DNA of 64,000 nucleotides, from positions 2,465,501 through 2,529,500 of the forward strand of contig CP011265.1 in the NCBI GenBank assembly GCA_000972765.1, read 5' to 3'. Positions 1 through 64,000 of the stretch are shown here, in pieces; positions within the stretch are counted from its first letter, which is position 1; each line of letters begins with the position of its first letter. The position numbers and the translations under genes were made by a program. The DNA comes from Verrucomicrobia bacterium IMCC26134 (GTDB lineage: Bacteria; Verrucomicrobiota; Verrucomicrobiia; Opitutales; Opitutaceae). The notes under the pieces are model-generated. The model had not been told where the DNA came from and did no database searches. It worked only from the letters and a program-made list of their open reading frames with translations.

Positions 1-654
1 GGCCGCCACGTTCGACATTACCTGATAAGGGGTTGACCTGGCGTTGGTGGTGCCATCACCCAGTGCACCCTCCCAGTTACTTCCGGCGGCCCAAGCTGTG
101 CCATCTTCTTTCAAAAAAAGGCTATGTCGAACCCCTGCTGATATAGCTTTAACACCAGTCATGATTTGAACAGGGGTGTATCTATCGGAAGTGCTACCAT
201 CACCAAAGGGATAATTGTTTCTGCCCATCCCCATGGCGACACCTCCGGAAGTCAGATAGAGCGAGTGCCATGTGCCCGCTGACACCGCCTTGACTCCATC
301 CGCTATCTTTACAGGCGAAGTCAAGGCATTGGTATTGCCCGTCCCAAGTTGCCCGAAATCATTGCGACCCATAACCCAAAGTGAGTTATCAAATCTTACA
401 ATCAGGGTCTGCCCTGATCCATTGGAAGCGTCCTTCACCGAGCTCATCAGCAATTTCGGAGGGAGGGTCGTGCTCGTGCCACCATCCCAGCCCACATCGC
501 CATTAAAATATAGGTCACCCAGATCGTTAATGTATAACGAGGCCCATTCCCCGCCGAAAATTTTCATGGGGACTGCCGATAGGGTTGCTGCACTTAGAAG
601 CGCACATAACGCCATGATAAAAACCGAAAATAAGTGCTGCGTTTTCTTTATCAT
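1..654 (-). CDS. Exported RCC1-repeat protein, C-terminus beyond the window
   Basis: Reading leftward from ATG at 654, the frame is open for 218 codons to the window edge. A signal peptide covers about residues 1-27, with a hydrophobic core ending LSAVP. It is followed by RCC1-type beta-propeller repeats of roughly 50 residues, with signatures such as WVMGRNDFGQLGTGN, VSAGTWHSLYL and ISAGVRHSLFL. Bacterial RCC1-repeat proteins are usually exported binding or adhesion-like scaffolds; the ligand here cannot be told. A tandem TAGGTTTA element sits 85-104 bp upstream, the same element found before the autotransporter and LuxR genes, so co-regulation with them is inferred. Base composition is lower in GC than the housekeeping genes. 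The true length is unknown. Confidence 0.85.
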   Translation of the reverse strand, partial: MIKKTQHLFSVFIMALCALLSAATLSAVPMKIFGGEWASLYINDLGDLYFNGDVGWDGGTSTTLPPKLLMSSVKDASNGSGQTLIVRFDNSLWVMGRNDFGQLGTGNTNALTSPVKIADGVKAVSAGTWHSLYLTSGGVAMGMGRNNYPFGDGSTSDRYTPVQIMTGVKAISAGVRHSLFLKEDGTAWAAGSNWEGALGDGTTNARSTPYQVMSNVAA

Positions 655-738
655 GTTTGGACTTTTCAGGTAGGCAGGGCTAAAAATGACCCAATAGTAT
701 CAAGAATCAGCTACCGCATAACCAACAGCCACCCTATT

Positions 739-758
739 TAGGTTTATATAGGTTTAGT
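739..758 (-). promoter_or_regulatory. Tandem TAGGTTTA operator-like element (site 1)
   Basis: The plus strand reads TAGGTTTA, TA, TAGGTTTA, GT, so two identical octamers lie 10 bp apart, one helical turn. It is 85 bp upstream of the RCC1 gene start at 654. Matching elements occur at 4170-4213 and 5154-5173. The direct-repeat geometry suggests a dimeric activator site; the binding protein is not known. Confidence 0.6.
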
Positions 759-767
759 CGGGCGCCT

Positions 768-900
768 TGGCATAATATCAATTCGCCTACGGATTTGGAC
801 TTTTGCTGGATGTAGGGACGGACCGCTGGGCCGTGCGTAGGTCTGCGCGGCGAGCCCGGCGGTCTATCCTTACCTTAAATCCAACAGCGCCCGGCTGATT
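768..900. repeat. Degenerate copy of a dispersed imperfect palindrome
   Basis: This non-coding stretch shares the CGCCTACGGATTT start and the internal GCGCGGCGAGCCC block with the element at 1916-2063, and ends in a TAAATCC arm complementary to the start. It is a weaker relative of the MITE-like family also seen at 41112-41267. The rest of the 655-1052 gap shows no gene. Confidence 0.4.
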
Positions 901-1052
901 GGCCTAAGTTTGCACCCGCACGTTCGCTCCACGTGCAGCGCAAACGGCCTTTAAATGAGTTCCCTACGAACAACGGGAATCGCTTAACTGAGCCCATCGA
1001 GGCGGATCCGCCTTAACCGCCCGTCGGTAAGTTTATAGGCTTCCGGCCAATT

Positions 1053-1895
1053 TCAGGGCGCTGGCCGCAATACACTCGCCTCTGGCTTTTGGCTGGGCTG
1101 CCACACCGCTCGAATGGCTGTGGCCGGGGGGCCGTAACCAAACCGTCGCCCCGTTTTGGACGTAAATAGGCCCAGATTCATACCAACCACTTTACCTTCG
1201 GCCGATATAATAGGTGCCCCGGTGCTTCCCCTGAAATCAGCCTCCTGATTTTCGAAAAAATAGCGCACCTCTTTTTCCGAAACATAAGCGATCACGGCAC
1301 TCTCAAGCCCCACCCTTCCCGTGCCAGCATATTTTAGGTAAACCCATATTTTATCGCCCCGAACGAGCGGTGTGGTATCCAATAATAGCGAATCGTCTCC
1401 CAAGCGATTCGGCAGCTCAAAGACCGCAAGGTCCTTTTCCGCTCCATCGCCATCCGCACGGCGTGCACCCGGTAGCAAAACGTAGTTACGCGCGACCACG
1501 ACATTTCGCGGATCCGTGCACGATACTCCCACTGCGGCCACGATCACGCGCGCGATATCCTCGGAGCTCATTTGCACATCCATGTCAGCGGCGGGTCCGA
1601 AAAGTGAATGCGCGGTCACAAAATAGGGCTGCCCATTGGCGCCGTCTTTTACCCGAAACGCCGTCCCGGCATAGTGCGCGATATCCGGTGATAAAAACGT
1701 GGGACGAAACAACACATTGCCGGGTGGCACCGGAGCCGCGAAGGCCGGCAACACGTTTACCAAAAAGATAATCCAAATGAACCTGACACAGTTATGGTGC
1801 ATTCTGCAGCGTATGAGTGGGTGTGCGAGGTAGAAGCGTTTGAGGAAGGCTCCAAGATCAATCGTTTGGCCGTGATTTAGACGAGATTTTACCAT
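1053..1895 (-). CDS. Exported trypsin-fold serine protease-like protein
   Basis: ATG at 1895 is chosen because a good Shine-Dalgarno (AAAGGA) sits 6 nt upstream. An alternative ATG at 1802 would leave only the hydrophobic signal segment (residues 33-53, ending NVLPAFA). The chymotrypsin-fold pattern is clear: GTAFRV, then FVTAHSLF with His96, DLAVFEL with Asp155, and a Ser-loop followed by VVGMNLG. In that loop the sequence is RGSTGAPI, so the residue aligned with the nucleophile of GNSGGP is Thr225, not Ser. The protein may use a threonine, use the preceding serine, or be a non-catalytic pseudoprotease. It is probably periplasmic or secreted. Both flanks are repeat-rich intergenic DNA and no operon partner is visible. 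Confidence 0.75.
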   Translation of the reverse strand: MVKSRLNHGQTIDLGAFLKRFYLAHPLIRCRMHHNCVRFIWIIFLVNVLPAFAAPVPPGNVLFRPTFLSPDIAHYAGTAFRVKDGANGQPYFVTAHSLFGPAADMDVQMSSEDIARVIVAAVGVSCTDPRNVVVARNYVLLPGARRADGDGAEKDLAVFELPNRLGDDSLLLDTTPLVRGDKIWVYLKYAGTGRVGLESAVIAYVSEKEVRYFFENQEADFRGSTGAPIISAEGKVVGMNLGLFTSKTGRRFGYGPPATAIRAVWQPSQKPEASVLRPAP

Positions 1896-1915
1896 TTGCG
1901 ATCCTTTCAAGACTA

Positions 1916-2063
1916 ATACCTGCGCCTACGGATTTTGATTTATGCTGGGGTGGCAGGAAGGAACTGCGATGGTCATCCGTAAAACTGCGCGGCGAGCCCA
2001 GTCCCGCATGAGAAACCCTGCCCATGAGCCAGAGTCTAAAATCAAGGGGGATTCGGTATAACG
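1916..2063. repeat. MITE-like imperfect palindrome
   Basis: The left end reads ATACC...GGATTTTGATTTA and the right end AGTCTAAAATCAAGG...GGTAT, which are inverted relatives. The interior is GC-rich. The element at 41112-41267 has the same ends, and 768-900 is a degenerate copy. No open frame that looks coding lies inside. A non-autonomous mobile element is inferred. Confidence 0.5.
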
Positions 2064-2084
2064 CACCGGGTGCTTGGTGTCAGA

Positions 2085-2180
2085 CTTTAACGCAAAGACG
2101 CGGAGGCGCGGAGCCAGGCAAAAATTCATTTTGTTGTCAGGTCGTTGCACCCTTTGTATCTTGGCGACTTTGCGTTAATG
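2085..2180. repeat. GCAAAG-type dispersed palindromic repeat
   Basis: The arms are TTAACGCAAAGACGCGGAGGCGCGG and, about 60 bp later, CTTGGCGACTTTGCGTTAA. They are inverted, giving a large hairpin. Related copies lie at 8965-9057, 12233-12345, 20953-21090 and 51817-52005. The remaining 2181-2410 shows no gene. Confidence 0.5.
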
Positions 2181-2410
2181 ATGCCTAGGCGATGTCTTTA
2201 AATTCACCCAACGCTCTGCTTGCGACCTGAACTGCGGGTGACGGGCAAATCAAGCTAGGCCGGCGTTGGCCTTGGCGGCACGGGCCTCTGGCCCGCCTCA
2301 GCCTCGGTCGCCTAGGCCGAGCATGATTTCCTTCTCACGGAGCATTGGTTCAATTTGAAGACAGCACCTAGGTTATGCGGAACGTTTTTATTATGAGGTT
2401 TTTAACCACT

Positions 2411-2443
2411 AAAAAAGGGGGAGGCTTTCGCCTCCCCCTTTAA
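2411..2443 (-). terminator. Rho-independent terminator of the autotransporter gene
   Basis: Read on the minus strand there is a perfect AAGGGGGAGGC stem, a GAAA loop and the complementary arm, followed by six T residues. It lies 40 bp past the stop codon at 2483. Confidence 0.85.
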
Positions 2444-2482
2444 GCAATCCGGAATAATAATCAACTAACCTGAAAGCTTAGC

Positions 2483-4093
2483 TTAGAAGCTGTAGTTCAA
2501 ACCGCCACGAGCGAGAACATCAGGGAAGCCGGTGGCTACCGAGGCGTTCACAGTGGTCTTTGAGTTGATACGACGGGCATAACCGACGGAGAGGCCGGCC
2601 TCGCCATCAAAGCCAGCAGCGCTGACGCTCACCGCGCTCTTGTCACCCTGGTTGATCACCGGAGTCTGGAGCGATGCGGCCATAGCGACACCCTTGCGGA
2701 TGACTTTGAGGTTTTGATACAGGTTATTCACGCTACCCTCGAGGGCGGTGGTGCGGGTATCCAAGGCACTCTCGGCAGCGATTGCACGGGCACTCTCGGT
2801 GTTGATGCTGGTGGTCAGTGTGTTGTCGCCAAGGACGCGGGCCGCAGCCTCAGCGGTGATGTTAGTCTGGAGCGCAGTATCAGCAGTGGCGCGGGTCGTG
2901 GCCTCAGCAGTGATATTCGTCTGGAGGACGGTATCGGCAGCGGCGCGGGTCGCAGCCTCAGCGGTGATGTTCGCTTGGAGCGCTGTATCAGCAGTAGCGC
3001 GGGTCGTGGCCTCAGCAGTGACATCGGCATCAGTGGCTACACTGAAGCCGTTGACCAGAAGGTCTGAGCCGTTGGTGACACTGATGTCGATCGGGTTGCT
3101 AAGGGCATCCTGAGCATAAAGCTGCTGAACGCCGCCCACTTCATTCGTGATAAGGGAATTAGCACCGATGTGGAGGCTACCATCTAGCTCCTGGCGAATG
3201 AGCGAGGTGCGTGAGGTCGCCTCGGCGGTGATTGCCGTGGTGTTGGCGAGGATCGCGGCGCGCTCGTAGGAGCCGTTCAAGACGCTGCTCAGGGCCGCGT
3301 TTTTATCGGCTTCCGAGATAGGTGGGAGAACGGGGAGCTGAGTATTAATCACGCCAACTAGGGTCTGAATGTCGGCGAGGGTTGCATTGTTGGCTCCAAT
3401 ACCAGCAAAAACGCCATCGGCAGCAGTGATCGCATTGGTAACTGGGGCCTGATCTCCGGCGGCCACATTGGCGACCACATCAACTACGCTCTGTAGACCG
3501 GCGGTGCCAGTGGCGGCATACTTTTGGTCGCTGGGGTTGGCACCAGCGGCAAACTGTTGGCGCGCAGAAGTGATAGAAGCAGCGGCGTTAGCAGCGGCGG
3601 TCTTAGCGGCGGCGACAGGGTTGTCGATCGCCTGGGTGTAGAGGGTGATCTTGGTATCGGAATTGGTCACGGCCGCGGCAGCAGCGGCCTGAGCGCCCTG
3701 AAGGGTCACCAAGTTGGCCTGCTGGACAGCGAGATTGGCTTGCTCGACCGGAATCTGGGCATCAAGCGGATTTGCGAGAATAAGGGCATTGATCTGGGCA
3801 ACCTTCGCATCGATGGAAGACTGCTGGCTGTTAACGGACGAAATCGCTGCGTTATTGGCGGTAACCAAGTTGGCATTCTTGTTTTGCTCAAAGGTGCGGT
3901 AACCGGTGAGGTTAGTCACGACGGTCTGAATGCCGGCGGGCAGATTACCGATGGATAGACCAGCGAGATTAGCCTGCGTCTGGGTAAAGCTGGTGGCTTC
4001 GTTGGTGTTATTAGGAATCGCAGCATAGGCGGTGCCGGTGAGGGCGGCCATGGCAACGAGAACTGCGCTGATCTGAGCTTTAGTGATGTTCAT
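2483..4093 (-). CDS. YadA-type trimeric autotransporter adhesin
   Basis: The protein has 536 residues. Residues 1-24 form a Sec signal peptide ending GTAYA. The passenger (about 25-465) is Ala/Asn/Thr-rich and coiled-coil prone, with tandem 18-residue units of the type AEATTRATADTALQTNIT around residues 360-420. The last 70 residues match a YadA-like outer-membrane anchor: a KGVAMAASL helix, then beta strands with AGLSVGYARRI and a final aromatic in GGLNYSF. Such proteins (type Vc secretion) trimerise, insert a 12-strand barrel and display a stalk for adhesion. A strong terminator follows and two TAGGTTTA tandem elements lie 77-120 bp upstream, just past the LuxR-type gene, which suggests direct control by that regulator. 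The receptor is unknown. Confidence 0.85.
   Translation of the reverse strand: MNITKAQISAVLVAMAALTGTAYAAIPNNTNEATSFTQTQANLAGLSIGNLPAGIQTVVTNLTGYRTFEQNKNANLVTANNAAISSVNSQQSSIDAKVAQINALILANPLDAQIPVEQANLAVQQANLVTLQGAQAAAAAAVTNSDTKITLYTQAIDNPVAAAKTAAANAAASITSARQQFAAGANPSDQKYAATGTAGLQSVVDVVANVAAGDQAPVTNAITAADGVFAGIGANNATLADIQTLVGVINTQLPVLPPISEADKNAALSSVLNGSYERAAILANTTAITAEATSRTSLIRQELDGSLHIGANSLITNEVGGVQQLYAQDALSNPIDISVTNGSDLLVNGFSVATDADVTAEATTRATADTALQANITAEAATRAAADTVLQTNITAEATTRATADTALQTNITAEAAARVLGDNTLTTSINTESARAIAAESALDTRTTALEGSVNNLYQNLKVIRKGVAMAASLQTPVINQGDKSAVSVSAAGFDGEAGLSVGYARRINSKTTVNASVATGFPDVLARGGLNYSF
2848..3009 (-). repeat. Three tandem 54-bp coding repeats in the autotransporter stalk
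   Basis: The block CCTCAGC(G/A)GTGAT recurs at 2848, 2902, 2956 and 3010, an exact 54-bp (18-codon) period. The units encode AEA(T/A)TRA(T/A)ADT(A/V)LQ(T/A)NIT. In-frame gain or loss of units would change stalk length without breaking the frame. Confidence 0.8.
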
Positions 4094-4169
4094 TATTCTA
4101 GGTTTGATGTAGTTATTTGCTGGAAAGCGGTCGTATGGAGAATCAATCCTAGTGATTTACGACTTTTCT

Positions 4170-4213
4170 TAGGTTTATATAGGTTTAGTTAATTAGGTTT
4201 ATATAAGTTTAGT
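4170..4213 (-). promoter_or_regulatory. Double tandem TAGGTTTA element (sites 2 and 3)
   Basis: There are two 20-bp elements, 4170-4189 (both octamers perfect) and 4194-4213 (second octamer TAAGTTTA), with starts 24 bp apart. They lie 77-120 bp upstream of the autotransporter start, and the second overlaps the stop codon of the LuxR-type gene. Duplication suggests cooperative binding. Confidence 0.6.
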
Positions 4214-4982
4214 CGTTGGATTGTCTCAAAGCGGGGACTATGGTCACACCTAGGCGTTTGCGGATATCAGCCACCTGCACGCGAACCGTGGAGTGGGCCA
4301 GGCCCAGATCCGAAGCGATTTCCTTGTAGCTCATGTTGGCAGTAAGACGTTTATAGATCTCCTTTTGACGGGTCGTCAGGGCCTGCAACGGGCCCTCGTC
4401 TACGCCTGCAGGACGATTTACAAGCTGTCCCAGCAGCGATGCTATAAGTTGTTCACCAACTTGATTTTCTTCATCCAAACAGCAAGCAATTAGTAAACGA
4501 CCGGGCTTATCCTTGGTATCAGTCATGAAAAAGCTTGGGAGTGCATACGCTTTTACCTTCACGTTCGCCGCGCCGCACAGGTGATTATAAACGTGAACTC
4601 CTAGAATCTGCCCTCTTTCGTCCATCCCCTCAATAAGCGCACCTATGCTACCCCCGGAAAGATGCGTGTCTATTCTGGCTTTAATATTTGAGAAGATAAT
4701 TACCCCCTCTCTGTTTTCGATCCAGGCTGGATAGCGAAAACCGTCGAGCAAGCGCCTAACACGGTTCCAGAATTCGTCACCACTTAAAATCGATAAGCCC
4801 TTTTTATCGAGATTTTTATGTATCAGTTGTGAGGGAACGATTTCACCCTCCATATAACGGGCATTACCCTCCTGGCCATCTGCATCGGATTGCTGCTGGA
4901 CTGCGGCCGTGGCATGGGAGTCATCGGACGGAACGCGCCGGGCCTCCGATTCAATAATATCATCTGAATCTGGATTTTGCAT
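4209..4982 (-). CDS. LuxR-family transcriptional regulator behind a poly-G switch
   Basis: The protein has 257 residues from ATG 4982. The C-terminal 55 residues form a GerE/LuxR helix-turn-helix (LTTRQKEIYKRL, MSYKEIASDLGLAHSTVRVQVADIRKRLGV). The middle (about 60-180) resembles a PAS-like sensor (YPAWIENREGVIIFSNIKA). No receiver domain or membrane segment is seen. The reading frame has no stop between the ATG and the 33-C run on the coding strand, so a longer protein is possible. An upstream ATG (5122) or GTG (5137) would join it through a poly-proline linker if the tract were 31 or 34 long. At the present length the upstream start is out of frame. The neighbouring autotransporter and RCC1 genes share its upstream motif and are its likely targets. 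Confidence 0.8.
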   Translation of the reverse strand: MQNPDSDDIIESEARRVPSDDSHATAAVQQQSDADGQEGNARYMEGEIVPSQLIHKNLDKKGLSILSGDEFWNRVRRLLDGFRYPAWIENREGVIIFSNIKARIDTHLSGGSIGALIEGMDERGQILGVHVYNHLCGAANVKVKAYALPSFFMTDTKDKPGRLLIACCLDEENQVGEQLIASLLGQLVNRPAGVDEGPLQALTTRQKEIYKRLTANMSYKEIASDLGLAHSTVRVQVADIRKRLGVTIVPALRQSND

Positions 4983-5040
4983 GAGTTTATAATGACCGCC
5001 AGTTGTATCTTGACGCAGGAAATCTTCCCTTCGCGAAAAT

Positions 5041-5073
<33 letters not shown>

Positions 5074-5153
5074 CGACATGCACTTTTTTAATACTTATTG
5101 CGTAGAAGGCATAGGCAGTCATTGCGCCAACGACCACCGATTGCGACTTCCGC

Positions 5154-5173
5154 TAGGTTTATTTAGGTTTAGT
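5154..5173 (-). promoter_or_regulatory. Tandem TAGGTTTA element (site 4), upstream of the LuxR-type gene
   Basis: TAGGTTTA, TT, TAGGTTTA, GT with the same 10-bp spacing as the other sites. It lies 32 bp above the possible long-form ATG (5122) and 172 bp above ATG 4982. If the LuxR protein binds here it would be autoregulated. Confidence 0.55.
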
Positions 5174-5176
5174 TCC

Positions 5177-5425
5177 TTAAAGCCTTACACCCATCATGCG
5201 CTGTGCGTCGGTTGAGCGTAACGCCGCAAGTAAAGGTAGGCTGAGGCGGGGCAGAACCTCGCAGCAGCCCGGGCATTCCGGCGGACTGACCGATAAACGG
5301 TGGGTCAAGTGACTGAGGGAAAAAGCGGACCACAACTGCGATAAATAGTCCGAACCGTGGCCGTGGTTAAACCACACCGCGCTCGGGAAATGACTGGTAA
5401 AGTGGGCGAAGGCCGGAAAGGTCAT
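5177..5425 (-). CDS. Small protein of unknown function, 82 residues
   Basis: I do not recognise this protein. ATG 5425 lies 10 nt after a TAGGGT -10-like element belonging to the conserved TTGTCCGACCCC promoter, which is the main reason to believe it is expressed. The sequence carries a CPGC motif in the middle (PPECPGCCEVLP), two histidines in NHGHGSD, and ends QRMMGVRL. No signal peptide or membrane segment is evident. It ends just before the TAGGTTTA element of the LuxR-type gene. It could be a decayed remnant of a member of the accessory family in the 34-43 kb cluster. Confidence 0.35.
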   Translation of the reverse strand: MTFPAFAHFTSHFPSAVWFNHGHGSDYLSQLWSAFSLSHLTHRLSVSPPECPGCCEVLPRLSLPLLAALRSTDAQRMMGVRL

Positions 5426-5435
5426 GCAGGCACAC

Positions 5436-5470
5436 ACCCTATACGAGGGGGTCGGACAAGGACGGGGGTA
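5436..5470 (-). promoter_or_regulatory. TTGTCCGACCCC promoter (copy a)
   Basis: On the minus strand TTGTCCGACCCC (5459-5448) is followed after exactly 6 nt by TAGGGT (5441-5436), then 10 nt to ATG 5425. Six further copies with identical spacing lie between 34.4 and 42.1 kb. Upstream the CCCCCGTCC block is also conserved. Confidence 0.6.
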
Positions 5471-5685
5471 GCCGCCGAATTCATCGTCGGCGGTAGTGCT
5501 CATTCACAGTGAAACGGACCAAACACCGAAAACAGGGAGACGCCGCAGGCTGGTGCCTTGTCTAGGCAGGCGTCGCGGCCAGGCCCTTCGCCATCGTGTT
5601 TTAACCTGTCCTCTCAGCCGTTGCGTTTGGCGCAAGAGGGCGCACGGTCTCGCTTTCCCGCGACGCCCTGCGAGCGGGTGACCCC

Positions 5686-6756
5686 ATGCTCCTCCCCACT
5701 CTTCAGCGTCTCAGCGCCGGTTTTTTTCTCGGGCTGCGGCGCGGGCTGGGGCGGTGCGGGGACTGGCTCCACGAGCAACCGCGTCTGACCGGCTGGTTTT
5801 ATCCGCCGCGCGACGATGAGGCGGTGGAGGCGGATTACCGCGAGTTTAACCTCCGCTACTTCGCGGGCTTCGGCGAACAGGAGAAGATGCTGGCCGACCG
5901 CCCGCGCATGGATTTTTACCACGCCGCCATCACCCAGCTGGTGCGTCCCGGCGACCGCGTGATCGACCTCGGCACCGGCACCGGCATCCTCGCCGCCTTC
6001 GCCGCCCGGCGCGGAGCGGCCAAGGTCTACGCCATCGACCACTCGGGCATCCTCAAACACGCCCGCCGCCTCGCCGACGCCAACCAGATCGAGACGGTCG
6101 AGTTCGTCTCCACCCACAGCAAAAATTTTACGATAGAAGAAAAGGTGGACGTCATCCTCCACGAGCAGATGGGCGACTACCTCTTCGACGAGGCCATGGT
6201 GCCCAACGTGCTCGACCTGCGCGACCGCCTCTTGAGGCCGGGCGGGCTGATCGTGCCGAACCGGTTTGAATTCTACTGCGAGCCGGTGCAGCTGAATGCG
6301 GAGCGGCGCATCCCCTTTATCTGGGAACTCAAGGTCCACGACTACGACTACGCCTGCCTGGAGCGCAGCCGCCCGCAGGATCCGCAGTATTACCGCCACA
6401 GCAGCTGCGACCTCGGCGTGGTGCAGCACTTCCTCGGCGTGGCGGAGCCCGCGCTCACCCTGGATTTGCAAACGCTGCAGCTGGCCGATCTGCCCAAGGA
6501 GATCCGCCTCACGCGCACGGTGGTGAATGCGGGACGGCTCGATGCCTTCGCGGTGTTTTTCCGCGCGAGCACCGGCGATGGACTGAGCCTGAGCTCCAGT
6601 CCGCTGGATGCCGGCCGCGCGCCGCACTGGGGCTTCCGCATGCTGCGCACCGACGCGGCGGAGTATGCGGCCGGGGAGGTGGTGGAGCTGACCTTGACGG
6701 TCAAACACTGGGCCGAGCCGGACACCTGGCGGTGGCGGGTCGGAACGAAGGGATGA
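5686..6756 (+). CDS. PRMT-like SAM-dependent methyltransferase
   Basis: The protein has 356 residues. A class I Rossmann methyltransferase core is clear: VIDLGTGTGILAAFAA (residues 92-107) binds SAM and AKVYAIDHS is the following acidic strand. Features typical of eukaryotic protein arginine methyltransferases are also visible. FGEQEKMLADRPRMDFYHAAI precedes the core, a double-E loop is in LHEQMGDYLFDE (Glu160 and Glu169), and an HW loop near residue 314 (APHWGFRM) matches the THW loop. A C-terminal beta domain fits the PRMT layout. The substrate, whether protein arginine or something else, cannot be told. It stands alone between repeat-rich intergenic regions. The start at 5686 gives a basic, hydrophobic N-terminus; no strong ribosome site decides it. 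Confidence 0.7.
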   Translation: MLLPTLQRLSAGFFLGLRRGLGRCGDWLHEQPRLTGWFYPPRDDEAVEADYREFNLRYFAGFGEQEKMLADRPRMDFYHAAITQLVRPGDRVIDLGTGTGILAAFAARRGAAKVYAIDHSGILKHARRLADANQIETVEFVSTHSKNFTIEEKVDVILHEQMGDYLFDEAMVPNVLDLRDRLLRPGGLIVPNRFEFYCEPVQLNAERRIPFIWELKVHDYDYACLERSRPQDPQYYRHSSCDLGVVQHFLGVAEPALTLDLQTLQLADLPKEIRLTRTVVNAGRLDAFAVFFRASTGDGLSLSSSPLDAGRAPHWGFRMLRTDAAEYAAGEVVELTLTVKHWAEPDTWRWRVGTKG

Positions 6757-6792
6757 GGGCTGCGCGGCGGCGAACTGCAGGGCTAGCGCCGG

Positions 6793-6868
6793 TGTAGCAA
6801 CGTCCGTGTCGGACGTTCTCTGTGGTTTTTACCTGTGCTGAACGGCCGACACGGCCGTTGCCACATCC
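6793..6868. repeat. Pair of GTCCGTGTCGGAC palindromes
   Basis: TAGCAACGTCCGTGTCGGACGTT (palindromic core) is followed about 20 bp later by the inverted variant ACGGCCGACACGGCCGTTGCCAC. Together they form a REP-pair-like unit in the gap between two genes. Related copies lie at 8322-8386. Confidence 0.55.
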
Positions 6869-6887
6869 AGGCGGAGTCGGAGCCGCC

Positions 6888-7853
6888 TCAGGCGATGCCC
6901 TTGAGCTTCGGCTTGGCGGCGTCGGCGGCGATGCGGAGGGCGGCGATCATGGCCTTGAAATCCTCGGGCAGCGGGGCGTGGACCTCCATCTGCTCGCCGG
7001 TGATCGGGTGCGTGAAGCGGATCATCTCCGAGTGCAGCATGACGCGCTCGGGCTTGATCGGGAGCTTGCCGTAGTCTTTCCAGCCATACGTCACGTCGCC
7101 GAGCAGCGGGTGGCCGGCGGTCTTCATGTGGATGCGGATCTGGTGGGTGCGGCCGGTGAGGATGTGGCAGCGCATGAGCGCGGCGAGCGGGATGAAGGCC
7201 TGTTCGCGTTTCCAATCGGTGCGGGCGGGTTTGCCGTCCTCGGTGACGGCCATGCGGTGGCGGTGGATCTTGTTGCGCGCGATGGCGCCGTCGAGGGTGC
7301 CGCTGAGCAGGCGGGGCACGCCGGAGACGAGGGCGAGGTATTCCTTGTGCAGGTTGCGCCCGGCGAACTGCTCGGAGAGGGCCCGGTGGGCGGCGTCGGA
7401 CTTGGCGACGAGCATGACGCCGGTGGTGTCGCGGTCGAGTCGGTGGACGATGCCGGGGCGCTCGACGCCGCCGATGCCGCTGAGGGTGCCGGCGCAGTGG
7501 CCGAGCAAGGCGTGGACGAGGGTGTTGTCCTTGGTGCCGGCGCCGGGGTGCACGACCATGCCGGCGGGTTTGTTGACGGCCAGCATGTGGGCGTCCTCGA
7601 AGAGAATATCGAGCCGGGTGCCGGAGGCGTGCAGCTCGGAAGGGACCACGTCGGCGTGGGCAAACTCGATGACCTCGCCGGCGTGGAGATCGTGTTTCTT
7701 ATCCAGCACGATGCCGGCGCGGCGCACCAGACCGGCGTCGAAGCTGCGCTGCCAGGCCACGCGGCTGAGCTCGGGGAAGGCGGCGGCGAGCACCTTGTCC
7801 GCGCGTTCGCGGCGGATGGTGTCAGGAACGGTGTAGGTTTGCGGCAAAGACAT
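6888..7853 (-). CDS. rluD: Ribosomal large-subunit pseudouridine synthase, RluA/RluD family
   Basis: The protein has 321 residues. An N-terminal S4-like RNA-binding region covers about residues 15-65. The RluA catalytic domain follows, with VNKPAGMVVHPG at 93-104 and the signature GIVHRLDRDTTG, in which Asp140 is the catalytic aspartate. A later GRTHQIRIHM motif is also typical. The enzyme converts uridines to pseudouridine in 23S rRNA; the S4 domain and length fit RluD better than RluA, but the target sites are not proven. Flanking palindromic repeats suggest it is transcribed separately. Confidence 0.9.
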   Translation of the reverse strand: MSLPQTYTVPDTIRRERADKVLAAAFPELSRVAWQRSFDAGLVRRAGIVLDKKHDLHAGEVIEFAHADVVPSELHASGTRLDILFEDAHMLAVNKPAGMVVHPGAGTKDNTLVHALLGHCAGTLSGIGGVERPGIVHRLDRDTTGVMLVAKSDAAHRALSEQFAGRNLHKEYLALVSGVPRLLSGTLDGAIARNKIHRHRMAVTEDGKPARTDWKREQAFIPLAALMRCHILTGRTHQIRIHMKTAGHPLLGDVTYGWKDYGKLPIKPERVMLHSEMIRFTHPITGEQMEVHAPLPEDFKAMIAALRIAADAAKPKLKGIA

Positions 7854-7987
7854 TCAGGTAACCCGCCAGCGTGTCGCTCCGGCGGAGGGAAGGCGACACA
7901 AACCGTAGGCGGAGCCCGTCGGAGACGGCGGCGCGGGTGGCGGCGGCACTTGCACTGCGACGGCGGAATGGCTTGGGATTACCGGCG

Positions 7988-8290
7988 ATGACCGCCCGCC
8001 CCTCCCCTGCCCCCGCGCCCGCCGACTGCGCCCAATGCGGCGGCCACATCCCGCGTCGCGCCAAAGCCTGCCCGCACTGCGGGGCGGACGAACGCACCGG
8101 GTGGCGCGAGCAATCGGTTTACGACGGCATGGAACTGCCCGACGAGGCGTGGGCGGAAGACTCGGACACGGAGAGCGCGGAGAACGAGCCGGGCAACGGG
8201 CGAAGCAAGGCGGGCCTGCCGTGGTATTGGACGGCGGTGGCGCTGACCCTGTTGCTCATGGCGATCCTCTTTGCCACCGGGACGTGGTGA
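7988..8290 (+). CDS. Zinc-ribbon membrane-anchored small protein
   Basis: From ATG 7988 the protein has 100 residues. Two CxxC pairs (CAQCGG and CPHCGA, about residues 14-37) form a zinc ribbon, an acidic stretch follows, and a hydrophobic segment (WYWTAVALTLLLMAILFA) near the C-terminus should anchor it in the membrane with the ribbon in the cytoplasm. An upstream in-frame start at 7871 would add an Arg-rich, unlikely N-terminus. No function is assigned. Zinc-ribbon plus single-helix proteins of this kind are common and poorly studied. Confidence 0.6.
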   Translation: MTARPSPAPAPADCAQCGGHIPRRAKACPHCGADERTGWREQSVYDGMELPDEAWAEDSDTESAENEPGNGRSKAGLPWYWTAVALTLLLMAILFATGTW

Positions 8291-8321
8291 CGGACGGCGA
8301 GCGCGCGGATGTCCGGATGCA

Positions 8322-8386
8322 GCCGCGCCCGTGTCGGACGTGTCAGGATGGTCGGGAAAACGTCCGACACGGACGTTGCTACATGG
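8322..8386. repeat. GTCCGTGTCGGAC palindrome pair, second locus
   Basis: CGCCCGTGTCGGACGTGTC is followed by AACGTCCGACACGGACGTTGC, inverted relative to the copy at 6793. The two loci bracket the rluD and zinc-ribbon genes. Confidence 0.5.
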
Positions 8387-8401
8387 GCTGAACGCCGCCG
8401 T

Positions 8402-8851
8402 CTAGGGCAGCTTGGACTGGACGATCTTGCTGGCGGCGCCGAAGTCGATGATGCCGGCCTCGGGTCGTTGCTTGAGGGCGGCGATGACCTTGCCCATTTC
8501 CTTTTTCGAGGCGGCGCCGGTGGCGGCGATGACCTCGACGATCAAGGCCTCGAGCTTGGCCGCGTCGAGACCGGCGGGGAGATACTTTTCCAGGATGGCG
8601 ATCTCGACGAGGTTGGCGGCGACGAGATCGGCGCGGGCGCCCTTCTCGAACTCGACGTTGGCGTCGGTGAGGTTTTTGACCGCCTTGCGAATCGCGGTGG
8701 TGGTGAGGGCGTCGTCGATGGGTTTGTTCTGATCCATCGCAGAGCGCTGGATGGCGGCGTCGGCGGTGCGCAGGATGGTGGCGGTGGCGGTGTCGCGCGC
8801 CTTCATGGCAACGATGATATTGGCGCGGAGGGTTTCGTAAATGGAGGGCAT
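8402..8851 (-). CDS. yqeY: GatB/YqeY domain protein
   Basis: From ATG 8851 (MPSIYETLRANIIVAMKARD) the protein has 149 residues, the usual YqeY length. The N-terminal helical half carries the ARDTATATILRTADAAI pattern. The C-terminal half is the GatB tail-like region with KKEMGKVIAALK and a final SKIVQSKLP. The family resembles the tRNA-binding tail of GatB amidotransferase, but free-standing YqeY proteins have no settled role. An in-frame extension to 8995 reads through low-complexity sequence and is rejected. Confidence 0.85.
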   Translation of the reverse strand: MPSIYETLRANIIVAMKARDTATATILRTADAAIQRSAMDQNKPIDDALTTTAIRKAVKNLTDANVEFEKGARADLVAANLVEIAILEKYLPAGLDAAKLEALIVEVIAATGAASKKEMGKVIAALKQRPEAGIIDFGAASKIVQSKLP

Positions 8852-8964
8852 GGGGAAGAACCATGCGGCGGCGGGGCGCGGTGTCCACCCCGCAGCTCCG
8901 CCACCCGGCTGCGCCCGAGGGCGCGTGTTAATAAAAAACCATAATCGGAAACCAGCCGACGGAT

Positions 8965-9057
8965 TTTTTGCCGCAAAAGAACGCAAGGATAACAAAGAAC
9001 GATTTTTCCGTCTGTATCACTTTGCGTTCTCCACGTTCTTTCGCGGCCACACTCCGG
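8965..9057. repeat. GCAAAG-type hairpin repeat
   Basis: GCCGCAAAAGAACGCAAGG and the inverted TTGCGTTCTCCACGTTCTTTCGCGGCC are about 50 bp apart. It is of the same family as 51817-52005 and lies between yqeY and the end of the RidA gene. Confidence 0.5.
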
Positions 9058-9080
9058 GTAGCAGGCCCCAGACGCTGTGT

Positions 9081-9542
9081 TTAACCGGCGACCTCGATGA
9101 CGAGCTGGACCTCGGTGGTGGAGTTGCGCGGCAGGCCGGCGACGGCGACGGCGGCGCGGGCATGACGGCCGGCATCGCCGAAGACGGCCACGAGCAGATC
9201 GCTGGCGCCGTTGATCACGGCGGGGCTGTCGGCGAAACCGCTGGTGGCGTTGACGAAGCCGTTGACCATGACGATGCGCTTCACGCGGCTGAGTTCGCCG
9301 AGGTGGGTTTTGACATTGGCGAGGGTGTTGAGCACCGCGACGCGGGCGGATTCGTAGGCGGTGGCGACGGTCTGGTCGCGGCCGACCTGACCGGCGTGGG
9401 TGAGCTCGCCGTTGCGGATGGCAAGGGTGCCGGCGCAGAAGAGCAGGTTGCCGCTCTGGACGACGGGGAGGTAATTGCCGGCGGTGGCGGCGACGACGGG
9501 GAGTTCAAGACCGAGTTCAGCGAGTTTTTGTTCGGGAGTCAT
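9081..9542 (-). CDS. RidA (YjgF/YER057c) family protein
   Basis: The protein has 153 residues from ATG 9542. It follows the RidA fold order: LPVVQSGNLLFCAGTLA, GQVGRDQTVATAYESARVAVLNTLANVKTHLGELSRV, and a C-terminal RAAVAVAGLPRNSTTEVQLVIEV. It is longer than canonical RidA (about 128 residues). The usual substrate-binding arginine of IARAAV is replaced in the HARAAVAVAGLP context, where the Arg is shifted or kept just upstream, so enamine/imine deaminase activity is likely but not certain. It is the last gene of the leftward run that starts with the DUF1573 gene. Confidence 0.85.
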   Translation of the reverse strand: MTPEQKLAELGLELPVVAATAGNYLPVVQSGNLLFCAGTLAIRNGELTHAGQVGRDQTVATAYESARVAVLNTLANVKTHLGELSRVKRIVMVNGFVNATSGFADSPAVINGASDLLVAVFGDAGRHARAAVAVAGLPRNSTTEVQLVIEVAG

Positions 9543-9600
9543 GGGAGGGAAGGAATGGCGGCAAGAAGGCACAACAAGGGCAAAGGAAAAGCCCGGGCTT

Positions 9601-10422
9601 TTAAACGCCGGGGAGCCCGTGACGGCGCGCTTCGGCGGCAAAGCAGGCGAGGCCTGCACCGGCGCTCTGCCCCGCTTGCAGGCAAAGCGGATAATCGGAG
9701 CCGAAGAGGACTTGGTCGGGACGAACGGTGGTGCCGCGCAAGGCCCAGGCGGCGGAGCCGTAGAGCAGAGGCGCGGCGGCGGTGTCCACCCGCACGTTCG
9801 GCAGAGGGCGCACGTCAAAGGCGCCGGCCCAGTGGGCGAACACGAAGTCAACCTGCGGGTGAGAAAGAGCCAGGCGCTCCACGTCCGCGAAAGGAGTCTC
9901 GATCTTGCCCGGATAGGCGCGCCCGTTCGGATCGGTGACGTGGATATTCACCGGCCAGCCCCACGACGCGGCGAGGCCGAGCGCGGCCTGCATCGCCGGC
10001 GTATCAAGGGCCGCGCCGACGCTTTGCGGGGAAAGCTCCCCCACCCCGCCCAAACCCTCGCCGCGGGCGCGCCGCAACTCGGCCTCGACCTCAGCCGGAG
10101 GACTGGCGGGGTGAAAGGTCGCATAGGCGGAAAGCCGGTCCGGGTGACGGCGCACGCACTCGGCGTAGAACCGGTTTTGCGCGGCGCAGGAGGCGGAGTG
10201 TTCCCAATACCAGCCGAGCAGGATGGCACGATCGATCCCGGCGGCATCGAGATCGCGCAGCAAAGTTTCCAGGTCGGGAAACTCCTGAACGGGCCGGCCA
10301 TCCCGCCTGCGACGGGTGCAGAGACGGGCCCAATGCGCTTCGCCCGCAGCGGCAGCCCACCCAACCGGATCGCGGTTAACGGCGTCGGGATATAGATGAA
10401 CGTGGTGATCGACCGAGGCCAT
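9601..10422 (-). CDS. Amidohydrolase-2 family metal-dependent hydrolase
   Basis: The protein has 273 residues. The TIM-barrel metal motifs are visible: DHHVHLYP at the N-terminus (His7 and His9), IHVTDPNG in the middle, FAHWAG, and LFGSDYPL near residue 235 carrying the catalytic Asp. Members act as lactonases, decarboxylases or hydrolases on small organic acids; the substrate is unknown. It sits 18 bp after the MauE-like gene and about 60 bp before RidA on the same strand, so it is probably part of one operon. Confidence 0.8.
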   Translation of the reverse strand: MASVDHHVHLYPDAVNRDPVGWAAAAGEAHWARLCTRRRRDGRPVQEFPDLETLLRDLDAAGIDRAILLGWYWEHSASCAAQNRFYAECVRRHPDRLSAYATFHPASPPAEVEAELRRARGEGLGGVGELSPQSVGAALDTPAMQAALGLAASWGWPVNIHVTDPNGRAYPGKIETPFADVERLALSHPQVDFVFAHWAGAFDVRPLPNVRVDTAAAPLLYGSAAWALRGTTVRPDQVLFGSDYPLCLQAGQSAGAGLACFAAEARRHGLPGV

Positions 10423-10440
10423 GGCGTTGGGGAAAGTAAA

Positions 10441-10875
10441 TCAGGAACGACGGGGCGCTCCGCCCCCATGGACGCAGCTCATTTTGAATACAAGGAGCGC
10501 AACGGCGAGCAACGCAACATCGCGCACCAGCGCGACCCCCAGCGGAGAGTCGGACCGGCCAAAACAACCGCAGCTGATATCCAGCCCCCGCGCCAGAGCG
10601 GCGGCCACGGCGGCGGTAAAGACCGCCAGCAGCAGGCTCGCCAGCAGACTCGCGCCCGCACGCCATCGAGGCCGCAAGAGGCCGGCCGCGATCAACAACT
10701 CCAACCAAGGCAGATACACGGCCAGGAGTGCGGACGGACCGGACGGGAGAAGTTGATAGTTCTCTATGGCGAGCGCGAACGCAGCCGGGTCGCGGAGCTT
10801 GAGCGAACCGGCGTAGCCGAAGATCCCCGCGAGCGCGGCCGCCAGCAACCAGACCATGAGGGAACGGCGGTTCAT
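10441..10875 (-). CDS. MauE/DoxX-like membrane protein
   Basis: The protein has 144 residues from ATG 10875, with four predicted hydrophobic helices. The MauE pattern is clear: FGYAGSLKLRDPAAFALAIENYQLLP, then LLAVYLPWLELLIAAGLL, then ARGLDISCGCFG, whose Cys pair is the family hallmark. MauE-type proteins are thought to take part in redox or maturation steps of periplasmic proteins. It overlaps the rhodanese gene by 4 nt (ATGA), which indicates translational coupling. Confidence 0.85.
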   Translation of the reverse strand: MNRRSLMVWLLAAALAGIFGYAGSLKLRDPAAFALAIENYQLLPSGPSALLAVYLPWLELLIAAGLLRPRWRAGASLLASLLLAVFTAAVAAALARGLDISCGCFGRSDSPLGVALVRDVALLAVALLVFKMSCVHGGGAPRRS

Positions 10876-11300
10876 GGCTTTGCCCTTCCAGCCGCGACGA
10901 GGGCGGGCCAGCCGTCTCGCAGGATGACGATTTGCGCCAATCCGAGCTCGCGACGCAGCCGGCGGGCGGTGCCCTGGCTCGCGCGGCAAGACGCGCCGCC
11001 GCAATAGACCACCACGCGCTGTTCGGGAAGCCAGGCGGCGATCACATCCGGCAGCGCAGCCTCCCAGACGGTCTCGCTCAGATTCAGCGCTCCGGGCAGA
11101 TGGGCGCGGGCATACTCGGAGGGCTCCCGCGCATCAATCCAGAGGACGGACGCGGACGGCGGTTTATCCAAATCAGCCAGCACGACCGAAGGGATCGGAT
11201 GCCAGGCCTCGGACCAATTGGGACGGCGGGGATGCAGCCACCCCGTCAAGAGGGCGGGAACGAGAGCGAGCAAAAGGAGGAAAACGACACGGCGAAACAT
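10872..11300 (-). CDS. Membrane-anchored rhodanese-domain protein
   Basis: The protein has 142 residues. An N-terminal hydrophobic anchor (VVFLLLLALVPALLTGWL) is followed by one rhodanese domain: VLWIDAREPSEYARAHLPGALNL, then the Cys loop VVYCGGASCRASQGTA at about residues 97-112. It probably faces the periplasm and handles sulfane sulfur or thiols. Its position between the DUF1573 protein and the MauE-like protein, with a 4-nt overlap to the latter, suggests a joint redox or sulfur function. Confidence 0.85.
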   Translation of the reverse strand: MFRRVVFLLLLALVPALLTGWLHPRRPNWSEAWHPIPSVVLADLDKPPSASVLWIDAREPSEYARAHLPGALNLSETVWEAALPDVIAAWLPEQRVVVYCGGASCRASQGTARRLRRELGLAQIVILRDGWPALVAAGRAKP

Positions 11301-11362
11301 GAAGGGGGGAAACCCGACGGGCGGCGGTTGCCGGATCGGCGAGGGTGCGGGAGCAGGAGGGC

Positions 11363-12085
11363 TTAGCGGGCTAGTTCAACCGAGGCCGCCGGGGTGGCGG
11401 ACGGAGCGGGTGCCGGAGCGATGGAGGGCCTCGACTGAGGCCCGTAACGCAAGTAGAAGGTATCCGTGGAAACGACGCCGGCGGCGCTCTGGCTGCGCAC
11501 CAACACGGTGGACCGGGCGGCAATACTTGGAGCGGGATCCACCAGATGCGCGGTGAGTTTGAAGGCGGCCCCCTCCTTCTCGACCGACGACGTGACGGTG
11601 AACGCCGGGTCCGTGGACGTGAGCCCCAGCAGGGTAACGGGTAAATCCTGATAATACGTCACGGTGACGGACTGGTCGCCAAGATTGGGCGCCTGAAACA
11701 AAAGCAGGCGGGGAAGGATGACGGAGCGCATCGGCACATTCACATTAAGGGTGAGCTCATGCACCCCTGCGTCCGTGGGCACGGTGATCAGGCGGCTCTG
11801 CGGCCCCTGCCGTTCGCCGATATCGAACCGCACCTTGAGGGTGTTCGCATCGCCCGGCGCGAAGGTTTTTTTATCGAGCGACGCCACCATGCAGCCGCAC
11901 GACGTCGTGATATCCGCGACGGTCACGACGCTCTCGCCCGTATTTTTAAACGGATACTCCACATCGACGTGCGGCACCTGTTTATCGAGATCGAGGGTGA
12001 TGGTGGTTTTATCGAAAACCAGCGCGGCCCTGCCGAACGGGGAGAACTGGAGCAAGAGGAGGACGAAGACGAAAAGACGTTTCAT
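11363..12085 (-). CDS. Exported DUF1573 domain protein
   Basis: The protein has 240 residues from ATG 12085. A signal peptide (MKRLFVFVLLLLQFSPFGRAA) is followed by the DUF1573 beta-sandwich with its diagnostic VTVADITTSCGCMVASLDKKTFAPGD (Cys pair near residues 62-64) and a second immunoglobulin-like half. The tail is Pro/Ala-rich. DUF1573 proteins are exported and of unknown role. This is the first gene of the leftward set with rhodanese and MauE, a gap of 62 bp to the rhodanese start. The paired Cys residues in all three products point to periplasmic thiol chemistry. Confidence 0.85.
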   Translation of the reverse strand: MKRLFVFVLLLLQFSPFGRAALVFDKTTITLDLDKQVPHVDVEYPFKNTGESVVTVADITTSCGCMVASLDKKTFAPGDANTLKVRFDIGERQGPQSRLITVPTDAGVHELTLNVNVPMRSVILPRLLLFQAPNLGDQSVTVTYYQDLPVTLLGLTSTDPAFTVTSSVEKEGAAFKLTAHLVDPAPSIAARSTVLVRSQSAAGVVSTDTFYLRYGPQSRPSIAPAPAPSATPAASVELAR

Positions 12086-12232
12086 GCGAGGGATGAGGGG
12101 CAAAGGACAGGCTCTCGAAAGAAGGCAGTGTGGAAACAAAGAGGCAACCGCGGCGACCCGAATAATCGGCCCCGGCGGCAGGAGCTTCGAAACCAGGGAT
12201 CGCCCGGACTTGGCAACGCGGTCGGAAAGAGG

Positions 12233-12345
12233 TCATACCAAGCGCCCGTATCTTTAAAATTTTCAACGCAAAGGCGCGTAGGCGCGGAGATCTCACCGAA
12301 ATGTAATTACCGATGTCTGTTCTCTGTGTTCTTTGTGGCGATGAC
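12233..12345. repeat. Dispersed repeat with ATACCAA-GCGCCCGT start and GCAAAG core
   Basis: CATACCAAGCGCCCGTAT begins it, followed by CAACGCAAAGGCGCG and a partial inverted arm TTCTCTGTGTTCTTTGTGGCG. The same start (ATACCAACGGCCCGTG) opens the repeat at 20953. It fills the gap between priA and the DUF1573 gene; no gene is seen. Confidence 0.45.
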
Positions 12346-12359
12346 CTACTTGAAAATGC

Positions 12360-14630
12360 TCAGCACAAGTTCACCGGGTCCACGTCCAGAACCTGCACCA
12401 TGTCTTCGGGCCAGGCGAAGTCAGCCCTGAGCTTGCCTAGCTCGGCCACAATGCCCGTCACCGGGGCGTTGCAGAAATACCAGAGCTGCCAGCGATACTC
12501 GTCCTTGATCTTCTCGATCGGGGCCGCCGCCGGTCCCGCCAGCGTCACTTTCTCGCCCAGCGCCGCCGCCACCCGGTTTTTCCACTGCTCGGCGAAGAAC
12601 TGCAGCTTTTCCGGATTCGGTCCGCGAAAGAGGTGGTGCAACAAATGCCGCGCCGGCGGGTAACCGAACTCGCGCCGCATCTTGATCTCCGTCTCGGCAA
12701 ACCCGGTGAAGTCCGCGTGCCGCGAAAACTGGATCGCCCCGGCCTCGGGCGTAAAGGTCTGCACCACCACCTCGCCCGCCCGGTCGCCACGGCCCGAACG
12801 GCCCGCGACTTGCACGAGGAGCTGAAAGGTTCGCTCGTTGGCGCGAAAGTCCGGCACGTGCATCGAGAGGTCGGCGTCCACCAGCCCCACCAGCGTCACG
12901 TTCGGGAAATCGAGCCCCTTCGCGATCATCTGCGTGCCGACCAGGATATCGATTTTACCCGCGCGGAAGTCGCCCAGGATCTCGCGGAAGCGGTGTTTTT
13001 TCGCCATCGTGTCCGAGTCGATGCGCTCGAGCCGCGCATTCGGCAGCACCCGGCGGACCGCCTCCTCGACGCGCTGCGTGCCCGTGCCACGCCACTTGAT
13101 GTCCGGCGCGCCGCAGGACGGGCAGCGTGAAGGCGCGTTGCCCTGCTGGCCGCACAGGTGGCAACGCAGCGTCTCGTCGGCGCGGTGGTAGGTCATCGAC
13201 ACACTGCAATGCGGACACTCCTCCACATGGCCGCACTTGCGGCACTGCATCGCCGAGGAGTAGCCGCGGCGGTTGATAAACAGGATCGTCTGCTCGCCGC
13301 GCGAGATGCGCGCGCGCATGCCCTCGACGAGGCGCTTGGAAAGGGTGGCCGGGCCGCGCTGCTGCATGCACTCCACCCGCATGTCCACGATGTCGATGAA
13401 GGGGAGTTTACGGTCGTCGATCCGCTGGGTGAGTTTGAGCAGGCCGTATTTGCCCGAGGAGGCGTTGGCCCAGGTTTCGAGCGAGGGCGTGGCGGAGCCG
13501 AGCAGGCAGAGCGCGCCGGCCAGCTTGGCGCGCATGATGGCGGTGTCGCGGCCGTGGTAGCGCGGCGTCTCGTCCTGTTTGTAGGCGGGCTCGTGTTCCT
13601 CATCCACCACGATCAGCCGCAGATCCTGCACCGGAGCGAAGACCGCCGAGCGCGCGCCCACGACCACGCGCGCCTCGCCGGTCGCGAGCGCGAGCCAGCC
13701 GTCGAGCCGTTCGCCTTCACTCAAATGACTGTGCCACACCACGCAGCGGTGCCCCGGCGCGATGGCCTCGAGCCGGCTGCGTAAACGCGCCACCGTCTGC
13801 GGCGTGAGCGCGACCTCGGGCACGAGAAACGCCACGCCGCCGCCGGCCGCGAGCGCGGTCTGGATGGCGCGCAGATAGACCTCGGTTTTGCCCGAACCAG
13901 TCACCCCGAAGAGCAGCTGCACGCCGAACTTCGGCTGCGCCGCCGAGAGCAGCGGCGTGAGCACGTCCACCGCCGCCTGTTGCTCGCTGTTGAGCCGGTG
14001 CGGCTGCGCCGCGACGTGTTCCCCGGCCGAATGAGCGTCGTCGTAGGCGATGCGCTCGACGCGGCGCGTCTGCTCGCGCACCCAGCCGCGGTTGATCAGA
14101 CCGTTGATCGCGGCGGCGGTGACCGTGAGGCGGTCGAGCACGAGCGATTTCGCGACGGGGCGCGGTTGCGAGAGGAGAAACGCAAACACCTTGGCCTGCG
14201 CCGGGGCGCGCTTTGCGAGCGCGGCGATCTCGTCGTCCGTCGGCGCCCCCGGCAGGCCGGGCGGCACGGCGGGCGCGAGGAGTTTTTCCTGTTTCAAAGC
14301 GGCGGCCTTGCGCACCGCGACCGGCAGCATGGCCTCGATGATGGCATCCAGCCCGGCCGCGTAGTAGGCGCTCATCCAGTGGGCAAGGCGCAGTAAATCC
14401 GGAGGCAGCGCCGGGAAAGGGTAGACGAGCCCGGCGAGCGGCTTGCAGCGCTCCACCGGAAAATCCTTGGGCGCGCTGAACTCGGCCACGATGCCGAGGT
14501 GAAAGCGATTCACGATCGGGATGCGCACCAGCGAGCCGACCTGCAACTGCGCGCGGAGCGACTCCGGCACTTTGTAGTGCAGAAGCTTGTCGAACCCCGC
14601 GAGTGGATGCACGCCGACCGTTTCTGTCAT
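12360..14630 (-). CDS. priA: Primosomal protein N' (replication restart helicase PriA)
   Basis: The protein has 756 residues from ATG 14630 (MTETVGVHPLAGFDKLLHYKVP). The N-terminal DNA-binding domain covers about 1-105. The helicase core shows Walker A GVTGSGKTEVYLRA, a DEEH box in IVVDEEHEPAYKQDE, and motif III GSATPSLE. Two zinc sites lie in the cysteine cluster CRKCGHVEECPHC...CHLCGQ...CPSCG. The C-terminal motifs include GTQMIAKGLDFPNVTLVG and QVAGRSGRG. PriA restarts stalled replication forks. It is divergent from the Fur-family gene, with 144 bp between the starts. Confidence 0.95.
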   Translation of the reverse strand: MTETVGVHPLAGFDKLLHYKVPESLRAQLQVGSLVRIPIVNRFHLGIVAEFSAPKDFPVERCKPLAGLVYPFPALPPDLLRLAHWMSAYYAAGLDAIIEAMLPVAVRKAAALKQEKLLAPAVPPGLPGAPTDDEIAALAKRAPAQAKVFAFLLSQPRPVAKSLVLDRLTVTAAAINGLINRGWVREQTRRVERIAYDDAHSAGEHVAAQPHRLNSEQQAAVDVLTPLLSAAQPKFGVQLLFGVTGSGKTEVYLRAIQTALAAGGGVAFLVPEVALTPQTVARLRSRLEAIAPGHRCVVWHSHLSEGERLDGWLALATGEARVVVGARSAVFAPVQDLRLIVVDEEHEPAYKQDETPRYHGRDTAIMRAKLAGALCLLGSATPSLETWANASSGKYGLLKLTQRIDDRKLPFIDIVDMRVECMQQRGPATLSKRLVEGMRARISRGEQTILFINRRGYSSAMQCRKCGHVEECPHCSVSMTYHRADETLRCHLCGQQGNAPSRCPSCGAPDIKWRGTGTQRVEEAVRRVLPNARLERIDSDTMAKKHRFREILGDFRAGKIDILVGTQMIAKGLDFPNVTLVGLVDADLSMHVPDFRANERTFQLLVQVAGRSGRGDRAGEVVVQTFTPEAGAIQFSRHADFTGFAETEIKMRREFGYPPARHLLHHLFRGPNPEKLQFFAEQWKNRVAAALGEKVTLAGPAAAPIEKIKDEYRWQLWYFCNAPVTGIVAELGKLRADFAWPEDMVQVLDVDPVNLC

Positions 14631-14774
14631 GACTCGACGTCGTTGAAGCCACACCCTTCCGCCTCGCGCAAGACATGCCGCGACTGAAACTCGCATCCCC
14701 CGCAGCCTCTACGCAGCTGGACGCGGCGATGAACGGATTGACAGAGTTGAGAGCGAAGTGAGACTCGCGGTCCC

Positions 14775-15236
14775 GTGAGTAACGCCGACGCCCTCGCCAA
14801 ATTCAAACATCACCTCGCCGGCAAAGGCCTGCGCTTGACCGATCAGCGGAAGGCCATTTTCGCCGCCGCCTTCGCGCAAAAGGACCACTTTACCGCCGAG
14901 GAGCTGCTCGACCACGCCCGCGTCATTGATAAATCAGTCTCCCGCGCAACCGTTTACAGAACACTGCCCATCATGATCGAGGGCGCCTTGCTCCGGGAAG
15001 TCGATATCGGACGCAACCAGAAGTATTACCTGCCCAACCACGATAGCAGCGCGCAGGTCGCCCAGGTCATCTGCCTCGATTGCGACAAGATTTTCGAGAT
15101 CAGCGCCCCGTTCATGTCGTGGTATGGCAACACCGTCTCCTCCAAGCTCGGCCTCACGCCCGTGAGCCAGCGCCTGCAAGTCAGCGCGCATTGCGACACC
15201 TTAAAAGCCGCCGGCGTTTGCAAACACCGCGCCTGA
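14775..15236 (+). CDS. Fur-family metalloregulator
   Basis: The protein has 153 residues from a GTG start. The winged-helix N-terminus shows [20 protein letters not shown] and [18 protein letters not shown], the usual recognition-helix region. The dimerisation half has [10 protein letters not shown] (first CxxC). The second structural zinc pair is altered: [13 protein letters not shown] replaces the normal CxxC. It could be a Fur, PerR or Zur-like protein; the metal cannot be decided. It is divergent from priA and followed at 83 bp by a TPR gene. Confidence 0.85.
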
Positions 15237-15318
15237 GGCGGAACCTCTTGTCCGCCGCGCCCGGTCCCCGGTCCGGCCCCCTCCCCGCCCTCGCCTCTTT
15301 AATTTTAAAACCCACCCC

Positions 15319-15693
15319 ATGTCCCGCAAGGAAGACACCAATTTCGATATCGCCTTCTACGAAAGCGTGCTGCGCCGCGATCCCTCCTACGTGGATGTCG
15401 TCGAGCTGCTCGGAGGCCTCTACACCAAGGCCGGCCGCATTGCCGACGGCCTGAAAATGGACCGCAAGCTCGTCCGCTTGCTGCCCGACAACGACACCGC
15501 CCACTACAACCTGGCGTGCAGTCTCGCCCTCTGCAAACGCCCGACCGAGGCGCTCCGTTCCCTCGCCAAGGCCGTCGACCTCGGCTACGATGACGCCGGC
15601 TGGATGGAGACCGATCCCGACCTCGAACCACTCCGCAAACGAAAGGCGTTCGCCGTGTTGCTTGCGATCGTGCAAAAAAACGAAAAAGCCTGA
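15319..15693 (+). CDS. Small TPR-repeat protein
   Basis: The protein has 124 residues. About two and a half tetratricopeptide-like helical pairs can be read (FDIAFYESVLRRDPSYVDVVELLGGLYTKAGR, then DNDTAHYNLACSLALCKRPTEALRSLAKAVDLG). There is no signal peptide, so it is a cytoplasmic protein-binding scaffold. It lies between the Fur-family gene and nadA on the same strand with gaps of 83 and 48 bp; the function is unknown. Confidence 0.75.
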   Translation: MSRKEDTNFDIAFYESVLRRDPSYVDVVELLGGLYTKAGRIADGLKMDRKLVRLLPDNDTAHYNLACSLALCKRPTEALRSLAKAVDLGYDDAGWMETDPDLEPLRKRKAFAVLLAIVQKNEKA

Positions 15694-15741
15694 ACTCCGC
15701 CCGCTTCGTTCTCTCCACCCGCCCTGCCCGCCCGCTTCCCG

Positions 15742-16722
15742 ATGCCCGCCTTGCTCAACTACGAACCGCTCGTGCTCGCCCCGCGCGCCGAGCTCCCTCC
15801 CCTCACCGCCATCCAGGAGGAAATCCTCGCCCTGAAGAAGGAGCGCAACGCCGTCATCCTCGCGCACAATTACCAGAACGAGGACATCCAGCGCATCGCC
15901 GATTTCGTCGGCGACTCCCTCGGCCTCGCCTACCAGGCCCAGGCCGCCCAGTCGGATGTCATCCTCTTCTGCGGCGTGCACTTCATGGCCGAGACCGCCA
16001 AGATCGTTAACCCCGGCCGCACCGTCCTCCTGCCCGACCTCGACGCCGGGTGCTCGCTCGCCGACTCCTGCCCCGCCGAGCGTCTCGCCGCTTACAAGGC
16101 CGCGCATCCCAACGTTTACGTCGTCGCCTACATCAACTGCTCCGCCGCCGTCAAAGCCCTCAGCGACGTCATCGTCACCAGCGGCAACGCGCAGAAGATC
16201 GTCGCCCGCGTGCCCGCCGACCGGGACATCCTCTTCGTGCCCGACCAGAATCTGGGCCAATGGGTCTCCCAGCGCACCGGCCGGAAAATGCAGCTCTGGC
16301 CGGGCAGTTGTTACGCCCATGTGATGTTCACCACCCAGGCCATCGAACGCATCCGTATCCAGTTTCCCGATGCGCCGGTCGTCGCCCACCCCGAGTGCGT
16401 CCAGGCCGTGCGCGACCTCGCCGACGAGGTTTGCTCCACCGAGCTGATGGTGAAATACGCCAAGAACTCCCCCGCCGACCGCATCATCGTCGTCACCGAG
16501 AGCGGCATGTTGCACCGCCTGCGCCGCGAGGTGCCGTCCAAAACCTTCATCGCCGGCCCCACCGACACCTGCGCCTGCAACGACTGCCGTTTCATGAAAA
16601 TGAACACCATCGAAAAGGTCCGCGATGCCCTCAAGTTCATGCGCCCCGAGCTGGATGTCCCCGAGCCCGTCCGCTCCGCCGCCCTCGTGCCCATCCAGCG
16701 CATGCTGGACTGGAGCCGCTGA
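15742..16722 (+). CDS. nadA: Quinolinate synthase A
   Basis: The protein has 326 residues. NadA condenses iminoaspartate with dihydroxyacetone phosphate to quinolinate in NAD synthesis, using a 4Fe-4S cluster. The signatures are present: VILAHNYQNEDIQ, FCGVHFMAETAKI, DLDAGCSLADSCPA, LWPGSCYAHV, AHPECV and the C-terminal TDTCACNDCRFMKMNT. The cluster-ligand cysteines sit in the Gly-rich contexts expected. No nadB or nadC is next to it in this window. Confidence 0.95.
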   Translation: MPALLNYEPLVLAPRAELPPLTAIQEEILALKKERNAVILAHNYQNEDIQRIADFVGDSLGLAYQAQAAQSDVILFCGVHFMAETAKIVNPGRTVLLPDLDAGCSLADSCPAERLAAYKAAHPNVYVVAYINCSAAVKALSDVIVTSGNAQKIVARVPADRDILFVPDQNLGQWVSQRTGRKMQLWPGSCYAHVMFTTQAIERIRIQFPDAPVVAHPECVQAVRDLADEVCSTELMVKYAKNSPADRIIVVTESGMLHRLRREVPSKTFIAGPTDTCACNDCRFMKMNTIEKVRDALKFMRPELDVPEPVRSAALVPIQRMLDWSR

Positions 16723-16959
16723 GGATCCCGCAAAGTCGCCCCACGCGGGGCCGGACTGCGCCGCACCCCGAACGGAGCCCCTTCCCGCACTCTGAATAAA
16801 CGATAATTTACGCGCTGTTGACTTGGTTATCACGAGCCCCCCGTCACCCTCGGTAATTTCACGGATCAGAAGCTTTAGAGTGTAGACACTTTTCCCATCC
16901 CCTCGTTTTCTCGAATTCTGGATATCCAAATCCCGCATCAACCTCCCCGACCCAAACCC

Positions 16960-17970
16960 ATGAAATCCCCGCTAAAATCCCTCCCGATCCTGTCCGCTCT
17001 CGCCGTTCTGGCGCTTTTTGGCTGCTCCAAATCGCCCGAAGCCGCCGCCCCGGCCGCCGCTGGTGCGAATCCGGCCCCCGCCAAGATCAGCATCGCCGCC
17101 ATCCCCAAGGCCACCACCCATTCCTACTGGAAGGCCGCCGAGGCCGGTGCCCGCCGCGCCGCCGCCGAATTCAATGTCACCCTTGAGTGGCAGGGGCCGC
17201 TCGACGACTCCAAGGTCGCCGACCAGATCGGTATCTTCAACAACCTCGCCGCCTCCGGCGTGCAGGGCATCCTGCTCTCGCCTTGCGACGACAAGGCCCT
17301 CGCCCCCCACGTGCGCACCGCCACCAAGCGCGGCCTGCCCGTCGCGATTTTCGACTCCCCGCTCGATGGCAAGGTCGGCACCGACTTCATCAACTTCACC
17401 TCCACCGATAACAAGGCCGCCGGCGCCACCGCCGCCACCACCCTGGCCGGCCTGATCGGCACCGCCCCCATCCACGGCGGCCAGGTGCTCGTCATCCGCT
17501 TCACCGAGGGCTCCGCCAGCACCCGCCTGCGCGAGGAGGGCTTCTCCACCGCGCTCGCCGCCACTCCCGGCCTGACCATCGCCGCCCAGCAGTTCACCGA
17601 TGGCTCGATGGCCGGCGCCCAGCGCGTGGCCGAGACCCTCCTCGGCAACTACGTTAAAAACAACAAGCTCGAGCTCGCCGGCGTCTTCGCCTCCAACCAG
17701 CCCACCGCCGAGGGCACCTACAACGCCGTCAAGGCGCTCCGCGACAAGGGTGTCGAGGTCAGCGCCAAGTTCGTCGGCTTCGACGACTCCACCTTGCTCA
17801 TCCAGGGTCTGCAAAACGGCGTCATCGACGCCCTCGTCGTCCAGGACCCCGAGAAGATGGGTTACCTCGGCATCAAGTCCCTCGTCGACCACATCCAGGG
17901 TCGTCCGGTCGAGGCCTACACCGACACCGGCGTCACGGTGAAGACCAAGGCCAACACCGCCGCCAAGTAA
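16960..17970 (+). CDS. Sugar ABC transporter substrate-binding lipoprotein (RbsB-type)
   Basis: The protein has 336 residues. A lipobox (LALFGC, Cys22) marks it as a lipoprotein. The mature part is a type-I periplasmic binding protein of the ribose/xylose class: KISIAAIPKATTHSYWKAAEAGARRAAAEF, GIFNNLAASGVQGILLSPCD, FVGFDDSTLLIQGLQNGVIDALVVQDPEKMGYLGIKSL. It is the first gene of a three-gene transporter operon; the ATPase starts 46 bp downstream. The sugar ligand is not predictable. The 237-bp upstream gap contains a TTGACT hexamer near 16819 but no convincing -10. Confidence 0.9.
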   Translation: MKSPLKSLPILSALAVLALFGCSKSPEAAAPAAAGANPAPAKISIAAIPKATTHSYWKAAEAGARRAAAEFNVTLEWQGPLDDSKVADQIGIFNNLAASGVQGILLSPCDDKALAPHVRTATKRGLPVAIFDSPLDGKVGTDFINFTSTDNKAAGATAATTLAGLIGTAPIHGGQVLVIRFTEGSASTRLREEGFSTALAATPGLTIAAQQFTDGSMAGAQRVAETLLGNYVKNNKLELAGVFASNQPTAEGTYNAVKALRDKGVEVSAKFVGFDDSTLLIQGLQNGVIDALVVQDPEKMGYLGIKSLVDHIQGRPVEAYTDTGVTVKTKANTAAK

Positions 17971-18016
17971 GCAGCGTTCGCGTTTCCATCCTCAACCCGC
18001 ACCGCGCCTGATTCGC

Positions 18017-19552
18017 ATGTCCGAAGCCTCTTCCGCTGGTTCACTCCTCACCGTCAACGGAATCAAAAAGAGCTTCGGGCCCACGCAGGCGCTCAAGGGC
18101 GTGGACCTCACCCTCGCACGAGGCGAGGTCCTCGCCCTCATCGGCGAAAACGGCGCCGGCAAAAGCACCTTGATGAAGGTGCTCTCCGGCGCCCACGCCT
18201 CCGACTCCGGCGAGATGACCCTCGAGGGCGCCGCCTACCAGCCCACCGGCCCGCTCCACGCCCGCGGCCTTGGGGTTTGCATGATTTATCAGGAGCTCGC
18301 CCTCGCGCCGCACCTGAGCGCGATGGAGAACATCCTCCTCGGCATCGAGCCCACCGTGGGCCCGTTCATGAACTGGCGCGAGACCCGCGCCATCGCCCGC
18401 CGCGCGCTCGACGAGGTCGGGCTCACCGCGCTCGATCCCGCCGCCATCGTCGGCGATCTTTCCATCGCCGAGCAGCAACTCGTCGAGATCGCCCGCGCCG
18501 TCGCCGTCGGGTGCAAGGTCCTGGTGCTCGACGAGCCCACCAGCTCCCTCACCCAGAAGGACGTCCAAGCGCTCTTCGCCCTCGTCCGCCGCCTCAAGGC
18601 CAAGGGGGTCGCCATCGTTTACATCAGCCATGCGCTCGAGGAGGTGGAGGCCCTCTGCGACCGCTTCACCGTGATGCGCGATGGCGAGACCGTCGGCCAG
18701 GGCGTCGTCGGCCAGGTGCCGGTCAGCCGCATCATCGCCCTGATGGTCGGCCGCGAGGTCGCCGACCTCTATCCGCGTTCGCCCCGCTCCGCCACCGAGC
18801 CCATCCTCGAGCTCCGCGCCCTCGCCGGGGAAAAGTTTCCCAAAGCCGCCAGCCTCGTGCTGCGCCGCGGCGAGGTGGTCGGCATTGCCGGCCTCATCGG
18901 GTCCGGCCGCACCGAGACGCTCCGCGCCCTCTTTGGCCTGGATGCCGTCGCCGCCGGCGAGATCAGCATCCACGGCAATCTCACCCCGCCTGCCGGTCCC
19001 GCCGTGCGCTGGGCCCAGGGGCTCGGACTGGTCAGCGAGGACCGCAAGACCGAGGGGCTCGCGCAAAATCTCTCCATCGCCGAAAACCTCACCCTCTCCA
19101 AACTCGACGGCCTCGGCCCGTGGCGCTTCGTCCGCCCTTCCCGCCAGAACGCCGCCGCCGAGCCGTGGATCAAGGCCTTCCCGATCAAGTGCCAGGACGG
19201 CGAACAACCCATCGAGGCCCTCTCCGGCGGCAACCAGCAAAAGGTCGCCATCGCCCGCCTGCTCCACCACGGCTGCGATGTGCTCCTGCTCGACGAGCCC
19301 ACCCGCGGCATCGACGTCGGCTCCAAGGCCCAGATCTATGCCTGGATCGACAAACTCGCCCTCGGTGACCCCGCCGCCGGCAAGGCCCCCAAGGCCGTGC
19401 TCGTCGTCTCCAGCTACCTCCCCGAGCTCCTCGGCATCTGCGACCGCATCGCGGTCATGACCCGCGGCGTGCTGGGCGAAGCCAGGCCCGTCGCGCAGTG
19501 GACCGAACACTCTCTCATGCTCGCCGCCACCGGCCAGGATCAGCGCGGTTAA
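18017..19552 (+). CDS. Sugar ABC transporter ATPase (RbsA-type, two NBDs)
   Basis: The protein has 511 residues with two nucleotide-binding domains. The first has Walker A GENGAGKSTLMK (about residues 41-52), LSIAEQQLVEIARA and VLVLDEPTSSL. The second has the degenerate Walker A GLIGSGRTETLRA normal for this class, LSGGNQQKVAIARLL and VLLLDEPTRGIDVGSK. It energises ribose/xylose/galactose-type import. The permease follows at 17 bp. Confidence 0.93.
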   Translation: MSEASSAGSLLTVNGIKKSFGPTQALKGVDLTLARGEVLALIGENGAGKSTLMKVLSGAHASDSGEMTLEGAAYQPTGPLHARGLGVCMIYQELALAPHLSAMENILLGIEPTVGPFMNWRETRAIARRALDEVGLTALDPAAIVGDLSIAEQQLVEIARAVAVGCKVLVLDEPTSSLTQKDVQALFALVRRLKAKGVAIVYISHALEEVEALCDRFTVMRDGETVGQGVVGQVPVSRIIALMVGREVADLYPRSPRSATEPILELRALAGEKFPKAASLVLRRGEVVGIAGLIGSGRTETLRALFGLDAVAAGEISIHGNLTPPAGPAVRWAQGLGLVSEDRKTEGLAQNLSIAENLTLSKLDGLGPWRFVRPSRQNAAAEPWIKAFPIKCQDGEQPIEALSGGNQQKVAIARLLHHGCDVLLLDEPTRGIDVGSKAQIYAWIDKLALGDPAAGKAPKAVLVVSSYLPELLGICDRIAVMTRGVLGEARPVAQWTEHSLMLAATGQDQRG

Positions 19553-19569
19553 CCCCTATTTTTCTCCAA

Positions 19570-20628
19570 ATGAGCCAGCCTCCCTCTCCCGCACCCGCTC
19601 CCGCTTCCGCGGCCTCCAAAAAGTCCTCCCGTGTCGTCGCCATGCTCGGCCGTCTCGCCGCCCTCGCCGCGGTGTATGCGTTCTTCGCCTTCCTGACGCC
19701 CGGCACGAAGGGCTTCATGTCCGACGCCAACACCCAGCTGATGTTGCAGGACATCGCCGTGGTAGCGATGGCCGCCATCGGCATGACGATTGTCATCATC
19801 GCCGGCGGCATCGATCTGTCGGCGGGGTCAACCATCGCCCTCTCGATGATCACCACCGCCTACGTGCTCAACCTGGGCCCCGACGGGGCCAAGCTTGTGC
19901 TGCAGCACCCGGTGCTCCTGCCGATTGCCGCCATCGCCGCCGCCATCGGCGTCTCGACCCTGATCGGGTTTATCAACGGCGCGCTGGTGACCTGGCTGCG
20001 CATCGTCCCCTTCATCATCACCCTCGGCACCATGCAAATGGCGCGCGGCTTTGCCAAGTTAGTGGCCAACGAGCAAAACATCTACCCTCCCGCCGAGGTG
20101 CAGGATCTCTGGATCTCCCGCGTGCTGGATCCAGCCCGGACGGTCTTCACCTGGCCCTTTCTGCCCGTTGCCGTCTGGCTCGTCATCGGCGCGGCCATCC
20201 TGACCACGCTGTTTCTGCGCTACACCCGGCTCGGCCGCCACATCTTCGCCCTCGGCTCCAACGAGAAGACGGCCGTGCTCTGCGGCGTGCCCGTGGCCCG
20301 CACCAAGATCCTCGTTTACATGATCGGCGGCCTCTTCAGCGGCCTCGCCGGCGTGTTGTTTTTCGCCCGCCTCGGGTCGATCGGCCAGCCCACCGAGGCC
20401 ATCGGCTACGAACTCTTCGTGATCGCGGCGGCGGTGATCGGCGGCGCCAGCCTGCTGGGCGGACGCGGCACGATTCTGGGCACGATGATCGGCGCGCTCA
20501 TCATCACCATCCTGCGCAACGGCGGGGTGAAGATGGGCTGGCCGCAATACACCCAGGAAATCGTGATGGGCGCGGTTATCATCGTCGCCGTCGCCATCGA
20601 CAACCTGCGCAATCCGCGCAAGAGTTGA
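19570..20628 (+). CDS. Sugar ABC transporter permease (RbsC-type)
   Basis: The protein has 352 residues from ATG 19570. It is hydrophobic with about 8-10 helices and the BPD_transp_2 patterns AAIGMTIVIIAGGIDLSAGSTIAL, RIVPFIITLGTMQMARG, LGRHIFALGSNEKTAVLCGV and AAAVIGGASLLGGRGTILGTMIGALI. The N-terminus is a Pro/Ala/Ser-rich cytoplasmic tail. It completes a ribose-type importer with the two upstream genes. No kinase or regulator of a sugar pathway is next to it. Confidence 0.93.
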   Translation: MSQPPSPAPAPASAASKKSSRVVAMLGRLAALAAVYAFFAFLTPGTKGFMSDANTQLMLQDIAVVAMAAIGMTIVIIAGGIDLSAGSTIALSMITTAYVLNLGPDGAKLVLQHPVLLPIAAIAAAIGVSTLIGFINGALVTWLRIVPFIITLGTMQMARGFAKLVANEQNIYPPAEVQDLWISRVLDPARTVFTWPFLPVAVWLVIGAAILTTLFLRYTRLGRHIFALGSNEKTAVLCGVPVARTKILVYMIGGLFSGLAGVLFFARLGSIGQPTEAIGYELFVIAAAVIGGASLLGGRGTILGTMIGALIITILRNGGVKMGWPQYTQEIVMGAVIIVAVAIDNLRNPRKS

Positions 20629-20748
20629 GCCCGGCAAGTGGCGGGCGGAAAATCGGGGCGGGAAGGGGCGCCAAATCACGCCCGTCGAAATTGCTTGTCA
20701 CCCGAGGAAGCCAAAGCCTAATTCCCGCCTCTCATCGCTAGGTTTTAT

Positions 20749-20823
<75 letters not shown>

Positions 20824-20828
20824 CTTTA

Positions 20829-20865
20829 GCCTCAAAGACTTGTGAAAGTTTTTGAGGCTTTTTTT
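20829..20865 (+). terminator. Rho-independent terminator after tRNA-Met
   Basis: A GCCTCAAAGACTT stem pairs with AAGTTTTTGAGGC and is followed by a run of seven T residues. It starts 6 nt past the CCA end. Confidence 0.8.
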
Positions 20866-20952
20866 GGGCCCGGAATAGTGGGTCTGTCCCCTTCCCGTCC
20901 CACTTTTCAAGTCTTCCAACGGTCGTTCAGGGGGCATTGAACGCCGGAGCAG

Positions 20953-21090
20953 TTTTATACCAACGGCCCGTGTAATCTAGACTTCGTTAACGTAAAGTCG
21001 CCAAGACACAAAGCGCGCAACGACCTGACAAGGAAATGAATCTTTGCGTATCTCCGCGCCTCTGCGTCTTTGCGTTAAAGTCTGAAAGTT
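20953..21090. repeat. GCAAAG-type dispersed palindromic repeat
   Basis: It opens with ATACCAACGGCCCGTG. The arms are TTAACGTAAAGTCGCCAAG and GCGTCTTTGCGTTAAAG with CTCCGCGCCTCTGCG inside, nearly the reverse of the copy at 2085-2180. Its right end supplies the stop codon of a truncated DUF5615 toxin gene. Confidence 0.55.
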
Positions 21091-21194
21091 GTATCCGTCG
21101 GACTCCGTCCCAGGGCGGTGGCGTGGATCACTGGCCGCGCAGGAACGAAGACGAGTCGCACCGGCAGATTTTGATCGAGCAACCAGCCCTTCAT
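21075..21194 (-). pseudogene. Truncated DUF5615 (PIN-like) toxin
   Basis: ATG 21194 overlaps the DUF433 stop by 4 nt, the normal layout of a DUF433/DUF5615 toxin-antitoxin pair. The 39-residue product begins GWLLDQNLPVRLVF and runs to GRSPTDT, which matches the start of DUF5615 proteins. It then enters the dispersed repeat and stops at 21075. Family members are usually about 110 residues, so two thirds of the toxin, including most acidic nuclease residues, are missing. Confidence 0.65.
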
Positions 21195-21415
21195 GCCGGC
21201 GCGACGACCGAGTAGTGGTTGCCCATGAGACGCGACGCGTAGTCGAGGCCCGCCTGCACGTCCTCGCGAGTGAGCGCGGGATACTCGGCAAGCACATCCT
21301 CCGTCGAATCGCCGGCGGCGAGAAATTCAAGAATCGTCTGCGCGGTGATGCGGGTGCCGCTGACGACCGGCCGGCCGTTGAGGATGTCGGGATCGATTAC
21401 TATTCGGTCGATCAT
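21191..21415 (-). CDS. DUF433 antitoxin-like protein
   Basis: The protein has 74 residues with the standard DUF433 pattern: IDPDILNGRPVVSGTRITAQTILEFLAAGDSTEDVLAEYPALTREDVQAGLDYA, a small helical DNA-binding-like domain. It is the antitoxin half of a DUF433/DUF5615 module whose toxin is truncated by a repeat, so it may now be an orphan. Confidence 0.85.
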   Translation of the reverse strand: MIDRIVIDPDILNGRPVVSGTRITAQTILEFLAAGDSTEDVLAEYPALTREDVQAGLDYASRLMGNHYSVVAPA

Positions 21416-21504
21416 AAAATCAGGTTAGCGCCCTCCGCTTCCCCGGCAACCGTTCTGCTATCGCAGGATCCCCATCTCAACGCTGCGCGCTTAACGTGCG
21501 AGTT

Positions 21505-21582
21505 CTACGGCACGAACCCGGCCCTTCGCAGGCGGGCGGCGAGGCGGGGGGAGTTTTTCTTCGTGAGCTCGGGGGAGAAGAT
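21505..21582 (-). pseudogene. vsr 3' fragment (i)
   Basis: On the minus strand the last codons of a Vsr endonuclease can be read: ELTKKNSPRLAARLRRAGFVP then TAG. The intact gene at 24537-24965 ends ELAKKNARRLATRLRRAGLLPP. Nothing of the catalytic part remains. Confidence 0.65.
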
Positions 21583-21655
21583 TTAAACCTTACCCTTGTT
21601 TGGTCCTGGCCGATATAATCAACGATTCTCAGCCAGACCCCTTTGATTTGGCCTC
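21531..21655. repeat. 125-bp direct repeat, copy 1 (copy 2 at 22014-22137)
   Basis: The repeat spans the vsr tail (GCGGGCGGCGAGGCGG onward) plus a 72-bp non-coding part containing CTTGTTTGGTCCTGGCCG and CCAGACCCCTTTGATTTGG. Copy 2 differs at only a few positions. Shorter echoes of the non-coding part lie at about 22207 and 24027, each directly beside a vsr fragment. Confidence 0.65.
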
Positions 21656-21869
21656 ATACGTTGAAGCGGGCGCGGAGTCGCGCCGTCATTTCCTCAAGCG
21701 AAAGTGCGCTCGCGGGGTCGGCCCGATGGGCAGCCAGGCGACGTTCGACCTCATCTTCATCAGCGGGAGAAAGGGACGTCTCATCCAGATCAAGCGCGCG
21801 ACGAATCAGGATCTGGCGTTCGGCCACAGATAGTGTCGGCAATTCGGCCATGACTTCGGTGAAGCTCAT
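21654..21869 (-). CDS. Orphan addiction-module antitoxin
   Basis: The protein has 71 residues: the helical pattern LPTLSVAERQILIRRALDLDE, an acidic middle, then EVERRLAAHRADPASALSLEEMTARLRARF. This matches the small unstable-antitoxin family (putative addiction module component) normally paired with a RelE/ParE toxin. No toxin follows; the gene abuts the direct repeat, so the toxin was probably lost. Confidence 0.75.
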   Translation of the reverse strand: MSFTEVMAELPTLSVAERQILIRRALDLDETSLSPADEDEVERRLAAHRADPASALSLEEMTARLRARFNV

Positions 21870-21987
21870 GAGGGCAAGTTAGGCGAATGACGTATGACGA
21901 CAAGCACGCGCTTCATGTTCTCGATGCGCGACCGGGGCATGATGGCGGAGAGAAATGGGTGTGAACTGAAGGCAAGCCGCGCAGACT

Positions 21988-22204
21988 TTACGGAACCAAG
22001 TCCGCGCGGCGAAAGCGGGCGGCGAGGCGGCGGGAGTTTTTCTTCGTGAGCTCGGGGGAGAAGATTTAACCTGTCCCTTGTTTGGTCCTGGCCGATATAA
22101 TCAACGATTCTCGGCCAGACCCCTTTAATTTGGCCGCCAGACCCCTTTGATTTGGCCCCAGAATTCAGCGTTGGTCTTGGGCTGTGTGGCGTGGAAATGG
22201 GGGG
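21988..22204 (-). pseudogene. vsr fragment (ii), in two pieces
   Basis: Two pieces read on the minus strand. 22204-22161 encodes FHATQPKTNAEFW, the region just after the catalytic FWHGCP of Vsr. 22065-21988 encodes ELTKKNSRRLAARFRRADLVP then TAA. They are separated by a copy of the direct-repeat tail (two AGACCCCTTT-ATTTGG motifs). The gene is clearly dead. Confidence 0.6.
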
Positions 22205-22276
22205 AGATTTAACCTTACCCTTGTTTCATTGCGGTAAGCGCCTTGCGTTCTCGAGGCTGAGCCGACACCGTTTGGC

Positions 22277-22510
22277 ATGACATCAACGAGTGTTTATCTG
22301 GCCGAAGAGGCGTTGAGTTTGCCGCCCGATGAGAGGACGTCGCTGGCTCGGCTCCTCTTGGATAGTGTCAAAGAGGATGGTCGCAGCGACGCGGAAATCC
22401 GCGCCGAACTGCAAATCAGGCTCGCCCGATTAAAATCCGGCGAGGACGCTGGGCTTTCTTTTGAGGCCGCCTTCGGCGGGAATCGCAAGTTATTATCTCC
22501 CTTGATTTAA
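22277..22510 (+). CDS. Second orphan addiction-module antitoxin, altered C-terminus
   Basis: The protein has 77 residues. ALSLPPDERTSLARLLLDSVKEDGRSDAEIRAELQIRLARLKSGEDAGLSFEAAFG matches the same unstable-antitoxin family as 21654-21869. The family normally ends soon after a VxxxxR motif; here the end is GGNRKLLSPLI, perhaps altered by rearrangement. No RelE/ParE toxin gene follows before the next promoter region. Confidence 0.6.
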   Translation: MTSTSVYLAEEALSLPPDERTSLARLLLDSVKEDGRSDAEIRAELQIRLARLKSGEDAGLSFEAAFGGNRKLLSPLI

Positions 22511-22570
22511 CCTCTTTTTTGCCCGCTGGGAATAGGGTGATCAGGGCTTTTCGCTTGCGTCACCTTGCCC

Positions 22571-22622
22571 GGTTAAACCAAACAATACTCCGGTTTAACC
22601 GGAGTTATATCCGGTATTACCG
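22571..22622 (+). promoter_or_regulatory. Palindromic operators in front of the HTH-MNT gene
   Basis: A perfect 19-bp dyad, ACTCCGGTTTAACCGGAGT (22587-22605), is flanked by half-matching GGTTAAACC (22571-22579) and CCGGTATTACCG (22611-22622), the last ending 5 bp before ATG 22628. The layout suggests autorepression by the winged-helix protein encoded just downstream. Confidence 0.65.
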
Positions 22623-22627
22623 TGTAA

Positions 22628-23236
22628 ATGAATCCCCTCGCCCTCCTTTTTCTCTCCGAAGTCCGCGCCGAGGTATTCCGTGTTCTATTCGGTATCGGAG
22701 CGAAGCGAATGTATCGCGCTCAGATCGTGGGGCTCATTGATTATGCCCCCAGCTCGGTGGAGGAGGAGCTGGCAAAACTGGTGAAGCTGGAGCTGCTCCT
22801 TACCACTACGGACGGCAACCGGCGCTACTACGAAGCCAACCAAGCCCACTCGTTCTATCAGGAGCTGCGCTCCATCGTATTGAAAACAGTCGGTCTGCGC
22901 GACGTGCTGGCTGACGCGTTGCCCGCCGACCGCATAACATACGCCTTTGTTTTCGGCTCGCTGGCTGCTCAGACCGCCACGGCGGCCAGCGACGTGGATC
23001 TCATGATCATCGGCGACGCCAGCCACCGCGAATTAGCGTCCGCGTTGCGCGCCGTCGGTGAAAAACTGTCGCGCGAGATCAACCCCCACTTTTTCGGCAT
23101 CGACGAATTCCTTAACCGCGCCGCCGCCAAGGATCATTTCCTCGGCGACGTTCTCGCCAAACCGAAGCTTTTCATCCTAGGAGACGAACATGAGTTTACC
23201 GACTTGGTTGGCCGCAGGCTGGCTCCAACCGCATAA
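22628..23236 (+). CDS. Winged-helix / MNT nucleotidyltransferase antitoxin
   Basis: The protein has 202 residues. Residues 1-75 form an ArsR/MarR-like winged helix (EVFRVLFGIGAKRMYRAQIVGLIDYAPSSVEEELAKLVKLELL). Residues 95-190 form a minimal nucleotidyltransferase with VFGSLAAQTATAASDVDLMIIG, carrying the GS pair (110-111) and Asp122/Asp124. MNT proteins can detoxify HEPN RNases by AMPylation. The next gene, overlapping by 47 bp, is a HEPN-like gene, which fits an MNT-HEPN toxin-antitoxin pair. Operator dyads sit immediately upstream. Confidence 0.8.
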   Translation: MNPLALLFLSEVRAEVFRVLFGIGAKRMYRAQIVGLIDYAPSSVEEELAKLVKLELLLTTTDGNRRYYEANQAHSFYQELRSIVLKTVGLRDVLADALPADRITYAFVFGSLAAQTATAASDVDLMIIGDASHRELASALRAVGEKLSREINPHFFGIDEFLNRAAAKDHFLGDVLAKPKLFILGDEHEFTDLVGRRLAPTA

Positions 23237-23806
23237 AACCAGCCCGCAGGAAATAGGCGACCTCTGGCAGATCGCGGAACGTGATCTGCAGGACGCGGCG
23301 TCTGGCGGCATTTCGCACGACTGGCAGTATGGCATCGCCTACAACGCCGCTCTGAAGCTCTGCACCATCCTGCTCTACACCGAGGGCTATAACCCGAAAT
23401 CCGAAATGGGAATCGGCTATCTGCCGCAACCTGCTGGACAGCTGATCGTTCGCTCACCCAAAGCGATGCACTTCTAGTGCACCGCTGGGTTCGCTCACAA
23501 TGATCTGCTCCAGCATCTTACGACATCTTACCGGTTCCGATTCCGGATTTCGGGTTTTAACCGGCCAAGGGAACGCTCGCGCACTTTCGCGTGTTATCGG
23601 CCCTCCCGCACATCCTCGGATCGGAGCGCCAAGGCGATGCCGACTACCTCGATGGGTGCCGACAGAAACGAAACACCGTCGAATACGACTACGTGGGCGG
23701 CGCATCAAAGCGTGATGCCGAGGAGCTGATCGCCTTCGGGCGCGAGTTGCAGACGGAGGTCGGTGCGTGGTTACGGGAGAAACATCCCCGCCTCGCGCCG
23801 ACTTGA
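23190..23806 (+). pseudogene. HEPN-domain toxin split by a palindromic insertion
   Basis: The 5' part (ATG 23190) reads ISHDWQYGIAYNAALKLCTILLYTEGY, a HEPN helix pair, then enters foreign sequence. The 3' part resumes in another frame with KGTLAHFRVLSALPHILG (from about 23560) and DGCRQKRNTVEYDYVGGASKRDAEELI (RNxxxY in place of RNxxxH), ending at 23806. Together the parts give a HEPN protein of about 150 residues. A 166-bp element at 23391-23556 separates them, so the toxin is inactive unless the element is lost. Confidence 0.7.
23391..23556. mobile_element. 166-bp MITE-like palindromic element inside the HEPN gene
   Basis: The ends are inverted: AACCCGAAATCCG at 23391 and CGGATTTCGGGTT ending 23556, with a further ATCGG match inward. 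The interior is also an imperfect palindrome (TGCTGGACAGCTGATCG... against ...GATCTGCTCCAGCA) around GATGCAC-TTCTA-GTGCACC near 23470. No coding capacity. Flanks are TA-rich, but a target duplication cannot be fixed. Confidence 0.6.
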
Positions 23807-23813
23807 AGACAAG

Positions 23814-24026
23814 TTACGCGACAAGGGGCGGCACGAGCCCGGCCCTACGCAGGCGGGCGGCGAGGCGGAGGGCGTTTTTCTTCGTGAGATCGTGGCCCCA
23901 GATGCGCAGCACGCGCCAGCCGGCGCGGCGGAGGGTGCGGGTGACGAAGCGGTCGCGGGTCTGGTTGCGGGCGATCTTGGTCCGCCAAAATTCCGCGTTC
24001 TGCTTGGGCTGCGTGGCGTGTATCGG
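23814..24026 (-). pseudogene. vsr C-terminal half (iii)
   Basis: A 70-residue frame on the minus strand matches the second half of Vsr: PIHATQPKQNAEFW, RTLRRAGWRVLRIWGHDLTKK, ending RRAGLVPPLVA and TAA. It starts right after where FVDGCFWHGC should be, so the active site is missing. It is about 75% identical by eye to the intact Vsr at 24537-24965. It ends 8 bp beyond the HEPN remnant. Confidence 0.75.
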
Positions 24027-24058
24027 AAGAAGACTTAACCCGTCCCTTGTTTGGTCTT

Positions 24059-24082
24059 GCTATGCAAGCGCGCTCGCATAGC
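24059..24082. promoter_or_regulatory. GCTATGC-N10-GCATAGC dyad
   Basis: A perfect 7-bp inverted repeat ends 8 bp before ATG 24091. The position suggests an operator for the following two-gene unit; the core is GC-rich, so an RNA hairpin is an alternative. Confidence 0.45.
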
Positions 24083-24090
24083 GTTTTCGC

Positions 24091-24384
24091 ATGAAAAACG
24101 ACTTCGGCACGGTGGAGGTTCAGGAGCGGATTACGGACGTGGTGCGCGGCCCCACTAAACCACGCACTCAGGCACGCATGAAGGCGCTGGCGGGGGTGAA
24201 GTGGTTCTTGGCGACGGATGACGCCCGAGCCGTGGGACTGCGCGGGCTGACCGCCGCTCTCGTCCCGCTGGAGGGGGCAGAGATTTACGACGGCCGGGAT
24301 AACGAGGAGATGAAGCGCCGCTATTTTGAGGCGATGCTAAAAGTGCCGCTCAAGATTGTGCCGGTTTCGGAGGATGTGCGTTGA
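24091..24384 (+). CDS. Unknown 97-residue protein
   Basis: I do not recognise this protein. It is soluble with no signal peptide. After a mixed N-terminus (TVEVQERITDVVRGPTKPRTQARMKAL), about 15 residues are hydrophobic (GVKWFLATDDARAVGLRGLTAALVPLEG) and an EMKRRYFEAMLKVPLKIVPV helix-strand follows. A dyad sits just upstream and its stop overlaps a possible TTG start of a zinc-ribbon protein. It lies in the vsr and toxin-antitoxin graveyard. Confidence 0.5.
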   Translation: MKNDFGTVEVQERITDVVRGPTKPRTQARMKALAGVKWFLATDDARAVGLRGLTAALVPLEGAEIYDGRDNEEMKRRYFEAMLKVPLKIVPVSEDVR

Positions 24385-24560
24385 AGCACATCTGCCCGAA
24401 CTGCGGTCACAATTGGGATGCGCCGGCCCCGCAGCAGGCGAAGGCGGGCAAGTCGCGATGGAAAGGCGTGAGCGCCAGGAAACGAAGCGAGGCGGCGAAA
24501 AAAGCGGCGCTCGCCCGCTGGGCCAAGGCTTCCGAATCAACAGGCGAGGGGCGGAAGTAA
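24381..24560 (+). CDS. Short zinc-finger protein, about 59 residues
   Basis: TTG 24381 overlaps the upstream stop (TTGA). The product begins KHICPNCGHNWDAPAP (one CxxC and a His) and continues as a very basic tail with KSRWKGVSARKRSEAAKKAALARWAKA, likely to bind nucleic acid. Its last 24 bp overlap the 3' end of vsr on the other strand. The overlap and the plausible zinc motif support it, but the weak start codon leaves doubt. Confidence 0.5.
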   Translation: MKHICPNCGHNWDAPAPQQAKAGKSRWKGVSARKRSEAAKKAALARWAKASESTGEGRK

Positions 24561-24965
24561 TCCGGCCCGTCGAAGCCGGGTCGCGAGCCGGCGGGCGTTT
24601 TTCTTCGCCAGTTCGTGCTCCCAGATGCGCAGCACGCGCCAGCCGCGAGCGCGAAGCGTGCGGGTGACAAACCGGTCGCGCGCCTTGTTGCGCCCGATCT
24701 TGGTTTCCCAGAAAGCTACGTTTGTTTTCGGCTGGGTGGCGTGGATCGGGCAGCCATGCCAGAAACAGCCGTCCACAAAGACCGCAAGTTTGAGCTTGGG
24801 GAAAACGAAGTCCGGCTTGCCCTCCAGCGACCAGCGCCGCCGCCAGCCGGTGATGCCGTGGGTTTTAAAGATGCCGATCAGCCGCAGCTCGGTGTCCTTG
24901 TTGCCCGTGCCCTTGATGCGCGACATCACATCCGATCGCTTCGCCTTAGTCCAGATGTCGGCCAC
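24537..24965 (-). CDS. vsr: Very short patch repair endonuclease
   Basis: The protein has 142 residues. It shows the full Vsr layout: MSRIKGTGNKDTELRL, GKPDFVFPKLKLAVFVDGCFWHGCP (Asp52, Asp65, His70, zinc Cys residues) and the C-terminal RDRFVTRTLRARGWRVLRIWEHEL. Vsr nicks T:G mismatches made by deamination of 5-methylcytosine. It is the last gene of the defence operon, 38 bp after the AIPR gene; its job is to repair damage at sites modified by the operon's C5 methyltransferase. Several degraded relatives lie in the 3 kb beyond it. Confidence 0.95.
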   Translation of the reverse strand: MADIWTKAKRSDVMSRIKGTGNKDTELRLIGIFKTHGITGWRRRWSLEGKPDFVFPKLKLAVFVDGCFWHGCPIHATQPKTNVAFWETKIGRNKARDRFVTRTLRARGWRVLRIWEHELAKKNARRLATRLRRAGLLPPLAC

Positions 24966-25003
24966 AGTAAGGCGGTTTTGATATTTCTATAGACGTAGCA
25001 TCT

Positions 25004-27061
25004 CTAGCTTGCCGGAGGCGGCCGCGTCGCCGCCGTGGCGAACAACTCAATGATCTGACGCAGTTTTTTGGGGCCGAAGCCCTGCTTCATTTTGAGCTTT
25101 TCCCATTCAAGCGCGGCGAGGTGCCCGACAATTAGGCCGCCGGTGTTGGGCGGGTAATCCTTCCCCAAGCGCACCGCCATGCCCATGACGGTGCGCTTGT
25201 CGTTCACAAATTTCGGGCGGAGCCGTTCCCACTCCTGTGCCAAGGCCTCGGTATCCGAGCGCGCCGCGACAAAAGCGTGAGTGCCGAGCGCCGATTGCCA
25301 CCCTGCATCAAGCTGGATTGGCGTGTTCCGAAATTTTTCCCAATTCTCCTGCTTCTTGGCCGCCTCGGTTGGATTACCCGGCAAGCACTTGATGTAGGCT
25401 AGTGCCGCCGCGCCCGCCGCGCTAATGGCAGCGGCCAGCGGATCGGAAAGAGTCTGCTTTTCCCAGATGCGGTTCAGCTCGATCTTGCGGTCGGATTTCT
25501 CGATCAGCCACGCCAACGCGTAGGCAATGGTCTGTGCGCGTAGGCTCCCGCTATCCTTTGGCACGAGGTGCAGCGCCGACTTGAACAAGATCATCTTCGC
25601 AACGACCTGCTTGAAATAATTTAGGTCTACCAATGGCTCGTCTTCGTCCTCATGACGTTGGGCCAGTGCTATGAAGTTTTTCTCTGCACCACGACAAACG
25701 ATGTTGGGCAGGCCGGCCCAAATTTGTTCGTATTTCGCGAGGTCGGTCTTGGTGAACTTTTGCGCGGCCGGGTTTTGCTTTTCCCATTCGCGCATCTTGG
25801 CCTGCGTGCCTTGGCGCATCTTGTCGTCCGCGTAGCTGCCGCGCGCCCGCTCGTAATACCAGTGCGCGCCACGCTCTAGGCCGCTGGTGGCGGGCGACCA
25901 GACGGTGCGAGAAAGCTTTTCGAGTTCGAGGTGGAAGCGGCCATTTGCGGAAAAATCGGCCGCGTTCACCTTGTTCTGGCTGTTGGCATATTTGGAGATA
26001 AGCGGCACGATATCGGCAACGCGTTCCGGGTTGCTGAGCACGGTGAGCTTCACCTGCACCACCACCTCGGCTACCTCGGTTCCTTCGCGTTTCATGGCGT
26101 GGTAGATGCTGGCTGTGGTCTGGCCGCCGTTGACGATCTGAAAATCGCGCACGCTGCGCAGCACGGCGTGCCCGTCCTTATTTGTCTCGACCACAACCGA
26201 GGCGGCAGTGCAGCACAGGCCGTTATTGTAGGCGAGGAAGCGGTGCGGTTCTTCCCGCAGCGTTTGTTGCAGACCCTTGTTGATCTTACCCTTCGCCTGG
26301 AGAAACGCGCGCACGTTGCGCTCGAGTAGACGCTGGCCGTGTTGTCCGTAAATTTTGGCCAAAACCGGAGCGCGCAAAAACGCGAGGTAGGTGCGGTATT
26401 CCCCATGGGCGTCGGCCATTTCTAGGGCCGGCACGGGGCCGCCATAAGCATGCTCGAAATCCAGCTCAATCACTTCGCGGTCACCGACTTGCAGCCGGCT
26501 CAGCTTTTCCAGATCCCATAGCACGTAACGCAGCTCCAGGCCCTCGATTTGCTCCTGCTCGATCTCGCCGGCCTTCACCACGCCATCGGTTAGGAAAAAG
26601 AGCCGAACAGTGGTGAGCGCGCCTTTGGCCTCGTGGATACGCTGCATGGCCGTAAACACATTGTGCGAGGGGTCGAGCTGGGTATGCCATCCATCCAAGG
26701 CGCGGCGAAGAAAACCACGGAGCTGTTTGAAATATTTTTCGACTTCGGATCGAGCGATGGAGGGCGGAGCGTCGTCGTCCGCGTAGTGCGCCACGAACAA
26801 GTCCAGCGTGGCGCCATCGCCGGAGAGAGACCAAGCGTTGGCCTTGGCTGCATCGTATTTTCCCCGTCTGGGGGGATCTTCATAGGCTTCGAAGCGCTCG
26901 CAGTCGCCGACCTCGTTGTGCTCGATCAAACGCTCTAGAACGACGTCGGTGAAGGCCTCCGCGCGCAGCGGCGGCGTGCCCTCCTCCGGTTCATACTTGA
27001 TGCGAACCTCCTGCTTAAGGAGTTCGGCGTAGAGTTCGAGGTGGCTGGGTGCGTCGGACAT
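25004..27061 (-). CDS. AIPR-family (abortive infection phage resistance) protein
   Basis: The protein has 685 residues. The AIPR signatures are visible: EPHRFLAYNNGLCCTAASV (about residue 275) and VRDFQIVNGGQTTASIYHAMKRE (about 310), followed by KYANSQNKVNAADFSANGRFH. The N-terminal third includes a domain with FFLTDG and LRYVLWDLEKL that resembles a diverged nuclease-like fold. AIPR proteins occur in phage-defence and restriction loci; the mechanism is not established. It starts 15 bp after the PD-(D/E)XK gene, so it is part of one transcript from the methyltransferase. Confidence 0.9.
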   Translation of the reverse strand: MSDAPSHLELYAELLKQEVRIKYEPEEGTPPLRAEAFTDVVLERLIEHNEVGDCERFEAYEDPPRRGKYDAAKANAWSLSGDGATLDLFVAHYADDDAPPSIARSEVEKYFKQLRGFLRRALDGWHTQLDPSHNVFTAMQRIHEAKGALTTVRLFFLTDGVVKAGEIEQEQIEGLELRYVLWDLEKLSRLQVGDREVIELDFEHAYGGPVPALEMADAHGEYRTYLAFLRAPVLAKIYGQHGQRLLERNVRAFLQAKGKINKGLQQTLREEPHRFLAYNNGLCCTAASVVVETNKDGHAVLRSVRDFQIVNGGQTTASIYHAMKREGTEVAEVVVQVKLTVLSNPERVADIVPLISKYANSQNKVNAADFSANGRFHLELEKLSRTVWSPATSGLERGAHWYYERARGSYADDKMRQGTQAKMREWEKQNPAAQKFTKTDLAKYEQIWAGLPNIVCRGAEKNFIALAQRHEDEDEPLVDLNYFKQVVAKMILFKSALHLVPKDSGSLRAQTIAYALAWLIEKSDRKIELNRIWEKQTLSDPLAAAISAAGAAALAYIKCLPGNPTEAAKKQENWEKFRNTPIQLDAGWQSALGTHAFVAARSDTEALAQEWERLRPKFVNDKRTVMGMAVRLGKDYPPNTGGLIVGHLAALEWEKLKMKQGFGPKKLRQIIELFATAATRPPPAS

Positions 27062-27076
27062 GGTGAGAGGAAGAAA

Positions 27077-28078
27077 TTAGGGAGTGGAAGGCTGGGCGTG
27101 GAGAGCGTCGATAATCGCGAAGATCGGCACGGAGAACGCGGCGCAGGCGGCTAGACTGAGCTGGTAGCTGGCGTCGCCCACGCCCGGAGGCAGGTCGGCC
27201 TCGATGATGCGAGGGAAACCCGCGCCGACTCGAAACGTGTCCGCTTGGCGCACCGCATAACCGGTGGCGGCGTAGCGCGGGGCATGGCTGTCGAGGTAGC
27301 GGGCGGCGAGTAAAGCCTCCTCGACGGCTTCCCGCGCCGCCGGCCAAGGCGTGAGAGTGGCGCGGAGTTGAGCCACAAGCGCGGGCAAGGTAGCAGCGCC
27401 GCCTTCGTGCGTCTCCAACATAAGCACGTGCAGGAAAAGCGCCGGGGCGTGGGTATCGTCGAGCTGGCGTTCGCTGGCGATGCGCACGGTGTGCGGCTGT
27501 TTGGCGAGCGTGGTCTTCACCTCGATCCAGGCGCCCGGGTATTGAAAATCTTGATGCGCGCCGACCGGGCCTTTCCAGCCTGCGACAGCCATGCCGCTTT
27601 CGAGTATCGGGATAAGTTGGTCGTGAAGGAATTTCAGCTCTCCCCAAAGCCCGCGCTGTGATTCTGGGCTCAGGCCGGCGTTGGTTGCCGCAAGAAAACG
27701 CTGCCATCGGACGAGCTGACCAAGCAGCAGCGCGACGGCCTCCGTAGGTGCTCCGGATGATTCCTCAACTCGACGAGCTAGATCTTCGGCAAGTGCGGAA
27801 AATACATCGTTGAAGCGAGAATCGCGCAGAATGACGCCGAATGAAACATGGCCCGCGAGAGTTAATGCTGTCACTTCGATACCGGCGATTACCGGCCATT
27901 GCTTTTTGGGTGGAACAGCCTCGACCGGCACTCGCAGTAGTAACGCACGACGCGCATTTGATCCCTCTATCGCGACGAAAAGCGGGTGCCCCTTAATCGG
28001 GCGGGCAAGCCGCATGCACCAGCCTTCGGGTCCTGGGGTTTCTGCCTCCAGCGCGAGCCATTGTTCCTCAATCGTCAT
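27077..28078 (-). CDS. PD-(D/E)XK motif protein (DUF4420), putative restriction nuclease
   Basis: The protein has 333 residues. A nuclease core can be read: GLWGELKFLHDQL (Glu147), GAHQDFQYPGAWIEVKTT with Asp177, Glu186 and Lys188, the D...ExK arrangement. DUF4420 proteins accompany Z1 and GHKL ATPases in restriction-modification loci and are the likely DNA-cutting subunit. It overlaps the Z1 gene by 11 nt and is followed at 15 bp by the AIPR gene. Confidence 0.88.
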   Translation of the reverse strand: MTIEEQWLALEAETPGPEGWCMRLARPIKGHPLFVAIEGSNARRALLLRVPVEAVPPKKQWPVIAGIEVTALTLAGHVSFGVILRDSRFNDVFSALAEDLARRVEESSGAPTEAVALLLGQLVRWQRFLAATNAGLSPESQRGLWGELKFLHDQLIPILESGMAVAGWKGPVGAHQDFQYPGAWIEVKTTLAKQPHTVRIASERQLDDTHAPALFLHVLMLETHEGGAATLPALVAQLRATLTPWPAAREAVEEALLAARYLDSHAPRYAATGYAVRQADTFRVGAGFPRIIEADLPPGVGDASYQLSLAACAAFSVPIFAIIDALHAQPSTP

Positions 28079-30992
28079 ATACCTCGTCCTCCTGAAGCGC
28101 GGTTATCCAGCGTTTGTTTACTTGGTATTCGACGCGCGCCGCCGATTCGCTTTCCGGGAAGCTGAAGGCGAGACCGATGACCGGTGGGCCGGAGGGATCG
28201 AGGCCTGTGCTTTCCTCTACGCCGCCCTTTTTCACAGCGCTTACTTTTTCGGGCTGTTTTAGTGGATAGATTAGGAGAAGTCCGTGCGTTTTTGGACGAA
28301 GGTCACGCACTACCTTGCCATGGGGTCGATCGAGATCTTTCGCCGAACCGGCGTTTTCAGGATCGGCTTGCGCCCTCTCACGGGTAAGCGCGAGAGCTAC
28401 CTCATGGAGATTTAGCGGCTTCGTTCTGGTCGCTTGGTCGAGGAGGAACTGCCGGTCGGGGTGAAGCACGGGCTTGGCGACGATTTTCTGCGCCAAATCT
28501 TCGTCGAATATGAAGTAGCTCAGGTCGATTGATTCGTCGCTCGGGTTGAGGATGTTAGCGTTACGCAGAGCGTAATCGTCGGCTCGCTGGCTTGCGGGGC
28601 TTCGGTTTACGAGGCCGATTTCGTGGCCTGCGAACTGGCGTTGAGCGTTGGCCGACGCCTTGGAGTTGGAGATCAACGCGACTGTCCAATTTGTGAGTTC
28701 GCCTTGGGACGCCTGTTTCAGGATGAAGCGCGATAATTCCACACCGCTTGCTCGCGTTGATTCCACGGGAAACTTCGTTCCGCGAATGTAGTTCGCAATG
28801 GCCTCTGCGGGCACGTCACGCCAGAGATAGGAATCACCTTTGCCCACTTTATCCGGCGGGCCGGGAAGCGCGGAGAGAAAGTTTTCCGTAGCCGCAGCAT
28901 TTGCTGCGATACGAGCATCTTTCGGGAGCTGGGTCGTCTGCACCAACACACCCGCCCACGACAGCTCCAAGCGCTGACTATGGCACATTTTGTTAGTCGC
29001 GGTAATTATCATTCCCCCAGGATGCGTGCGCACGCGAAGGCCATAACGCTCTGGGGTAAGACCAGCGCGCACCATGTAGTCGAACTCGCGGCGAAGTTCG
29101 ATTTCTGCCAGAGCGATGTGGCGATACCAGAGGGTCAAATCGTGGGTGGTGTATAAGCGGCAAAGATCCAAATAGCCGGGGCGATAACCGAACCAACGAC
29201 CCATCTGCATGAGCGTGTCATACATCTTCGAGGTCCGGAGAAAGTAGCTTGCGGTCAGACCTTCAAGGGTAAGCCCGCGGGACAGCTTATTACCACCTAC
29301 CGCGATCACGCTGCGGCCGTGCGCTTCGTGTTCTTTGTAATCTAGCGCATCCTTGGCGAAGCCGTGGATCGCCAGCACCTCTATTTTGGAAGCCGCGTGA
29401 TGAAGTTCCGATTGCACCTGAGCCCACGTGACCAGCGGGCCCGCTTCTTCACCGAGTTCGGTGCTGGTGGGCACAAATTCGCTTTCCCATAATCCCTCAA
29501 GCTCCTGCAACAGTGCCGGAGTTAGGGCGCCGTCTCCATAGGCGATACGCCGCTGAAGTGCGGAGATCTCGATTTTCACTAACTCTGCCACGTGGTTTTG
29601 AACCGCTACAAACCGCGTAACGTGGATTAGCATCGAGCAGTGCTTCTTCGCTTGGCCCCGTGCTCGCCGAGCGGCAGTTGCGAGAACAAAGCAACGAATC
29701 GCAGTCTTTAGAGATTCAGGGAGTGCCGAAGGAACGTGGTCAATTTTGTGGCCCGGCGGAAAAGCTCTTTGGTCCGCGTAATCCGTGACCATGCGCAAGA
29801 TCGGCAGACCATCGCTTGCGGGAATGCCGGCGTCCACGTCACCATCCAAGCCAAACACCTTGGCGGGGCCAATGTAGTTTGATGGGGCCTTTACGTTAAT
29901 GATGAAGCTACGGGGAAAGATGTCGTCGCCGTGTTTTTCTGTCTGCGCATCGGGATTAACGAAGATGTTCGCGAACGGAGTGGCAGTGTAGCCGACATAG
30001 GCGGCTTTTTCGAAACTGGATAACAATTCGCGAATCTTGCCGTTGATGGCGGAGACGCTGTCTTCCTCCCCTTCTTTTTGGGCTTTAACGTTGATGGAGG
30101 CGTTGTCCGCTTCGTCGTCGATAAGTAGCAGTGGGACCTTGGGGACAATTTTACCGCCGGTTTTGGCGTTGTCTTGGCCGGCTACATGAAGAACCCATTT
30201 CAGAAGATTTTTGAGGACATGTGAGTTCTTTTTAACGACCAGAACAACCGGATCGCCGCCGATCATCACACCAATGGTTTCGGCGATTCGTTTGTTGAAG
30301 TCGCCGTCTTCCGCGCTGCTGGTAAGCGAGTGTATGTGGAGTCGTTCACCGCTTTGACCGACACCGATCCAGCGGTTGTTCTGATCGAGTTTTCGATTCT
30401 TCTGCGTGTCAAAGCCAAGGACACCTTCGTCGATGCGGAGCTGTGTTTGGCTGCGCAGATTGCTGTGAATGCCCGCGAGGATGATGATGACTTTGTATCC
30501 CGCATCCACGGCCTTGGTAATCAGTCCCGTATAGTTAGCGGTCTTTCCCGACTGAACACTTCCGACAACCATGCCTCGGCGATCCCAATGGCCTTCCCGG
30601 TCCGGATCTTCCAGTCGCTGAAGAACCATATCCGTAAGCTCATCCAGGTTTCTCACTACATCGGGGGCCATGCCGAAATCGCGTTCCAGATAGGTCGCAT
30701 ATCGGTTCCAAAACCGCCACGGAATCGTGCCCCGTTTATTGGTGAGCCACTCTTCGTGACCTCGGGGATCATCCAGCGCTGTTCCTTTTTCCGCAGAAAC
30801 GGAAAAGAGGTGCATCAATTCGGAGGCGAGTTGCTCGGCATCTACGCTTCCCGAAGGATTTAAGAGCGCGACGGCTTTAATGACATTCTCAACGGCTGTC
30901 CGAATATCGCCCTCGGTGCGTCCTTTTTTCCCTTTTAAAACATCCACCGCTAGATTCCGGGCGAGTGTGTAAGCGTCGGCGTGTGGATTCAT
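28068..30992 (-). CDS. Z1-domain superfamily ATPase/endonuclease-associated protein
   Basis: The protein has 974 residues. A P-loop lies at 144-151 (GSVQSGKT, in GMVVGSVQSGKTANYTGLI) and a DEAD-like box in PLLLIDDEADNASIN near residue 285, followed by the YVGYTATPFANIF motif III. The Z1 signature region GGNKLSRGLTLEGLTASYFLR and MGRWFGYRPGY lies at about 555-600. Z1 proteins are superfamily II helicase relatives in restriction-modification systems. It overlaps the GHKL gene by 4 nt and the DUF4420 gene by 11 nt. Confidence 0.92.
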   Translation of the reverse strand: MNPHADAYTLARNLAVDVLKGKKGRTEGDIRTAVENVIKAVALLNPSGSVDAEQLASELMHLFSVSAEKGTALDDPRGHEEWLTNKRGTIPWRFWNRYATYLERDFGMAPDVVRNLDELTDMVLQRLEDPDREGHWDRRGMVVGSVQSGKTANYTGLITKAVDAGYKVIIILAGIHSNLRSQTQLRIDEGVLGFDTQKNRKLDQNNRWIGVGQSGERLHIHSLTSSAEDGDFNKRIAETIGVMIGGDPVVLVVKKNSHVLKNLLKWVLHVAGQDNAKTGGKIVPKVPLLLIDDEADNASINVKAQKEGEEDSVSAINGKIRELLSSFEKAAYVGYTATPFANIFVNPDAQTEKHGDDIFPRSFIINVKAPSNYIGPAKVFGLDGDVDAGIPASDGLPILRMVTDYADQRAFPPGHKIDHVPSALPESLKTAIRCFVLATAARRARGQAKKHCSMLIHVTRFVAVQNHVAELVKIEISALQRRIAYGDGALTPALLQELEGLWESEFVPTSTELGEEAGPLVTWAQVQSELHHAASKIEVLAIHGFAKDALDYKEHEAHGRSVIAVGGNKLSRGLTLEGLTASYFLRTSKMYDTLMQMGRWFGYRPGYLDLCRLYTTHDLTLWYRHIALAEIELRREFDYMVRAGLTPERYGLRVRTHPGGMIITATNKMCHSQRLELSWAGVLVQTTQLPKDARIAANAAATENFLSALPGPPDKVGKGDSYLWRDVPAEAIANYIRGTKFPVESTRASGVELSRFILKQASQGELTNWTVALISNSKASANAQRQFAGHEIGLVNRSPASQRADDYALRNANILNPSDESIDLSYFIFDEDLAQKIVAKPVLHPDRQFLLDQATRTKPLNLHEVALALTRERAQADPENAGSAKDLDRPHGKVVRDLRPKTHGLLLIYPLKQPEKVSAVKKGGVEESTGLDPSGPPVIGLAFSFPESESAARVEYQVNKRWITALQEDEVYDD

Positions 30993-32479
30993 GCGGATTG
31001 TTCTTCCAAGGTGGCGATGAGATGGGGAAACGCGTCAAAAGGGCTATGGCTGCGAAGGCTGCGCCGGGCTTCATCAGGTGAGTGGCCCATGCTTCGGAAT
31101 ACTCGGTAAAGCTGTGTCATGGCTTCTCGTATTTCCGGGTCCGCAGCGTCTTGAAACGGCTCCGGCTGCGAGTCGGGTTTTTCGGTGCTGGCGATGCTAA
31201 TGTGTTGCAGGGGGATGGTCTCTTGCAGGAGGCGGAGGAGTGCGCCGAAGGCGGCTTTGTCCGGCGCGGTCTCGGCGATTTGCTTCACGAGCGGGTGCTC
31301 GCGGTTGATTTGATAAAACACGCGGTCGTGCTTCGCCACCGGTGCCCAAAGGTGGACGATTGCCGAGGCTGCCTGCGGTGTGAGGCGCGCGCCGCGGTGG
31401 GTGTAAACATTTTTCGCCCGGGCTCGGATGGTAGCGGCGAAGCTCTTCAACTCGTCGCGCAGGGCGGAAGGCGGGGTGGCTCGCGATTTGGTGACATTGA
31501 TCTGCCACTCGTGGTCGAGTGTGTTGGGCAGCTCGATGGCGATGCGGGCTAGCTTGAGGTGCTCGTCCTTGGTCCAGCCAAAGCCCAGCCAGTCTCCGGC
31601 GACGAGCAGGCGGTCGCGGCGGTAAACATAAAACCCTTGGTGGGCCAACCAGCCGCGCGGTCCCGCCCCGGCCTCGTGCTGGGTCTTGGTGAGCTTGGAA
31701 AAGTGGGGGAGGACAAAGCCGCGCATCGGGATGCGGGGGATGCTGGTTCTTAGCTCATCGGAGAAGGGCAGCGTGGCGGGATGATCCGCCATGAACGGGT
31801 CCCACGGCTCGACCGGGCGTTCGTTCACTAGGATTCGCACCGCGTCGCGGCCAGTCATCAGGCGATGGAAGACCATGCCGAGGTGGCGGCGCACGACCTC
31901 GATGCGTTCAAGAAAACGTTGGTGGTGTTTCTCGTTTTGCGTGTCTTGGCCGCGCGTCAGGCGGTCGAGCTGTTGCCAGAGGACGGTCGTTCCGTTCGGC
32001 AGGGTGGCGAGACGGGCGAAGTTGGGCTCTGCGTGGGCGTCGGCGGAACGGAGGAGGCGCCAGTCGTTCTTGGCGGCGATGAGGTCGAGATCCCAGCAAC
32101 GCGTTTCCAAGGTGTCGCCCGCGCGTCGGCTACGCACCGTGAGGCGACGGCATTGCGACAGGGAGGCTGTTTTGAGGCCGAGTCCGAAGCGACCCAGATC
32201 GTGAGGGGCACGTTCGGCGAGCGGTCCCCTTGTGCCGAGTCGCATGGCCTCGACGAGTTCGGGGGCGCTCATACCGTGGCCGTCATCAGTCACGCTGAGG
32301 ACGGACGCGGCGCCGTCCCAATCGAAGCGAAGCCAGACGTGCCGTGCCCCGGCTGAGATGCTGTTGTCCACCACGTCGGCTAAAGCGGTGGGTAAGTCGT
32401 AACCAAAAGCGCGCAGACTCTCAACGATTGCAGCAGCGTGAGGGGGTGTCGTGTCGAAAAGCTCGTCTTGCATCTGCAT
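30989..32479 (-). CDS. GHKL ATPase (MutL/MORC/Hsp90-like) of a restriction system
   Basis: From ATG 32479 the protein has 496 residues. The Bergerat fold is clear: ALADVVDNSISAGA (Asn39), TDDGHGM (65-70) and GRFGLGLKTASLSQC (96-110). The C-terminal half is a helical domain typical of defence-associated MORC-like ATPases, with no MutL endonuclease motif. It starts 5 bp after the methyltransferase stop and overlaps the Z1 gene by 4 nt. MutL/MORC-type ATPases with Z1 and nuclease partners in restriction-modification loci are known from comparative genomics (Iyer, Aravind and co-workers). Confidence 0.9.
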   Translation of the reverse strand: MQMQDELFDTTPPHAAAIVESLRAFGYDLPTALADVVDNSISAGARHVWLRFDWDGAASVLSVTDDGHGMSAPELVEAMRLGTRGPLAERAPHDLGRFGLGLKTASLSQCRRLTVRSRRAGDTLETRCWDLDLIAAKNDWRLLRSADAHAEPNFARLATLPNGTTVLWQQLDRLTRGQDTQNEKHHQRFLERIEVVRRHLGMVFHRLMTGRDAVRILVNERPVEPWDPFMADHPATLPFSDELRTSIPRIPMRGFVLPHFSKLTKTQHEAGAGPRGWLAHQGFYVYRRDRLLVAGDWLGFGWTKDEHLKLARIAIELPNTLDHEWQINVTKSRATPPSALRDELKSFAATIRARAKNVYTHRGARLTPQAASAIVHLWAPVAKHDRVFYQINREHPLVKQIAETAPDKAAFGALLRLLQETIPLQHISIASTEKPDSQPEPFQDAADPEIREAMTQLYRVFRSMGHSPDEARRSLRSHSPFDAFPHLIATLEEQSA

Positions 32480-32484
32480 AAAAT

Positions 32485-34179
32485 TCAGCGGGTGCCGACC
32501 TGATTGGGCGCGAGACTGCTCGAGCGCGCTACAGGCATCGAATGGATGCGTGTCGCCATTCCTGCTCGCTGAGCTGCGACACAATAAAATGCTTCGTCGG
32601 AGAATTCATCGGCGCTAAACCGGCGCCATGCCTCGACGCCAAAAGCCTCTAACATCACGGGCCAACCGCTACGGGTGTAACGGCGGCCAAACCTATCCAC
32701 GGCCTCACCGCAAGCGGGCTCGTTATGTTTTTCCTCTCCGTGCTCCAAGGCATTTTCGGGATGAAGATCGGGGAAAAGCCAAAGCAGGGCATGCCAGCCC
32801 TTCAGGAAGTCTGCGGTTTGCATCGCGCGTAGCATTTTACGGTCGGCTTTCGTGAGTGGGTCTAGCCACTCGACCGCTTCAGAATGTGACCGCGGTAACG
32901 GAAACGCTGCCGTCGTTTTTGCGTGCTGAGCCGAACGTGAATAGTCGCCGTTCTGTGCCGGTGGTCGCAAGAAGCGGAGAATTGCATCCCCCACGGCTTC
33001 GCCAATTAACGGTGGCACGGCGTTTCCGATCACACGGAAGGAGTGGGTGCGGGCTTCCGAAAAAACGAACCAGTCAGGGAAGCTCTGCACGCGTGCCGCC
33101 TCGCGTGGAGTGAGCGACCTGTTCTGCACCGGGTGAATAAACATTAGTCCGTCCTTGCTCAAGTGGGCTACAATGGTGGAGCAGGGTTGGTTGCGATGCT
33201 GGCGGGTGTAGCGGTCTTTGAAACTCGCGCGGCTATAGGGAAACTCGAATTTTACTCCGCGCTCACGAAAGGCTACGGCGGCGTTTTCTCCCTCGCGCAA
33301 TTTGGCAAAGTCGCGCAGGTCGCGGGCGCTGTGAGGGCGGGCGACATGGTTGAAGATCGCGGCGGCTTGCCCAACTTCGGCAACACCCTGTAGGTATGGC
33401 TTGCGGAGGTGATCACGCGTGCCGCCAAGGAAATTTTTCTCGCGACGCTTTTCGTCGTAGGGGACTTGGTTTTCACCTTCTCCAGCCGCAAGCGCAGGGA
33501 GGTCGAGAATGGCATCGCCCAACATGGTTTCCAACGAGGCGCGAGGCGCGGGTGTAAGCTCGGCAGGAAAATAACCGGCAAGATCGGCACGCACGCCAAC
33601 GATTAGTTGCCGCCGACGTTTTTGCGGCACGCCCAGTTCAACACCGCGCTCGATCTGGGGATGAACGCGATAGCCTGGTAGCCCCTTTGATTGGCCAAGT
33701 GTGCGGGCTTCATATTGAACGGCTGTAAAGTAGCGTCCGCCTGCGGCAGAGCGGAGCCCGAGCACGTTTTCGATGATGAATACCTTGGGCTGAAAAAACT
33801 CCACGCAATCGAGAAAGTTACGGAAGAGGTGACGGCGAGGGTCTTCCTTGAGGCGTTCAGTGCCGTGGTTGGAGCCGTCTCGCTGGCGCGCAGTGGAGAA
33901 TCCTTGGCACGGCGGGCCACCGACAATCACGTCTACCTGATTCGTTCCGATGATGGCCGCTAAGGTTTCGGGAGGAAGGTCTGTGAGGTCCGCTTCCAGC
34001 GCGAAACCGACCGGCGGTAACCCGGTTGGCGATTTGGCCTGAAGATTTGCCCGAAGTGTAGCTATCGCTTGGGAATTAAAATCGACGGCCGCCTTGCAAT
34101 CGAAACCCGCTCGAAGCATCCCGAGGGTGAATCCGCCGCAGCCGCAGAAGAGGTCTATAAATGTGGGGCGATCAGACAT
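32485..34179 (-). CDS. DNA (cytosine-5) methyltransferase
   Basis: The protein has 564 residues. The C5 methyltransferase motifs are in order: FIDLFCGCGGFTLGM (I), VGGPPCQGFS with catalytic Cys91 (IV), FIIENVLGLR (VI), QKRRRQLIVG (VIII) and RVIGNAVPPLIGEAVGDAI (X, about 390-410). After motif X there is an extension of about 150 residues of no recognised family, which may bind the partner proteins. It is the first gene of the leftward defence operon and presumably protects host DNA from the Z1/GHKL/nuclease complex. The recognition sequence cannot be told. Confidence 0.95.
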   Translation of the reverse strand: MSDRPTFIDLFCGCGGFTLGMLRAGFDCKAAVDFNSQAIATLRANLQAKSPTGLPPVGFALEADLTDLPPETLAAIIGTNQVDVIVGGPPCQGFSTARQRDGSNHGTERLKEDPRRHLFRNFLDCVEFFQPKVFIIENVLGLRSAAGGRYFTAVQYEARTLGQSKGLPGYRVHPQIERGVELGVPQKRRRQLIVGVRADLAGYFPAELTPAPRASLETMLGDAILDLPALAAGEGENQVPYDEKRREKNFLGGTRDHLRKPYLQGVAEVGQAAAIFNHVARPHSARDLRDFAKLREGENAAVAFRERGVKFEFPYSRASFKDRYTRQHRNQPCSTIVAHLSKDGLMFIHPVQNRSLTPREAARVQSFPDWFVFSEARTHSFRVIGNAVPPLIGEAVGDAILRFLRPPAQNGDYSRSAQHAKTTAAFPLPRSHSEAVEWLDPLTKADRKMLRAMQTADFLKGWHALLWLFPDLHPENALEHGEEKHNEPACGEAVDRFGRRYTRSGWPVMLEAFGVEAWRRFSADEFSDEAFYCVAAQRAGMATRIHSMPVARSSSLAPNQVGTR

Positions 34180-34514
34180 GGATATGGGCTACAGATTGTG
34201 GAAAACGGAATGCCTATGTTGAGTTTTGATTCTGAGTCTATGGTTGTTCGGAGGTTCGTCCGGGGCTCAAGCCATGCAATTACGAGTTGGCGCTCATGCT
34301 ATTTGCGCACTACGATAGGCACATTCTCGACACTTTAGGCCCCCTATACGGCGATTGAACGCCGGTTACTACGCGAATACCGACCATTCGGCTAATGCTT
34401 AGTGTCATAGTATTAAATACCCAATTAGGAGCGACGTGTTTGATAGACTGCAAGGTGCGAAATACTGCATGGGGCTATATTTAACCGAGGGGGGCAGACA
34501 ACGACGGGGGGGTG
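34180..34514 (-). promoter_or_regulatory. Leader region of the defence operon, with TTGTCCGACCCC-like promoter copy b
   Basis: The region is richer in A+T than its surroundings and holds no convincing gene. At 34501-34490 the minus strand carries TTGTCTGCCCCC, a two-mismatch version of the shared motif, followed after 6 nt by TAAATA (34483-34478) and, 7 nt on, an ATG (34470) opening only 21 codons. It may be a promoter stranded after gene loss, or may drive a leader for the operon starting at 34179. Confidence 0.4.
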
Positions 34515-34850
34515 CTATGCTTTTTCCTGCCAGCCGTTGTGAATTCCCCAGATGTCGTGCAGGCCGGTGAGCTTCGCGGATTGGTCGGGTTGCTTGGCGA
34601 CGGTGCTCTTGAAGTTGGAATAGCTGATGTCGTGGGTGAGGCAGCGGGTGATCACTTCGGCATCGGCAGGGGTGACGATCCAGCGCCAGCGGTAGTCGGC
34701 GTCCGGGGTTTCGAGGATTGGTCCGTTGAGGCCGGTGAAGGACTGGAGGTTTTCCAGATCGCGACGCACGCGGGCGCGGACTTGGAGTTTTTCCGGTTCG
34801 TCGGCGGAGCGAGTGAGGGAATAAAATCCGTGTCGGGTGAAGAGCCACAT
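34515..34850 (-). CDS. Conserved hypothetical protein (MWLFT family), 111 residues
   Basis: The protein begins MWLFTRHGFYSLTRS, continues LQVRARVRRDLENLQSF, an ADYRWRWIVTPADAEVI strand-helix, then DISYSNFKSTVAKQ and LHDIWGIHNGWQ. I have seen this short pattern (MWLFT, VRARxxxDL, YxNFKxxV, WxxxYxxQ) in many bacteria with no known function. It has no signal peptide. It follows the M28 peptidase gene at 59 bp and is probably co-transcribed with it. Confidence 0.7.
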   Translation of the reverse strand: MWLFTRHGFYSLTRSADEPEKLQVRARVRRDLENLQSFTGLNGPILETPDADYRWRWIVTPADAEVITRCLTHDISYSNFKSTVAKQPDQSAKLTGLHDIWGIHNGWQEKA

Positions 34851-34909
34851 GTTTGGGGGAGGGCGAAGGGACGCAGTAAATCTGAGATGGGAATTTGTTC
34901 GGGGCGGAC

Positions 34910-35926
34910 TCAGCCGAGTTCGTAGGTTTCCCGGAGCAAGTGGCCGACAAAGGCGTCAACGCCGGCGCGGGACGTGGGAACGGTGAGGCCGAGCTTTTTC
35001 AGGAGTTCGGATGGGATCGCACGGGCTATGCGGGTGGCCTCGAATTCGGCGGTGGGATCGGTTCCCTCGAAGGTCTTGGTATGCGGAGGCAACGGCGTGC
35101 CGGCGAGCTTGAGGAGGAGGGCGTGGGTCCAGTCGGTGATGGCGGCGAGTTTGGTGTAGTTGAGGCGATCCGGCGTGTCGGTGGTCTGGTGGTAGTGGGG
35201 CCAGTGGCCGCAGGAGAGGAAGAGGTAGGGGTGGCGGTTGACACGGAAGATATGGTGGTCGCTCAGGTCGGGTGCGTAGCTGTTGCGCAGGGCGATGGCC
35301 GCGAGGCCGGAGGGTGTCGGGGTGGCATCAATGATTGCGGGCAGGGCGGGGTGGCTTTCGGCCCCGAGCACACAGACGAGGCGGCGGATCTCTTCGGGCG
35401 TATCGGCTCCGAGACTACGAAAGCCGACATCGTGTCCGATGAGGTCGCTGATAAGGGCGGCGTGAAATCCACGTCGGTCGGTCTGGCTCTCATAGAAGCG
35501 AATGCTCCCCATCGCGTCGCCGAGGAAATAGGGCGGCTCCTCGGCATCGAAGAGCGCGATGATCACGTCATGCCGGAGTTGGACGGGTTGGATGCGCGAC
35601 GCGATTTCGAGGGTCAGTGCGACGGAGGCGGCGTTGTCGTCGGCACAGGGGGCGTCAATCACGCTGTCGTAGTGCGCGCCGAGCAAAACGGGGGCGAGCG
35701 ATTGATCGCGCCCGGGGATGAGTGCCGCGTAGTTGGTGAAGTGAGTGCGACCGGAGGTGTAGGGGAGTGCGTAGCCGGTCTCCGCATATGGCATGAGCGC
35801 GAGGCGGGTAAACTGGGCCTCGATCCACTTCTCCGCCGTGCGATGCCCCGGTTTCCCGACGCGCCGGCCTCGGGGCAGCGCAAGGCCACGGACGAGGTAT
35901 TCAAGGCGTTCAGGGACGGAGTGCAT
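34910..35926 (-). CDS. M28-family zinc metallopeptidase
   Basis: The protein has 338 residues. The M28 metal ligands are visible: GAHYDSV (His85, Asp87), ADDNAAS (Asp97), FDAEEPPYF (Glu129/Glu130), ALISDLIGHDVG (Asp near 163) and a late histidine in CGHWPHYHQTTDTPD. No signal peptide is evident from MHSVPERLEYL, so it may act in the cytoplasm, unlike many M28 aminopeptidases. It would release amino acids from peptides or act on amidated small molecules. It is first of a two-gene unit with the MWLFT-family protein. Confidence 0.85.
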   Translation of the reverse strand: MHSVPERLEYLVRGLALPRGRRVGKPGHRTAEKWIEAQFTRLALMPYAETGYALPYTSGRTHFTNYAALIPGRDQSLAPVLLGAHYDSVIDAPCADDNAASVALTLEIASRIQPVQLRHDVIIALFDAEEPPYFLGDAMGSIRFYESQTDRRGFHAALISDLIGHDVGFRSLGADTPEEIRRLVCVLGAESHPALPAIIDATPTPSGLAAIALRNSYAPDLSDHHIFRVNRHPYLFLSCGHWPHYHQTTDTPDRLNYTKLAAITDWTHALLLKLAGTPLPPHTKTFEGTDPTAEFEATRIARAIPSELLKKLGLTVPTSRAGVDAFVGHLLRETYELG

Positions 35927-35976
35927 CTAAGTAGAATGACAGCGTAATTGGTGCAGGTTGCAGATAAAAACGCGGT

Positions 35977-36501
35977 CTAGTTGCCGCCGGTTTTTTTATC
36001 GTGGTGAGCGAGGGCGGCGGCGCAGGTCTGGCGGCCGAGCGCGACCTCGGTGATCAGCGATAGAAAGGAATCCAAGGCGAAGTGAGTGAGATCGAGCGCC
36101 TGGCGCAGCACCGCATAGCCCGGGGGCTCATCGCCGAGATGGATGCAGTGGCGGAAGATGATCTCACCGTCTTCAAAATCCATGCGGTAGCCGCCGCCGG
36201 GCATGCAGCCGTTGATGTGATTGAGCAGGCGCAGGGTTTCAAAGAAGGCGGGCGGAAGGGCTTTGACCGGGTAGATCGAGTAAAGCTCGAGGTGCGCGTG
36301 ATCGGAATCGTGGATGCAAAAGAGCGAAAAGTTCCCGTGCTCGGTGGAGCGGTTGAGCTGGAGAATCGCGGGCTTGTCCAGCGACTGGGTGATGTGGCAT
36401 CCGCCCTCGCGCAGCACCGCGATGGCGGGATGGACGTAGGCCGGGGCCGCAGGCGCGGCTTGGGGCGGGGTCTTGGGTTTTTTTGAGCCGGGACGTGACA
36501 T
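35977..36501 (-). CDS. YbjN-like domain protein
   Basis: From ATG 36501 (MSRPGSKKPKTPP) the protein has 174 residues. After a Pro/Ala-rich tail, residues 20-165 resemble the YbjN fold, a mixed alpha/beta chaperone-like domain: HPAIAVLREGGCHITQ, ETLRLLNHINGCMPGGGYRMDFEDGEIIFRHCIHLGDE, ALDSFLSLITEVALG. The role is unknown; YbjN-like proteins occur next to secretion and stress genes. It lies 14 bp after the neighbouring gene that starts at 36839, so the two are likely co-transcribed. Confidence 0.6.
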   Translation of the reverse strand: MSRPGSKKPKTPPQAAPAAPAYVHPAIAVLREGGCHITQSLDKPAILQLNRSTEHGNFSLFCIHDSDHAHLELYSIYPVKALPPAFFETLRLLNHINGCMPGGGYRMDFEDGEIIFRHCIHLGDEPPGYAVLRQALDLTHFALDSFLSLITEVALGRQTCAAALAHHDKKTGGN

Positions 36502-36515
36502 GGCGAAGCGGGGGC

Positions 36516-36839
36516 TTAGGCGGCGAGCGCGTTCCAATCGGACCGGGCGCGTCGGGAGTGGGTTTTGAATTCGGAGGGGAGACGGTAAACCGTGAGCAGG
36601 ACGACCGCGTCCGCGTCGGTGCGGTTGAAAAGAAACAGATGCTCGCCGTAGATGCGCGGCAGCACTGCGGCTTCCGACTGCCGCGAATCGATGTAATCAT
36701 GGAGCACATCGTCGCATTCGTCGGCGGCGAGGCCGGCGTAGAAGACCCGCTCCAGCATCCGCTCCAAGGTGCGATGATGCCAGCCGATGCGTTGCCGGGC
36801 GCGGAGCTGAGCATGGCGGGTGGCGTGCAATTTGATCAT
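36516..36839 (-). CDS. Unknown 107-residue protein under the shared promoter
   Basis: The start MIKLHATRHAQLRARQRIGW resembles the KxTxHAxxRxxQR beginnings of small toxin-like or DUF4258-type domains, and GEHLFLFNRTDADAVVLLTVYRLP looks like their beta-strand core; this is a weak match. ATG 36839 lies 6 nt after a TAAGCT -10 element of the TTGTCCGACCCC promoter, so the mRNA should be leaderless. It is followed closely by the YbjN-like gene. Confidence 0.55.
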   Translation of the reverse strand: MIKLHATRHAQLRARQRIGWHHRTLERMLERVFYAGLAADECDDVLHDYIDSRQSEAAVLPRIYGEHLFLFNRTDADAVVLLTVYRLPSEFKTHSRRARSDWNALAA

Positions 36840-36845
36840 GCCGCC

Positions 36846-36880
36846 AGCTTAGCCCAGGGGGTCGGACAACGGCGGGGGTA
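36846..36880 (-). promoter_or_regulatory. TTGTCCGACCCC promoter (copy c)
   Basis: On the minus strand, TTGTCCGACCCC at 36869-36858, six nucleotides, TAAGCT at 36851-36846, six nucleotides, ATG 36839. The spacing equals that of copies a, e, f, g and h. Confidence 0.65.
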
Positions 36881-37017
36881 ATGACGAAAAAACGAACCAT
36901 TTTCGGCATCACCAAACGCTAAAGCGGAACGAGGCTCGTGTTTCTGAGAATCTTCGGCTACTGAAAATCGAGGGTGCGCCGCCACGATGGTGAAATATCC
37001 GGACTGGATGATTCAGA

Positions 37018-37052
37018 TTGAGGCCACTCCTCGGGCCGTGTATTCTAGAGAT
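37018..37052 (+). promoter_or_regulatory. Canonical leaderless promoter
   Basis: TTGAGG (37018-37023), a 17-bp spacer, TATTCT (37041-37046), then AGAGAT and ATG 37053. A sigma-70 promoter placed so close to the start implies a leaderless or near-leaderless transcript and decides the start codon of the next gene. Confidence 0.6.
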
Positions 37053-37457
37053 ATGACGGATTTATTGAACCCGCTCACCCATCCATTCTATCTCGTCCCT
37101 ATCGCTGGAGGCTGGAGGCTGTATCGTTATAAGGGGGCCCGCGATATCGGGCACTCGGAGTATTGGCGGCAAAACGTGGCCTTGGTGGTGGCGAAATATA
37201 CGCGTCTGCCCTTCGCCGCTTTGCGCGAACTGCCCTATTGCCTGCCGAGGGGGCGTTTTGTTGCGAAATGCGAGCTTCTCCCGTGGGAAAGGCGTGCGGT
37301 GTTGTTTTGCGGAGAAGTGTTGAACGGAGCGCAGCGCAAAGTTTTGAAGGCGGCCTATGGAGACATTCCGATTCTACCCGATGAGCACGAGGTGAGACTG
37401 CCCGCCGACGTCGAGGCCTATAAAACGCTCATCCGTCAGAATTCGGGCGTAGTTTAG
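37053..37457 (+). CDS. Unknown 134-residue protein
   Basis: I do not recognise this protein. ATG 37053 (MTDLLNPLTHPFYLVPIAGGW) is chosen over 36987 because of the promoter just before it. The sequence is basic and aromatic-rich: WRLYRYKGARDIGHSEYWRQN, LVVAKYTRLPFAALRELPYCLPRG, then VLNGAQRKVLKAAYGDIPILPDEHEV. No signal peptide or membrane segment. It belongs to the accessory cluster. Confidence 0.5.
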   Translation: MTDLLNPLTHPFYLVPIAGGWRLYRYKGARDIGHSEYWRQNVALVVAKYTRLPFAALRELPYCLPRGRFVAKCELLPWERRAVLFCGEVLNGAQRKVLKAAYGDIPILPDEHEVRLPADVEAYKTLIRQNSGVV

Positions 37458-37539
37458 CCCTTTGGTGCCTGTCCTGGCCGCTTCGTTGGTCTGGCGGTGA
37501 AGTGCGAGGACAGTTTCTTCGGAGTCACCCCCGCCGGCT

Positions 37540-37641
37540 TAGCGGGTCGGACATCGGCGAGGGTGGGCGGAGTGCGAGGCGCTAGTCATTAGATATCTGG
37601 AGGCCCCGTAGTTGTCCGACCCCGTCTGGCATACTCGGCAC
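37540..37641 (+). promoter_or_regulatory. TTGTCCGACCCC promoter (copy e) with a degenerate inverted partner
   Basis: TTGTCCGACCCC at 37612-37623, six nucleotides, CATACT at 37630-37635, six nucleotides, ATG 37642. About 50 bp upstream a degenerate inverted copy reads GGGTCGGACATCGGCG (37543-37558). The inverted pair resembles a REP pair, but only the rightward copy has a -10 and a gene. Confidence 0.6.
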
Positions 37642-38253
37642 ATGCCTACACTACATGCTTACCGCGACGGATCGGGGTTTTATTCCAAGGCCAACCTGAA
37701 CGGGAGGGTCGTGACGTTTCAGCTGACGCCGGCGGCGGCGCAGCGGCTCTCGTCGGCCGGCTTGGGCGACGGCGCGCGACTGCCGGTAAAGCTGCTGCTC
37801 GCGATGATCCAATGCGGCGACGCATTCACCGGCACGGCCACGCCGACGGTGAATCCGGACCAGGGGGCCCTGCCCTTTGGCGACGAGGATCTGGACACCG
37901 AGGGCTTGCTGCCACGGTGCGAAGAGACCGGCGGGCGGCTCGATCTGCATCTGGTGGTGCTGGACGACGGTCTGGGCGGGGGCCGAAAGCTGGCGCGACT
38001 GCTCGCGCTGGAGCCCCGGCACGTGCTCCGCAAGCAGACGGCGCTCAGCGTGCCGGTGGCCGCCTTATCGAGGCAGGTGCTGGAGCATCTGATCGCGTCG
38101 GGAAAAGTGCCCGGCGGCACATCTGGGGTGTCGAGCCTGCGGCGATGGCTCGATCATCAACTCTCGTCCGCGTGGGACGAGCTGGCCAAGCTGCGCGCGG
38201 CGAGACAGACGGGCCTGGCGTTTGACCGGGCGGATGAGCTGCCGCTGGGGTGA
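37642..38253 (+). CDS. Unknown 203-residue protein under the shared promoter
   Basis: I do not recognise this protein. From ATG 37642 it begins MPTLHAYRDGSGFYSKANLNGRVVTFQLTPAAAQRL, then LPVKLLLAMIQCGDAFTG; the middle is hydrophilic (DQGALPFGDEDLDTEG). The second half is helical, with LARLLALEPRHVLRKQ, VAALSRQVLEHLIASGKVP and WDELAKLRAARQTGLAFDRADEL. There is no signal peptide. The start lies 6 nt after the -10 element. Confidence 0.55.
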   Translation: MPTLHAYRDGSGFYSKANLNGRVVTFQLTPAAAQRLSSAGLGDGARLPVKLLLAMIQCGDAFTGTATPTVNPDQGALPFGDEDLDTEGLLPRCEETGGRLDLHLVVLDDGLGGGRKLARLLALEPRHVLRKQTALSVPVAALSRQVLEHLIASGKVPGGTSGVSSLRRWLDHQLSSAWDELAKLRAARQTGLAFDRADELPLG

Positions 38254-38257
38254 GCGG

Positions 38258-38999
38258 TCATGTGCCCAAAACACGGGGCAGGCGCTTTTCCAAAAATGCA
38301 GCAGCCTTGGGAAGTGCACCAGGGTTCAATTCTTGAAACACAGACACCGGAGCAAGCCGTAGTGATGCCAGGACCTTACGGGCCGTAGGGGATGTGATCG
38401 TCTCCAAGAGAGATTCCAGTCGGTTCACGAGATCACGCTCGGTGACGCGTCCGTGATTGGTAGCGCTGATAAGGTCAGCCAAAAATGCAGGCATCAGCTG
38501 AAAGAGAATCACGACGTGACGCCCGTCTTGGCGTCCGCTTTGAGCGATGTCGGACACATTCGCGATTTTGGCTTTAAGGAGCGTGATGGGAGTGGGCACC
38601 TGCACGCTTACGTGGTTCGCGCCGATGGACATCGTAAATGCCGAGGCGTGCAGCTCTTCGTTGGACACGCCGTGCACGGTTCGCAGGACCTCAACAAGGA
38701 GCGGTTGGCCGGTGTTGTCGTGTGCGATCACGACACCGATTTCATTGGTGGGCGGTTTAAAAGGGAAGAATTGCGGTTTGGCTCCGATCACTTTTGCCAA
38801 TTCCGTCAGGGTCTGCCGGTCGCCCAACACATCCACATCACGCGAGACAAAGGGCGCCAGGCTCTTGGTGCGGTTCTCGTAGTAGAGCGCCCAGAGATTG
38901 ATTGCTTGCCACCCCAACGAGCAGCACGGGCTCGGGTGTCGCCAATGCATCCGCAAAGTCGCCCGGAGGACGCGGGGAACAGTCAGATGGATGCGGCAT
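38258..38999 (-). pseudogene. Nucleotidyltransferase-like gene with a frameshift
   Basis: ATG 38999 overlaps the stop of the upstream gene by 17 nt. The frame reads PHPSDCSPRPPGDFADALATPEPVLLVG and then fails at about 38911. Removing one base there (an A on the plus strand, in GGGG-T-GG on the coding strand) continues it as GGQAINLWALYYENRTKSLAPFVSRDVDVLGD, the glycine pair and DxD of a nucleotidyltransferase fold. It then runs open to 38258 (VQVPTPITLLKAKIANV, then a helical C-terminus). Without correction the first 29 residues and the last 215 are in different frames. A sequencing error is possible. Confidence 0.65.
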
Positions 39000-39375
39000 C
39001 GGCGAAGGTTAGCACCTTGATATCGCTACGGACAGGGACGAGGGAGTTGCGCTGCTGCACGGCTGCCGGAGCAGCCACTTCCAACTCCTGCACGAGGGTA
39101 TCGAATTCGCGTTGGGCACGCTTGAAGCGCGAAACATGGGCGGCGCTTTTGAAGCGGGTAGGCATCTTCGGGGCGCACGCCCAGATGCTTTGCTGGACAG
39201 CCGTCGCCTTCGCCGGATCGGAGCTGCGTGAGCGGACAACTTGACGGGCTCCTTCGCGCAGAAGATCCATGACCGTAGTGCATTCACTCCGTGCGATAGT
39301 CGCGAGCGCGGCCAGCACCGCCTCGTGTTCAGCGAGACTCGCGCGCCGCTTTGATTGGGAAAGTTGATTTGGCAC
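38983..39375 (-). CDS. Helical partner of the nucleotidyltransferase-like gene
   Basis: From GTG 39375 the protein has 130 residues; a TTG at 39402 is also possible, but it would put the dyad at 39382-39396 inside the gene. The sequence is mostly helical: SLAEHEAVLAALATIARSECTTVMDLLREGARQVVRSRS, then RFKRAQREFDTLVQELEVAAP, ending SDIKVLTFADAASI. I do not recognise it. The tight overlap with a nucleotidyltransferase suggests a two-gene antitoxin/toxin-like module; which protein would be toxic cannot be told. Confidence 0.5.
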   Translation of the reverse strand: MPNQLSQSKRRASLAEHEAVLAALATIARSECTTVMDLLREGARQVVRSRSSDPAKATAVQQSIWACAPKMPTRFKSAAHVSRFKRAQREFDTLVQELEVAAPAAVQQRNSLVPVRSDIKVLTFADAASI

Positions 39376-39381
39376 TGTAAA

Positions 39382-39396
39382 AGGTTGAATCAACCT
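39382..39396. promoter_or_regulatory. GGTTGATTCAACC dyad before the helical partner gene
   Basis: A 15-bp near-perfect palindrome, AGGTTGAATCAACCT, ends 7 bp upstream of GTG 39375. It is a likely operator for the module. Confidence 0.45.
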
Positions 39397-39438
39397 ATTC
39401 AAAAAACCCGGTCGGTCGAGGTTTAAAAAGCAGAGATG

Positions 39439-40458
39439 TCAGGCGTGAGCCTTCGTGATCCTTTTGCCGGCGGCGGCAAGGCGGGTGCGCAGTTCGGCGG
39501 GCTCGATGGCCTCGGCGTGGCCGCCCCACTGGAGAACGAGACGCTCCACTTCGAGCAGGTCGGCCAGCTGAAGCCGGAGTTCAAGGCCACCGTCAGCCAG
39601 GGTGACGAACTCCTGCGACTCGTGCCAGAAACGATCCCGGACGTGGTCGGCTGCAAGCGGGGAAAAGCGAATGCGCACGCGGTGGTTTTCGGTGCCGTTC
39701 ATGACCCCCAGTGCGGCGGCAAAGTAGCGCTCCACGGTGAAGTTCTCCGGGCGCTCGAACCAGCGGGTGGATAGTTTCACGTCGATGATGCGACCGAGGG
39801 CGTAGGTGCGCATGGCTTCGCGGTCGAGGTCGTGGCCGACCAGATACCAGCGCCCTTCCCGATGGGTGAGGTGCAAGGGCTGGACCTGGCGCTTGGCGGA
39901 CTTGGCATCACCGGGTTTGCGATAGCTGAAGGAGATCTCGAGCTGGTCCGAGATCGCGTGACTGAGGCGGTCGAACACATCCAGTTCGTTGACGGCGGGG
40001 GCGGCGACCTTGAAGGAAATCGCCTCCGAGGAAGGCGCGTAACCGGACATGGCCGCCATGGGCGCGAGCAGTTTGGCGAAGGCCGTCTCAAGCTGGTGAT
40101 GGTAGGGTGTGCCCCGGTATTGCTCGATGGCTTTTTGCGCGACCATCAGGGCCAGCAACTCACCCTGGGTGACCTGGACGGTGGGGAAGTCATGCACCTC
40201 CTCGGTGAAATGGTAGCCATGCTCCTGCGCGTCGTAAGCGATGGGCAGACCGAGCTGGTCGCGCATGCAGGCGATGTCCCGCTGGATGGTTTTGTCCGCC
40301 ACCTCCAGCGCCTTGGCGAGGGCCTGGCAGTTGGGGAATTGGTTCTGCTTGAGCAGGTCGAAAAGCCGCTTCATCCGCACCACCGCCGGCCGGTTTCCGA
40401 TTGCACGAGCCTGGGCGGGTTTGGCGGCGGGAACGGCAGGACGGCGTTTGGCGGGCAT
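39439..40458 (-). CDS. WYL-domain transcriptional regulator
   Basis: The protein has 339 residues. Residues 25-90 are a DeoR-like winged helix (MKRLFDLLKQNQFPNCQALAKALEVADKTIQRDIACMRDQLGLPIAYD). The WYL domain (about 165-250) shows ISFSYRKPGDAKSAKRQVQPLHLTHREGRWYLVGHDLDREAMRTYALGRI. The end is a WCX-like extension. WYL proteins sense nucleic-acid or nucleotide ligands and often control defence genes. It stands in the middle of the accessory cluster and is a candidate regulator of the TTGTCCGACCCC promoters, by position only. Confidence 0.85.
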   Translation of the reverse strand: MPAKRRPAVPAAKPAQARAIGNRPAVVRMKRLFDLLKQNQFPNCQALAKALEVADKTIQRDIACMRDQLGLPIAYDAQEHGYHFTEEVHDFPTVQVTQGELLALMVAQKAIEQYRGTPYHHQLETAFAKLLAPMAAMSGYAPSSEAISFKVAAPAVNELDVFDRLSHAISDQLEISFSYRKPGDAKSAKRQVQPLHLTHREGRWYLVGHDLDREAMRTYALGRIIDVKLSTRWFERPENFTVERYFAAALGVMNGTENHRVRIRFSPLAADHVRDRFWHESQEFVTLADGGLELRLQLADLLEVERLVLQWGGHAEAIEPAELRTRLAAAGKRITKAHA

Positions 40459-40531
40459 GAGGATCGTAGGCGAGTTGAGGGAGCTGCGGCGTAGAGGTTG
40501 AAATCAGGATGGGCTGGTGATGGCCAATGAA

Positions 40532-41002
40532 TTAGGCTGGGGCGGACATACTTTCCGAGCGGGACAGCGCGGCGTTCGCTTCCTTGAAACGCAGCGCCCA
40601 GCGGCGGGCGTAGCTGGCGTCGGTGGCCGCGCGTTCGGCGTGCCGTGCTTGCTCGGTGCGCAGACGGAAGGCGCGGTCCACGGGAAGCTCCAAGGCCGAG
40701 TTGGGGACGATGCGGGCCAGCTCGGCGCCGTCCTCCGCCTGGAGAACGCAGCCGCCCTTCGTGTCCTTGAGCAAATTCCAGCCGAAAAAATCAAGACGAC
40801 CGACACACGGGCGCGTCGGACCGTAAGGCGTGTGGCAGGTGGCCCAGAGGAGCCGTTTTTGATTAATGACAACACACTCGTTGAGCGGGATGGGCACGGG
40901 CATCTCAGGCCCGGGGAGGACGAGACAGGCTCCTTGGGTAAGAAGCGTGGAGAGGAAGGCGCGCAAGGCGGAGGGAGCGCAGAGGATAGGGTGACGTGAC
41001 AT
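40532..41002 (-). CDS. Unknown 156-residue protein under the shared promoter
   Basis: I do not recognise this protein. ATG 41002 gives MSRHPILCAPSALRAFLSTLLTQGACLVLPGPEMPVPIPLNECVVINQKRLLWATCH, then VGRLDFFGWNLLKDTKGGCVL and a helical end, TEQARHAERAATDASYARRWALRFKEANAAL. A GTG at 41044 would overlap the -10 element. The promoter (copy f) is 41 nt upstream of the ATG, so this gene would have a short leader, unlike the others. Confidence 0.5.
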   Translation of the reverse strand: MSRHPILCAPSALRAFLSTLLTQGACLVLPGPEMPVPIPLNECVVINQKRLLWATCHTPYGPTRPCVGRLDFFGWNLLKDTKGGCVLQAEDGAELARIVPNSALELPVDRAFRLRTEQARHAERAATDASYARRWALRFKEANAALSRSESMSAPA

Positions 41003-41042
41003 GGCAGGGATCGGCTGGTAGGGAGTCTGCGAAGACGCGCAC

Positions 41043-41076
41043 ACACTAAGGGAGGGGGTCGGACAACGACGGGGGT
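41043..41076 (-). promoter_or_regulatory. TTGTCCGACCCC promoter (copy f)
   Basis: Minus strand: TTGTCCGACCCC at 41066-41055, six nucleotides, TAGTGT at 41048-41043. The upstream CCCCCGTCG block is conserved. Confidence 0.6.
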
Positions 41077-41111
41077 AGCGCCGGAAAATATTAACTATTT
41101 TTTTCGCCGCG

Positions 41112-41267
41112 TGATACCAATCCCTGATTGATGCTTTTGGATTTAAGGTAGGGCGGGACCGCCGGGCCCGCCGCGATCATGAACCGGGATTCGCAACCGA
41201 ATCGGCGCGCCCGGCGGGCGCGCCCCAGCTATGAGCAGCAGTCTAAAATCAAAGGGTAACCGGTATT
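41112..41267. repeat. MITE-like imperfect palindrome, second copy
   Basis: The left end is GATACCAATCCCTGATTGATG, the right end AGTCTAAAATCAAAGG...CCGGTATTAT; the ends are inverted relatives. The interior is GC-rich (GGGCCCGCCGCG, GGCGCGCCCGGCGGGCGCG). It is related to 1916-2063. Confidence 0.5.
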
Positions 41268-41357
41268 ATCCGTGCAGGACACCTGCGGAGTCCGCGCGGC
41301 GTGGAAGCCGGCGCCGAAATGCCGCGGGCCCAAGCGCACGGAACGAAGCCCGACGCC

Positions 41358-41951
41358 TCACCACGCGAGCCACTGTTGCTGGGGCCAGACCTGCACGGCG
41401 AGAAGGGTGCAGACGCGCCTGGTGTGGCCGGTGCCGCCGAGGTCGGGATCGGCGGGGTTCAGGTAGAGTAAGGCACCGCTCGCGGGCGCGAGTCCGGCCT
41501 GGGGGCAGCCGTGGACTTTTAGCGTATCGCGCAAGAGGTAGCGGGCCTTGGCCTTGAGCTCGGGCGGAAGATTATCGGTGAGATAGCGCTCAAAGAGATC
41601 CCGGTAGCGGGGGGTCGCCGCGATGCTCAGTCGCACTAACTCCTTGAGCGTCTGCGGCGATGCCCGGCCCAGCGGCTGGATGCGGGCTTGGGTCGCGCTT
41701 GACCGATGGCCTTCATGCGGGGTGACGAGTTCGACCCGCTCCATCACGGCATCCAGCCCGCGCAGAAACAACTCGTCGCTGCCCGGCGCGTTGCCCGATC
41801 TGAAGCGCGCCGCCGGCAGGGCGGTGCCCAGGCGGGTCGCCAGCGCGGTCAGGCTCGAGGCGTGGACGTGCAAGGGTTCCCGGGTGCCTTCAAGCAAGAG
41901 CACGGCGCGCGGATTTTGATTAGTGAGGGTGACGAAGTCGGAGAAGGTCAT
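41358..41951 (-). CDS. Putative Rossmann/SLOG-like protein under the shared promoter
   Basis: The protein has 197 residues. RAVLLLEGTREPLHVHASSLTALATRLGTALPAARFRSGNAPGSDELFLRGLDAV (10-70) resembles the nucleotide-binding start of DprA/LOG-type SLOG folds (a SGxxxGxD pattern). The middle has HEGHRSSATQARIQPLG. The C-terminus LNPADPDLGGTGHTRRVCTLLAVQVWPQQQWLAW completes a mixed alpha/beta domain. SLOG proteins in defence loci sense or make nucleotide signals; that role is inference here. ATG 41951 lies 11 nt after the -10 of promoter copy g, and it is divergent from the VWA gene. Confidence 0.5.
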   Translation of the reverse strand: MTFSDFVTLTNQNPRAVLLLEGTREPLHVHASSLTALATRLGTALPAARFRSGNAPGSDELFLRGLDAVMERVELVTPHEGHRSSATQARIQPLGRASPQTLKELVRLSIAATPRYRDLFERYLTDNLPPELKAKARYLLRDTLKVHGCPQAGLAPASGALLYLNPADPDLGGTGHTRRVCTLLAVQVWPQQQWLAW

Positions 41952-41962
41952 GGGAAGGAAAC

Positions 41963-41996
41963 ACCTTAGAGGAGGGGGTCGGACAAGGACGGGTGG
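41963..41996 (-). promoter_or_regulatory. TTGTCCGACCCC promoter (copy g), divergent partner of copy h
   Basis: Minus strand: TTGTCCGACCCC at 41986-41975, six nucleotides, TAAGGT at 41968-41963, then 11 nt to ATG 41951. Confidence 0.65.
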
Positions 41997-42023
41997 AGCT
42001 GGAATTGCAAGAGGTCACCCCAT

Positions 42024-42059
42024 GGTTGTCCGACCCCGTGGACTACTGTGATGACCTTT
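42024..42059 (+). promoter_or_regulatory. TTGTCCGACCCC promoter (copy h) of the VWA gene
   Basis: TTGTCCGACCCC at 42026-42037, six nucleotides, TACTGT at 42044-42049, then 10 nt to ATG 42060. Copies g and h face away from each other about 40 bp apart and serve two divergent genes. Confidence 0.65.
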
Positions 42060-43427
42060 ATGAAAAACACCCTCCAGCTCGACTATCCCGCCATCCTAGC
42101 CAACACCGCCCGGCCGGTCCACCTGGCCATTACCTTTGAAACGCCAGAGGTGACCGGCGCGCGTCCACAACCCGTCGCCTTTGTGGCGGTGGTCGATCGC
42201 AGCGGCTCGATGCAAGGCGAGCCCCTGACCGCGGCCAAACGCGCGACGCGCACCGTGGTGCGGAATCTGCGCAAAGGTGATTATTTCGGCCTGGTGGTGT
42301 TCGACGATCAGGCCCGAACCCTCGTGCCCCTGGCGGACACACGGGACGAAATGACGGTGATGAAGAGCATCGACCAGATCGGATCCGGAGGCTCCACCAA
42401 CCTCGCCGGCGGCTGGGCGCTCGGGCGTGACCTGCTCTCGGCATTGCCGGCCGGTTTCCCGCGCAAGCTCCTGCTGCTCACCGATGGCGAACTCAACGTC
42501 GGAGTCGTCGAACCCGAACTGGTCAAAAAAATGGTGGCGATGGGCCTGGAGAAGAATGGCCTGCGCACGAGCTGCCTTGGTTTTGGCGACAACTATAACG
42601 AAGACCTGCTGGAGGCGCTGGCGAACGCCACGGGCGGCGGCTTTCACAACGCCCGAAAGCCCGATTCCCTGCCCGAGATATTCCGGAAGGAGCTGGACGG
42701 ATTGCAGAGCATCGTGGTGCAAAACCTGCGCGTTCGCGTGCGCTCGTGCGGCTTTGTGGACCGGATTTCGATGATGGGCGAATACCCCGAACTGACGCTC
42801 GACGAAAAGACCAAGGAATACGCCCTTGGTGATTTTGTATCAGGCGAGCGGCGGGTGGCCGTGCTGGCCCTGGACGTTCTCCCCATCCCGCTTGGCGCGG
42901 ACGGGCGTGCGACCGCGACCTGGGACGGCGAGGATCTGGTCATGCTGGAAATCCGTTACGACACGATCACGCCTGGAGGTCTGGTAACCCACGTGGAGGC
43001 CCATCGCGTAAAAGTTCTCCCGGTCCAGTCGGCCGGGGATGTGCAGGTGAATACGGACGTGTTGCCCTGGGTCTCGCTGCAATCGGCGTCGGCGGCGGTG
43101 GAGCGCGCGCTCCGGGCCCGGGACGAGGGGAATGCAGAGCAAGCCCGTGCGATCGTGCAGAAGGAAATCGACGGGCTGGCCACGTTGCCGGCATCGGACC
43201 TTCTCGTCGATGCACGTCGCCTGCTCGATTCGACCCTGCGGGCGCTGGAAGACGGCGCGGACTACAACAGCGGGCGCAAGATGATGCGCTCGATGAACCG
43301 CTACTTTTCCAAGGGAAGTTCGGCGGACGATGCCGTGCTTGAAACCGGGCAGTGGCCTTCGTTCAAGTCCCAGAAGCCGAAGCCCGCGTCGGACCAGGCC
43401 GATCAAGACCGCAACGTCGAGCCGTGA
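42060..43427 (+). CDS. Von Willebrand factor type A domain protein
   Basis: From ATG 42060 (MKNTLQLDYPAILANT) the protein has 455 residues; upstream GTG/ATG codons at 42048 and 42051 overlap or touch the -10. The VWA domain (about 40-230) keeps the MIDAS residues in VVDRSGSMQGEPL, the GSGGSTNLAGGW threonine loop and LLTDGELNVG. A beta-rich region follows, then a helical C-terminus. No signal peptide, so it is a cytoplasmic Mg-dependent protein-binding scaffold. A GC-rich terminator follows. It shares its promoter type with the divergent SLOG-like gene. Confidence 0.85.
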   Translation: MKNTLQLDYPAILANTARPVHLAITFETPEVTGARPQPVAFVAVVDRSGSMQGEPLTAAKRATRTVVRNLRKGDYFGLVVFDDQARTLVPLADTRDEMTVMKSIDQIGSGGSTNLAGGWALGRDLLSALPAGFPRKLLLLTDGELNVGVVEPELVKKMVAMGLEKNGLRTSCLGFGDNYNEDLLEALANATGGGFHNARKPDSLPEIFRKELDGLQSIVVQNLRVRVRSCGFVDRISMMGEYPELTLDEKTKEYALGDFVSGERRVAVLALDVLPIPLGADGRATATWDGEDLVMLEIRYDTITPGGLVTHVEAHRVKVLPVQSAGDVQVNTDVLPWVSLQSASAAVERALRARDEGNAEQARAIVQKEIDGLATLPASDLLVDARRLLDSTLRALEDGADYNSGRKMMRSMNRYFSKGSSADDAVLETGQWPSFKSQKPKPASDQADQDRNVEP

Positions 43428-43543
43428 GGTCTCGCGTGGTCTTGACGCAAGCCTAGAGGATGGCCGCACTCACCCTGATGCCGGTGAGTGCGCAGGCGAC
43501 GAGGACCAATAACCGATTGGTTTCAGACTTTAGCCTGCCGTAG

Positions 43544-43566
43544 GCCCGGCCGCTGGCCGGGCTTTT
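43544..43566 (+). terminator. Terminator after the VWA gene
   Basis: GCCCGGCC-GCT-GGCCGGGC followed by TTTT, 117 bp past the VWA stop. The rest of the 43428-43641 gap is GC-rich with no gene. Confidence 0.65.
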
Positions 43567-43641
43567 CTCGGCGGCCCCGACCGGTTGCGACACCGGGCCA
43601 CAGCAAAGCCAAAAACCCCAGGCATCTGGCCGCCCGAGGCG

Positions 43642-44928
43642 CTAGAGCTTGTAGCCGTCCGGCACCAAGACCCCCTTCGGCACCACCAGCACGCCGTCAC
43701 GGATGACCACGCCGTTCGGATACTGGCCGTCGGCCTTGCCCACGGGGCTGAGCTTTACGTTGGCACCGATGCGCGCGTTTTTATCGATGATGGAGTGGTG
43801 GATATCGGAACCGGGACCGACGCCGAGATGTGGACGCCCCCTGGCCACATTGGCCTTCAGCTCGTCTTCGCTCTCATAGTAATCCGCACCCATCATCACG
43901 ACGTCCTTCAACACCGTGCCGGCGCGCACGAACGAGCGGACGCCCAGCACGCAGTGCGTGATGGTGGAGTTTTCCACAATGGAGCCGTCCCCGAACACAA
44001 CGTAGTCCAGGGTGCATTTGTTCACCTTGCTCGGAGGCAGATAACGATCCTGCGTGTAAATGGGCGCCGCCGGGTCGAAAAAATTGAAGGGAGGCAAGGG
44101 CTGGGCGAGCGCAAGGTTGGCATCGAAGAACGCCTTCACCGTTCCGATGTCCTCCCAGTAGCCTTCGAACACATGGGCGAAGAGCTTTTTGCGTCCCAAA
44201 AGACTGGGGATCACTTCTTTGCCGAAATCGGTCATGCCATTGTCCAGCGCATCGGCCAGCACCTGACGGTTGAAAACGTAGATACCCATCGAGGCCAGGC
44301 AGTGCTTCTCGGTGCCGGCATTCTTCAGCAAGGCCTGCACCTTGGAGCTAAGGGTGAGACTGTTGATCACCGCCGGATCCTTTGGTTTCTCCGCAAACTG
44401 GGAGATGGAAAGATCGTCCGACACCTTCATCAAGCCGAGGCCTTCGATCTTCGAAACCGGGAAGGGGATCGCCGCCAGGGTCACATCCGCACCGGTCGCG
44501 ATGTGCTGCTCGATGATCTTGCGGAAATCCATCCGGTAGAGCTGGTCGCCCGACAGGATCAAAACGTAGTCGTGCTGGAAGGTCCTGAAATGCTGAAGGT
44601 TACGCCTGACCGCGTCCGCCGTGCCCTGATACCAGTCGAGGCTCTTTTCCGTCTGCTCAGCCGACAGGATGTCCACAAAACCGCCGCCGAACGGATCGAA
44701 GTGGTAGGTGCTCTGCGTGTGACGATGGAGCGAAGCGGTGTGGAACTGCGTGAGCAGGAAAATGCGGTTAATGTCACTGTTGATACAGTTGCTGATCGGG
44801 ATATCGACCAGCCGGTATTTTCCCGCCAGCGGCACGGCCGGTTTGCAACGCTCTTGGGTGAGCGGGTGCAGACGCGATCCGCGCCCGCCACCCATGATAA
44901 CCGCTAGGACATTTTTTTGGGGGTTCAT
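43642..44928 (-). CDS. glgC: Glucose-1-phosphate adenylyltransferase
   Basis: The protein has 428 residues and makes ADP-glucose for glycogen synthesis. Motifs: VLAVIMGGGRGSRLHPLTQERCKPAVPLAGKYRLVDIPISN at the N-terminus, ILSGDQLYRMDFRKII, KPKDPAVI, GYWEDIGTVKAFFDANLAL, and a C-terminal left-handed beta helix (KVNKCTLDYVVFGDGSIVENSTITHCVLG). It is divergent from glmS with a 73-bp gap. Confidence 0.95.
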   Translation of the reverse strand: MNPQKNVLAVIMGGGRGSRLHPLTQERCKPAVPLAGKYRLVDIPISNCINSDINRIFLLTQFHTASLHRHTQSTYHFDPFGGGFVDILSAEQTEKSLDWYQGTADAVRRNLQHFRTFQHDYVLILSGDQLYRMDFRKIIEQHIATGADVTLAAIPFPVSKIEGLGLMKVSDDLSISQFAEKPKDPAVINSLTLSSKVQALLKNAGTEKHCLASMGIYVFNRQVLADALDNGMTDFGKEVIPSLLGRKKLFAHVFEGYWEDIGTVKAFFDANLALAQPLPPFNFFDPAAPIYTQDRYLPPSKVNKCTLDYVVFGDGSIVENSTITHCVLGVRSFVRAGTVLKDVVMMGADYYESEDELKANVARGRPHLGVGPGSDIHHSIIDKNARIGANVKLSPVGKADGQYPNGVVIRDGVLVVPKGVLVPDGYKL

Positions 44929-45001
44929 TAGTTTCTTGGCTAAAGCCTTGCGGAGCCTTCCAAGCGACCCGTAACTTCGCCAGCTAAAACCCTAAAAAAA
45001 C

Positions 45002-46891
<1,890 letters not shown>

Positions 46892-47047
46892 GAAACGCCG
46901 CGCGTCGATGCAGTCAGAATTCAGCAGCCAGTGGTCAGTATTCCGAATCACGCCTCTTCACCCCACCCTTCTTGCTGCCGACCTCCTGAATTCAGACTCG
47001 TTCTAAATTCTGACTTCTGAATTCTGAATCCTGACATCTTCCGACCG

Positions 47048-48538
47048 ATGACCATCCTCCCTTCCGCCGCCGACTTCGACCGCCTCGCCCAGCAGGGAAA
47101 CCTCATCCCGGTTTACGCCGACTTGATGGCGGACTTCGAGACGCCCGTCTCCGCCTACGCCAAGCTGCGCGGCCACGGCCCCTCCTACCTGCTCGAATCC
47201 GTCGAGGGCGGAGACACCCTCTCGCGTTACAGCTTCATCGGTTGCCGTCCGCGCAAGGTCTTCACCTGCGGCCCCGCCACGACCAATATCCGCGAGCTCG
47301 GCCAGCCCGACCGCGAAGTCCCCACCCCCGCCGATCCGCTCACCCTGATCGAAGCGGAGATGAGCGGCTTTAAGCCCGTCCCCGTGCCCGGGCTGCCCCG
47401 CTTCACCGGCGGCGCGGTCGGCTTCATCGGCTACGAATACGCCACCCGCATCGAGCCCACCATCCCCGCGGCAGCCACGGACGAGCTGGGCACTCCCCTG
47501 CTCTACTTCATGCTGTCGGATTCGCTCCTGATCTTCGACCGCGCCAAACAAACCCTCCGCCTCTGCGTCAACGCCCACCTCGCCGCCGGCGAAGCCCCCT
47601 CAGCCGCCTACGCCCGCGCCGTCGTTGAGCTGCAGGCCCTCCACGCCCTGCTCGCGCAGCCCTCCTCGCTCGCGCCCGCACCGCTCATCGACCCGGGCTT
47701 TGTCGCCGTGCCGCGCGGCAACTTCACCCAGCACGCCTTCGAGGCCGCCGTCGAGGCCGGCAAGGAGTTCATCCGCTCCGGCGACATCATCCAATTTGTC
47801 CCTTCGCAGCGTTTTTCCAAACCCTTCGACCGCACCCCGCTCGATCTCTACCGCGCGCTCCGCACGGTCAATCCGTCGCCTTACATGTTCATCCTCGACG
47901 CCGGCGACTTCGCCATCGTCGGCGCTTCGCCCGAGGTGCACGTGCGTTTGACCGACGGCCTCGTCGAGATCCGACCCATCGCCGGCACCCGTAAGCGCGG
48001 CGTCACCCACGCCGAGGACCTCGCCCTCGAAAAGGACCTGCTGGCCGACCAGAAGGAACGTGCGGAGCACTTGATGCTCGTCGATCTCGCCCGCAATGAC
48101 ATCGGCCGCGTCTGCCAGTTCGGCTCCGTCACCGTGCCCGAAAGCTTCATCATCGAGCGCTACTCGCACGTCATGCACATCGTTTCTCAGGTCGAGGGCC
48201 GGATCGCCCCGGAGAAAAACGCCTTCGACCTCATGCGCGCCACCTTCCCCGCCGGCACCGTCAGCGGCGCCCCGAAGATCCGCGCCATGCAGATCATCGC
48301 GAAAACCGAGCCCAGCCAGCGCGGCTTCTACGCCGGCGCGCTCGGCTACTTCGGCTACGATGGCAACAGCGACACCTGCATCATGCTGCGCACCTCGCTG
48401 ATCAAGGACGGGGTCATCCACATCCAGGCCGGCGCGGGCGTCGTGGCCGACAGCGTGCCCGAGAGCGAATTTCAGGAAACCATCAACAAGGCCTCCGCGC
48501 TCTTCAAAGCCGTCGCCATCGCCGAGCGACTCGCCTGA
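47048..48538 (+). CDS. trpE: Anthranilate synthase component I
   Basis: The protein has 496 residues: an N-terminal regulatory half with YLLESVEGGDTLSRYSFIG (the LLES motif of tryptophan feedback inhibition) and a chorismate-binding half with IQFVPSQRFSKPF, EVHVRLTDGLVEIRPIAGTRKRG, LVDLARNDIGRV, AGTVSGAPKIRAMQII and IQAGAGVVADSVPESEF. It makes anthranilate with a TrpG partner that is not in this window. The 157-bp gap after glmS holds short TGAATTCTGA repeats and no attenuator-like leader peptide rich in Trp. Confidence 0.95.
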   Translation: MTILPSAADFDRLAQQGNLIPVYADLMADFETPVSAYAKLRGHGPSYLLESVEGGDTLSRYSFIGCRPRKVFTCGPATTNIRELGQPDREVPTPADPLTLIEAEMSGFKPVPVPGLPRFTGGAVGFIGYEYATRIEPTIPAAATDELGTPLLYFMLSDSLLIFDRAKQTLRLCVNAHLAAGEAPSAAYARAVVELQALHALLAQPSSLAPAPLIDPGFVAVPRGNFTQHAFEAAVEAGKEFIRSGDIIQFVPSQRFSKPFDRTPLDLYRALRTVNPSPYMFILDAGDFAIVGASPEVHVRLTDGLVEIRPIAGTRKRGVTHAEDLALEKDLLADQKERAEHLMLVDLARNDIGRVCQFGSVTVPESFIIERYSHVMHIVSQVEGRIAPEKNAFDLMRATFPAGTVSGAPKIRAMQIIAKTEPSQRGFYAGALGYFGYDGNSDTCIMLRTSLIKDGVIHIQAGAGVVADSVPESEFQETINKASALFKAVAIAERLA

Positions 48539-48552
48539 GCCGCGCGGCTCAA
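48537..48552. terminator. Short palindrome between convergent trpE and kinase genes
   Basis: TGAGCCGCGCGGCTCA is a perfect 16-bp palindrome overlapping the trpE stop and lying just past the convergent gene stop at 48555. It may serve as a bidirectional terminator stem, but lacks a T-run. Confidence 0.3.
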
Positions 48553-48554
48553 TC

Positions 48555-50774
48555 CTACGCTTCAGCCTCCGGCTCCGTCCGGGCCAGAATCTCAACCGTG
48601 AACACGCTGCCCGCGCCTTCGCGGCTCTCCAGCGTGATGTCGCCGCCCAGTAATCGCGCCAGTTGACGGCTGATCGAGAGCCCCAGCCCCGAGCCGCCGA
48701 AACGCCGCGCCACCGAGGAGTCAGCCTGCGCGTAGGCGGCAAACAATCTCGCTTGCGCCGCCACCGGTATGCCCGGCCCGGTATCGATAACCCTGAACCT
48801 CAACCGGCGCGAGGCCGGGCCGTCTACCGCCGCTTCATGCGGCAGCATTGACACCGCCACTTCCACGCTGCCGCGCGCGGTGAACTTTAAGGCGTTCGAA
48901 ACCAGGTTCGAAAGAATCTGGCGCAAACGCAGCGGATCCGTCCACACCAACACGGGGACATCCTCCTCCAGTCGCAACCGCATGAGCACGCCCTTGGCCT
49001 CCGCCATGGGCCGGAACAAGCCCAACAGCGGCTCCAAAAACTCGCGCAGATGCACCGGTGCATGCTCCATCGTCATCTCCCCCGCCTCCAGCTGCGACCA
49101 ATCCAGCAGCTCGTTCACCAGCTCCAGCAGGCTCCTCGACGCCTCCCTCATCAGGACCATGTTCTCCCTCTGCTCCTCCGCCAGCGGACTGTCCTGATCC
49201 GCAAGCATGAGATCGGTCATTCCGATGATACCGCTCATCGGCGTGCGAATGTCGTGCGCCATCATCGCGAGGTAGCTTTTGCGGGACGCATTCGACGCCT
49301 CCGCATCGTCCTTCGCCATTCGTAACTCCATCGCCATCTCCCGGCTCTCCGTGATATCCTGACACGACGCCACCAGTCCGTGTCTTCCGCCAAACTCAAT
49401 CAACGACGCCGACAACAGCACCCAGATTATACCGCCCTCGCTGTCCCGCAGACGCAGCTTCTGGCCGGAGACCGTCCCCTCGCGCGGCAACCGGACGAGC
49501 AACTCCCTGCGATTCATAGGGTCCATGTAAAATTCCTCCGACTTGTGCCGCAACAGCTCCGCCGGCGGCATTTTCAACATTTCTCCCGCCAGCCTGTTGG
49601 CGAAAATAATGAATCCGGTCTCCACATCACTGATCGTGACAGGGAAAGGTGCCCTCTCCGCCAGTTCGCGATACTGTTTCTCGCTGCGCTTCAGCCGTCG
49701 GTGGCCTTGCACCAGAGGCGCCAGCGAACCGGACAGCACCAGCGTGATCGCCGCAGCCCCTCCCAGGGGCCAGTAAACCCAGTGGAAATTCGGACGCGGA
49801 TCTGGATCGTAAAGCATTTCCTCGATCGAGAACCCTCTCGGCACCATGCCTAGCTCCGCATAAGTGTCCGCGATATGCCGCCAGCGTCCGGGATTCATGT
49901 GCCCCACCTCGATCAGCCCGGGATGCATCAACTGGATGGTCCGCTCCGCCTCAAATTCAAGGTGTTCACGTGATTTTCGATCCGGATACTGGCGCCGGAT
50001 CAGGTCGACAATCACCTGCGGGTGCGCCAGGGCGTAATCCCACCCCTTCAAGGACGCCGCGCGAAACGCCCGCACCCGCTCCGGATGCTCGCTCACCTGC
50101 TTCTCCGTGGTGAACAGGTTGTCTCCGTAGAAATCGATGCCTCCTGCCCTCGGCGAGTAGAGCGTGTAGGGCACCTTCGCCTTCTGGAGTAAAAACGGCT
50201 CGTCCGTGCTGTAGCCCGACATCGCGGCCACCCGTCCCGCCGCCAAATCGTCCACACTGAAGTTATGGTGATTTATCCGCAGCTTGGTCGTATCCACTCC
50301 TTCGTTACGAAAATAGGCGAATAACTCGGCCGACTGCGGCTCGATCATCAACGGCTTGTCTGGCAAACTCTGCAGGTCCTGATCCGCCGCGCCCCCGGCC
50401 GCGAGCAGAACCAGCGGCGAGTGCTGGAACACCGCCGCCAGCACCACCACCGGCTTTCCCTGCGCGCGCAGCATCACCAGCTCGGAAGTTCCGACTCCGA
50501 AATCAGCGCGCCCCATGATCACCTCATTCACCGGATCCAGCCCCGGTTGCCCCTCCACCAGCGATACCTCCAGACCCGCCTCGCGATAGTAGCCCTGCTC
50601 CACCGCCGCATAATAGCCGGCAAATTGAAACTGATGCGTCCACTTCAGCTGCAACACCACCCGGTCGGGCTCCGCCTCCGCCGCCCGAACCGCATCGCCG
50701 CAGATCCAGACGCACCCAAGCATGCCTAAGATCGAGCGGATCAATACAATGAGTGAATGAAGTAAATCCCTCAT
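48555..50774 (-). CDS. Sensor histidine kinase with NMT1/THI5-type binding domain
   Basis: From ATG 50774 the protein has 739 residues. A signal-like segment is followed by a NMT1/THI5-like periplasmic binding domain (about 33-290: RVVLQLKWTHQFQFAGYYAAVEQGYYREAGLEVSLVEGQPG). A transmembrane helix (WVYWPLGGAAAITLVLSGSLAPLV) then leads to a PAS domain (about 365-480), a dimerisation box MMAHDIRTPMSGIIGMTDLML with the phospho-acceptor His, and a HATPase (LVSNALKFTARGSVEV, DTGPGI, GSGLGLSISRQL). No receiver follows. The ligand may be a thiamine-pyrimidine or alkane-sulfonate-like compound. A start at 50921 would add a spurious extension. Confidence 0.88.
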   Translation of the reverse strand: MRDLLHSLIVLIRSILGMLGCVWICGDAVRAAEAEPDRVVLQLKWTHQFQFAGYYAAVEQGYYREAGLEVSLVEGQPGLDPVNEVIMGRADFGVGTSELVMLRAQGKPVVVLAAVFQHSPLVLLAAGGAADQDLQSLPDKPLMIEPQSAELFAYFRNEGVDTTKLRINHHNFSVDDLAAGRVAAMSGYSTDEPFLLQKAKVPYTLYSPRAGGIDFYGDNLFTTEKQVSEHPERVRAFRAASLKGWDYALAHPQVIVDLIRRQYPDRKSREHLEFEAERTIQLMHPGLIEVGHMNPGRWRHIADTYAELGMVPRGFSIEEMLYDPDPRPNFHWVYWPLGGAAAITLVLSGSLAPLVQGHRRLKRSEKQYRELAERAPFPVTISDVETGFIIFANRLAGEMLKMPPAELLRHKSEEFYMDPMNRRELLVRLPREGTVSGQKLRLRDSEGGIIWVLLSASLIEFGGRHGLVASCQDITESREMAMELRMAKDDAEASNASRKSYLAMMAHDIRTPMSGIIGMTDLMLADQDSPLAEEQRENMVLMREASRSLLELVNELLDWSQLEAGEMTMEHAPVHLREFLEPLLGLFRPMAEAKGVLMRLRLEEDVPVLVWTDPLRLRQILSNLVSNALKFTARGSVEVAVSMLPHEAAVDGPASRRLRFRVIDTGPGIPVAAQARLFAAYAQADSSVARRFGGSGLGLSISRQLARLLGGDITLESREGAGSVFTVEILARTEPEAEA

Positions 50775-50977
50775 ATAAAAAATAATAATACGAGCGCGAT
50801 TTATACAACCGAATACCGCGCGTATCTTGCACTTTCTAACGGAGTTGGCGCCGTCGATCGCTTTCCGCCCTGCCCCTTCCTTAACACTTAAAGCGGCGTG
50901 ACCGGGCAAAATCCTCTGCACCGCCCAACAATTGTGTCGGCATCCGCCTCTGCAAAAGACAGGACCCAGTCCACACC

Positions 50978-51796
50978 ATGCCGGATTTCGTCAATTTTTC
51001 CGCCTACCGCTTCACGCCGCTGGACGCGTTGCCCGCGCTGCGCGCGCGCCTGACCGACTTCTGCCGGGAAGAATCCCTGCGCGGCACGATCCTGCTCAGC
51101 CCGGAGGGCATCAACCTTTTCGTCGCCGGCGAACGCCCGGCGATGGACCGCTTCCTCGTCGAGTTGCGCACCCTCCCCGGCCTCTCCGACCTGGCGCCCA
51201 AGGAAAGCCTCAGCGCCGACCAGCCTTTTAACCGGATGTTGGTGAAGATCAAAAAAGAGATCATCGCCTTCGGCGTCGAAGGCATAGACCCCGCCCGCAA
51301 CCCTTCGCCCAAGCTCGCGGCCGCCACCCTCAAACAGTGGCTCGATGAAGGCCGCCCGCTCACCCTGCTCGACACCCGCAACGACTACGAAATCCGGCTC
51401 GGGACCTTCTCCGGCGCCGTGCCCGCCGGTATCGACCACTTTCGCGATTTCCCCGAAGCCGTGCGCAAACTCCCGCCCGCGCTCAAATCGCAACCCCTCG
51501 TCATGTTTTGCACCGGCGGCATCCGTTGCGAGAAAGCCGGCCCCTTCATGGAACGCGAAGGCTTTGAAAACGTGTTCCAGCTCGACGGCGGCATTCTGAA
51601 ATATTTCGAGGAGGTCGGCGGCGCCCACTACGAAGGCGAGTGCTTCGTCTTCGACCGCCGCGTCGGCGTGGACCCCGCGCTCAAACCCACCGGCTCCGTG
51701 CTCTGCTACGCCTGCCAGCAACCGCTCACCCTGGCCGAGCAGGCCGACCCTCGCTACGTTTACGAAAAAAGCTGCCCGCACTGCTACGCCGTTTGA
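50978..51796 (+). CDS. trhO: tRNA uridine(34) hydroxylase, rhodanese family
   Basis: The protein has 272 residues, formerly UPF0176. The N-terminal ferredoxin-like half shows [26 protein letters not shown]. The rhodanese half has [19 protein letters not shown] and the catalytic [11 protein letters not shown] at about 178-188. The C-terminus adds a zinc site, CYACQQP...CPHC. It hydroxylates U34 of tRNA to ho5U. A GCAAAG repeat follows it. Confidence 0.92.
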
Positions 51797-51816
51797 ACCA
51801 CGGCCTGAACCGGATT

Positions 51817-52005
51817 TTAGCCGCGAAAGAACGCAGAGAGCGCAAAAAATCCCAAGTCGGCTAGGCGCTGTCTTAAGTGGCACGGGCGTCCCGCCCGTGG
51901 GTTCGGAACATGGGCGAGACGCCCATGCCACTTCAATACGGCTGCAGTTTTATTTAAGACGCTCTAGATGTTCTTTGCGATCTCTGCGTTCTCTCGCGGC
52001 CAATC
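51817..52005. repeat. Nested palindromic repeat
   Basis: The outer arms are GCCGCGAAAGAACGCAGAGAGCGC and TTCTTTGCGATCTCTGCGTTCTCTCGCGGCC. An inner pair, GTGGCACGGGCGTC/CCGCCCGTG and GGGCGAGACGCCCATGCCAC, is inserted between them. It looks like one repeat inserted in another. It fills most of the 51797-52213 gap; no gene is seen. Confidence 0.55.
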
Positions 52006-52213
52006 CTCCGTCTCCGAAATTCGGCAATCGTTCTAATTCCCGTCCAAACCGTCCTTAGACTTGCCCCTCGTTGGCACCTCTCATCCATCTGATTCAGATC
52101 ATCCGAATCCTTCACCTTAATCCTCTATCTTCACCTGGCGCGCAGCGCGCCCTGAGCGGATAGCTTGACGCCACCGCGCCCCGCTTCTTGCTTCACCTCG
52201 TCTGACCCGGCCC

Positions 52214-52288
52214 GCGAGCGTAGCACAATGGATAGTGTAGAAGCCTCCGAAGCTTTTGATCTGAGTTCGATTCTCAGCGCTCGCACCA
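52214..52288 (+). tRNA. tRNA-Arg (anticodon CCG)
   Basis: 75 nt with encoded CCA: acceptor GCGAGCG/CGCTCGC, D-arm AGCACAATGGATAGTGT, anticodon stem-loop GAAGC-CTCCGAA-GCTTT with CCG, T-arm CTGAGTTCGATTCTCAG. It lies 25 bp before the end of pgl on the other strand. Confidence 0.92.
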
Positions 52289-52312
52289 GACGCTTGGGCA
52301 CCCGTCCGCCCG

Positions 52313-53044
52313 TCACAAACGCGCCGCCGCAGCCTCGTCCACCAGCCAGACCACGCGGTCGGCGCAGGATTTGAGGATCTGGGAGGGCACATTCAGCGGA
52401 TCCGAGGGACCGCGCATGACGCGGTGCAGGGCCTCCGCCTTGCCTGCTCCCAACGCCATCACCACCACGAGTCCGCAGGCCCTCAAGCCCGTCGGCGTGA
52501 TCGTCAGGCGCCAGCCCTTGCCCGGCACTTCCTGGCCGCCAAAGAGCAGACCGCCGTCGTCGCGCAAAAGCGGCGTGCAGGGGAAGAGCGATGCGGTGTG
52601 GCAATCGTCGCCCATGCCAAGAAAACACACGTCATAGGCGCGCCCCGGGCCGGCGAGGAGCAGCAGGGTCTTGCGATACGCCTCCGCCGCCTCCACGACC
52701 GGCCACGCCACCATCCAGGGGTGGCGGTGTTCATCCGGCACATTCAAGGGGGCGAACAAGGCCCGCTCGGCATTGCCAAAGTTGCTCTCGGGACTGCTGA
52801 GCAACACATGCCGTTCGTCGCTGACCGTAAAATGCGTTTCCCGCACCAGCGCGTCCGGCAAGGCACGTGAAGCCACGCACCACTGGTAAAACGCGGCCGG
52901 CGTGCTCCCGCCGGTCAGGGCCCACAGGAAGCGTCCGGGACGCGCCACCCGGTGCTGCGCCTCGGTCAGGGCGACCGCTTGCGCAAACAGCTCTTCTTTG
53001 CCGCCAACAATGACACGACCGCAGTCGGATGGAATTTCACGCAT
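52313..53044 (-). CDS. pgl: 6-phosphogluconolactonase
   Basis: The protein has 243 residues of the SOL/DevB family: FLWALTGGSTPAAFYQWC, HFTVSDERHVLLSSPESNFGNAERALF, CFLGMGDDCHTASLFPCTPLL, RLTITPTGLRACGLVVVMALGAGKA. The usual GMGxDGHTAS reads GMGDDCHTAS. It converts 6-phosphogluconolactone to 6-phosphogluconate. It is 21 bp downstream of opcA. Confidence 0.92.
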   Translation of the reverse strand: MREIPSDCGRVIVGGKEELFAQAVALTEAQHRVARPGRFLWALTGGSTPAAFYQWCVASRALPDALVRETHFTVSDERHVLLSSPESNFGNAERALFAPLNVPDEHRHPWMVAWPVVEAAEAYRKTLLLLAGPGRAYDVCFLGMGDDCHTASLFPCTPLLRDDGGLLFGGQEVPGKGWRLTITPTGLRACGLVVVMALGAGKAEALHRVMRGPSDPLNVPSQILKSCADRVVWLVDEAAAARL

Positions 53045-53065
53045 GATTCGATAAACCGGAACCGA

Positions 53066-54055
53066 TTAAAAAAACATCGCCTCGGCCAGGGTGGCGGCCG
53101 GGCCGAGCAAGCCGAACGCGATCGCCAGCTCGGACTGAGCGCCGCCGATGGAAGCCTTGAACTGCGCACAGCCCTTGCAGGTGTCGCCAAGCCAGCTGAA
53201 GTGCTGGCCGTTGGTGTAGTGAAAACTCAGCTCGATCGCAGTGGCGGGCATACCCTGCCCCGCGCCGACTTCGTATGCCAGTTCTCCGTTCGCGCCGCAA
53301 TCCAGCAGACGGGAGCGGGCCCAGACCGCCAGTCCGTGCGCCTCCGCGGCGTGGGCCGCGCCATGCCGCACCGTCACACCGCCAAGTCCGCTGCTGATCA
53401 AGGCGGGCGCAAAGCCGCTCAAAAACTGCCCGATCGCCTGCCTGACCGGCAGCAGGCGGGCATAGGCGAGATCCCGCACCACCTCGGGCCGGGGCCAGAC
53501 GAAATCAGTCATGTCTTCGGGCGCCAGCGCGCTGTCGAAGAGCACGCGCTTCGATCGGCTGAGCAGATATTTGTAATCGTTGAGACGCACACTCGATGAG
53601 AAATTATGCGCCCAGTAGTAAAGCGGCAGGTCGGTCGAGAGGCAGACGGACACCTGGTTTTCGAGATAACGCCGGCTGGCCATCGGATAGCTGAGCATCA
53701 CAAACTCGCAGCAGCGTATGTCGCCCTTGGTTTTCCCCGGCGTGCATTCGCCATAAATCTTGGCGCGAAAATCCTGCCCCGCCTCGTCCAATCGCATCGG
53801 ACAGAGCACAACCACCCGGCAGGGGTAGCGCCGGGAAAACTCCACTGCGATCTGGAACTGGAGTAATGCGTCGGCCGCGGTCGTGTAATAGCCAAGGTGC
53901 AGCACGAAGTTGACCTGGGTGGCTTTACCGGACTCGCCGGCATCCGCCGGCCCGGATGACTTCTCCTCGCCACCGGCCCACATACGGGCGAGCGCCTTGG
54001 AGATGCCGCTTACCGACACCTCCTGACCGGGCAAGGCGTTGAAAATCTCGGGCAT
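53066..54055 (-). CDS. opcA: OpcA, glucose-6-phosphate dehydrogenase assembly protein
   Basis: From ATG 54055 (MPEIFNALPGQEVSVSGISKAL) the protein has 329 residues. Family patterns: HLGYYTTAADALLQFQIAVEFSRRYPCRVVVLCP, YLENQVSVCLSTDLPLYYWAHNFSS, LARLL-like helices and a C-terminal FSWLGDTCKGCAQFK. OpcA redox-regulates G6PDH in cyanobacteria and assembles it in actinobacteria. The gene lies between zwf (35 bp) and pgl (21 bp). Confidence 0.88.
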   Translation of the reverse strand: MPEIFNALPGQEVSVSGISKALARMWAGGEEKSSGPADAGESGKATQVNFVLHLGYYTTAADALLQFQIAVEFSRRYPCRVVVLCPMRLDEAGQDFRAKIYGECTPGKTKGDIRCCEFVMLSYPMASRRYLENQVSVCLSTDLPLYYWAHNFSSSVRLNDYKYLLSRSKRVLFDSALAPEDMTDFVWPRPEVVRDLAYARLLPVRQAIGQFLSGFAPALISSGLGGVTVRHGAAHAAEAHGLAVWARSRLLDCGANGELAYEVGAGQGMPATAIELSFHYTNGQHFSWLGDTCKGCAQFKASIGGAQSELAIAFGLLGPAATLAEAMFF

Positions 54056-54090
54056 AAGGGCAGTATGAAGGGTCTCCGAAACGCTGTCGA

Positions 54091-55629
54091 TCAGGGTTGC
54101 CGCCAGACGTGGCCGGTCTTCGCCATCAGGGACTCGGCTCCGGGAGGGCCCCATGAGCCGGCGGGATAGCTGTCCATGCCCTCGCGGCCGGCCGCGGCCC
54201 AGGCCTTGAGCACAGGCGTGTAGAGTTTCCAAGAGGTCTCAGCCTCGTCGCCACGGATAAAGAGCGTGCCATCGCCGATCATGGCATCCAACACGAGGCG
54301 TTCGTAGGCCTCGGGAGTATTGGATCCGTAAGTGGCGCTGTAGCGGAAATTCATCTTCACCGGCTGGGTGCGGGTTTCGAGTCCGGGCACCTTGCCGTTG
54401 AGAATCAGGGAGAGCCCCTCATCAGGCTGGATCTGGAACGACAGGGTGTTGGGCGCGAGGTCGAAGCGGCCGCCCTCGGCGAAGAGTGTGCCGGGCGGAC
54501 GCTTAAACTGCACCGCGATCTCGGTGACACGGCGCGCCATGCGTTTGCCGGAGCGCAGATAGAACGGCACCCCCTGCCAGCGCCAGTTGTTGATCGAGAG
54601 GCGGATCGCAGCGTAGGTCTCGGTGCCGGACTGGGCGGCTATGCCGTCTTCATCAAGATACCCCCTGGCCCCTTTGCCACCGATCATGCCGGAGGCGTAT
54701 TGCGCGCGCACCACATCACCGCCGGGAGCGAGGTCGAGCGGCTGGATGGCCTTGAGGACCTTAACCTTTTCGTTGCGCACGGCCTCGGCATCCAGCGAAA
54801 CGGGCGGCTCCATCGCGGTCAAAGCGACGAGCTGCATGGTGTGATTCTGAATCATGTCGCGGAGCGCGCCGCTCTGCTCGTAGTAGCCGCCACGGGTGCC
54901 CACGCCCACCTCCTCGGATACGGTGATCTGCACGTGGTCGATATAGTTGCGATTCCACAACGGTTCGAAAATCGAATTCGAAAAACGCTGCACCAGCAGA
55001 TCCTGCACGGTCTCCTTGCCGAGATAGTGATCGATCCGATACACCTGATGCTCCTCCAGCACCTCGCGAATGACTCCGTTCAGGGCCACGGCGGACTCGA
55101 GGTCCTTGCCGAATGGTTTCTCGATGATGACCTTGGTGTGCAGGCTGTTTCCGAGATGACGCGCGGCAAGTCCGCAGGCCCCGAGATTACGCAGAATGGG
55201 GGCAAAGACCGACGGCGGCGTGGAGATATAAAACAGCGTCTGCACGTCGCGTCCCAAGGTCTTTTCCAGTGACTCGATGTGAGCGGCGAGACGGCGGAAA
55301 GCCTCGGGCTCGTCATACCCTCCCGCGATGTAGGTGGTGTTGGCGGCGACGCGATTCCAGACCTCGGCATTCAGCTCGCGACGGGAGAACTCCTTGATCG
55401 CCCCCAGTGCGATCCCGCGGAATTCTTCGTGCGGTATGTCCTTGCGTCCATAACCGACCAGGAAAAAGTCCGCCGGCAGCAGGTTGTCGTAGGCCAGATT
55501 GAAGATGGCCGGTATCAGCTTGCGCGCGGTCAGGTCGCCGGAAGCGCCAAAAATCACGATCACCGTGGGCGGAGTGCCGCGGTGCTTGCTCAGACCTTGA
55601 AGGAAAGGATGACGGGGATCGTCGGACAT
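54091..55629 (-). CDS. zwf: Glucose-6-phosphate 1-dehydrogenase
   Basis: From ATG 55629 the protein has 512 residues. The NADP fold IVIFGASGDLTARKLIPAIFNL is at the N-terminus, and the active site RIDHYLGKETVQDLLVQRFSN lies at about 195-215 with the catalytic His. The end is GPPGAESLMAKTGHVWRQP. It is the first gene of the zwf-opcA-pgl operon, the oxidative pentose-phosphate entry. Confidence 0.96.
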   Translation of the reverse strand: MSDDPRHPFLQGLSKHRGTPPTVIVIFGASGDLTARKLIPAIFNLAYDNLLPADFFLVGYGRKDIPHEEFRGIALGAIKEFSRRELNAEVWNRVAANTTYIAGGYDEPEAFRRLAAHIESLEKTLGRDVQTLFYISTPPSVFAPILRNLGACGLAARHLGNSLHTKVIIEKPFGKDLESAVALNGVIREVLEEHQVYRIDHYLGKETVQDLLVQRFSNSIFEPLWNRNYIDHVQITVSEEVGVGTRGGYYEQSGALRDMIQNHTMQLVALTAMEPPVSLDAEAVRNEKVKVLKAIQPLDLAPGGDVVRAQYASGMIGGKGARGYLDEDGIAAQSGTETYAAIRLSINNWRWQGVPFYLRSGKRMARRVTEIAVQFKRPPGTLFAEGGRFDLAPNTLSFQIQPDEGLSLILNGKVPGLETRTQPVKMNFRYSATYGSNTPEAYERLVLDAMIGDGTLFIRGDEAETSWKLYTPVLKAWAAAGREGMDSYPAGSWGPPGAESLMAKTGHVWRQP

Positions 55630-55707
55630 GGCGTTAAAGGGGCGGAAAGTGGCCGCCGTGCAAGGATCCAAGCAAGGTTAATACGGTGATCTACAGCATG
55701 AAACCGA

Positions 55708-56226
55708 TCAACCGTGCCGATGATTTGTCCTATCCGGAAACAAGGGAACGTTGGCGAAATGCATAACTTCCATGCCGCCCTGCACGGACTGTATCCCCTT
55801 CGGCAGCTTGGAAGAAGCCGTGCGGGCCGCCGCTTGCGGAGTCGCGCCGTGCGTCACCTCCACGATATCGAAGCGATAGTGCCGCGCCGGTGGACGCAGC
55901 CGGGTGAGGTATGCGCGGCATGCGCGGAGCAACACGCCCTTCTTCCGCTTGTCCACCGCTTGATAACCTCCGACCAGCGCGCCCGACTTGCGGGTTTTGA
56001 CCTCGACGAACACCAGCACGTCACCATCCCGGCAAACCAGGTCGATTTCTTCACGTGCATCGTCGGGATTGCGCCAGTTACGGGCGAGCACCGTGAGCCC
56101 GGATCTGGACAAATGCTCAGCGGCCGCCGCCTCCCCCGCCCCGCCGGTGCGCGCATTGACCGGGAGACGGTCGGTTTTGTCCGATCGGGTGAATAAGGAG
56201 CAAAGCCTAGCCCAAATACCATTCAT
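55708..56226 (-). CDS. yraN: UPF0102 (YraN) family protein
   Basis: From ATG 56226 ([16 protein letters not shown]) the protein has 172 residues, longer than typical YraN (about 120). The nuclease-like core is [59 protein letters not shown], with the E...D...ExK pattern of restriction-like folds. The function is unknown. It is divergent from the GAF-PilB gene with a 70-bp gap. Confidence 0.88.
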
Positions 56227-56296
56227 CTGCCTTTGTCGTTGCGGCTCATGGCCTCCAAGACAACTTCGAGTTTCACGATTCATCAACCTTACGCCC

Positions 56297-58477
56297 ATGA
56301 CGCCTCCTCCTTTCAACACCCTGCGTCGCTCCCTACTCATCAAGGTCATCGCAAAGCCCCAGCCGAGCCGCGAAGACGTTAACTCCGTCATCGAGCTCAC
56401 CGCTTCCAAGGTCGTCGAAGCGCTGCAAGCCCAGTCCATGACCCTTTATCTGGTCGAGGGTAACGACATCGTCTTTAAGCACGTTTACTACTCCCCTACC
56501 CTTTGGCGTGGAAATCCGGCCGGTGAAGCCAGCTTCAAAGCCAGCGCAAATAAACTGCTCCAGCTCAAGCTCCCTCTCGGCGCCGGCATAGTAGGCAAAG
56601 TCATCGCCTCCGGCGAACATGTATTCTTTCGTAACACGGAGACCCAGGACGCCACCATGTCGGCCATGTCGAAGACCACTGGCTTCGATGTGCGCTCCAT
56701 GCTCACCGTGCCGCTCAAGGCCAACAATGTCGTCATCGGCGCCTTGCAGGTGCTCAATAAGGAGCCCGCAGCCGGCACCCGCGGGGAATTCACCGACAAC
56801 GATCTGCGTCTCCTCTATGAGGTCAGTGAATACTCCGCCTCGATGATCCAGCGTATGCTGGATGCGAAATTCAAACTCGCGCCCGAGGACACCGCCAAAT
56901 TCATCGCCCGCCTCACCGACCATCCGCTCGTCACCAGCATAGACCAGATCACGGTTGACCAAAAGCTCCTGGAAACCATCGGCGACGCCATCATCCGCCG
57001 CGAGGGTATATTCCCTTACAAACACACCGACGCCAAAAGTGTCTCGGTGTTGATGTGCAACCCCCTCGAGTTCGCCAAACGCGAGGCCTTCCAGGAGGTC
57101 ACCTCCCTTATCATCGACGATATCAGCGTGGTGCCCAGCACGCTGATCGACCTGCTGCTCAAAAAACACTTCAAAGACTCAAAGGTCATGGGCGAGGGCG
57201 ATGTCGACCTCACCTCCGTCACAGACAAAATCACCAACACCTACGCGGTCAGCGGCGATGAGGAAATCAAGTCCGAGGACCTCGACAAGGAGGACAGCGC
57301 GCCCATCATCCAGCTCGCCAACCGCATCATCGAGGACGCCTACGTCTGCGGAGCCTCCGACATTCACATCGAGCCGATGGAAAAGGATCTGCTCATCCGT
57401 TACCGCATCGACGGTCTCTGCCAGGAAAAACTCCGCCTCCCCCGCCAGGTCACCAACGCCCTCACCACGCGTTTAAAGATCATGTGCAACCTTGATATCT
57501 CCGAGCGCCGCCTCCCGCAGGACGGCCGTATCGTTTTTAAGAAATACACCAAGAAGAACATCGATATCGACCTCCGCGTCGCCACCGGCCCCATGAACCA
57601 CGGCGAGAAGGTGGTCATGCGCATTCTCGACAAGCAAAAATCCACCCTTCCGCTCACCGCCCTCGGTTTCTCCGAAGAGAACCTCGAGAAATACCGCGCC
57701 TGCGTCCGCCAGCCCTACGGGTTGATCCTGCACTGCGGCCCCACCGGCTCCGGCAAGTCCATGACCCTCTACTCCGCCCTCGCGGAGGTGAACACCCCCG
57801 ACGTCAACATCCAGACCGCCGAGGACCCGATCGAATACACCCTCGCCGGCATTAACCAGATGCAGATGAGCCGCGCCATCGGACTCACCTTCGCCCGCGC
57901 CCTTCGCTGTTATCTGCGTATGGACCCCGACATCATCCTCGTCGGCGAAATCCGCGACGAAGAGACCGCCCAGATCGCCGTCGAGGCCGCCCTCACCGGC
58001 CACTTGCTCGTCTCCACCCTGCACACCAACGACGCACCCAGCACCATCTCCCGTATCGGCGAGATGGGCGTCGAGCCTTTCAACGTCTCCGCCTCCCTCG
58101 TCTGCGTCTGCGCCCAGCGCCTGCTCCGCCGAGTCTGCAAAAACTGCAAACAGTCCTACGAGCCCGCCGGTCGCGAAAAGTTGCTGCTAGAAAAAGCCCT
58201 CGGCTGGTCCGGCCCCGTCTTCAAGGCCAATCCCAACGGCTGCCCACAGTGCAACGGCACCGGCTACAAGGGCCGCGTCGGTATCCACGAGCTCATGACC
58301 AACTCGGAAGCCCTCACCGAGGCCATCAACAACAAGGTCGAGGTCGCCGTGCTCAAGCGCATCGCGATGAAAGACGGCATGAAGACCCTCCACCAGGACT
58401 CGATGCTGAAGGTCAAGATGGGCCTCACCACCATCGAAGAAGCCCTCAGCAACGTCCCACCCGACATGGTCTCCTGA
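56297..58477 (+). CDS. GAF-domain fused PilB/GspE-type secretion ATPase
   Basis: From ATG 56297 the protein has 726 residues. Residues 20-185 form a GAF domain ([51 protein letters not shown]). A T2SSE N-terminal domain follows ([17 protein letters not shown]). The ATPase has Walker [14 protein letters not shown] (about 480-492), [53 protein letters not shown], and a zinc cluster CKNCK...[19 protein letters not shown]. It powers type IV pilus or type II secretion. The GAF fusion would let a small ligand tune the motor. No pil or gsp partners are in this window. Confidence 0.88.
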
Positions 58478-58889
58478 TCGGGCCGGACAGGACACCACCT
58501 CGGCTGCAGCGCTTGGACGCTGCAACCGATCAGCTCAAGTAACAAGCCGGCCATCATTGGATGACAGAATCTTGAAACTGTAAAAACCACCGTGCTCCCG
58601 GTTGTCGTTCTCGTGCTTTGCCCAGGGGCACGCGCTCCGGGATTGGTTGCTAGAAACAGCAGACGGATCGGGTTATCTTCCCTCAACCTGTTGCGGCGAC
58701 ACCCGGCCGCCCGAGTGCCGTTTCGAGCGATCATTGGAATGCCCTTCGGCTTATACATCGACCCGGGAGACGGTGAAGAAAAAGAGGCCCGAGGCCGATT
58801 CCGCGGGCGGACCGACTGACCTCCTTTACCCGCCAAGCTCCTCCGTGCTCCTGGAGATGCTGCGTGGAGGGCGGACCGACGCAGCAGCC
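58478..58889. other. Intergenic region without a supported gene
   Basis: 412 bp between the convergent PilB-like and FGE-like genes. It contains no recognisable gene, tRNA or clear hairpin terminator. Short frames in it resemble the complements of neighbouring coding composition and carry no family signature. Confidence 0.5.
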
Positions 58890-60608
58890 TTAACGGGCTT
58901 TATCGACCAAGAACCGGAATCCTACATGGCGGGCGCGGTCCACCTTCGAGCGAAGCTCCATCGGGACCTTCACCAGCGAAGCAGGGTTGTCCAGATAACT
59001 GCCACCCGCGACCACCGCCTTGTCCGTGGCCGCATCCGCATCCAGCCACTCGCCAAGGTTGCCGAGCAGATCGCGGTAACCGGATGCGTTGGGTCTGGCG
59101 GTTTCTATGCTGCCGGGTCGACCTCCGTTGGCCGAACTGCGCATATCACCGTCGCCGACGCCCAGCGCGATGGTAAACTCCTCCTTGGTAGGCAGGCGAA
59201 CATTCAAACCGAGTATCCAGCTCATGCGGGTGCAAAACTCCGTGGCATCGTTCCAGTTGACGGAATCAACCGGCATCAGGCGCCCGGGGTTGCGGCTGGG
59301 GTTGGTGTTCATCACCGTTGTGTAAAGGCCTTGAGGCACCTCGGCACCGAGCAAGAGGCGGTCGGCGGAACCGGGCAGGCTGAGCAGACGTTCGTAGACC
59401 TCGTCCTGCAACTTACGCAGATCGTCGCTCTTCAGCGTCAGATAGCTCAGGCGAATGCGCAGGGCACCGTCGACGTAACGGCTGCGGGGATATTCCGTGG
59501 CGAGCTTAGACGTGAGCAAACCAGCTTGGGGCAGCTTTTGTTCCGCAGCCACAACCCGACGGAGACGCAGATCGTCACGGATGGCGCGTTCGAGGTTCTC
59601 CAGCTCTTTCGCGATGGGTTGGGAACGGGCGGTCTGTTGCTTCACCTCCAAGGTGTCGATCTTGGCCGAGGAAACGAAGCGACTGCGGGAGAATTCCGTG
59701 TTGATCGTCTGCTGGGCTTCCAAGGCGAGGGTGAAGGCCTTCGCCGCCGCATCGTGGTCACTCGCCTTCTCGGCGTTGTCACCGATCTTTTCCTGCTCGG
59801 CGACCTTCATGACCATGCCGGCGGCGTTCAAGGACTCGATCTCGGCCAGCACGCGGGAGAGCGTGGCCGTGTCAGCATAACGAGTCCGGGAATATTCCCG
59901 GTTCAGTCGCTCCAGCCAATCGCGCGCCGAAGAGTAGCTGGTCAAGGCATCCAGCCAGCGCTGTTCGGACATCGCGATCTCCGCCTTCTGGATCGCGGCG
60001 CGGGCCTCCAAATGGAGGGGATAGGCCGCGAGCGAGACGATAGATTGCTCGAGCGCGGATTCACGGACGTAGTTCTTGAACTTGGACTCGGCGCCGCCGC
60101 CGTTGATCTGGCGCTGGAGCCTGAGTGCTTCCTTAAAGTCGCGTTCGGCATCGGCCAGACGGTTGGCCGCCTGGGCCTCCTCGGCATCTTTGGTCAACTG
60201 TTCCACCCGGCCGACCATACGCGTGGCGCGAGCGGTGTCCTGCATTTTCTCCAGACGGATCAGTTTCTCCTGCTGCACATAATCGGGCTTGAGCTGACCG
60301 CGCAGTAGCTGGCGCTGCTTCTCGATCGCGCTGTCCAGGATCGCGATCGAATCATCGGTCAAGGTCCCGGCGGCGGCAATCTCAGTGAACTTCTTTTCCA
60401 ATGTATCTACCTCGTGAACCACCTCACCGATCCGGGGGTCGTCGAGCCGCATCGTGGGCGCTTCCGGTAAATCCACCGGCGCAGGTCCTGACGTAGCCAG
60501 ATAATACCACAGGAAACCAAGCGATAAAACGCCGACAATCCCGAGCACCCAGGTGCCGAAACGTTGCCAGAGGTGAAAGAGTTGATGTTGGATACGTGGG
60601 GATAACAT
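58890..60608 (-). CDS. Membrane-anchored coiled-coil protein with FGE/SUMF1-like domain
   Basis: From ATG 60608 the protein has 572 residues. A single transmembrane helix (WVLGIVGVLSLGFLWYYLA) is followed by about 330 residues of heptad-rich helices with repeats around a YSRTRY or FSRSRF motif, then a sulfatase-modifying-factor-like domain (about 430-570: PQGLYTTVMNTNPSRNPGRLMPVDSVNWNDATEFCTRMSWILGLNVRLPTKEEF, GYRDLLGNLGEWLDA, GGSYLDNPASL, ARHVGFRFLV). The Cys residues used by true FGE are not evident, so it is probably a binding domain. The protein is divergent from tyrA. Confidence 0.75.
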   Translation of the reverse strand: MLSPRIQHQLFHLWQRFGTWVLGIVGVLSLGFLWYYLATSGPAPVDLPEAPTMRLDDPRIGEVVHEVDTLEKKFTEIAAAGTLTDDSIAILDSAIEKQRQLLRGQLKPDYVQQEKLIRLEKMQDTARATRMVGRVEQLTKDAEEAQAANRLADAERDFKEALRLQRQINGGGAESKFKNYVRESALEQSIVSLAAYPLHLEARAAIQKAEIAMSEQRWLDALTSYSSARDWLERLNREYSRTRYADTATLSRVLAEIESLNAAGMVMKVAEQEKIGDNAEKASDHDAAAKAFTLALEAQQTINTEFSRSRFVSSAKIDTLEVKQQTARSQPIAKELENLERAIRDDLRLRRVVAAEQKLPQAGLLTSKLATEYPRSRYVDGALRIRLSYLTLKSDDLRKLQDEVYERLLSLPGSADRLLLGAEVPQGLYTTVMNTNPSRNPGRLMPVDSVNWNDATEFCTRMSWILGLNVRLPTKEEFTIALGVGDGDMRSSANGGRPGSIETARPNASGYRDLLGNLGEWLDADAATDKAVVAGGSYLDNPASLVKVPMELRSKVDRARHVGFRFLVDKAR

Positions 60609-60720
60609 GCAGGGAAAAGACCCAACAAAAGAACCCGCCCGAAAAAAAGCAACCGCGCGCCGCACCGAACCAACTCCCTCAGGCTCGACAATCGGCCCCC
60701 TCTCCCGTCCCATAAATCCC

Positions 60721-61587
60721 GTGTCTTTTGACCATCTAGTCATCCTTGCCCCCGGCCTGCTCGGCGCCTCCGTGGCCCGCGCCGCCCGCACCCGCGCCCG
60801 CGCCGGCCACATCACCGTCTGGGCTCGCCGTGCCGAGGTCCGCGCCGCCTTGCGCGGTCAGCCCTGGATCGACACCGTCGCCGACACCCCCGAAGAGGCC
60901 GTCGGCCACACACGGTCCGGCCGCACTCTTGTCGTGCTAGCCGCTCCGGTGGAACGCATTATTGAACTCGACCGCCAGATCGCGCCCCACCTGCCCGCCG
61001 GCGCCATCGTCACTGACGTAGGCAGCGTGAAAGGACCCGTTTGCGCCGCCGCCGCCGACCACCGGCGCACCGCCGGCGCGTTGTTCATCGGCTCGCATCC
61101 GATGGCCGGGAGTGAAAAAACCGGATGGGAACACGGCACCGACACCCTGTTCGACGGGCGCGTCTGCTTCATCACGCCCGCCGACGGCACCCCGGCCGAA
61201 GCCATTCACCACCTGGAAGAATTCTGGCGTGGACTCGGCAGCACGGTAGTCAAGGTGGCCCCGGCCAAACACGACGAGATCGTGGCCCACATCAGCCACC
61301 TCCCCCAAGCCCTGGCGACCACTTTGGCGTGCGCACTGGCTGGTCAGGACGCGCAATGGCGCGACCTTTCCGGAAACGGCCTGCGCGACACCTCGCGCAT
61401 CGCCGGCAGCGACCCGGCGATGTGGATCGAGATTTTTCAGCAAAACCGCGACGCCGTGCTGATCGCATTGGAACGCTACGAGCGCGAACTGGCCGGTTTC
61501 CGCCACTCGCTCGAGCAATCCGACTGGCCCGCTCTGCGCGCACAACTTGAGCGCGGCAAAGACTGGCGCGACGGCTTTGGGCGCTGA
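60721..61587 (+). CDS. tyrA: Prephenate dehydrogenase
   Basis: From GTG 60721 the protein has 288 residues; an upstream ATG at 60607 would overlap the divergent gene start. The NAD-binding start LVILAPGLLGASVARAAR uses APGLLG in place of GxGLIG. IVTDVGSVKGPV, FIGSHPMAGSEKTGWEHG (with the catalytic His), and HISHLPQALATTLACAL are typical TyrA motifs. It makes hydroxyphenylpyruvate for tyrosine. Confidence 0.9.
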   Translation: MSFDHLVILAPGLLGASVARAARTRARAGHITVWARRAEVRAALRGQPWIDTVADTPEEAVGHTRSGRTLVVLAAPVERIIELDRQIAPHLPAGAIVTDVGSVKGPVCAAAADHRRTAGALFIGSHPMAGSEKTGWEHGTDTLFDGRVCFITPADGTPAEAIHHLEEFWRGLGSTVVKVAPAKHDEIVAHISHLPQALATTLACALAGQDAQWRDLSGNGLRDTSRIAGSDPAMWIEIFQQNRDAVLIALERYERELAGFRHSLEQSDWPALRAQLERGKDWRDGFGR

Positions 61588-61617
61588 AACCACCGGTCCT
61601 GTCCTCTGCTCGCGTTG

Positions 61618-61812
61618 TTATTTACCCGCCGGAGTCAGGGTAGTCTCGATCAGCGCGGCCAGTCGCCAGCCGGCCTTGGCAACAAGAAGGAAACGGTTTT
61701 GGACGCCCGGATTTCGTAGCGATCCGCCCCAAAGTGCGGCTTCTCCATCGCGGTCCAGCGCAACACGGACAAGTAACGAAAACCCCGGCGCGAGGGAGAG
61801 AGGATTTTTCAT
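61618..61812 (-). CDS. Possible small protein (uncertain)
   Basis: The C-terminal frame (about 64 residues from ATG 61812) reads FSLLVRVALDRDGEAALWGGS and NRFLLVAKAGWRLAALIETT, which faintly resembles the strand pattern of a SnoaL/DUF4440 domain. A longer start at 62007 is possible (129 residues). No ribosome site or partner supports it; it could be a chance frame. Confidence 0.3.
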   Translation of the reverse strand: MKNPLSLAPGFSLLVRVALDRDGEAALWGGSLRNPGVQNRFLLVAKAGWRLAALIETTLTPAGK

Positions 61813-62016
61813 AGGGGAATCGAACGGGTTTGCATCATGCAGCGGGCCCCAAGCTCCCAGACAAAACCATAAGCGCAAAAGCGCAGGGACCGTAATTCCG
61901 GACGCTGCCGGCACGGCCTGCGTCGGGCCATTGAAAGCTAAATAGACTGAAACTCTCGCACTGCTTTTGGGGTCGGTTAATTCCTTTCCTTCCCCATTCT
62001 TCGCCATTCTCCCCCC

Positions 62017-64000
62017 ATGCTTCGCCGTGTTTTCGTATCCGCCTCCGTCTTTACCGGCATCGCCCTGGGCGCAGGCGCCTTCCCGTCAACGGCAGATACG
62101 ACCCCCGCCGCAATCGTTAACGCCGCCGCGGAGGAACATCCCTTTCTGCTCGTGCGCCGCACCGACTACCCAGCCCTGCAAGCCCTGGCGCAAGTCGAAC
62201 CGGGCAAAGGCATGCGAGCCCGGGCCATCGCCCTCGCCGGCGGTTCCAGCGGGTCTTCCGACGTGGCCTCACTGGTTTACGATCCCTTGGCCGATTCCTC
62301 CATCCGCAGCGCGCTGCTCGCCGATATTTTCAGCACCACAGCCCTCGCCTACCTGCTCGACGAGCCAGGCCGGTCTGCCTACCGGAATCGTATCATCGAG
62401 CATCTGCGTTACTGGGATCCGGCCATCCCGGGCAACCTCACCCTCGAGCTTGGTAACGACAGCGAAACCCTAGCCACCGCCCAGGCTGGCGCCTTCTTCA
62501 ACGCCACGCTCGCGCTCGACCTCATCCACGACGAACTCGGCTCCGACGAGCTCGCACGCATCCATGCGCTGCTCGACGCCGGTCCCTCCCGCTATTTCGA
62601 TCATTCAAGCAATCTAAAAGCCGCCGCCCCCGCCGCTCGCGGCGCCTGGGCGCGCTACCGGGGAGACCGCTTCACTTTCGAAAAAAACAAAGATGATTTC
62701 CTGCGGGACATCTTCTCTGCGATTACACCGGACGGTGTTTTTGCCGACGGCCCCGGGCATGCCTTTACGCGCTGGACCCGCTTGAACCGAGAACCCACCA
62801 GCTCTTTTGGCGACATCCTCACCCACCTCGCTGAATACGCCGACGGGGATTCCGAAACGCGTTTAACCCTTTTTCAGGAATGGCTCTTCGGCTACGCAAC
62901 CACTCCCTCGGGCATCCCGTGGGCCATCGGCGACACTTCGCCGGGAGGAATCAAGGCCCCGGCGGGCGAAACGGTCTACCCTCCTGTCGTGGTTGACGGC
63001 GCACCCAAATTCTACGGCTTCGAGCGGGCAGCCCGTTTCTCCCCGCTCGCCTCCCGTTATGCCGCGCGCTTCAACCTGGTCGCGCCTCCCGCCAGCCGAC
63101 TGACCTCCTACCTGAATCTGGCGCGCCCGTCCGATGCAGCTCCAAACCAGGCCTCCGCCCCGAGTCGCATCTTCCCCGACGGCGGCGCCTACTTGCGCGA
63201 AACCCGCAACACCCCCCAAGCCCTCGCCGGCGTGCTTTCAAACCTCAAAACGCCCTCCGCTCACGCTCACAAGGAGGTTAACTCCATCCACCTCGCCGGC
63301 TACGGCCAGCTTCTGCTGCGCGGCTCCGGCTACAACGGCTGGGACACCCCCGCCTTGGATTTCTCGTGGGACTACATCAACCGCCGCGCCGTTTCGGGCA
63401 ACACCGCGCTCATCGACTACGAGCCCCTCCGCGACGACGCCCCCCCGCAACGGCCCTCTGCGCTGAACGACCACCGCGACTCTGGCGGCGGCTCCGATGG
63501 CAAGGCGGGCGGTGGGGTCCGAGGCTTCACCACCCGTTCGCTCGACTTCTCCAGCGGGGATTCCGGCAAGGCCCTTCCCAACGGCCGCCACCGTCGCGAT
63601 TTCATCTTAGTGCATCCGCGCGACGCCGCTCCCGGCTATTTTGTGGTCTTCGACCAGCTGCAGGCCATCCCCGGCTCCAAGCTGGCGAACGTCGTCTGGC
63701 ATCCCAACTCGGCCACGCCCCCCGTCATCACCGCACCGGAAAAGGAGTATAGCTGGCAAGTCACCCCGAAAGCTTCGACTGCGCTAACCCTTTTCCTCGC
63801 CACTCCGCCCGCCGGACTGGATCTCTACGACGGTGTGCTCGCCAGTTGGGGCGGAGGTTTTGTCGGTAAATATCTCTTCACCCGCTACCCGCTGGATCCC
63901 GAGGGCCGCCGGCAGATCGTCACCTTGCTCTATCCCAGCGACACCGCCCGCCCCAAAGCCACCTTCGCCCGTGTTTCAGCACCGGGCTACACCGGCGCGA
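62017..64000 (+). CDS. Exported heparinase II/III-like protein, C-terminus beyond the window
   Basis: ATG 62017 opens a frame of 661 codons that is still open at the window end. A signal peptide (LRRVFVSASVFTGIALGAGAFPSTAD) is followed by an alpha/alpha-toroid-like region (about 40-330: RSALLADIFSTTALAYLLDEPGRSAYRNRIIEHL, DFLRDIFSAITPDGVFADGPGHAFTRW). The heparinase II/III signature SAHAHKEVNSIHLAGYGQLLLRGSGYNGWD lies at about 408-438. Such proteins are polysaccharide lyases of periplasm or surface. The glycan cannot be named without the C-terminal domain. Confidence 0.75.
   Translation, partial: MLRRVFVSASVFTGIALGAGAFPSTADTTPAAIVNAAAEEHPFLLVRRTDYPALQALAQVEPGKGMRARAIALAGGSSGSSDVASLVYDPLADSSIRSALLADIFSTTALAYLLDEPGRSAYRNRIIEHLRYWDPAIPGNLTLELGNDSETLATAQAGAFFNATLALDLIHDELGSDELARIHALLDAGPSRYFDHSSNLKAAAPAARGAWARYRGDRFTFEKNKDDFLRDIFSAITPDGVFADGPGHAFTRWTRLNREPTSSFGDILTHLAEYADGDSETRLTLFQEWLFGYATTPSGIPWAIGDTSPGGIKAPAGETVYPPVVVDGAPKFYGFERAARFSPLASRYAARFNLVAPPASRLTSYLNLARPSDAAPNQASAPSRIFPDGGAYLRETRNTPQALAGVLSNLKTPSAHAHKEVNSIHLAGYGQLLLRGSGYNGWDTPALDFSWDYINRRAVSGNTALIDYEPLRDDAPPQRPSALNDHRDSGGGSDGKAGGGVRGFTTRSLDFSSGDSGKALPNGRHRRDFILVHPRDAAPGYFVVFDQLQAIPGSKLANVVWHPNSATPPVITAPEKEYSWQVTPKASTALTLFLATPPAGLDLYDGVLASWGGGFVGKYLFTRYPLDPEGRRQIVTLLYPSDTARPKATFARVSAPGYTGA

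Follow-up and report, generated by a model that had tools for sequence, protein, structure and literature searches.

Organization of the operon

Which task is shared by a cytosine methyltransferase (MTase), a GHKL ATPase, a Z1-domain ATPase, a DUF4420 nuclease, an AIPR protein and a Vsr mismatch endonuclease is the question raised by positions 24537–34179 of the window, i.e., the whole 64,000-nucleotide stretch of contig CP011265.1 of Verrucomicrobia bacterium IMCC26134 analysed here. We consider it fairly probable that the operon is an ATP-dependent, cytosine-methylation-guarded restriction-modification system. The six ORFs are complete, lie on the minus strand in the order given, which is that of transcription, and are separated by 5, −4, −11, 15 and 38 bp, in agreement with a previous sequence-only reading that had described genes overlapping or spaced by at most 38 bp. 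That reading had also called the operon complete; indeed, the frameshift check found all six ORFs free of internal stops, thus ruling out a broken or frameshifted gene. Its six gene assignments were borne out by Pfam, PADLOC and NCBIfam matches together with conserved catalytic residues.

Around the operon, comparison of ten flanking ORFs with Pfam for an additional restriction enzyme gave matches for just two of them, one being a nucleotidyltransferase and the other a WYL regulator. An intact genomic island with terminal repeats was ruled out, as the repeats present were limited to vsr-related and short local ones, and a promoter scan returned one weak site, below the shuffle mean. The sigma-factor, free-glycosylase, histidine-kinase-like, 370-residue unnamed and AspBHI-like neighbours seen in relatives had no tblastn match in the window at E 0.01.

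Methyltransferase, ATPases and nuclease

The first gene (nt 32485–34179, minus strand) encodes a C5-cytosine DNA methyltransferase of the Dcm type (564 aa), matching PF00145 (E 1.4e-51) and scoring 152 bits against the TIGR00675 cut-off of 100.65. The motifs P90-C91 and E137-N138-V139, conserved in 78/78 relatives, are present in the IMCC26134 protein, and its AF2 model (pLDDT 79.2) aligned with mouse DNMT1, 3g7u and the HaeIII and HhaI MTases at Z 31–36.

The GHKL ATPase, MutL/MORC-like and MzaB-like (nt 30989–32479, minus strand), counts 496 aa, assuming translation from the ATG at 32479; a longer frame opens with a TTG at 32584. It matched PF13589 (HATPase_c_3; 5.7e-28) and PADLOC MzaB (2.7e-118), retains the ATP-site residues D35, D38, N39, D65, G67 and G69 found in 88/88 relatives, and had two PDB sequence matches, MORC4 (E 0.0064) and MORC3 (E 0.012). 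The following gene (nt 28068–30992, minus strand) codes for a Z1-domain SF2-type ATPase of 974 aa, MzaC-like and a probable motor, assigned by PF10593 (4.2e-83) and PADLOC MzaC (1.7e-191). The motifs GxVQSGKT, DDEAD, TATP and QMGRWFGYR are strongly conserved among 89 sequences, K150 and D292-D293-E294 being found in 89/89. A Neisseria gonorrhoeae record was also matched (24.6%, 4e-16), which does not imply that this record is N.NgoAVII itself. The PD-(D/E)XK nuclease of the DUF4420 family, MzaD-like (nt 27077–28078, minus strand; 333 aa), matched PF14390 (1.5e-71), with E147, D177, E186 and K188 each present in 84/84 sequences. Neither the Z1 nor the DUF4420 protein gave a PDB sequence match at E 1.

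Survey of related loci

Related loci were the best 80 of at least 457 Z1 relatives, chosen by Z1 similarity, so that the rates given here and below are valid for that set only; genes were called with HMMs built from matches in the same loci. Among the 53 well-flanked relatives of this set, a C5 MTase was found within 9 kb of Z1 in all 53, the ordered GHKL-Z1-DUF4420-AIPR core in 51 and Vsr within 9 kb in 39, Vsr not being found in the other 14. As the core order is kept in 51/53 and a C5 MTase is nearby in 53/53, the gene order is not due to chance. The sequence-only reading had proposed searching for the exact six-gene order elsewhere; among these relatives it occurs in 6/53, which rules out a unique arrangement.

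Divergence of the core proteins is strongly correlated (r 0.85–0.92), which argues for one four-part machine. The four are not always found together, since two of the 53 loci (L072 and L073) have GHKL, Z1, MTase and Vsr and no called DUF4420 or AIPR, and in the plasmid locus L007, where Z1, DUF4420 and MTase are joined by an AlwI-type enzyme, no GHKL or AIPR is annotated.

AIPR protein

The AIPR protein, MzaE-like (nt 25004–27061, minus strand; 685 aa), matched PF10592 (1.1e-88) and PF22879 (5.9e-33) and was modelled by AF2 with a pLDDT of 87.7 as a restriction-fold N-terminal domain, a putative ParB/Srx-like middle domain and a helical C-terminal part. With Foldseek, AIPR had no match at E ≤ 0.001, and three weak PDB sequence matches were obtained (E 0.33–0.72). 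In VIA-align 2, the alpha/beta N-terminal domain (nt 26480–27049; model residues 5–194) matched restriction folds, namely AF1548 (1y88; Z 9.1), FokI (8.8), MspJI (8.6) and AspBHI (8.3); residue 89, inferred to occupy the canonical lysine position of that fold, is Phe and not Lys in 71/80 sequences. The middle domain (nt 25943–26419; residues 215–373) matched PNOB8 ParB-N (Z 6.9), PadC (5.8), SspE (4.3) and BrxU (3.8), all below the caution level of 8, and carries the NNG and VNGGQT motifs, with N279 N280 G281, V310 N311 G312 and Q314 T315 each in 80/80 sequences and G313 in 79/80. As modelled, AIPR would thus combine a restriction-fold domain whose canonical lysine is missing and a ParB-like domain with invariant motifs.

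These features bear on a different function, abortive infection, in which the core, through AIPR, would kill or arrest the infected cell once a phage alters methylation or replication, with no restriction of incoming DNA. The very name of AIPR refers to abortive infection, the protein also matches AbiU in PADLOC (1.9e-22), and an N-terminal HEPN toxin domain is assigned to AIPR proteins in the relevant part of Makarova et al. 2012 (PMC3506569). The modelled N-terminal domain is, however, of the alpha/beta type with restriction-fold matches, and the single Rx4-6H string in the first 240 residues (119–126) falls outside the positions listed as conserved. Moreover, the presence of a C5 MTase in all 53 well-flanked loci and the invariant DUF4420 site favour DNA cutting, and abortive infection is in our view unlikely.

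Relation between the methyltransferase and the core

The MTase and Vsr could also form a separate, swappable module beside an MZA-like core blind to methylation. Indeed, co-divergence with the core is 0.56–0.59 (at most 0.61) for the MTase and 0.44–0.56 for Vsr, well under the core-core values; both genes switch side and strand between loci, and other restriction enzymes are annotated near the core in some plasmid loci (L004, L007 and L008). Yet the MTase is present in every well-flanked locus as well as in 17 of 19 genome loci having a sigma-factor-cluster member, and lies 5 bp from the core in the IMCC26134 operon, which makes such independence rather improbable. If the two were strictly matched in specificity, a higher MTase-core value would be expected, and this counts against a restriction-modification system.

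Vsr and the glycosylases of relatives

The last gene (nt 24537–24965, minus strand; 142 aa, GTG start) encodes Vsr, scoring 111.9 bits against the TIGR00632 cut-off of 97.85 and matching E. coli Vsr (1cw0) at 1.2e-18. Residues E26, D52, H70 and D97, found in 55/55 sequences, are present, and at E ≤ 0.001 this protein is the only PF03852 match in the whole genome. A second, truncated vsr copy (nt 23817–24029, minus strand) is a remnant of the C-terminal 71 residues, with 75% identity to Vsr residues 72–142 (E 4.4e-23) within a 77% DNA repeat.

Depending on the definition, Vsr was counted in 50/80 loci within 9 kb of Z1 or in 52/74 MTase loci anywhere in the locus. Five MTase loci have a free HhH-GPD glycosylase gene, and Vsr occurs in none of these versus 52/69 other MTase loci (Fisher p 0.0016, with kinship ignored and four of the five glycosylase loci archaeal, among the best 80 of at least 457). 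All five glycosylases have the Mig-type Arg47, Ala50, Tyr126 and Asp144 and lack the Gln that MutY has at 187, the meaning of A50, L187, R47 and Y126 in Mig being taken from the pertinent part of PMC2714593. Of the two compared with PDB, that of L051 matched Mig (1kea) best, and for that of L018 MutY and Mig were tied (1.5e-37 and 2.3e-37). In 17 of the 74 MTase loci, no Vsr and no free glycosylase is present; ten of these 17 loci extend 7 kb or more to either side of Z1. Our search of the literature for Vsr together with a mismatch glycosylase found nothing.

Vsr looks like a repair arm of the system, given that a free glycosylase with G/T residues of the Mig type is present in five relatives devoid of Vsr. 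That Vsr would instead be the restriction nickase is very improbable: in favour of this are the restriction-type fold of E. coli Vsr, the lack of a separate type II restriction enzyme among the six genes and the Asp at residue 65 here (15/55) where most have His (35/55), but non-homologous Mig-type glycosylases stand in five Vsr-less loci, no Vsr was found within 9 kb in 14 of the 53 well-flanked loci and the IMCC26134 protein exceeds the curated Vsr cut-off.

C-terminal extension of the methyltransferase

The MTase extension, described as unexplained in the sequence-only reading, proved to be real and can now be explained in part. The tail beyond the last conserved MTase motif contains a shared domain, here termed EXT, at about residues 425–550 (nt 32530–32907, minus strand). 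EXT is mostly helical in the AF2 model, is predicted to be a small helical domain and occurs fused or free. Among ORFs of the surveyed Z1 loci, it is fused in seven MTases, IMCC26134 included (tail lengths were measurable in 75/82 MTases), and in other genomes of the same phylum it occurs as a free gene, with a C5 methyltransferase or Vsr gene at ≤5 kb in 7/12 loci. It has been found so far only in the phylum of IMCC26134, the bacterial ORFs examined outside the phylum being those around Z1 loci. No Pfam family scored above its cut-off with EXT, plasmids and phages gave no match at E 0.001, and four stretches of viral contigs fitted a pattern, none being confirmed. Structural matches of the whole MTase model were all taken up by the MTase domain (residues 1–411), not by EXT.

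Actinobacterial MTases carry glycosylase-like tails, apparently dead. The similarity is weak in several of them (L054, L058, L059, L060, L063, L026, L027 and L087), so that their residue alignment is uncertain, and the L038 MTase had no HhH-GPD match in Pfam at E 0.01.

Comparison with known systems

The MZA system (mzaABCDE) was reportedly described by Gao et al. in 2020. MzaB, MzaC, MzaD and MzaE homologues occur here in the same order (PADLOC and NCBIfam, E 7.8e-23 to 1.3e-231), with the differences that all four score under the NCBIfam equivalog cut-offs (473 vs 850, 771 vs 1500, 169 vs 420 and 362 vs 1050 bits, respectively) and that a C5 MTase and Vsr are present. In the sections of Miller et al. 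2022 drawn on here (PMC9523054), the first MZA gene, mzaA, codes for a sigma factor and not for an MTase; tblastn of the sigma-domain neighbours of L086 and L039 against the 64-kb window gave no match at E 0.01.

Judged by sequence, the core is MZA-like and, together with the MTase, corresponds to the putative 'Type II' system described by Miller et al., for which the same sections associate Z1, PD-(D/E)XK, cytosine MTase, AIPR and a MORC-family protein, all present here. DUF4220, as printed in their section 11, is taken to mean DUF4420 (PF14390). Differently from that account, where DNA repair endonucleases are linked with Type I, Vsr is the last gene of the operon, and the MTase bears an extra domain. 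The MORC/paraMORC neighbourhoods of Iyer et al. 2008 share GHKL, SF2 helicase, Dcm, Vsr and AIPR, but are presented, in the portion used (PMC2292703), as varied predicted restriction-modification operons with no single fixed order given. CglI and NgoAVII, following the relevant part of PMC4267653, likewise have a C5 MTase, an SF2+Z1 ATPase and a separate nuclease subunit; unlike the present operon, they comprise three genes, with a PLD nuclease bearing a B3 domain and no GHKL, AIPR or DUF4420. At E 0.01, none of the six proteins matched a PLD nuclease, the nuclease here being DUF4420; that CglI-type nucleases are PLD and this one PD-(D/E)XK counts against our main reading. Histidine-kinase-like and response-regulator-like proteins adjoining C5 MTases and Vsr, including one case in Akkermansia, are reported in the part of PMC8011034 considered.

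This kind of operon is therefore already known from genome surveys, and the statement of the sequence-only reading that such loci are known without a settled mechanism is correct: a non-exhaustive search of the Z1, AIPR, MORC, MZA and Vsr literature found no mechanism for an MZA-like core with a C5 MTase.

Proposed mechanism and significance

As a restriction-modification system, the operon would work as follows. The MTase, going by its family, would methylate a cytosine in a host motif. A complex of GHKL, Z1, DUF4420 nuclease and AIPR would act on DNA bearing unmethylated sites, with the MORC/MutL-like GHKL as an ATP-driven clamp and Z1 as a translocating motor. A motor role is proposed for the Z1-bearing N-proteins of CglI and NgoAVII, whose cleavage needs ATP hydrolysis and whose ATPase acts on unmethylated sites with the R-protein, in the part of PMC4267653 cited above. 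The DUF4420 protein would cut, as the invariant E-D-ExK site supports, and AIPR would be a DNA-binding, nucleotide-sensing gate and not a cutter. Finally, and best supported by comparison, Vsr would nick T:G mismatches from deamination of the system's own 5-methylcytosines. In short, invading DNA that lacks the mark is probably cut by a four-protein ATP-driven machine, and the mutations caused by the methylation mark are probably mended by a repair enzyme.

More tentatively, the operon might possibly represent a restriction type in its own right, driven by ATP, in which a MORC-like clamp, a Z1 motor, a DUF4420 cutter and an AIPR nucleotide gate work together and which has its own 5mC-deamination repair as a regular part. 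EXT would then be an undescribed domain coupling methylation with mismatch repair; located next to MTase and Vsr genes, it would alternate between a fused and a free state and parallel the actinobacterial tails.

An annotated defence class, so far mechanistically blank, would thereby gain a testable model for its cutting subunit, for sensing by AIPR and for the reason of Vsr. The exchange of Vsr and Mig-type glycosylases suggests that such systems often include a gene dedicated to countering 5mC mutagenesis, and EXT may offer a small new lead on the coupling of methylation and repair.

Organization of the operon

The six genes proposed by the sequence-only reading were confirmed, all intact and tightly packed in the claimed order, at nt 24537–34179 (minus strand): C5 methyltransferase (MTase), GHKL, Z1, DUF4420, AIPR and Vsr, separated by 5, -4, -11, 15 and 38 bp. 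Each of the six proteins was matched by Pfam, by PADLOC and by NCBIfam, and the MZA-system models MzaB, MzaC, MzaD and MzaE matched GHKL, Z1, DUF4420 and AIPR, with all four scores under the NCBIfam equivalog cut-offs. The operon is a member of an MZA-like, C5-MTase-bearing class.

A tRNA-Met (nt 20749–20823) and a nucleotidyltransferase-domain gene (nt 22628–23236) flank the operon on one side, and a WYL regulator gene (nt 39439–40458) on the other. Two vsr remnants were found on the minus strand, a 71-residue C-terminal copy with 75% identity (nt 23817–24029) and a 25-residue piece with 64% (nt 21508–21582), together with a vsr-related DNA repeat (nt 21989–22069); these suggest earlier cassettes at the site of the operon.

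Relatives and co-divergence

Genome contigs were scanned with a Z1 alignment and the best 80 of at least 457 loci, representing several bacterial phyla and Euryarchaeota, were kept; 8 annotated plasmid loci were added. Among the 53 of these best 80 having at least 7 kb on both flanks of Z1, a C5 MTase lay within 9 kb of Z1 in all 53, the GHKL-Z1-DUF4420-AIPR core was found in 51, Vsr in 39 and the exact gene order of the window in 6. Exceptions to the core were L072 and L073, without called DUF4420 and AIPR, and, among the plasmid loci, L007, where neither GHKL nor AIPR is annotated. The nearest named relative among the matches listed was an Akkermansia MAG (Z1, 61%). Z1 was matched in 3 of 57 close relatives, own genome counted, one match being distant (30%), and DUF4420 in 13 of 387 genomes from the window's phylum, presumably that of Akkermansia, with scores above the cut-off in 12.

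Genes 5' of the core that group into one cluster, whose representative in L086 has MzaA-like sigma-70 and ankyrin domains, occur in 19 genome loci (e.g., L086 and L090), 17 of which also have a C5 MTase, and in plasmid loci L004 and L008. An AspBHI-like modification-dependent restriction gene was identified near the core by Pfam (L081:6607–7914), and in L004 and L053 by cluster membership with the L081 gene.

Co-divergence was measured as the correlation of pairwise distances over 72 loci, counting the window and those from plasmids. Correlations, to which shared ancestry adds, were 0.85–0.92 between core proteins, 0.56–0.59 between MTase and core and, in the 50 of those loci with Vsr, 0.44–0.56 between Vsr and core and 0.55 between Vsr and MTase. 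Since the core-core values exceed those of MTase and Vsr with the core, the core is a nearly fixed unit, with MTase and Vsr more exchangeable.

The AIPR protein

In the AF2 model of AIPR (68 sequences, pLDDT 87.7), the best fold matches of the N-domain were AF1548 (Z 9.1), FokI (8.8), MspJI (8.6) and AspBHI (8.3), while the middle domain matched ParB-N (6.9), PadC (5.8), SspE (4.3) and BrxU (3.8), all below Z 8 and to be taken with care. DndB probably has a ParB-like domain. The motifs NNG (279–281), VNG (310–312) and QT (314–315) were invariant in 80 sequences and G313 was kept in 79; the position taken for the catalytic lysine, placed by strand order, is Phe in 71 of 80. Our restriction-fold matches differ from the relevant passages of Makarova et al. 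2012 (PMC3506569), where the AIPR N-domain is assigned to HEPN and the DndB N-domain is put into the AIPR family.

The MTase extension

The C-terminal tail could be measured in 75 of 82 MTases, and it reached at least 70 residues in 14 actinobacterial ones and in L015, L017 and L029. These last three carry the same extension (EXT) as the MTase of the window, and three more fused copies (L102–L104) were found in genomes of its phylum; Vsr was called in four of the seven fused-EXT loci (window, L017, L102 and L103). Queried with a free-standing relative, 13 of 387 genomes of the phylum gave an EXT match, which in three of them (G000, the window's own, G020 and G072) fell on the fused gene. The remaining ten genomes hold 12 places with a small free-standing gene, all examined with their flanks: as a raw count, a C5 MTase or Vsr lay within 5 kb in seven (L105, L106, L124, L125, L128, L129, L131) and neither did in five (L107, L126, L127, L130, L132), some close to a contig end. 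The matches in L131 (1.7e-6) and L132 (9.7e-4) are weak, the L124 copy contains one stop, and L105 shows the order MTase-EXT-Vsr. No Pfam family matched EXT over its cut-off, and no relative was found in plasmids, phages and viral contigs. As a guess, EXT might serve in coupling to MTase or Vsr.

Vsr and glycosylases

A free HhH-GPD gene was present in five Vsr-less MTase loci (L018, L021, L024, L025, L051); Vsr occurred in 0 of 5 loci with a free glycosylase versus 52 of 69 others (Fisher p 0.0016, kinship ignored). PDB comparison covered two of the five: the L051 protein best matched the G/T mismatch enzyme 1kea (Mig; E 1.5e-43), its top NCBIfam model being mutY (144 bits, cut-off 286.5), and for L018 MutY and 1kea tied. 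In the alignment, all five have the Mig-type Arg47, Ala50, Tyr126 and Asp144, with Leu, Phe or Asn, never Gln, at residue 187; the meanings of these residues follow passages of PMC2714593, according to which they are by themselves insufficient for a T/G glycosylase.

The 14 long-tailed MTases (L026, L027, L030, L038, L039, L041, L054, L058, L059, L060, L063, L066, L069, L087), which we take to be actinobacterial by genus names, have a C-terminal tail of 237–287 residues, which resembles a glycosylase in those that match better. That of L038, the one compared with PDB, best matched 1kea (E 8e-7). The catalytic Asp and Tyr were absent from all 14 tails in the alignment, an absence uncertain for the weaker-matching ones, and Vsr was present in 12 of these loci.

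Read most simply, these loci have T:G repair as their accessory job, with Vsr as its usual holder. Against this reading, 15 of the 74 MTase loci lack both Vsr and a glycosylase-like domain of any kind, and a further two have the tail alone; flanks were ample in ten of the 17. In the window's own genome, further C5 MTase matches were found at C1:1425255–1426813 and C1:3602922–3604037, and a single Vsr match.

Catalytic sites and proposed function

The Z1 Walker A, DDEAD, TATP and QMGRWFGYR motifs were strongly conserved across 89 sequences, DUF4420 E147, D177, E186 and K188 were kept in 84 of 84, and the GHKL ATP-site residues (D35, D38, N39, D65, G67, G69) in 88 of 88. The biochemically studied Z1 proteins that we found in print are N.CglI and N.NgoAVII; according to PMC4267653, they hydrolyze ATP jointly with their nuclease on DNA with unmethylated sites, and DNA cleavage requires this hydrolysis. 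Gene content, gene order, conserved sites and co-divergence of the operon are direct observations; its biochemical activities, all of which we infer, most likely make it an ATP-dependent, methylation-guarded restriction system with a built-in repair gene.
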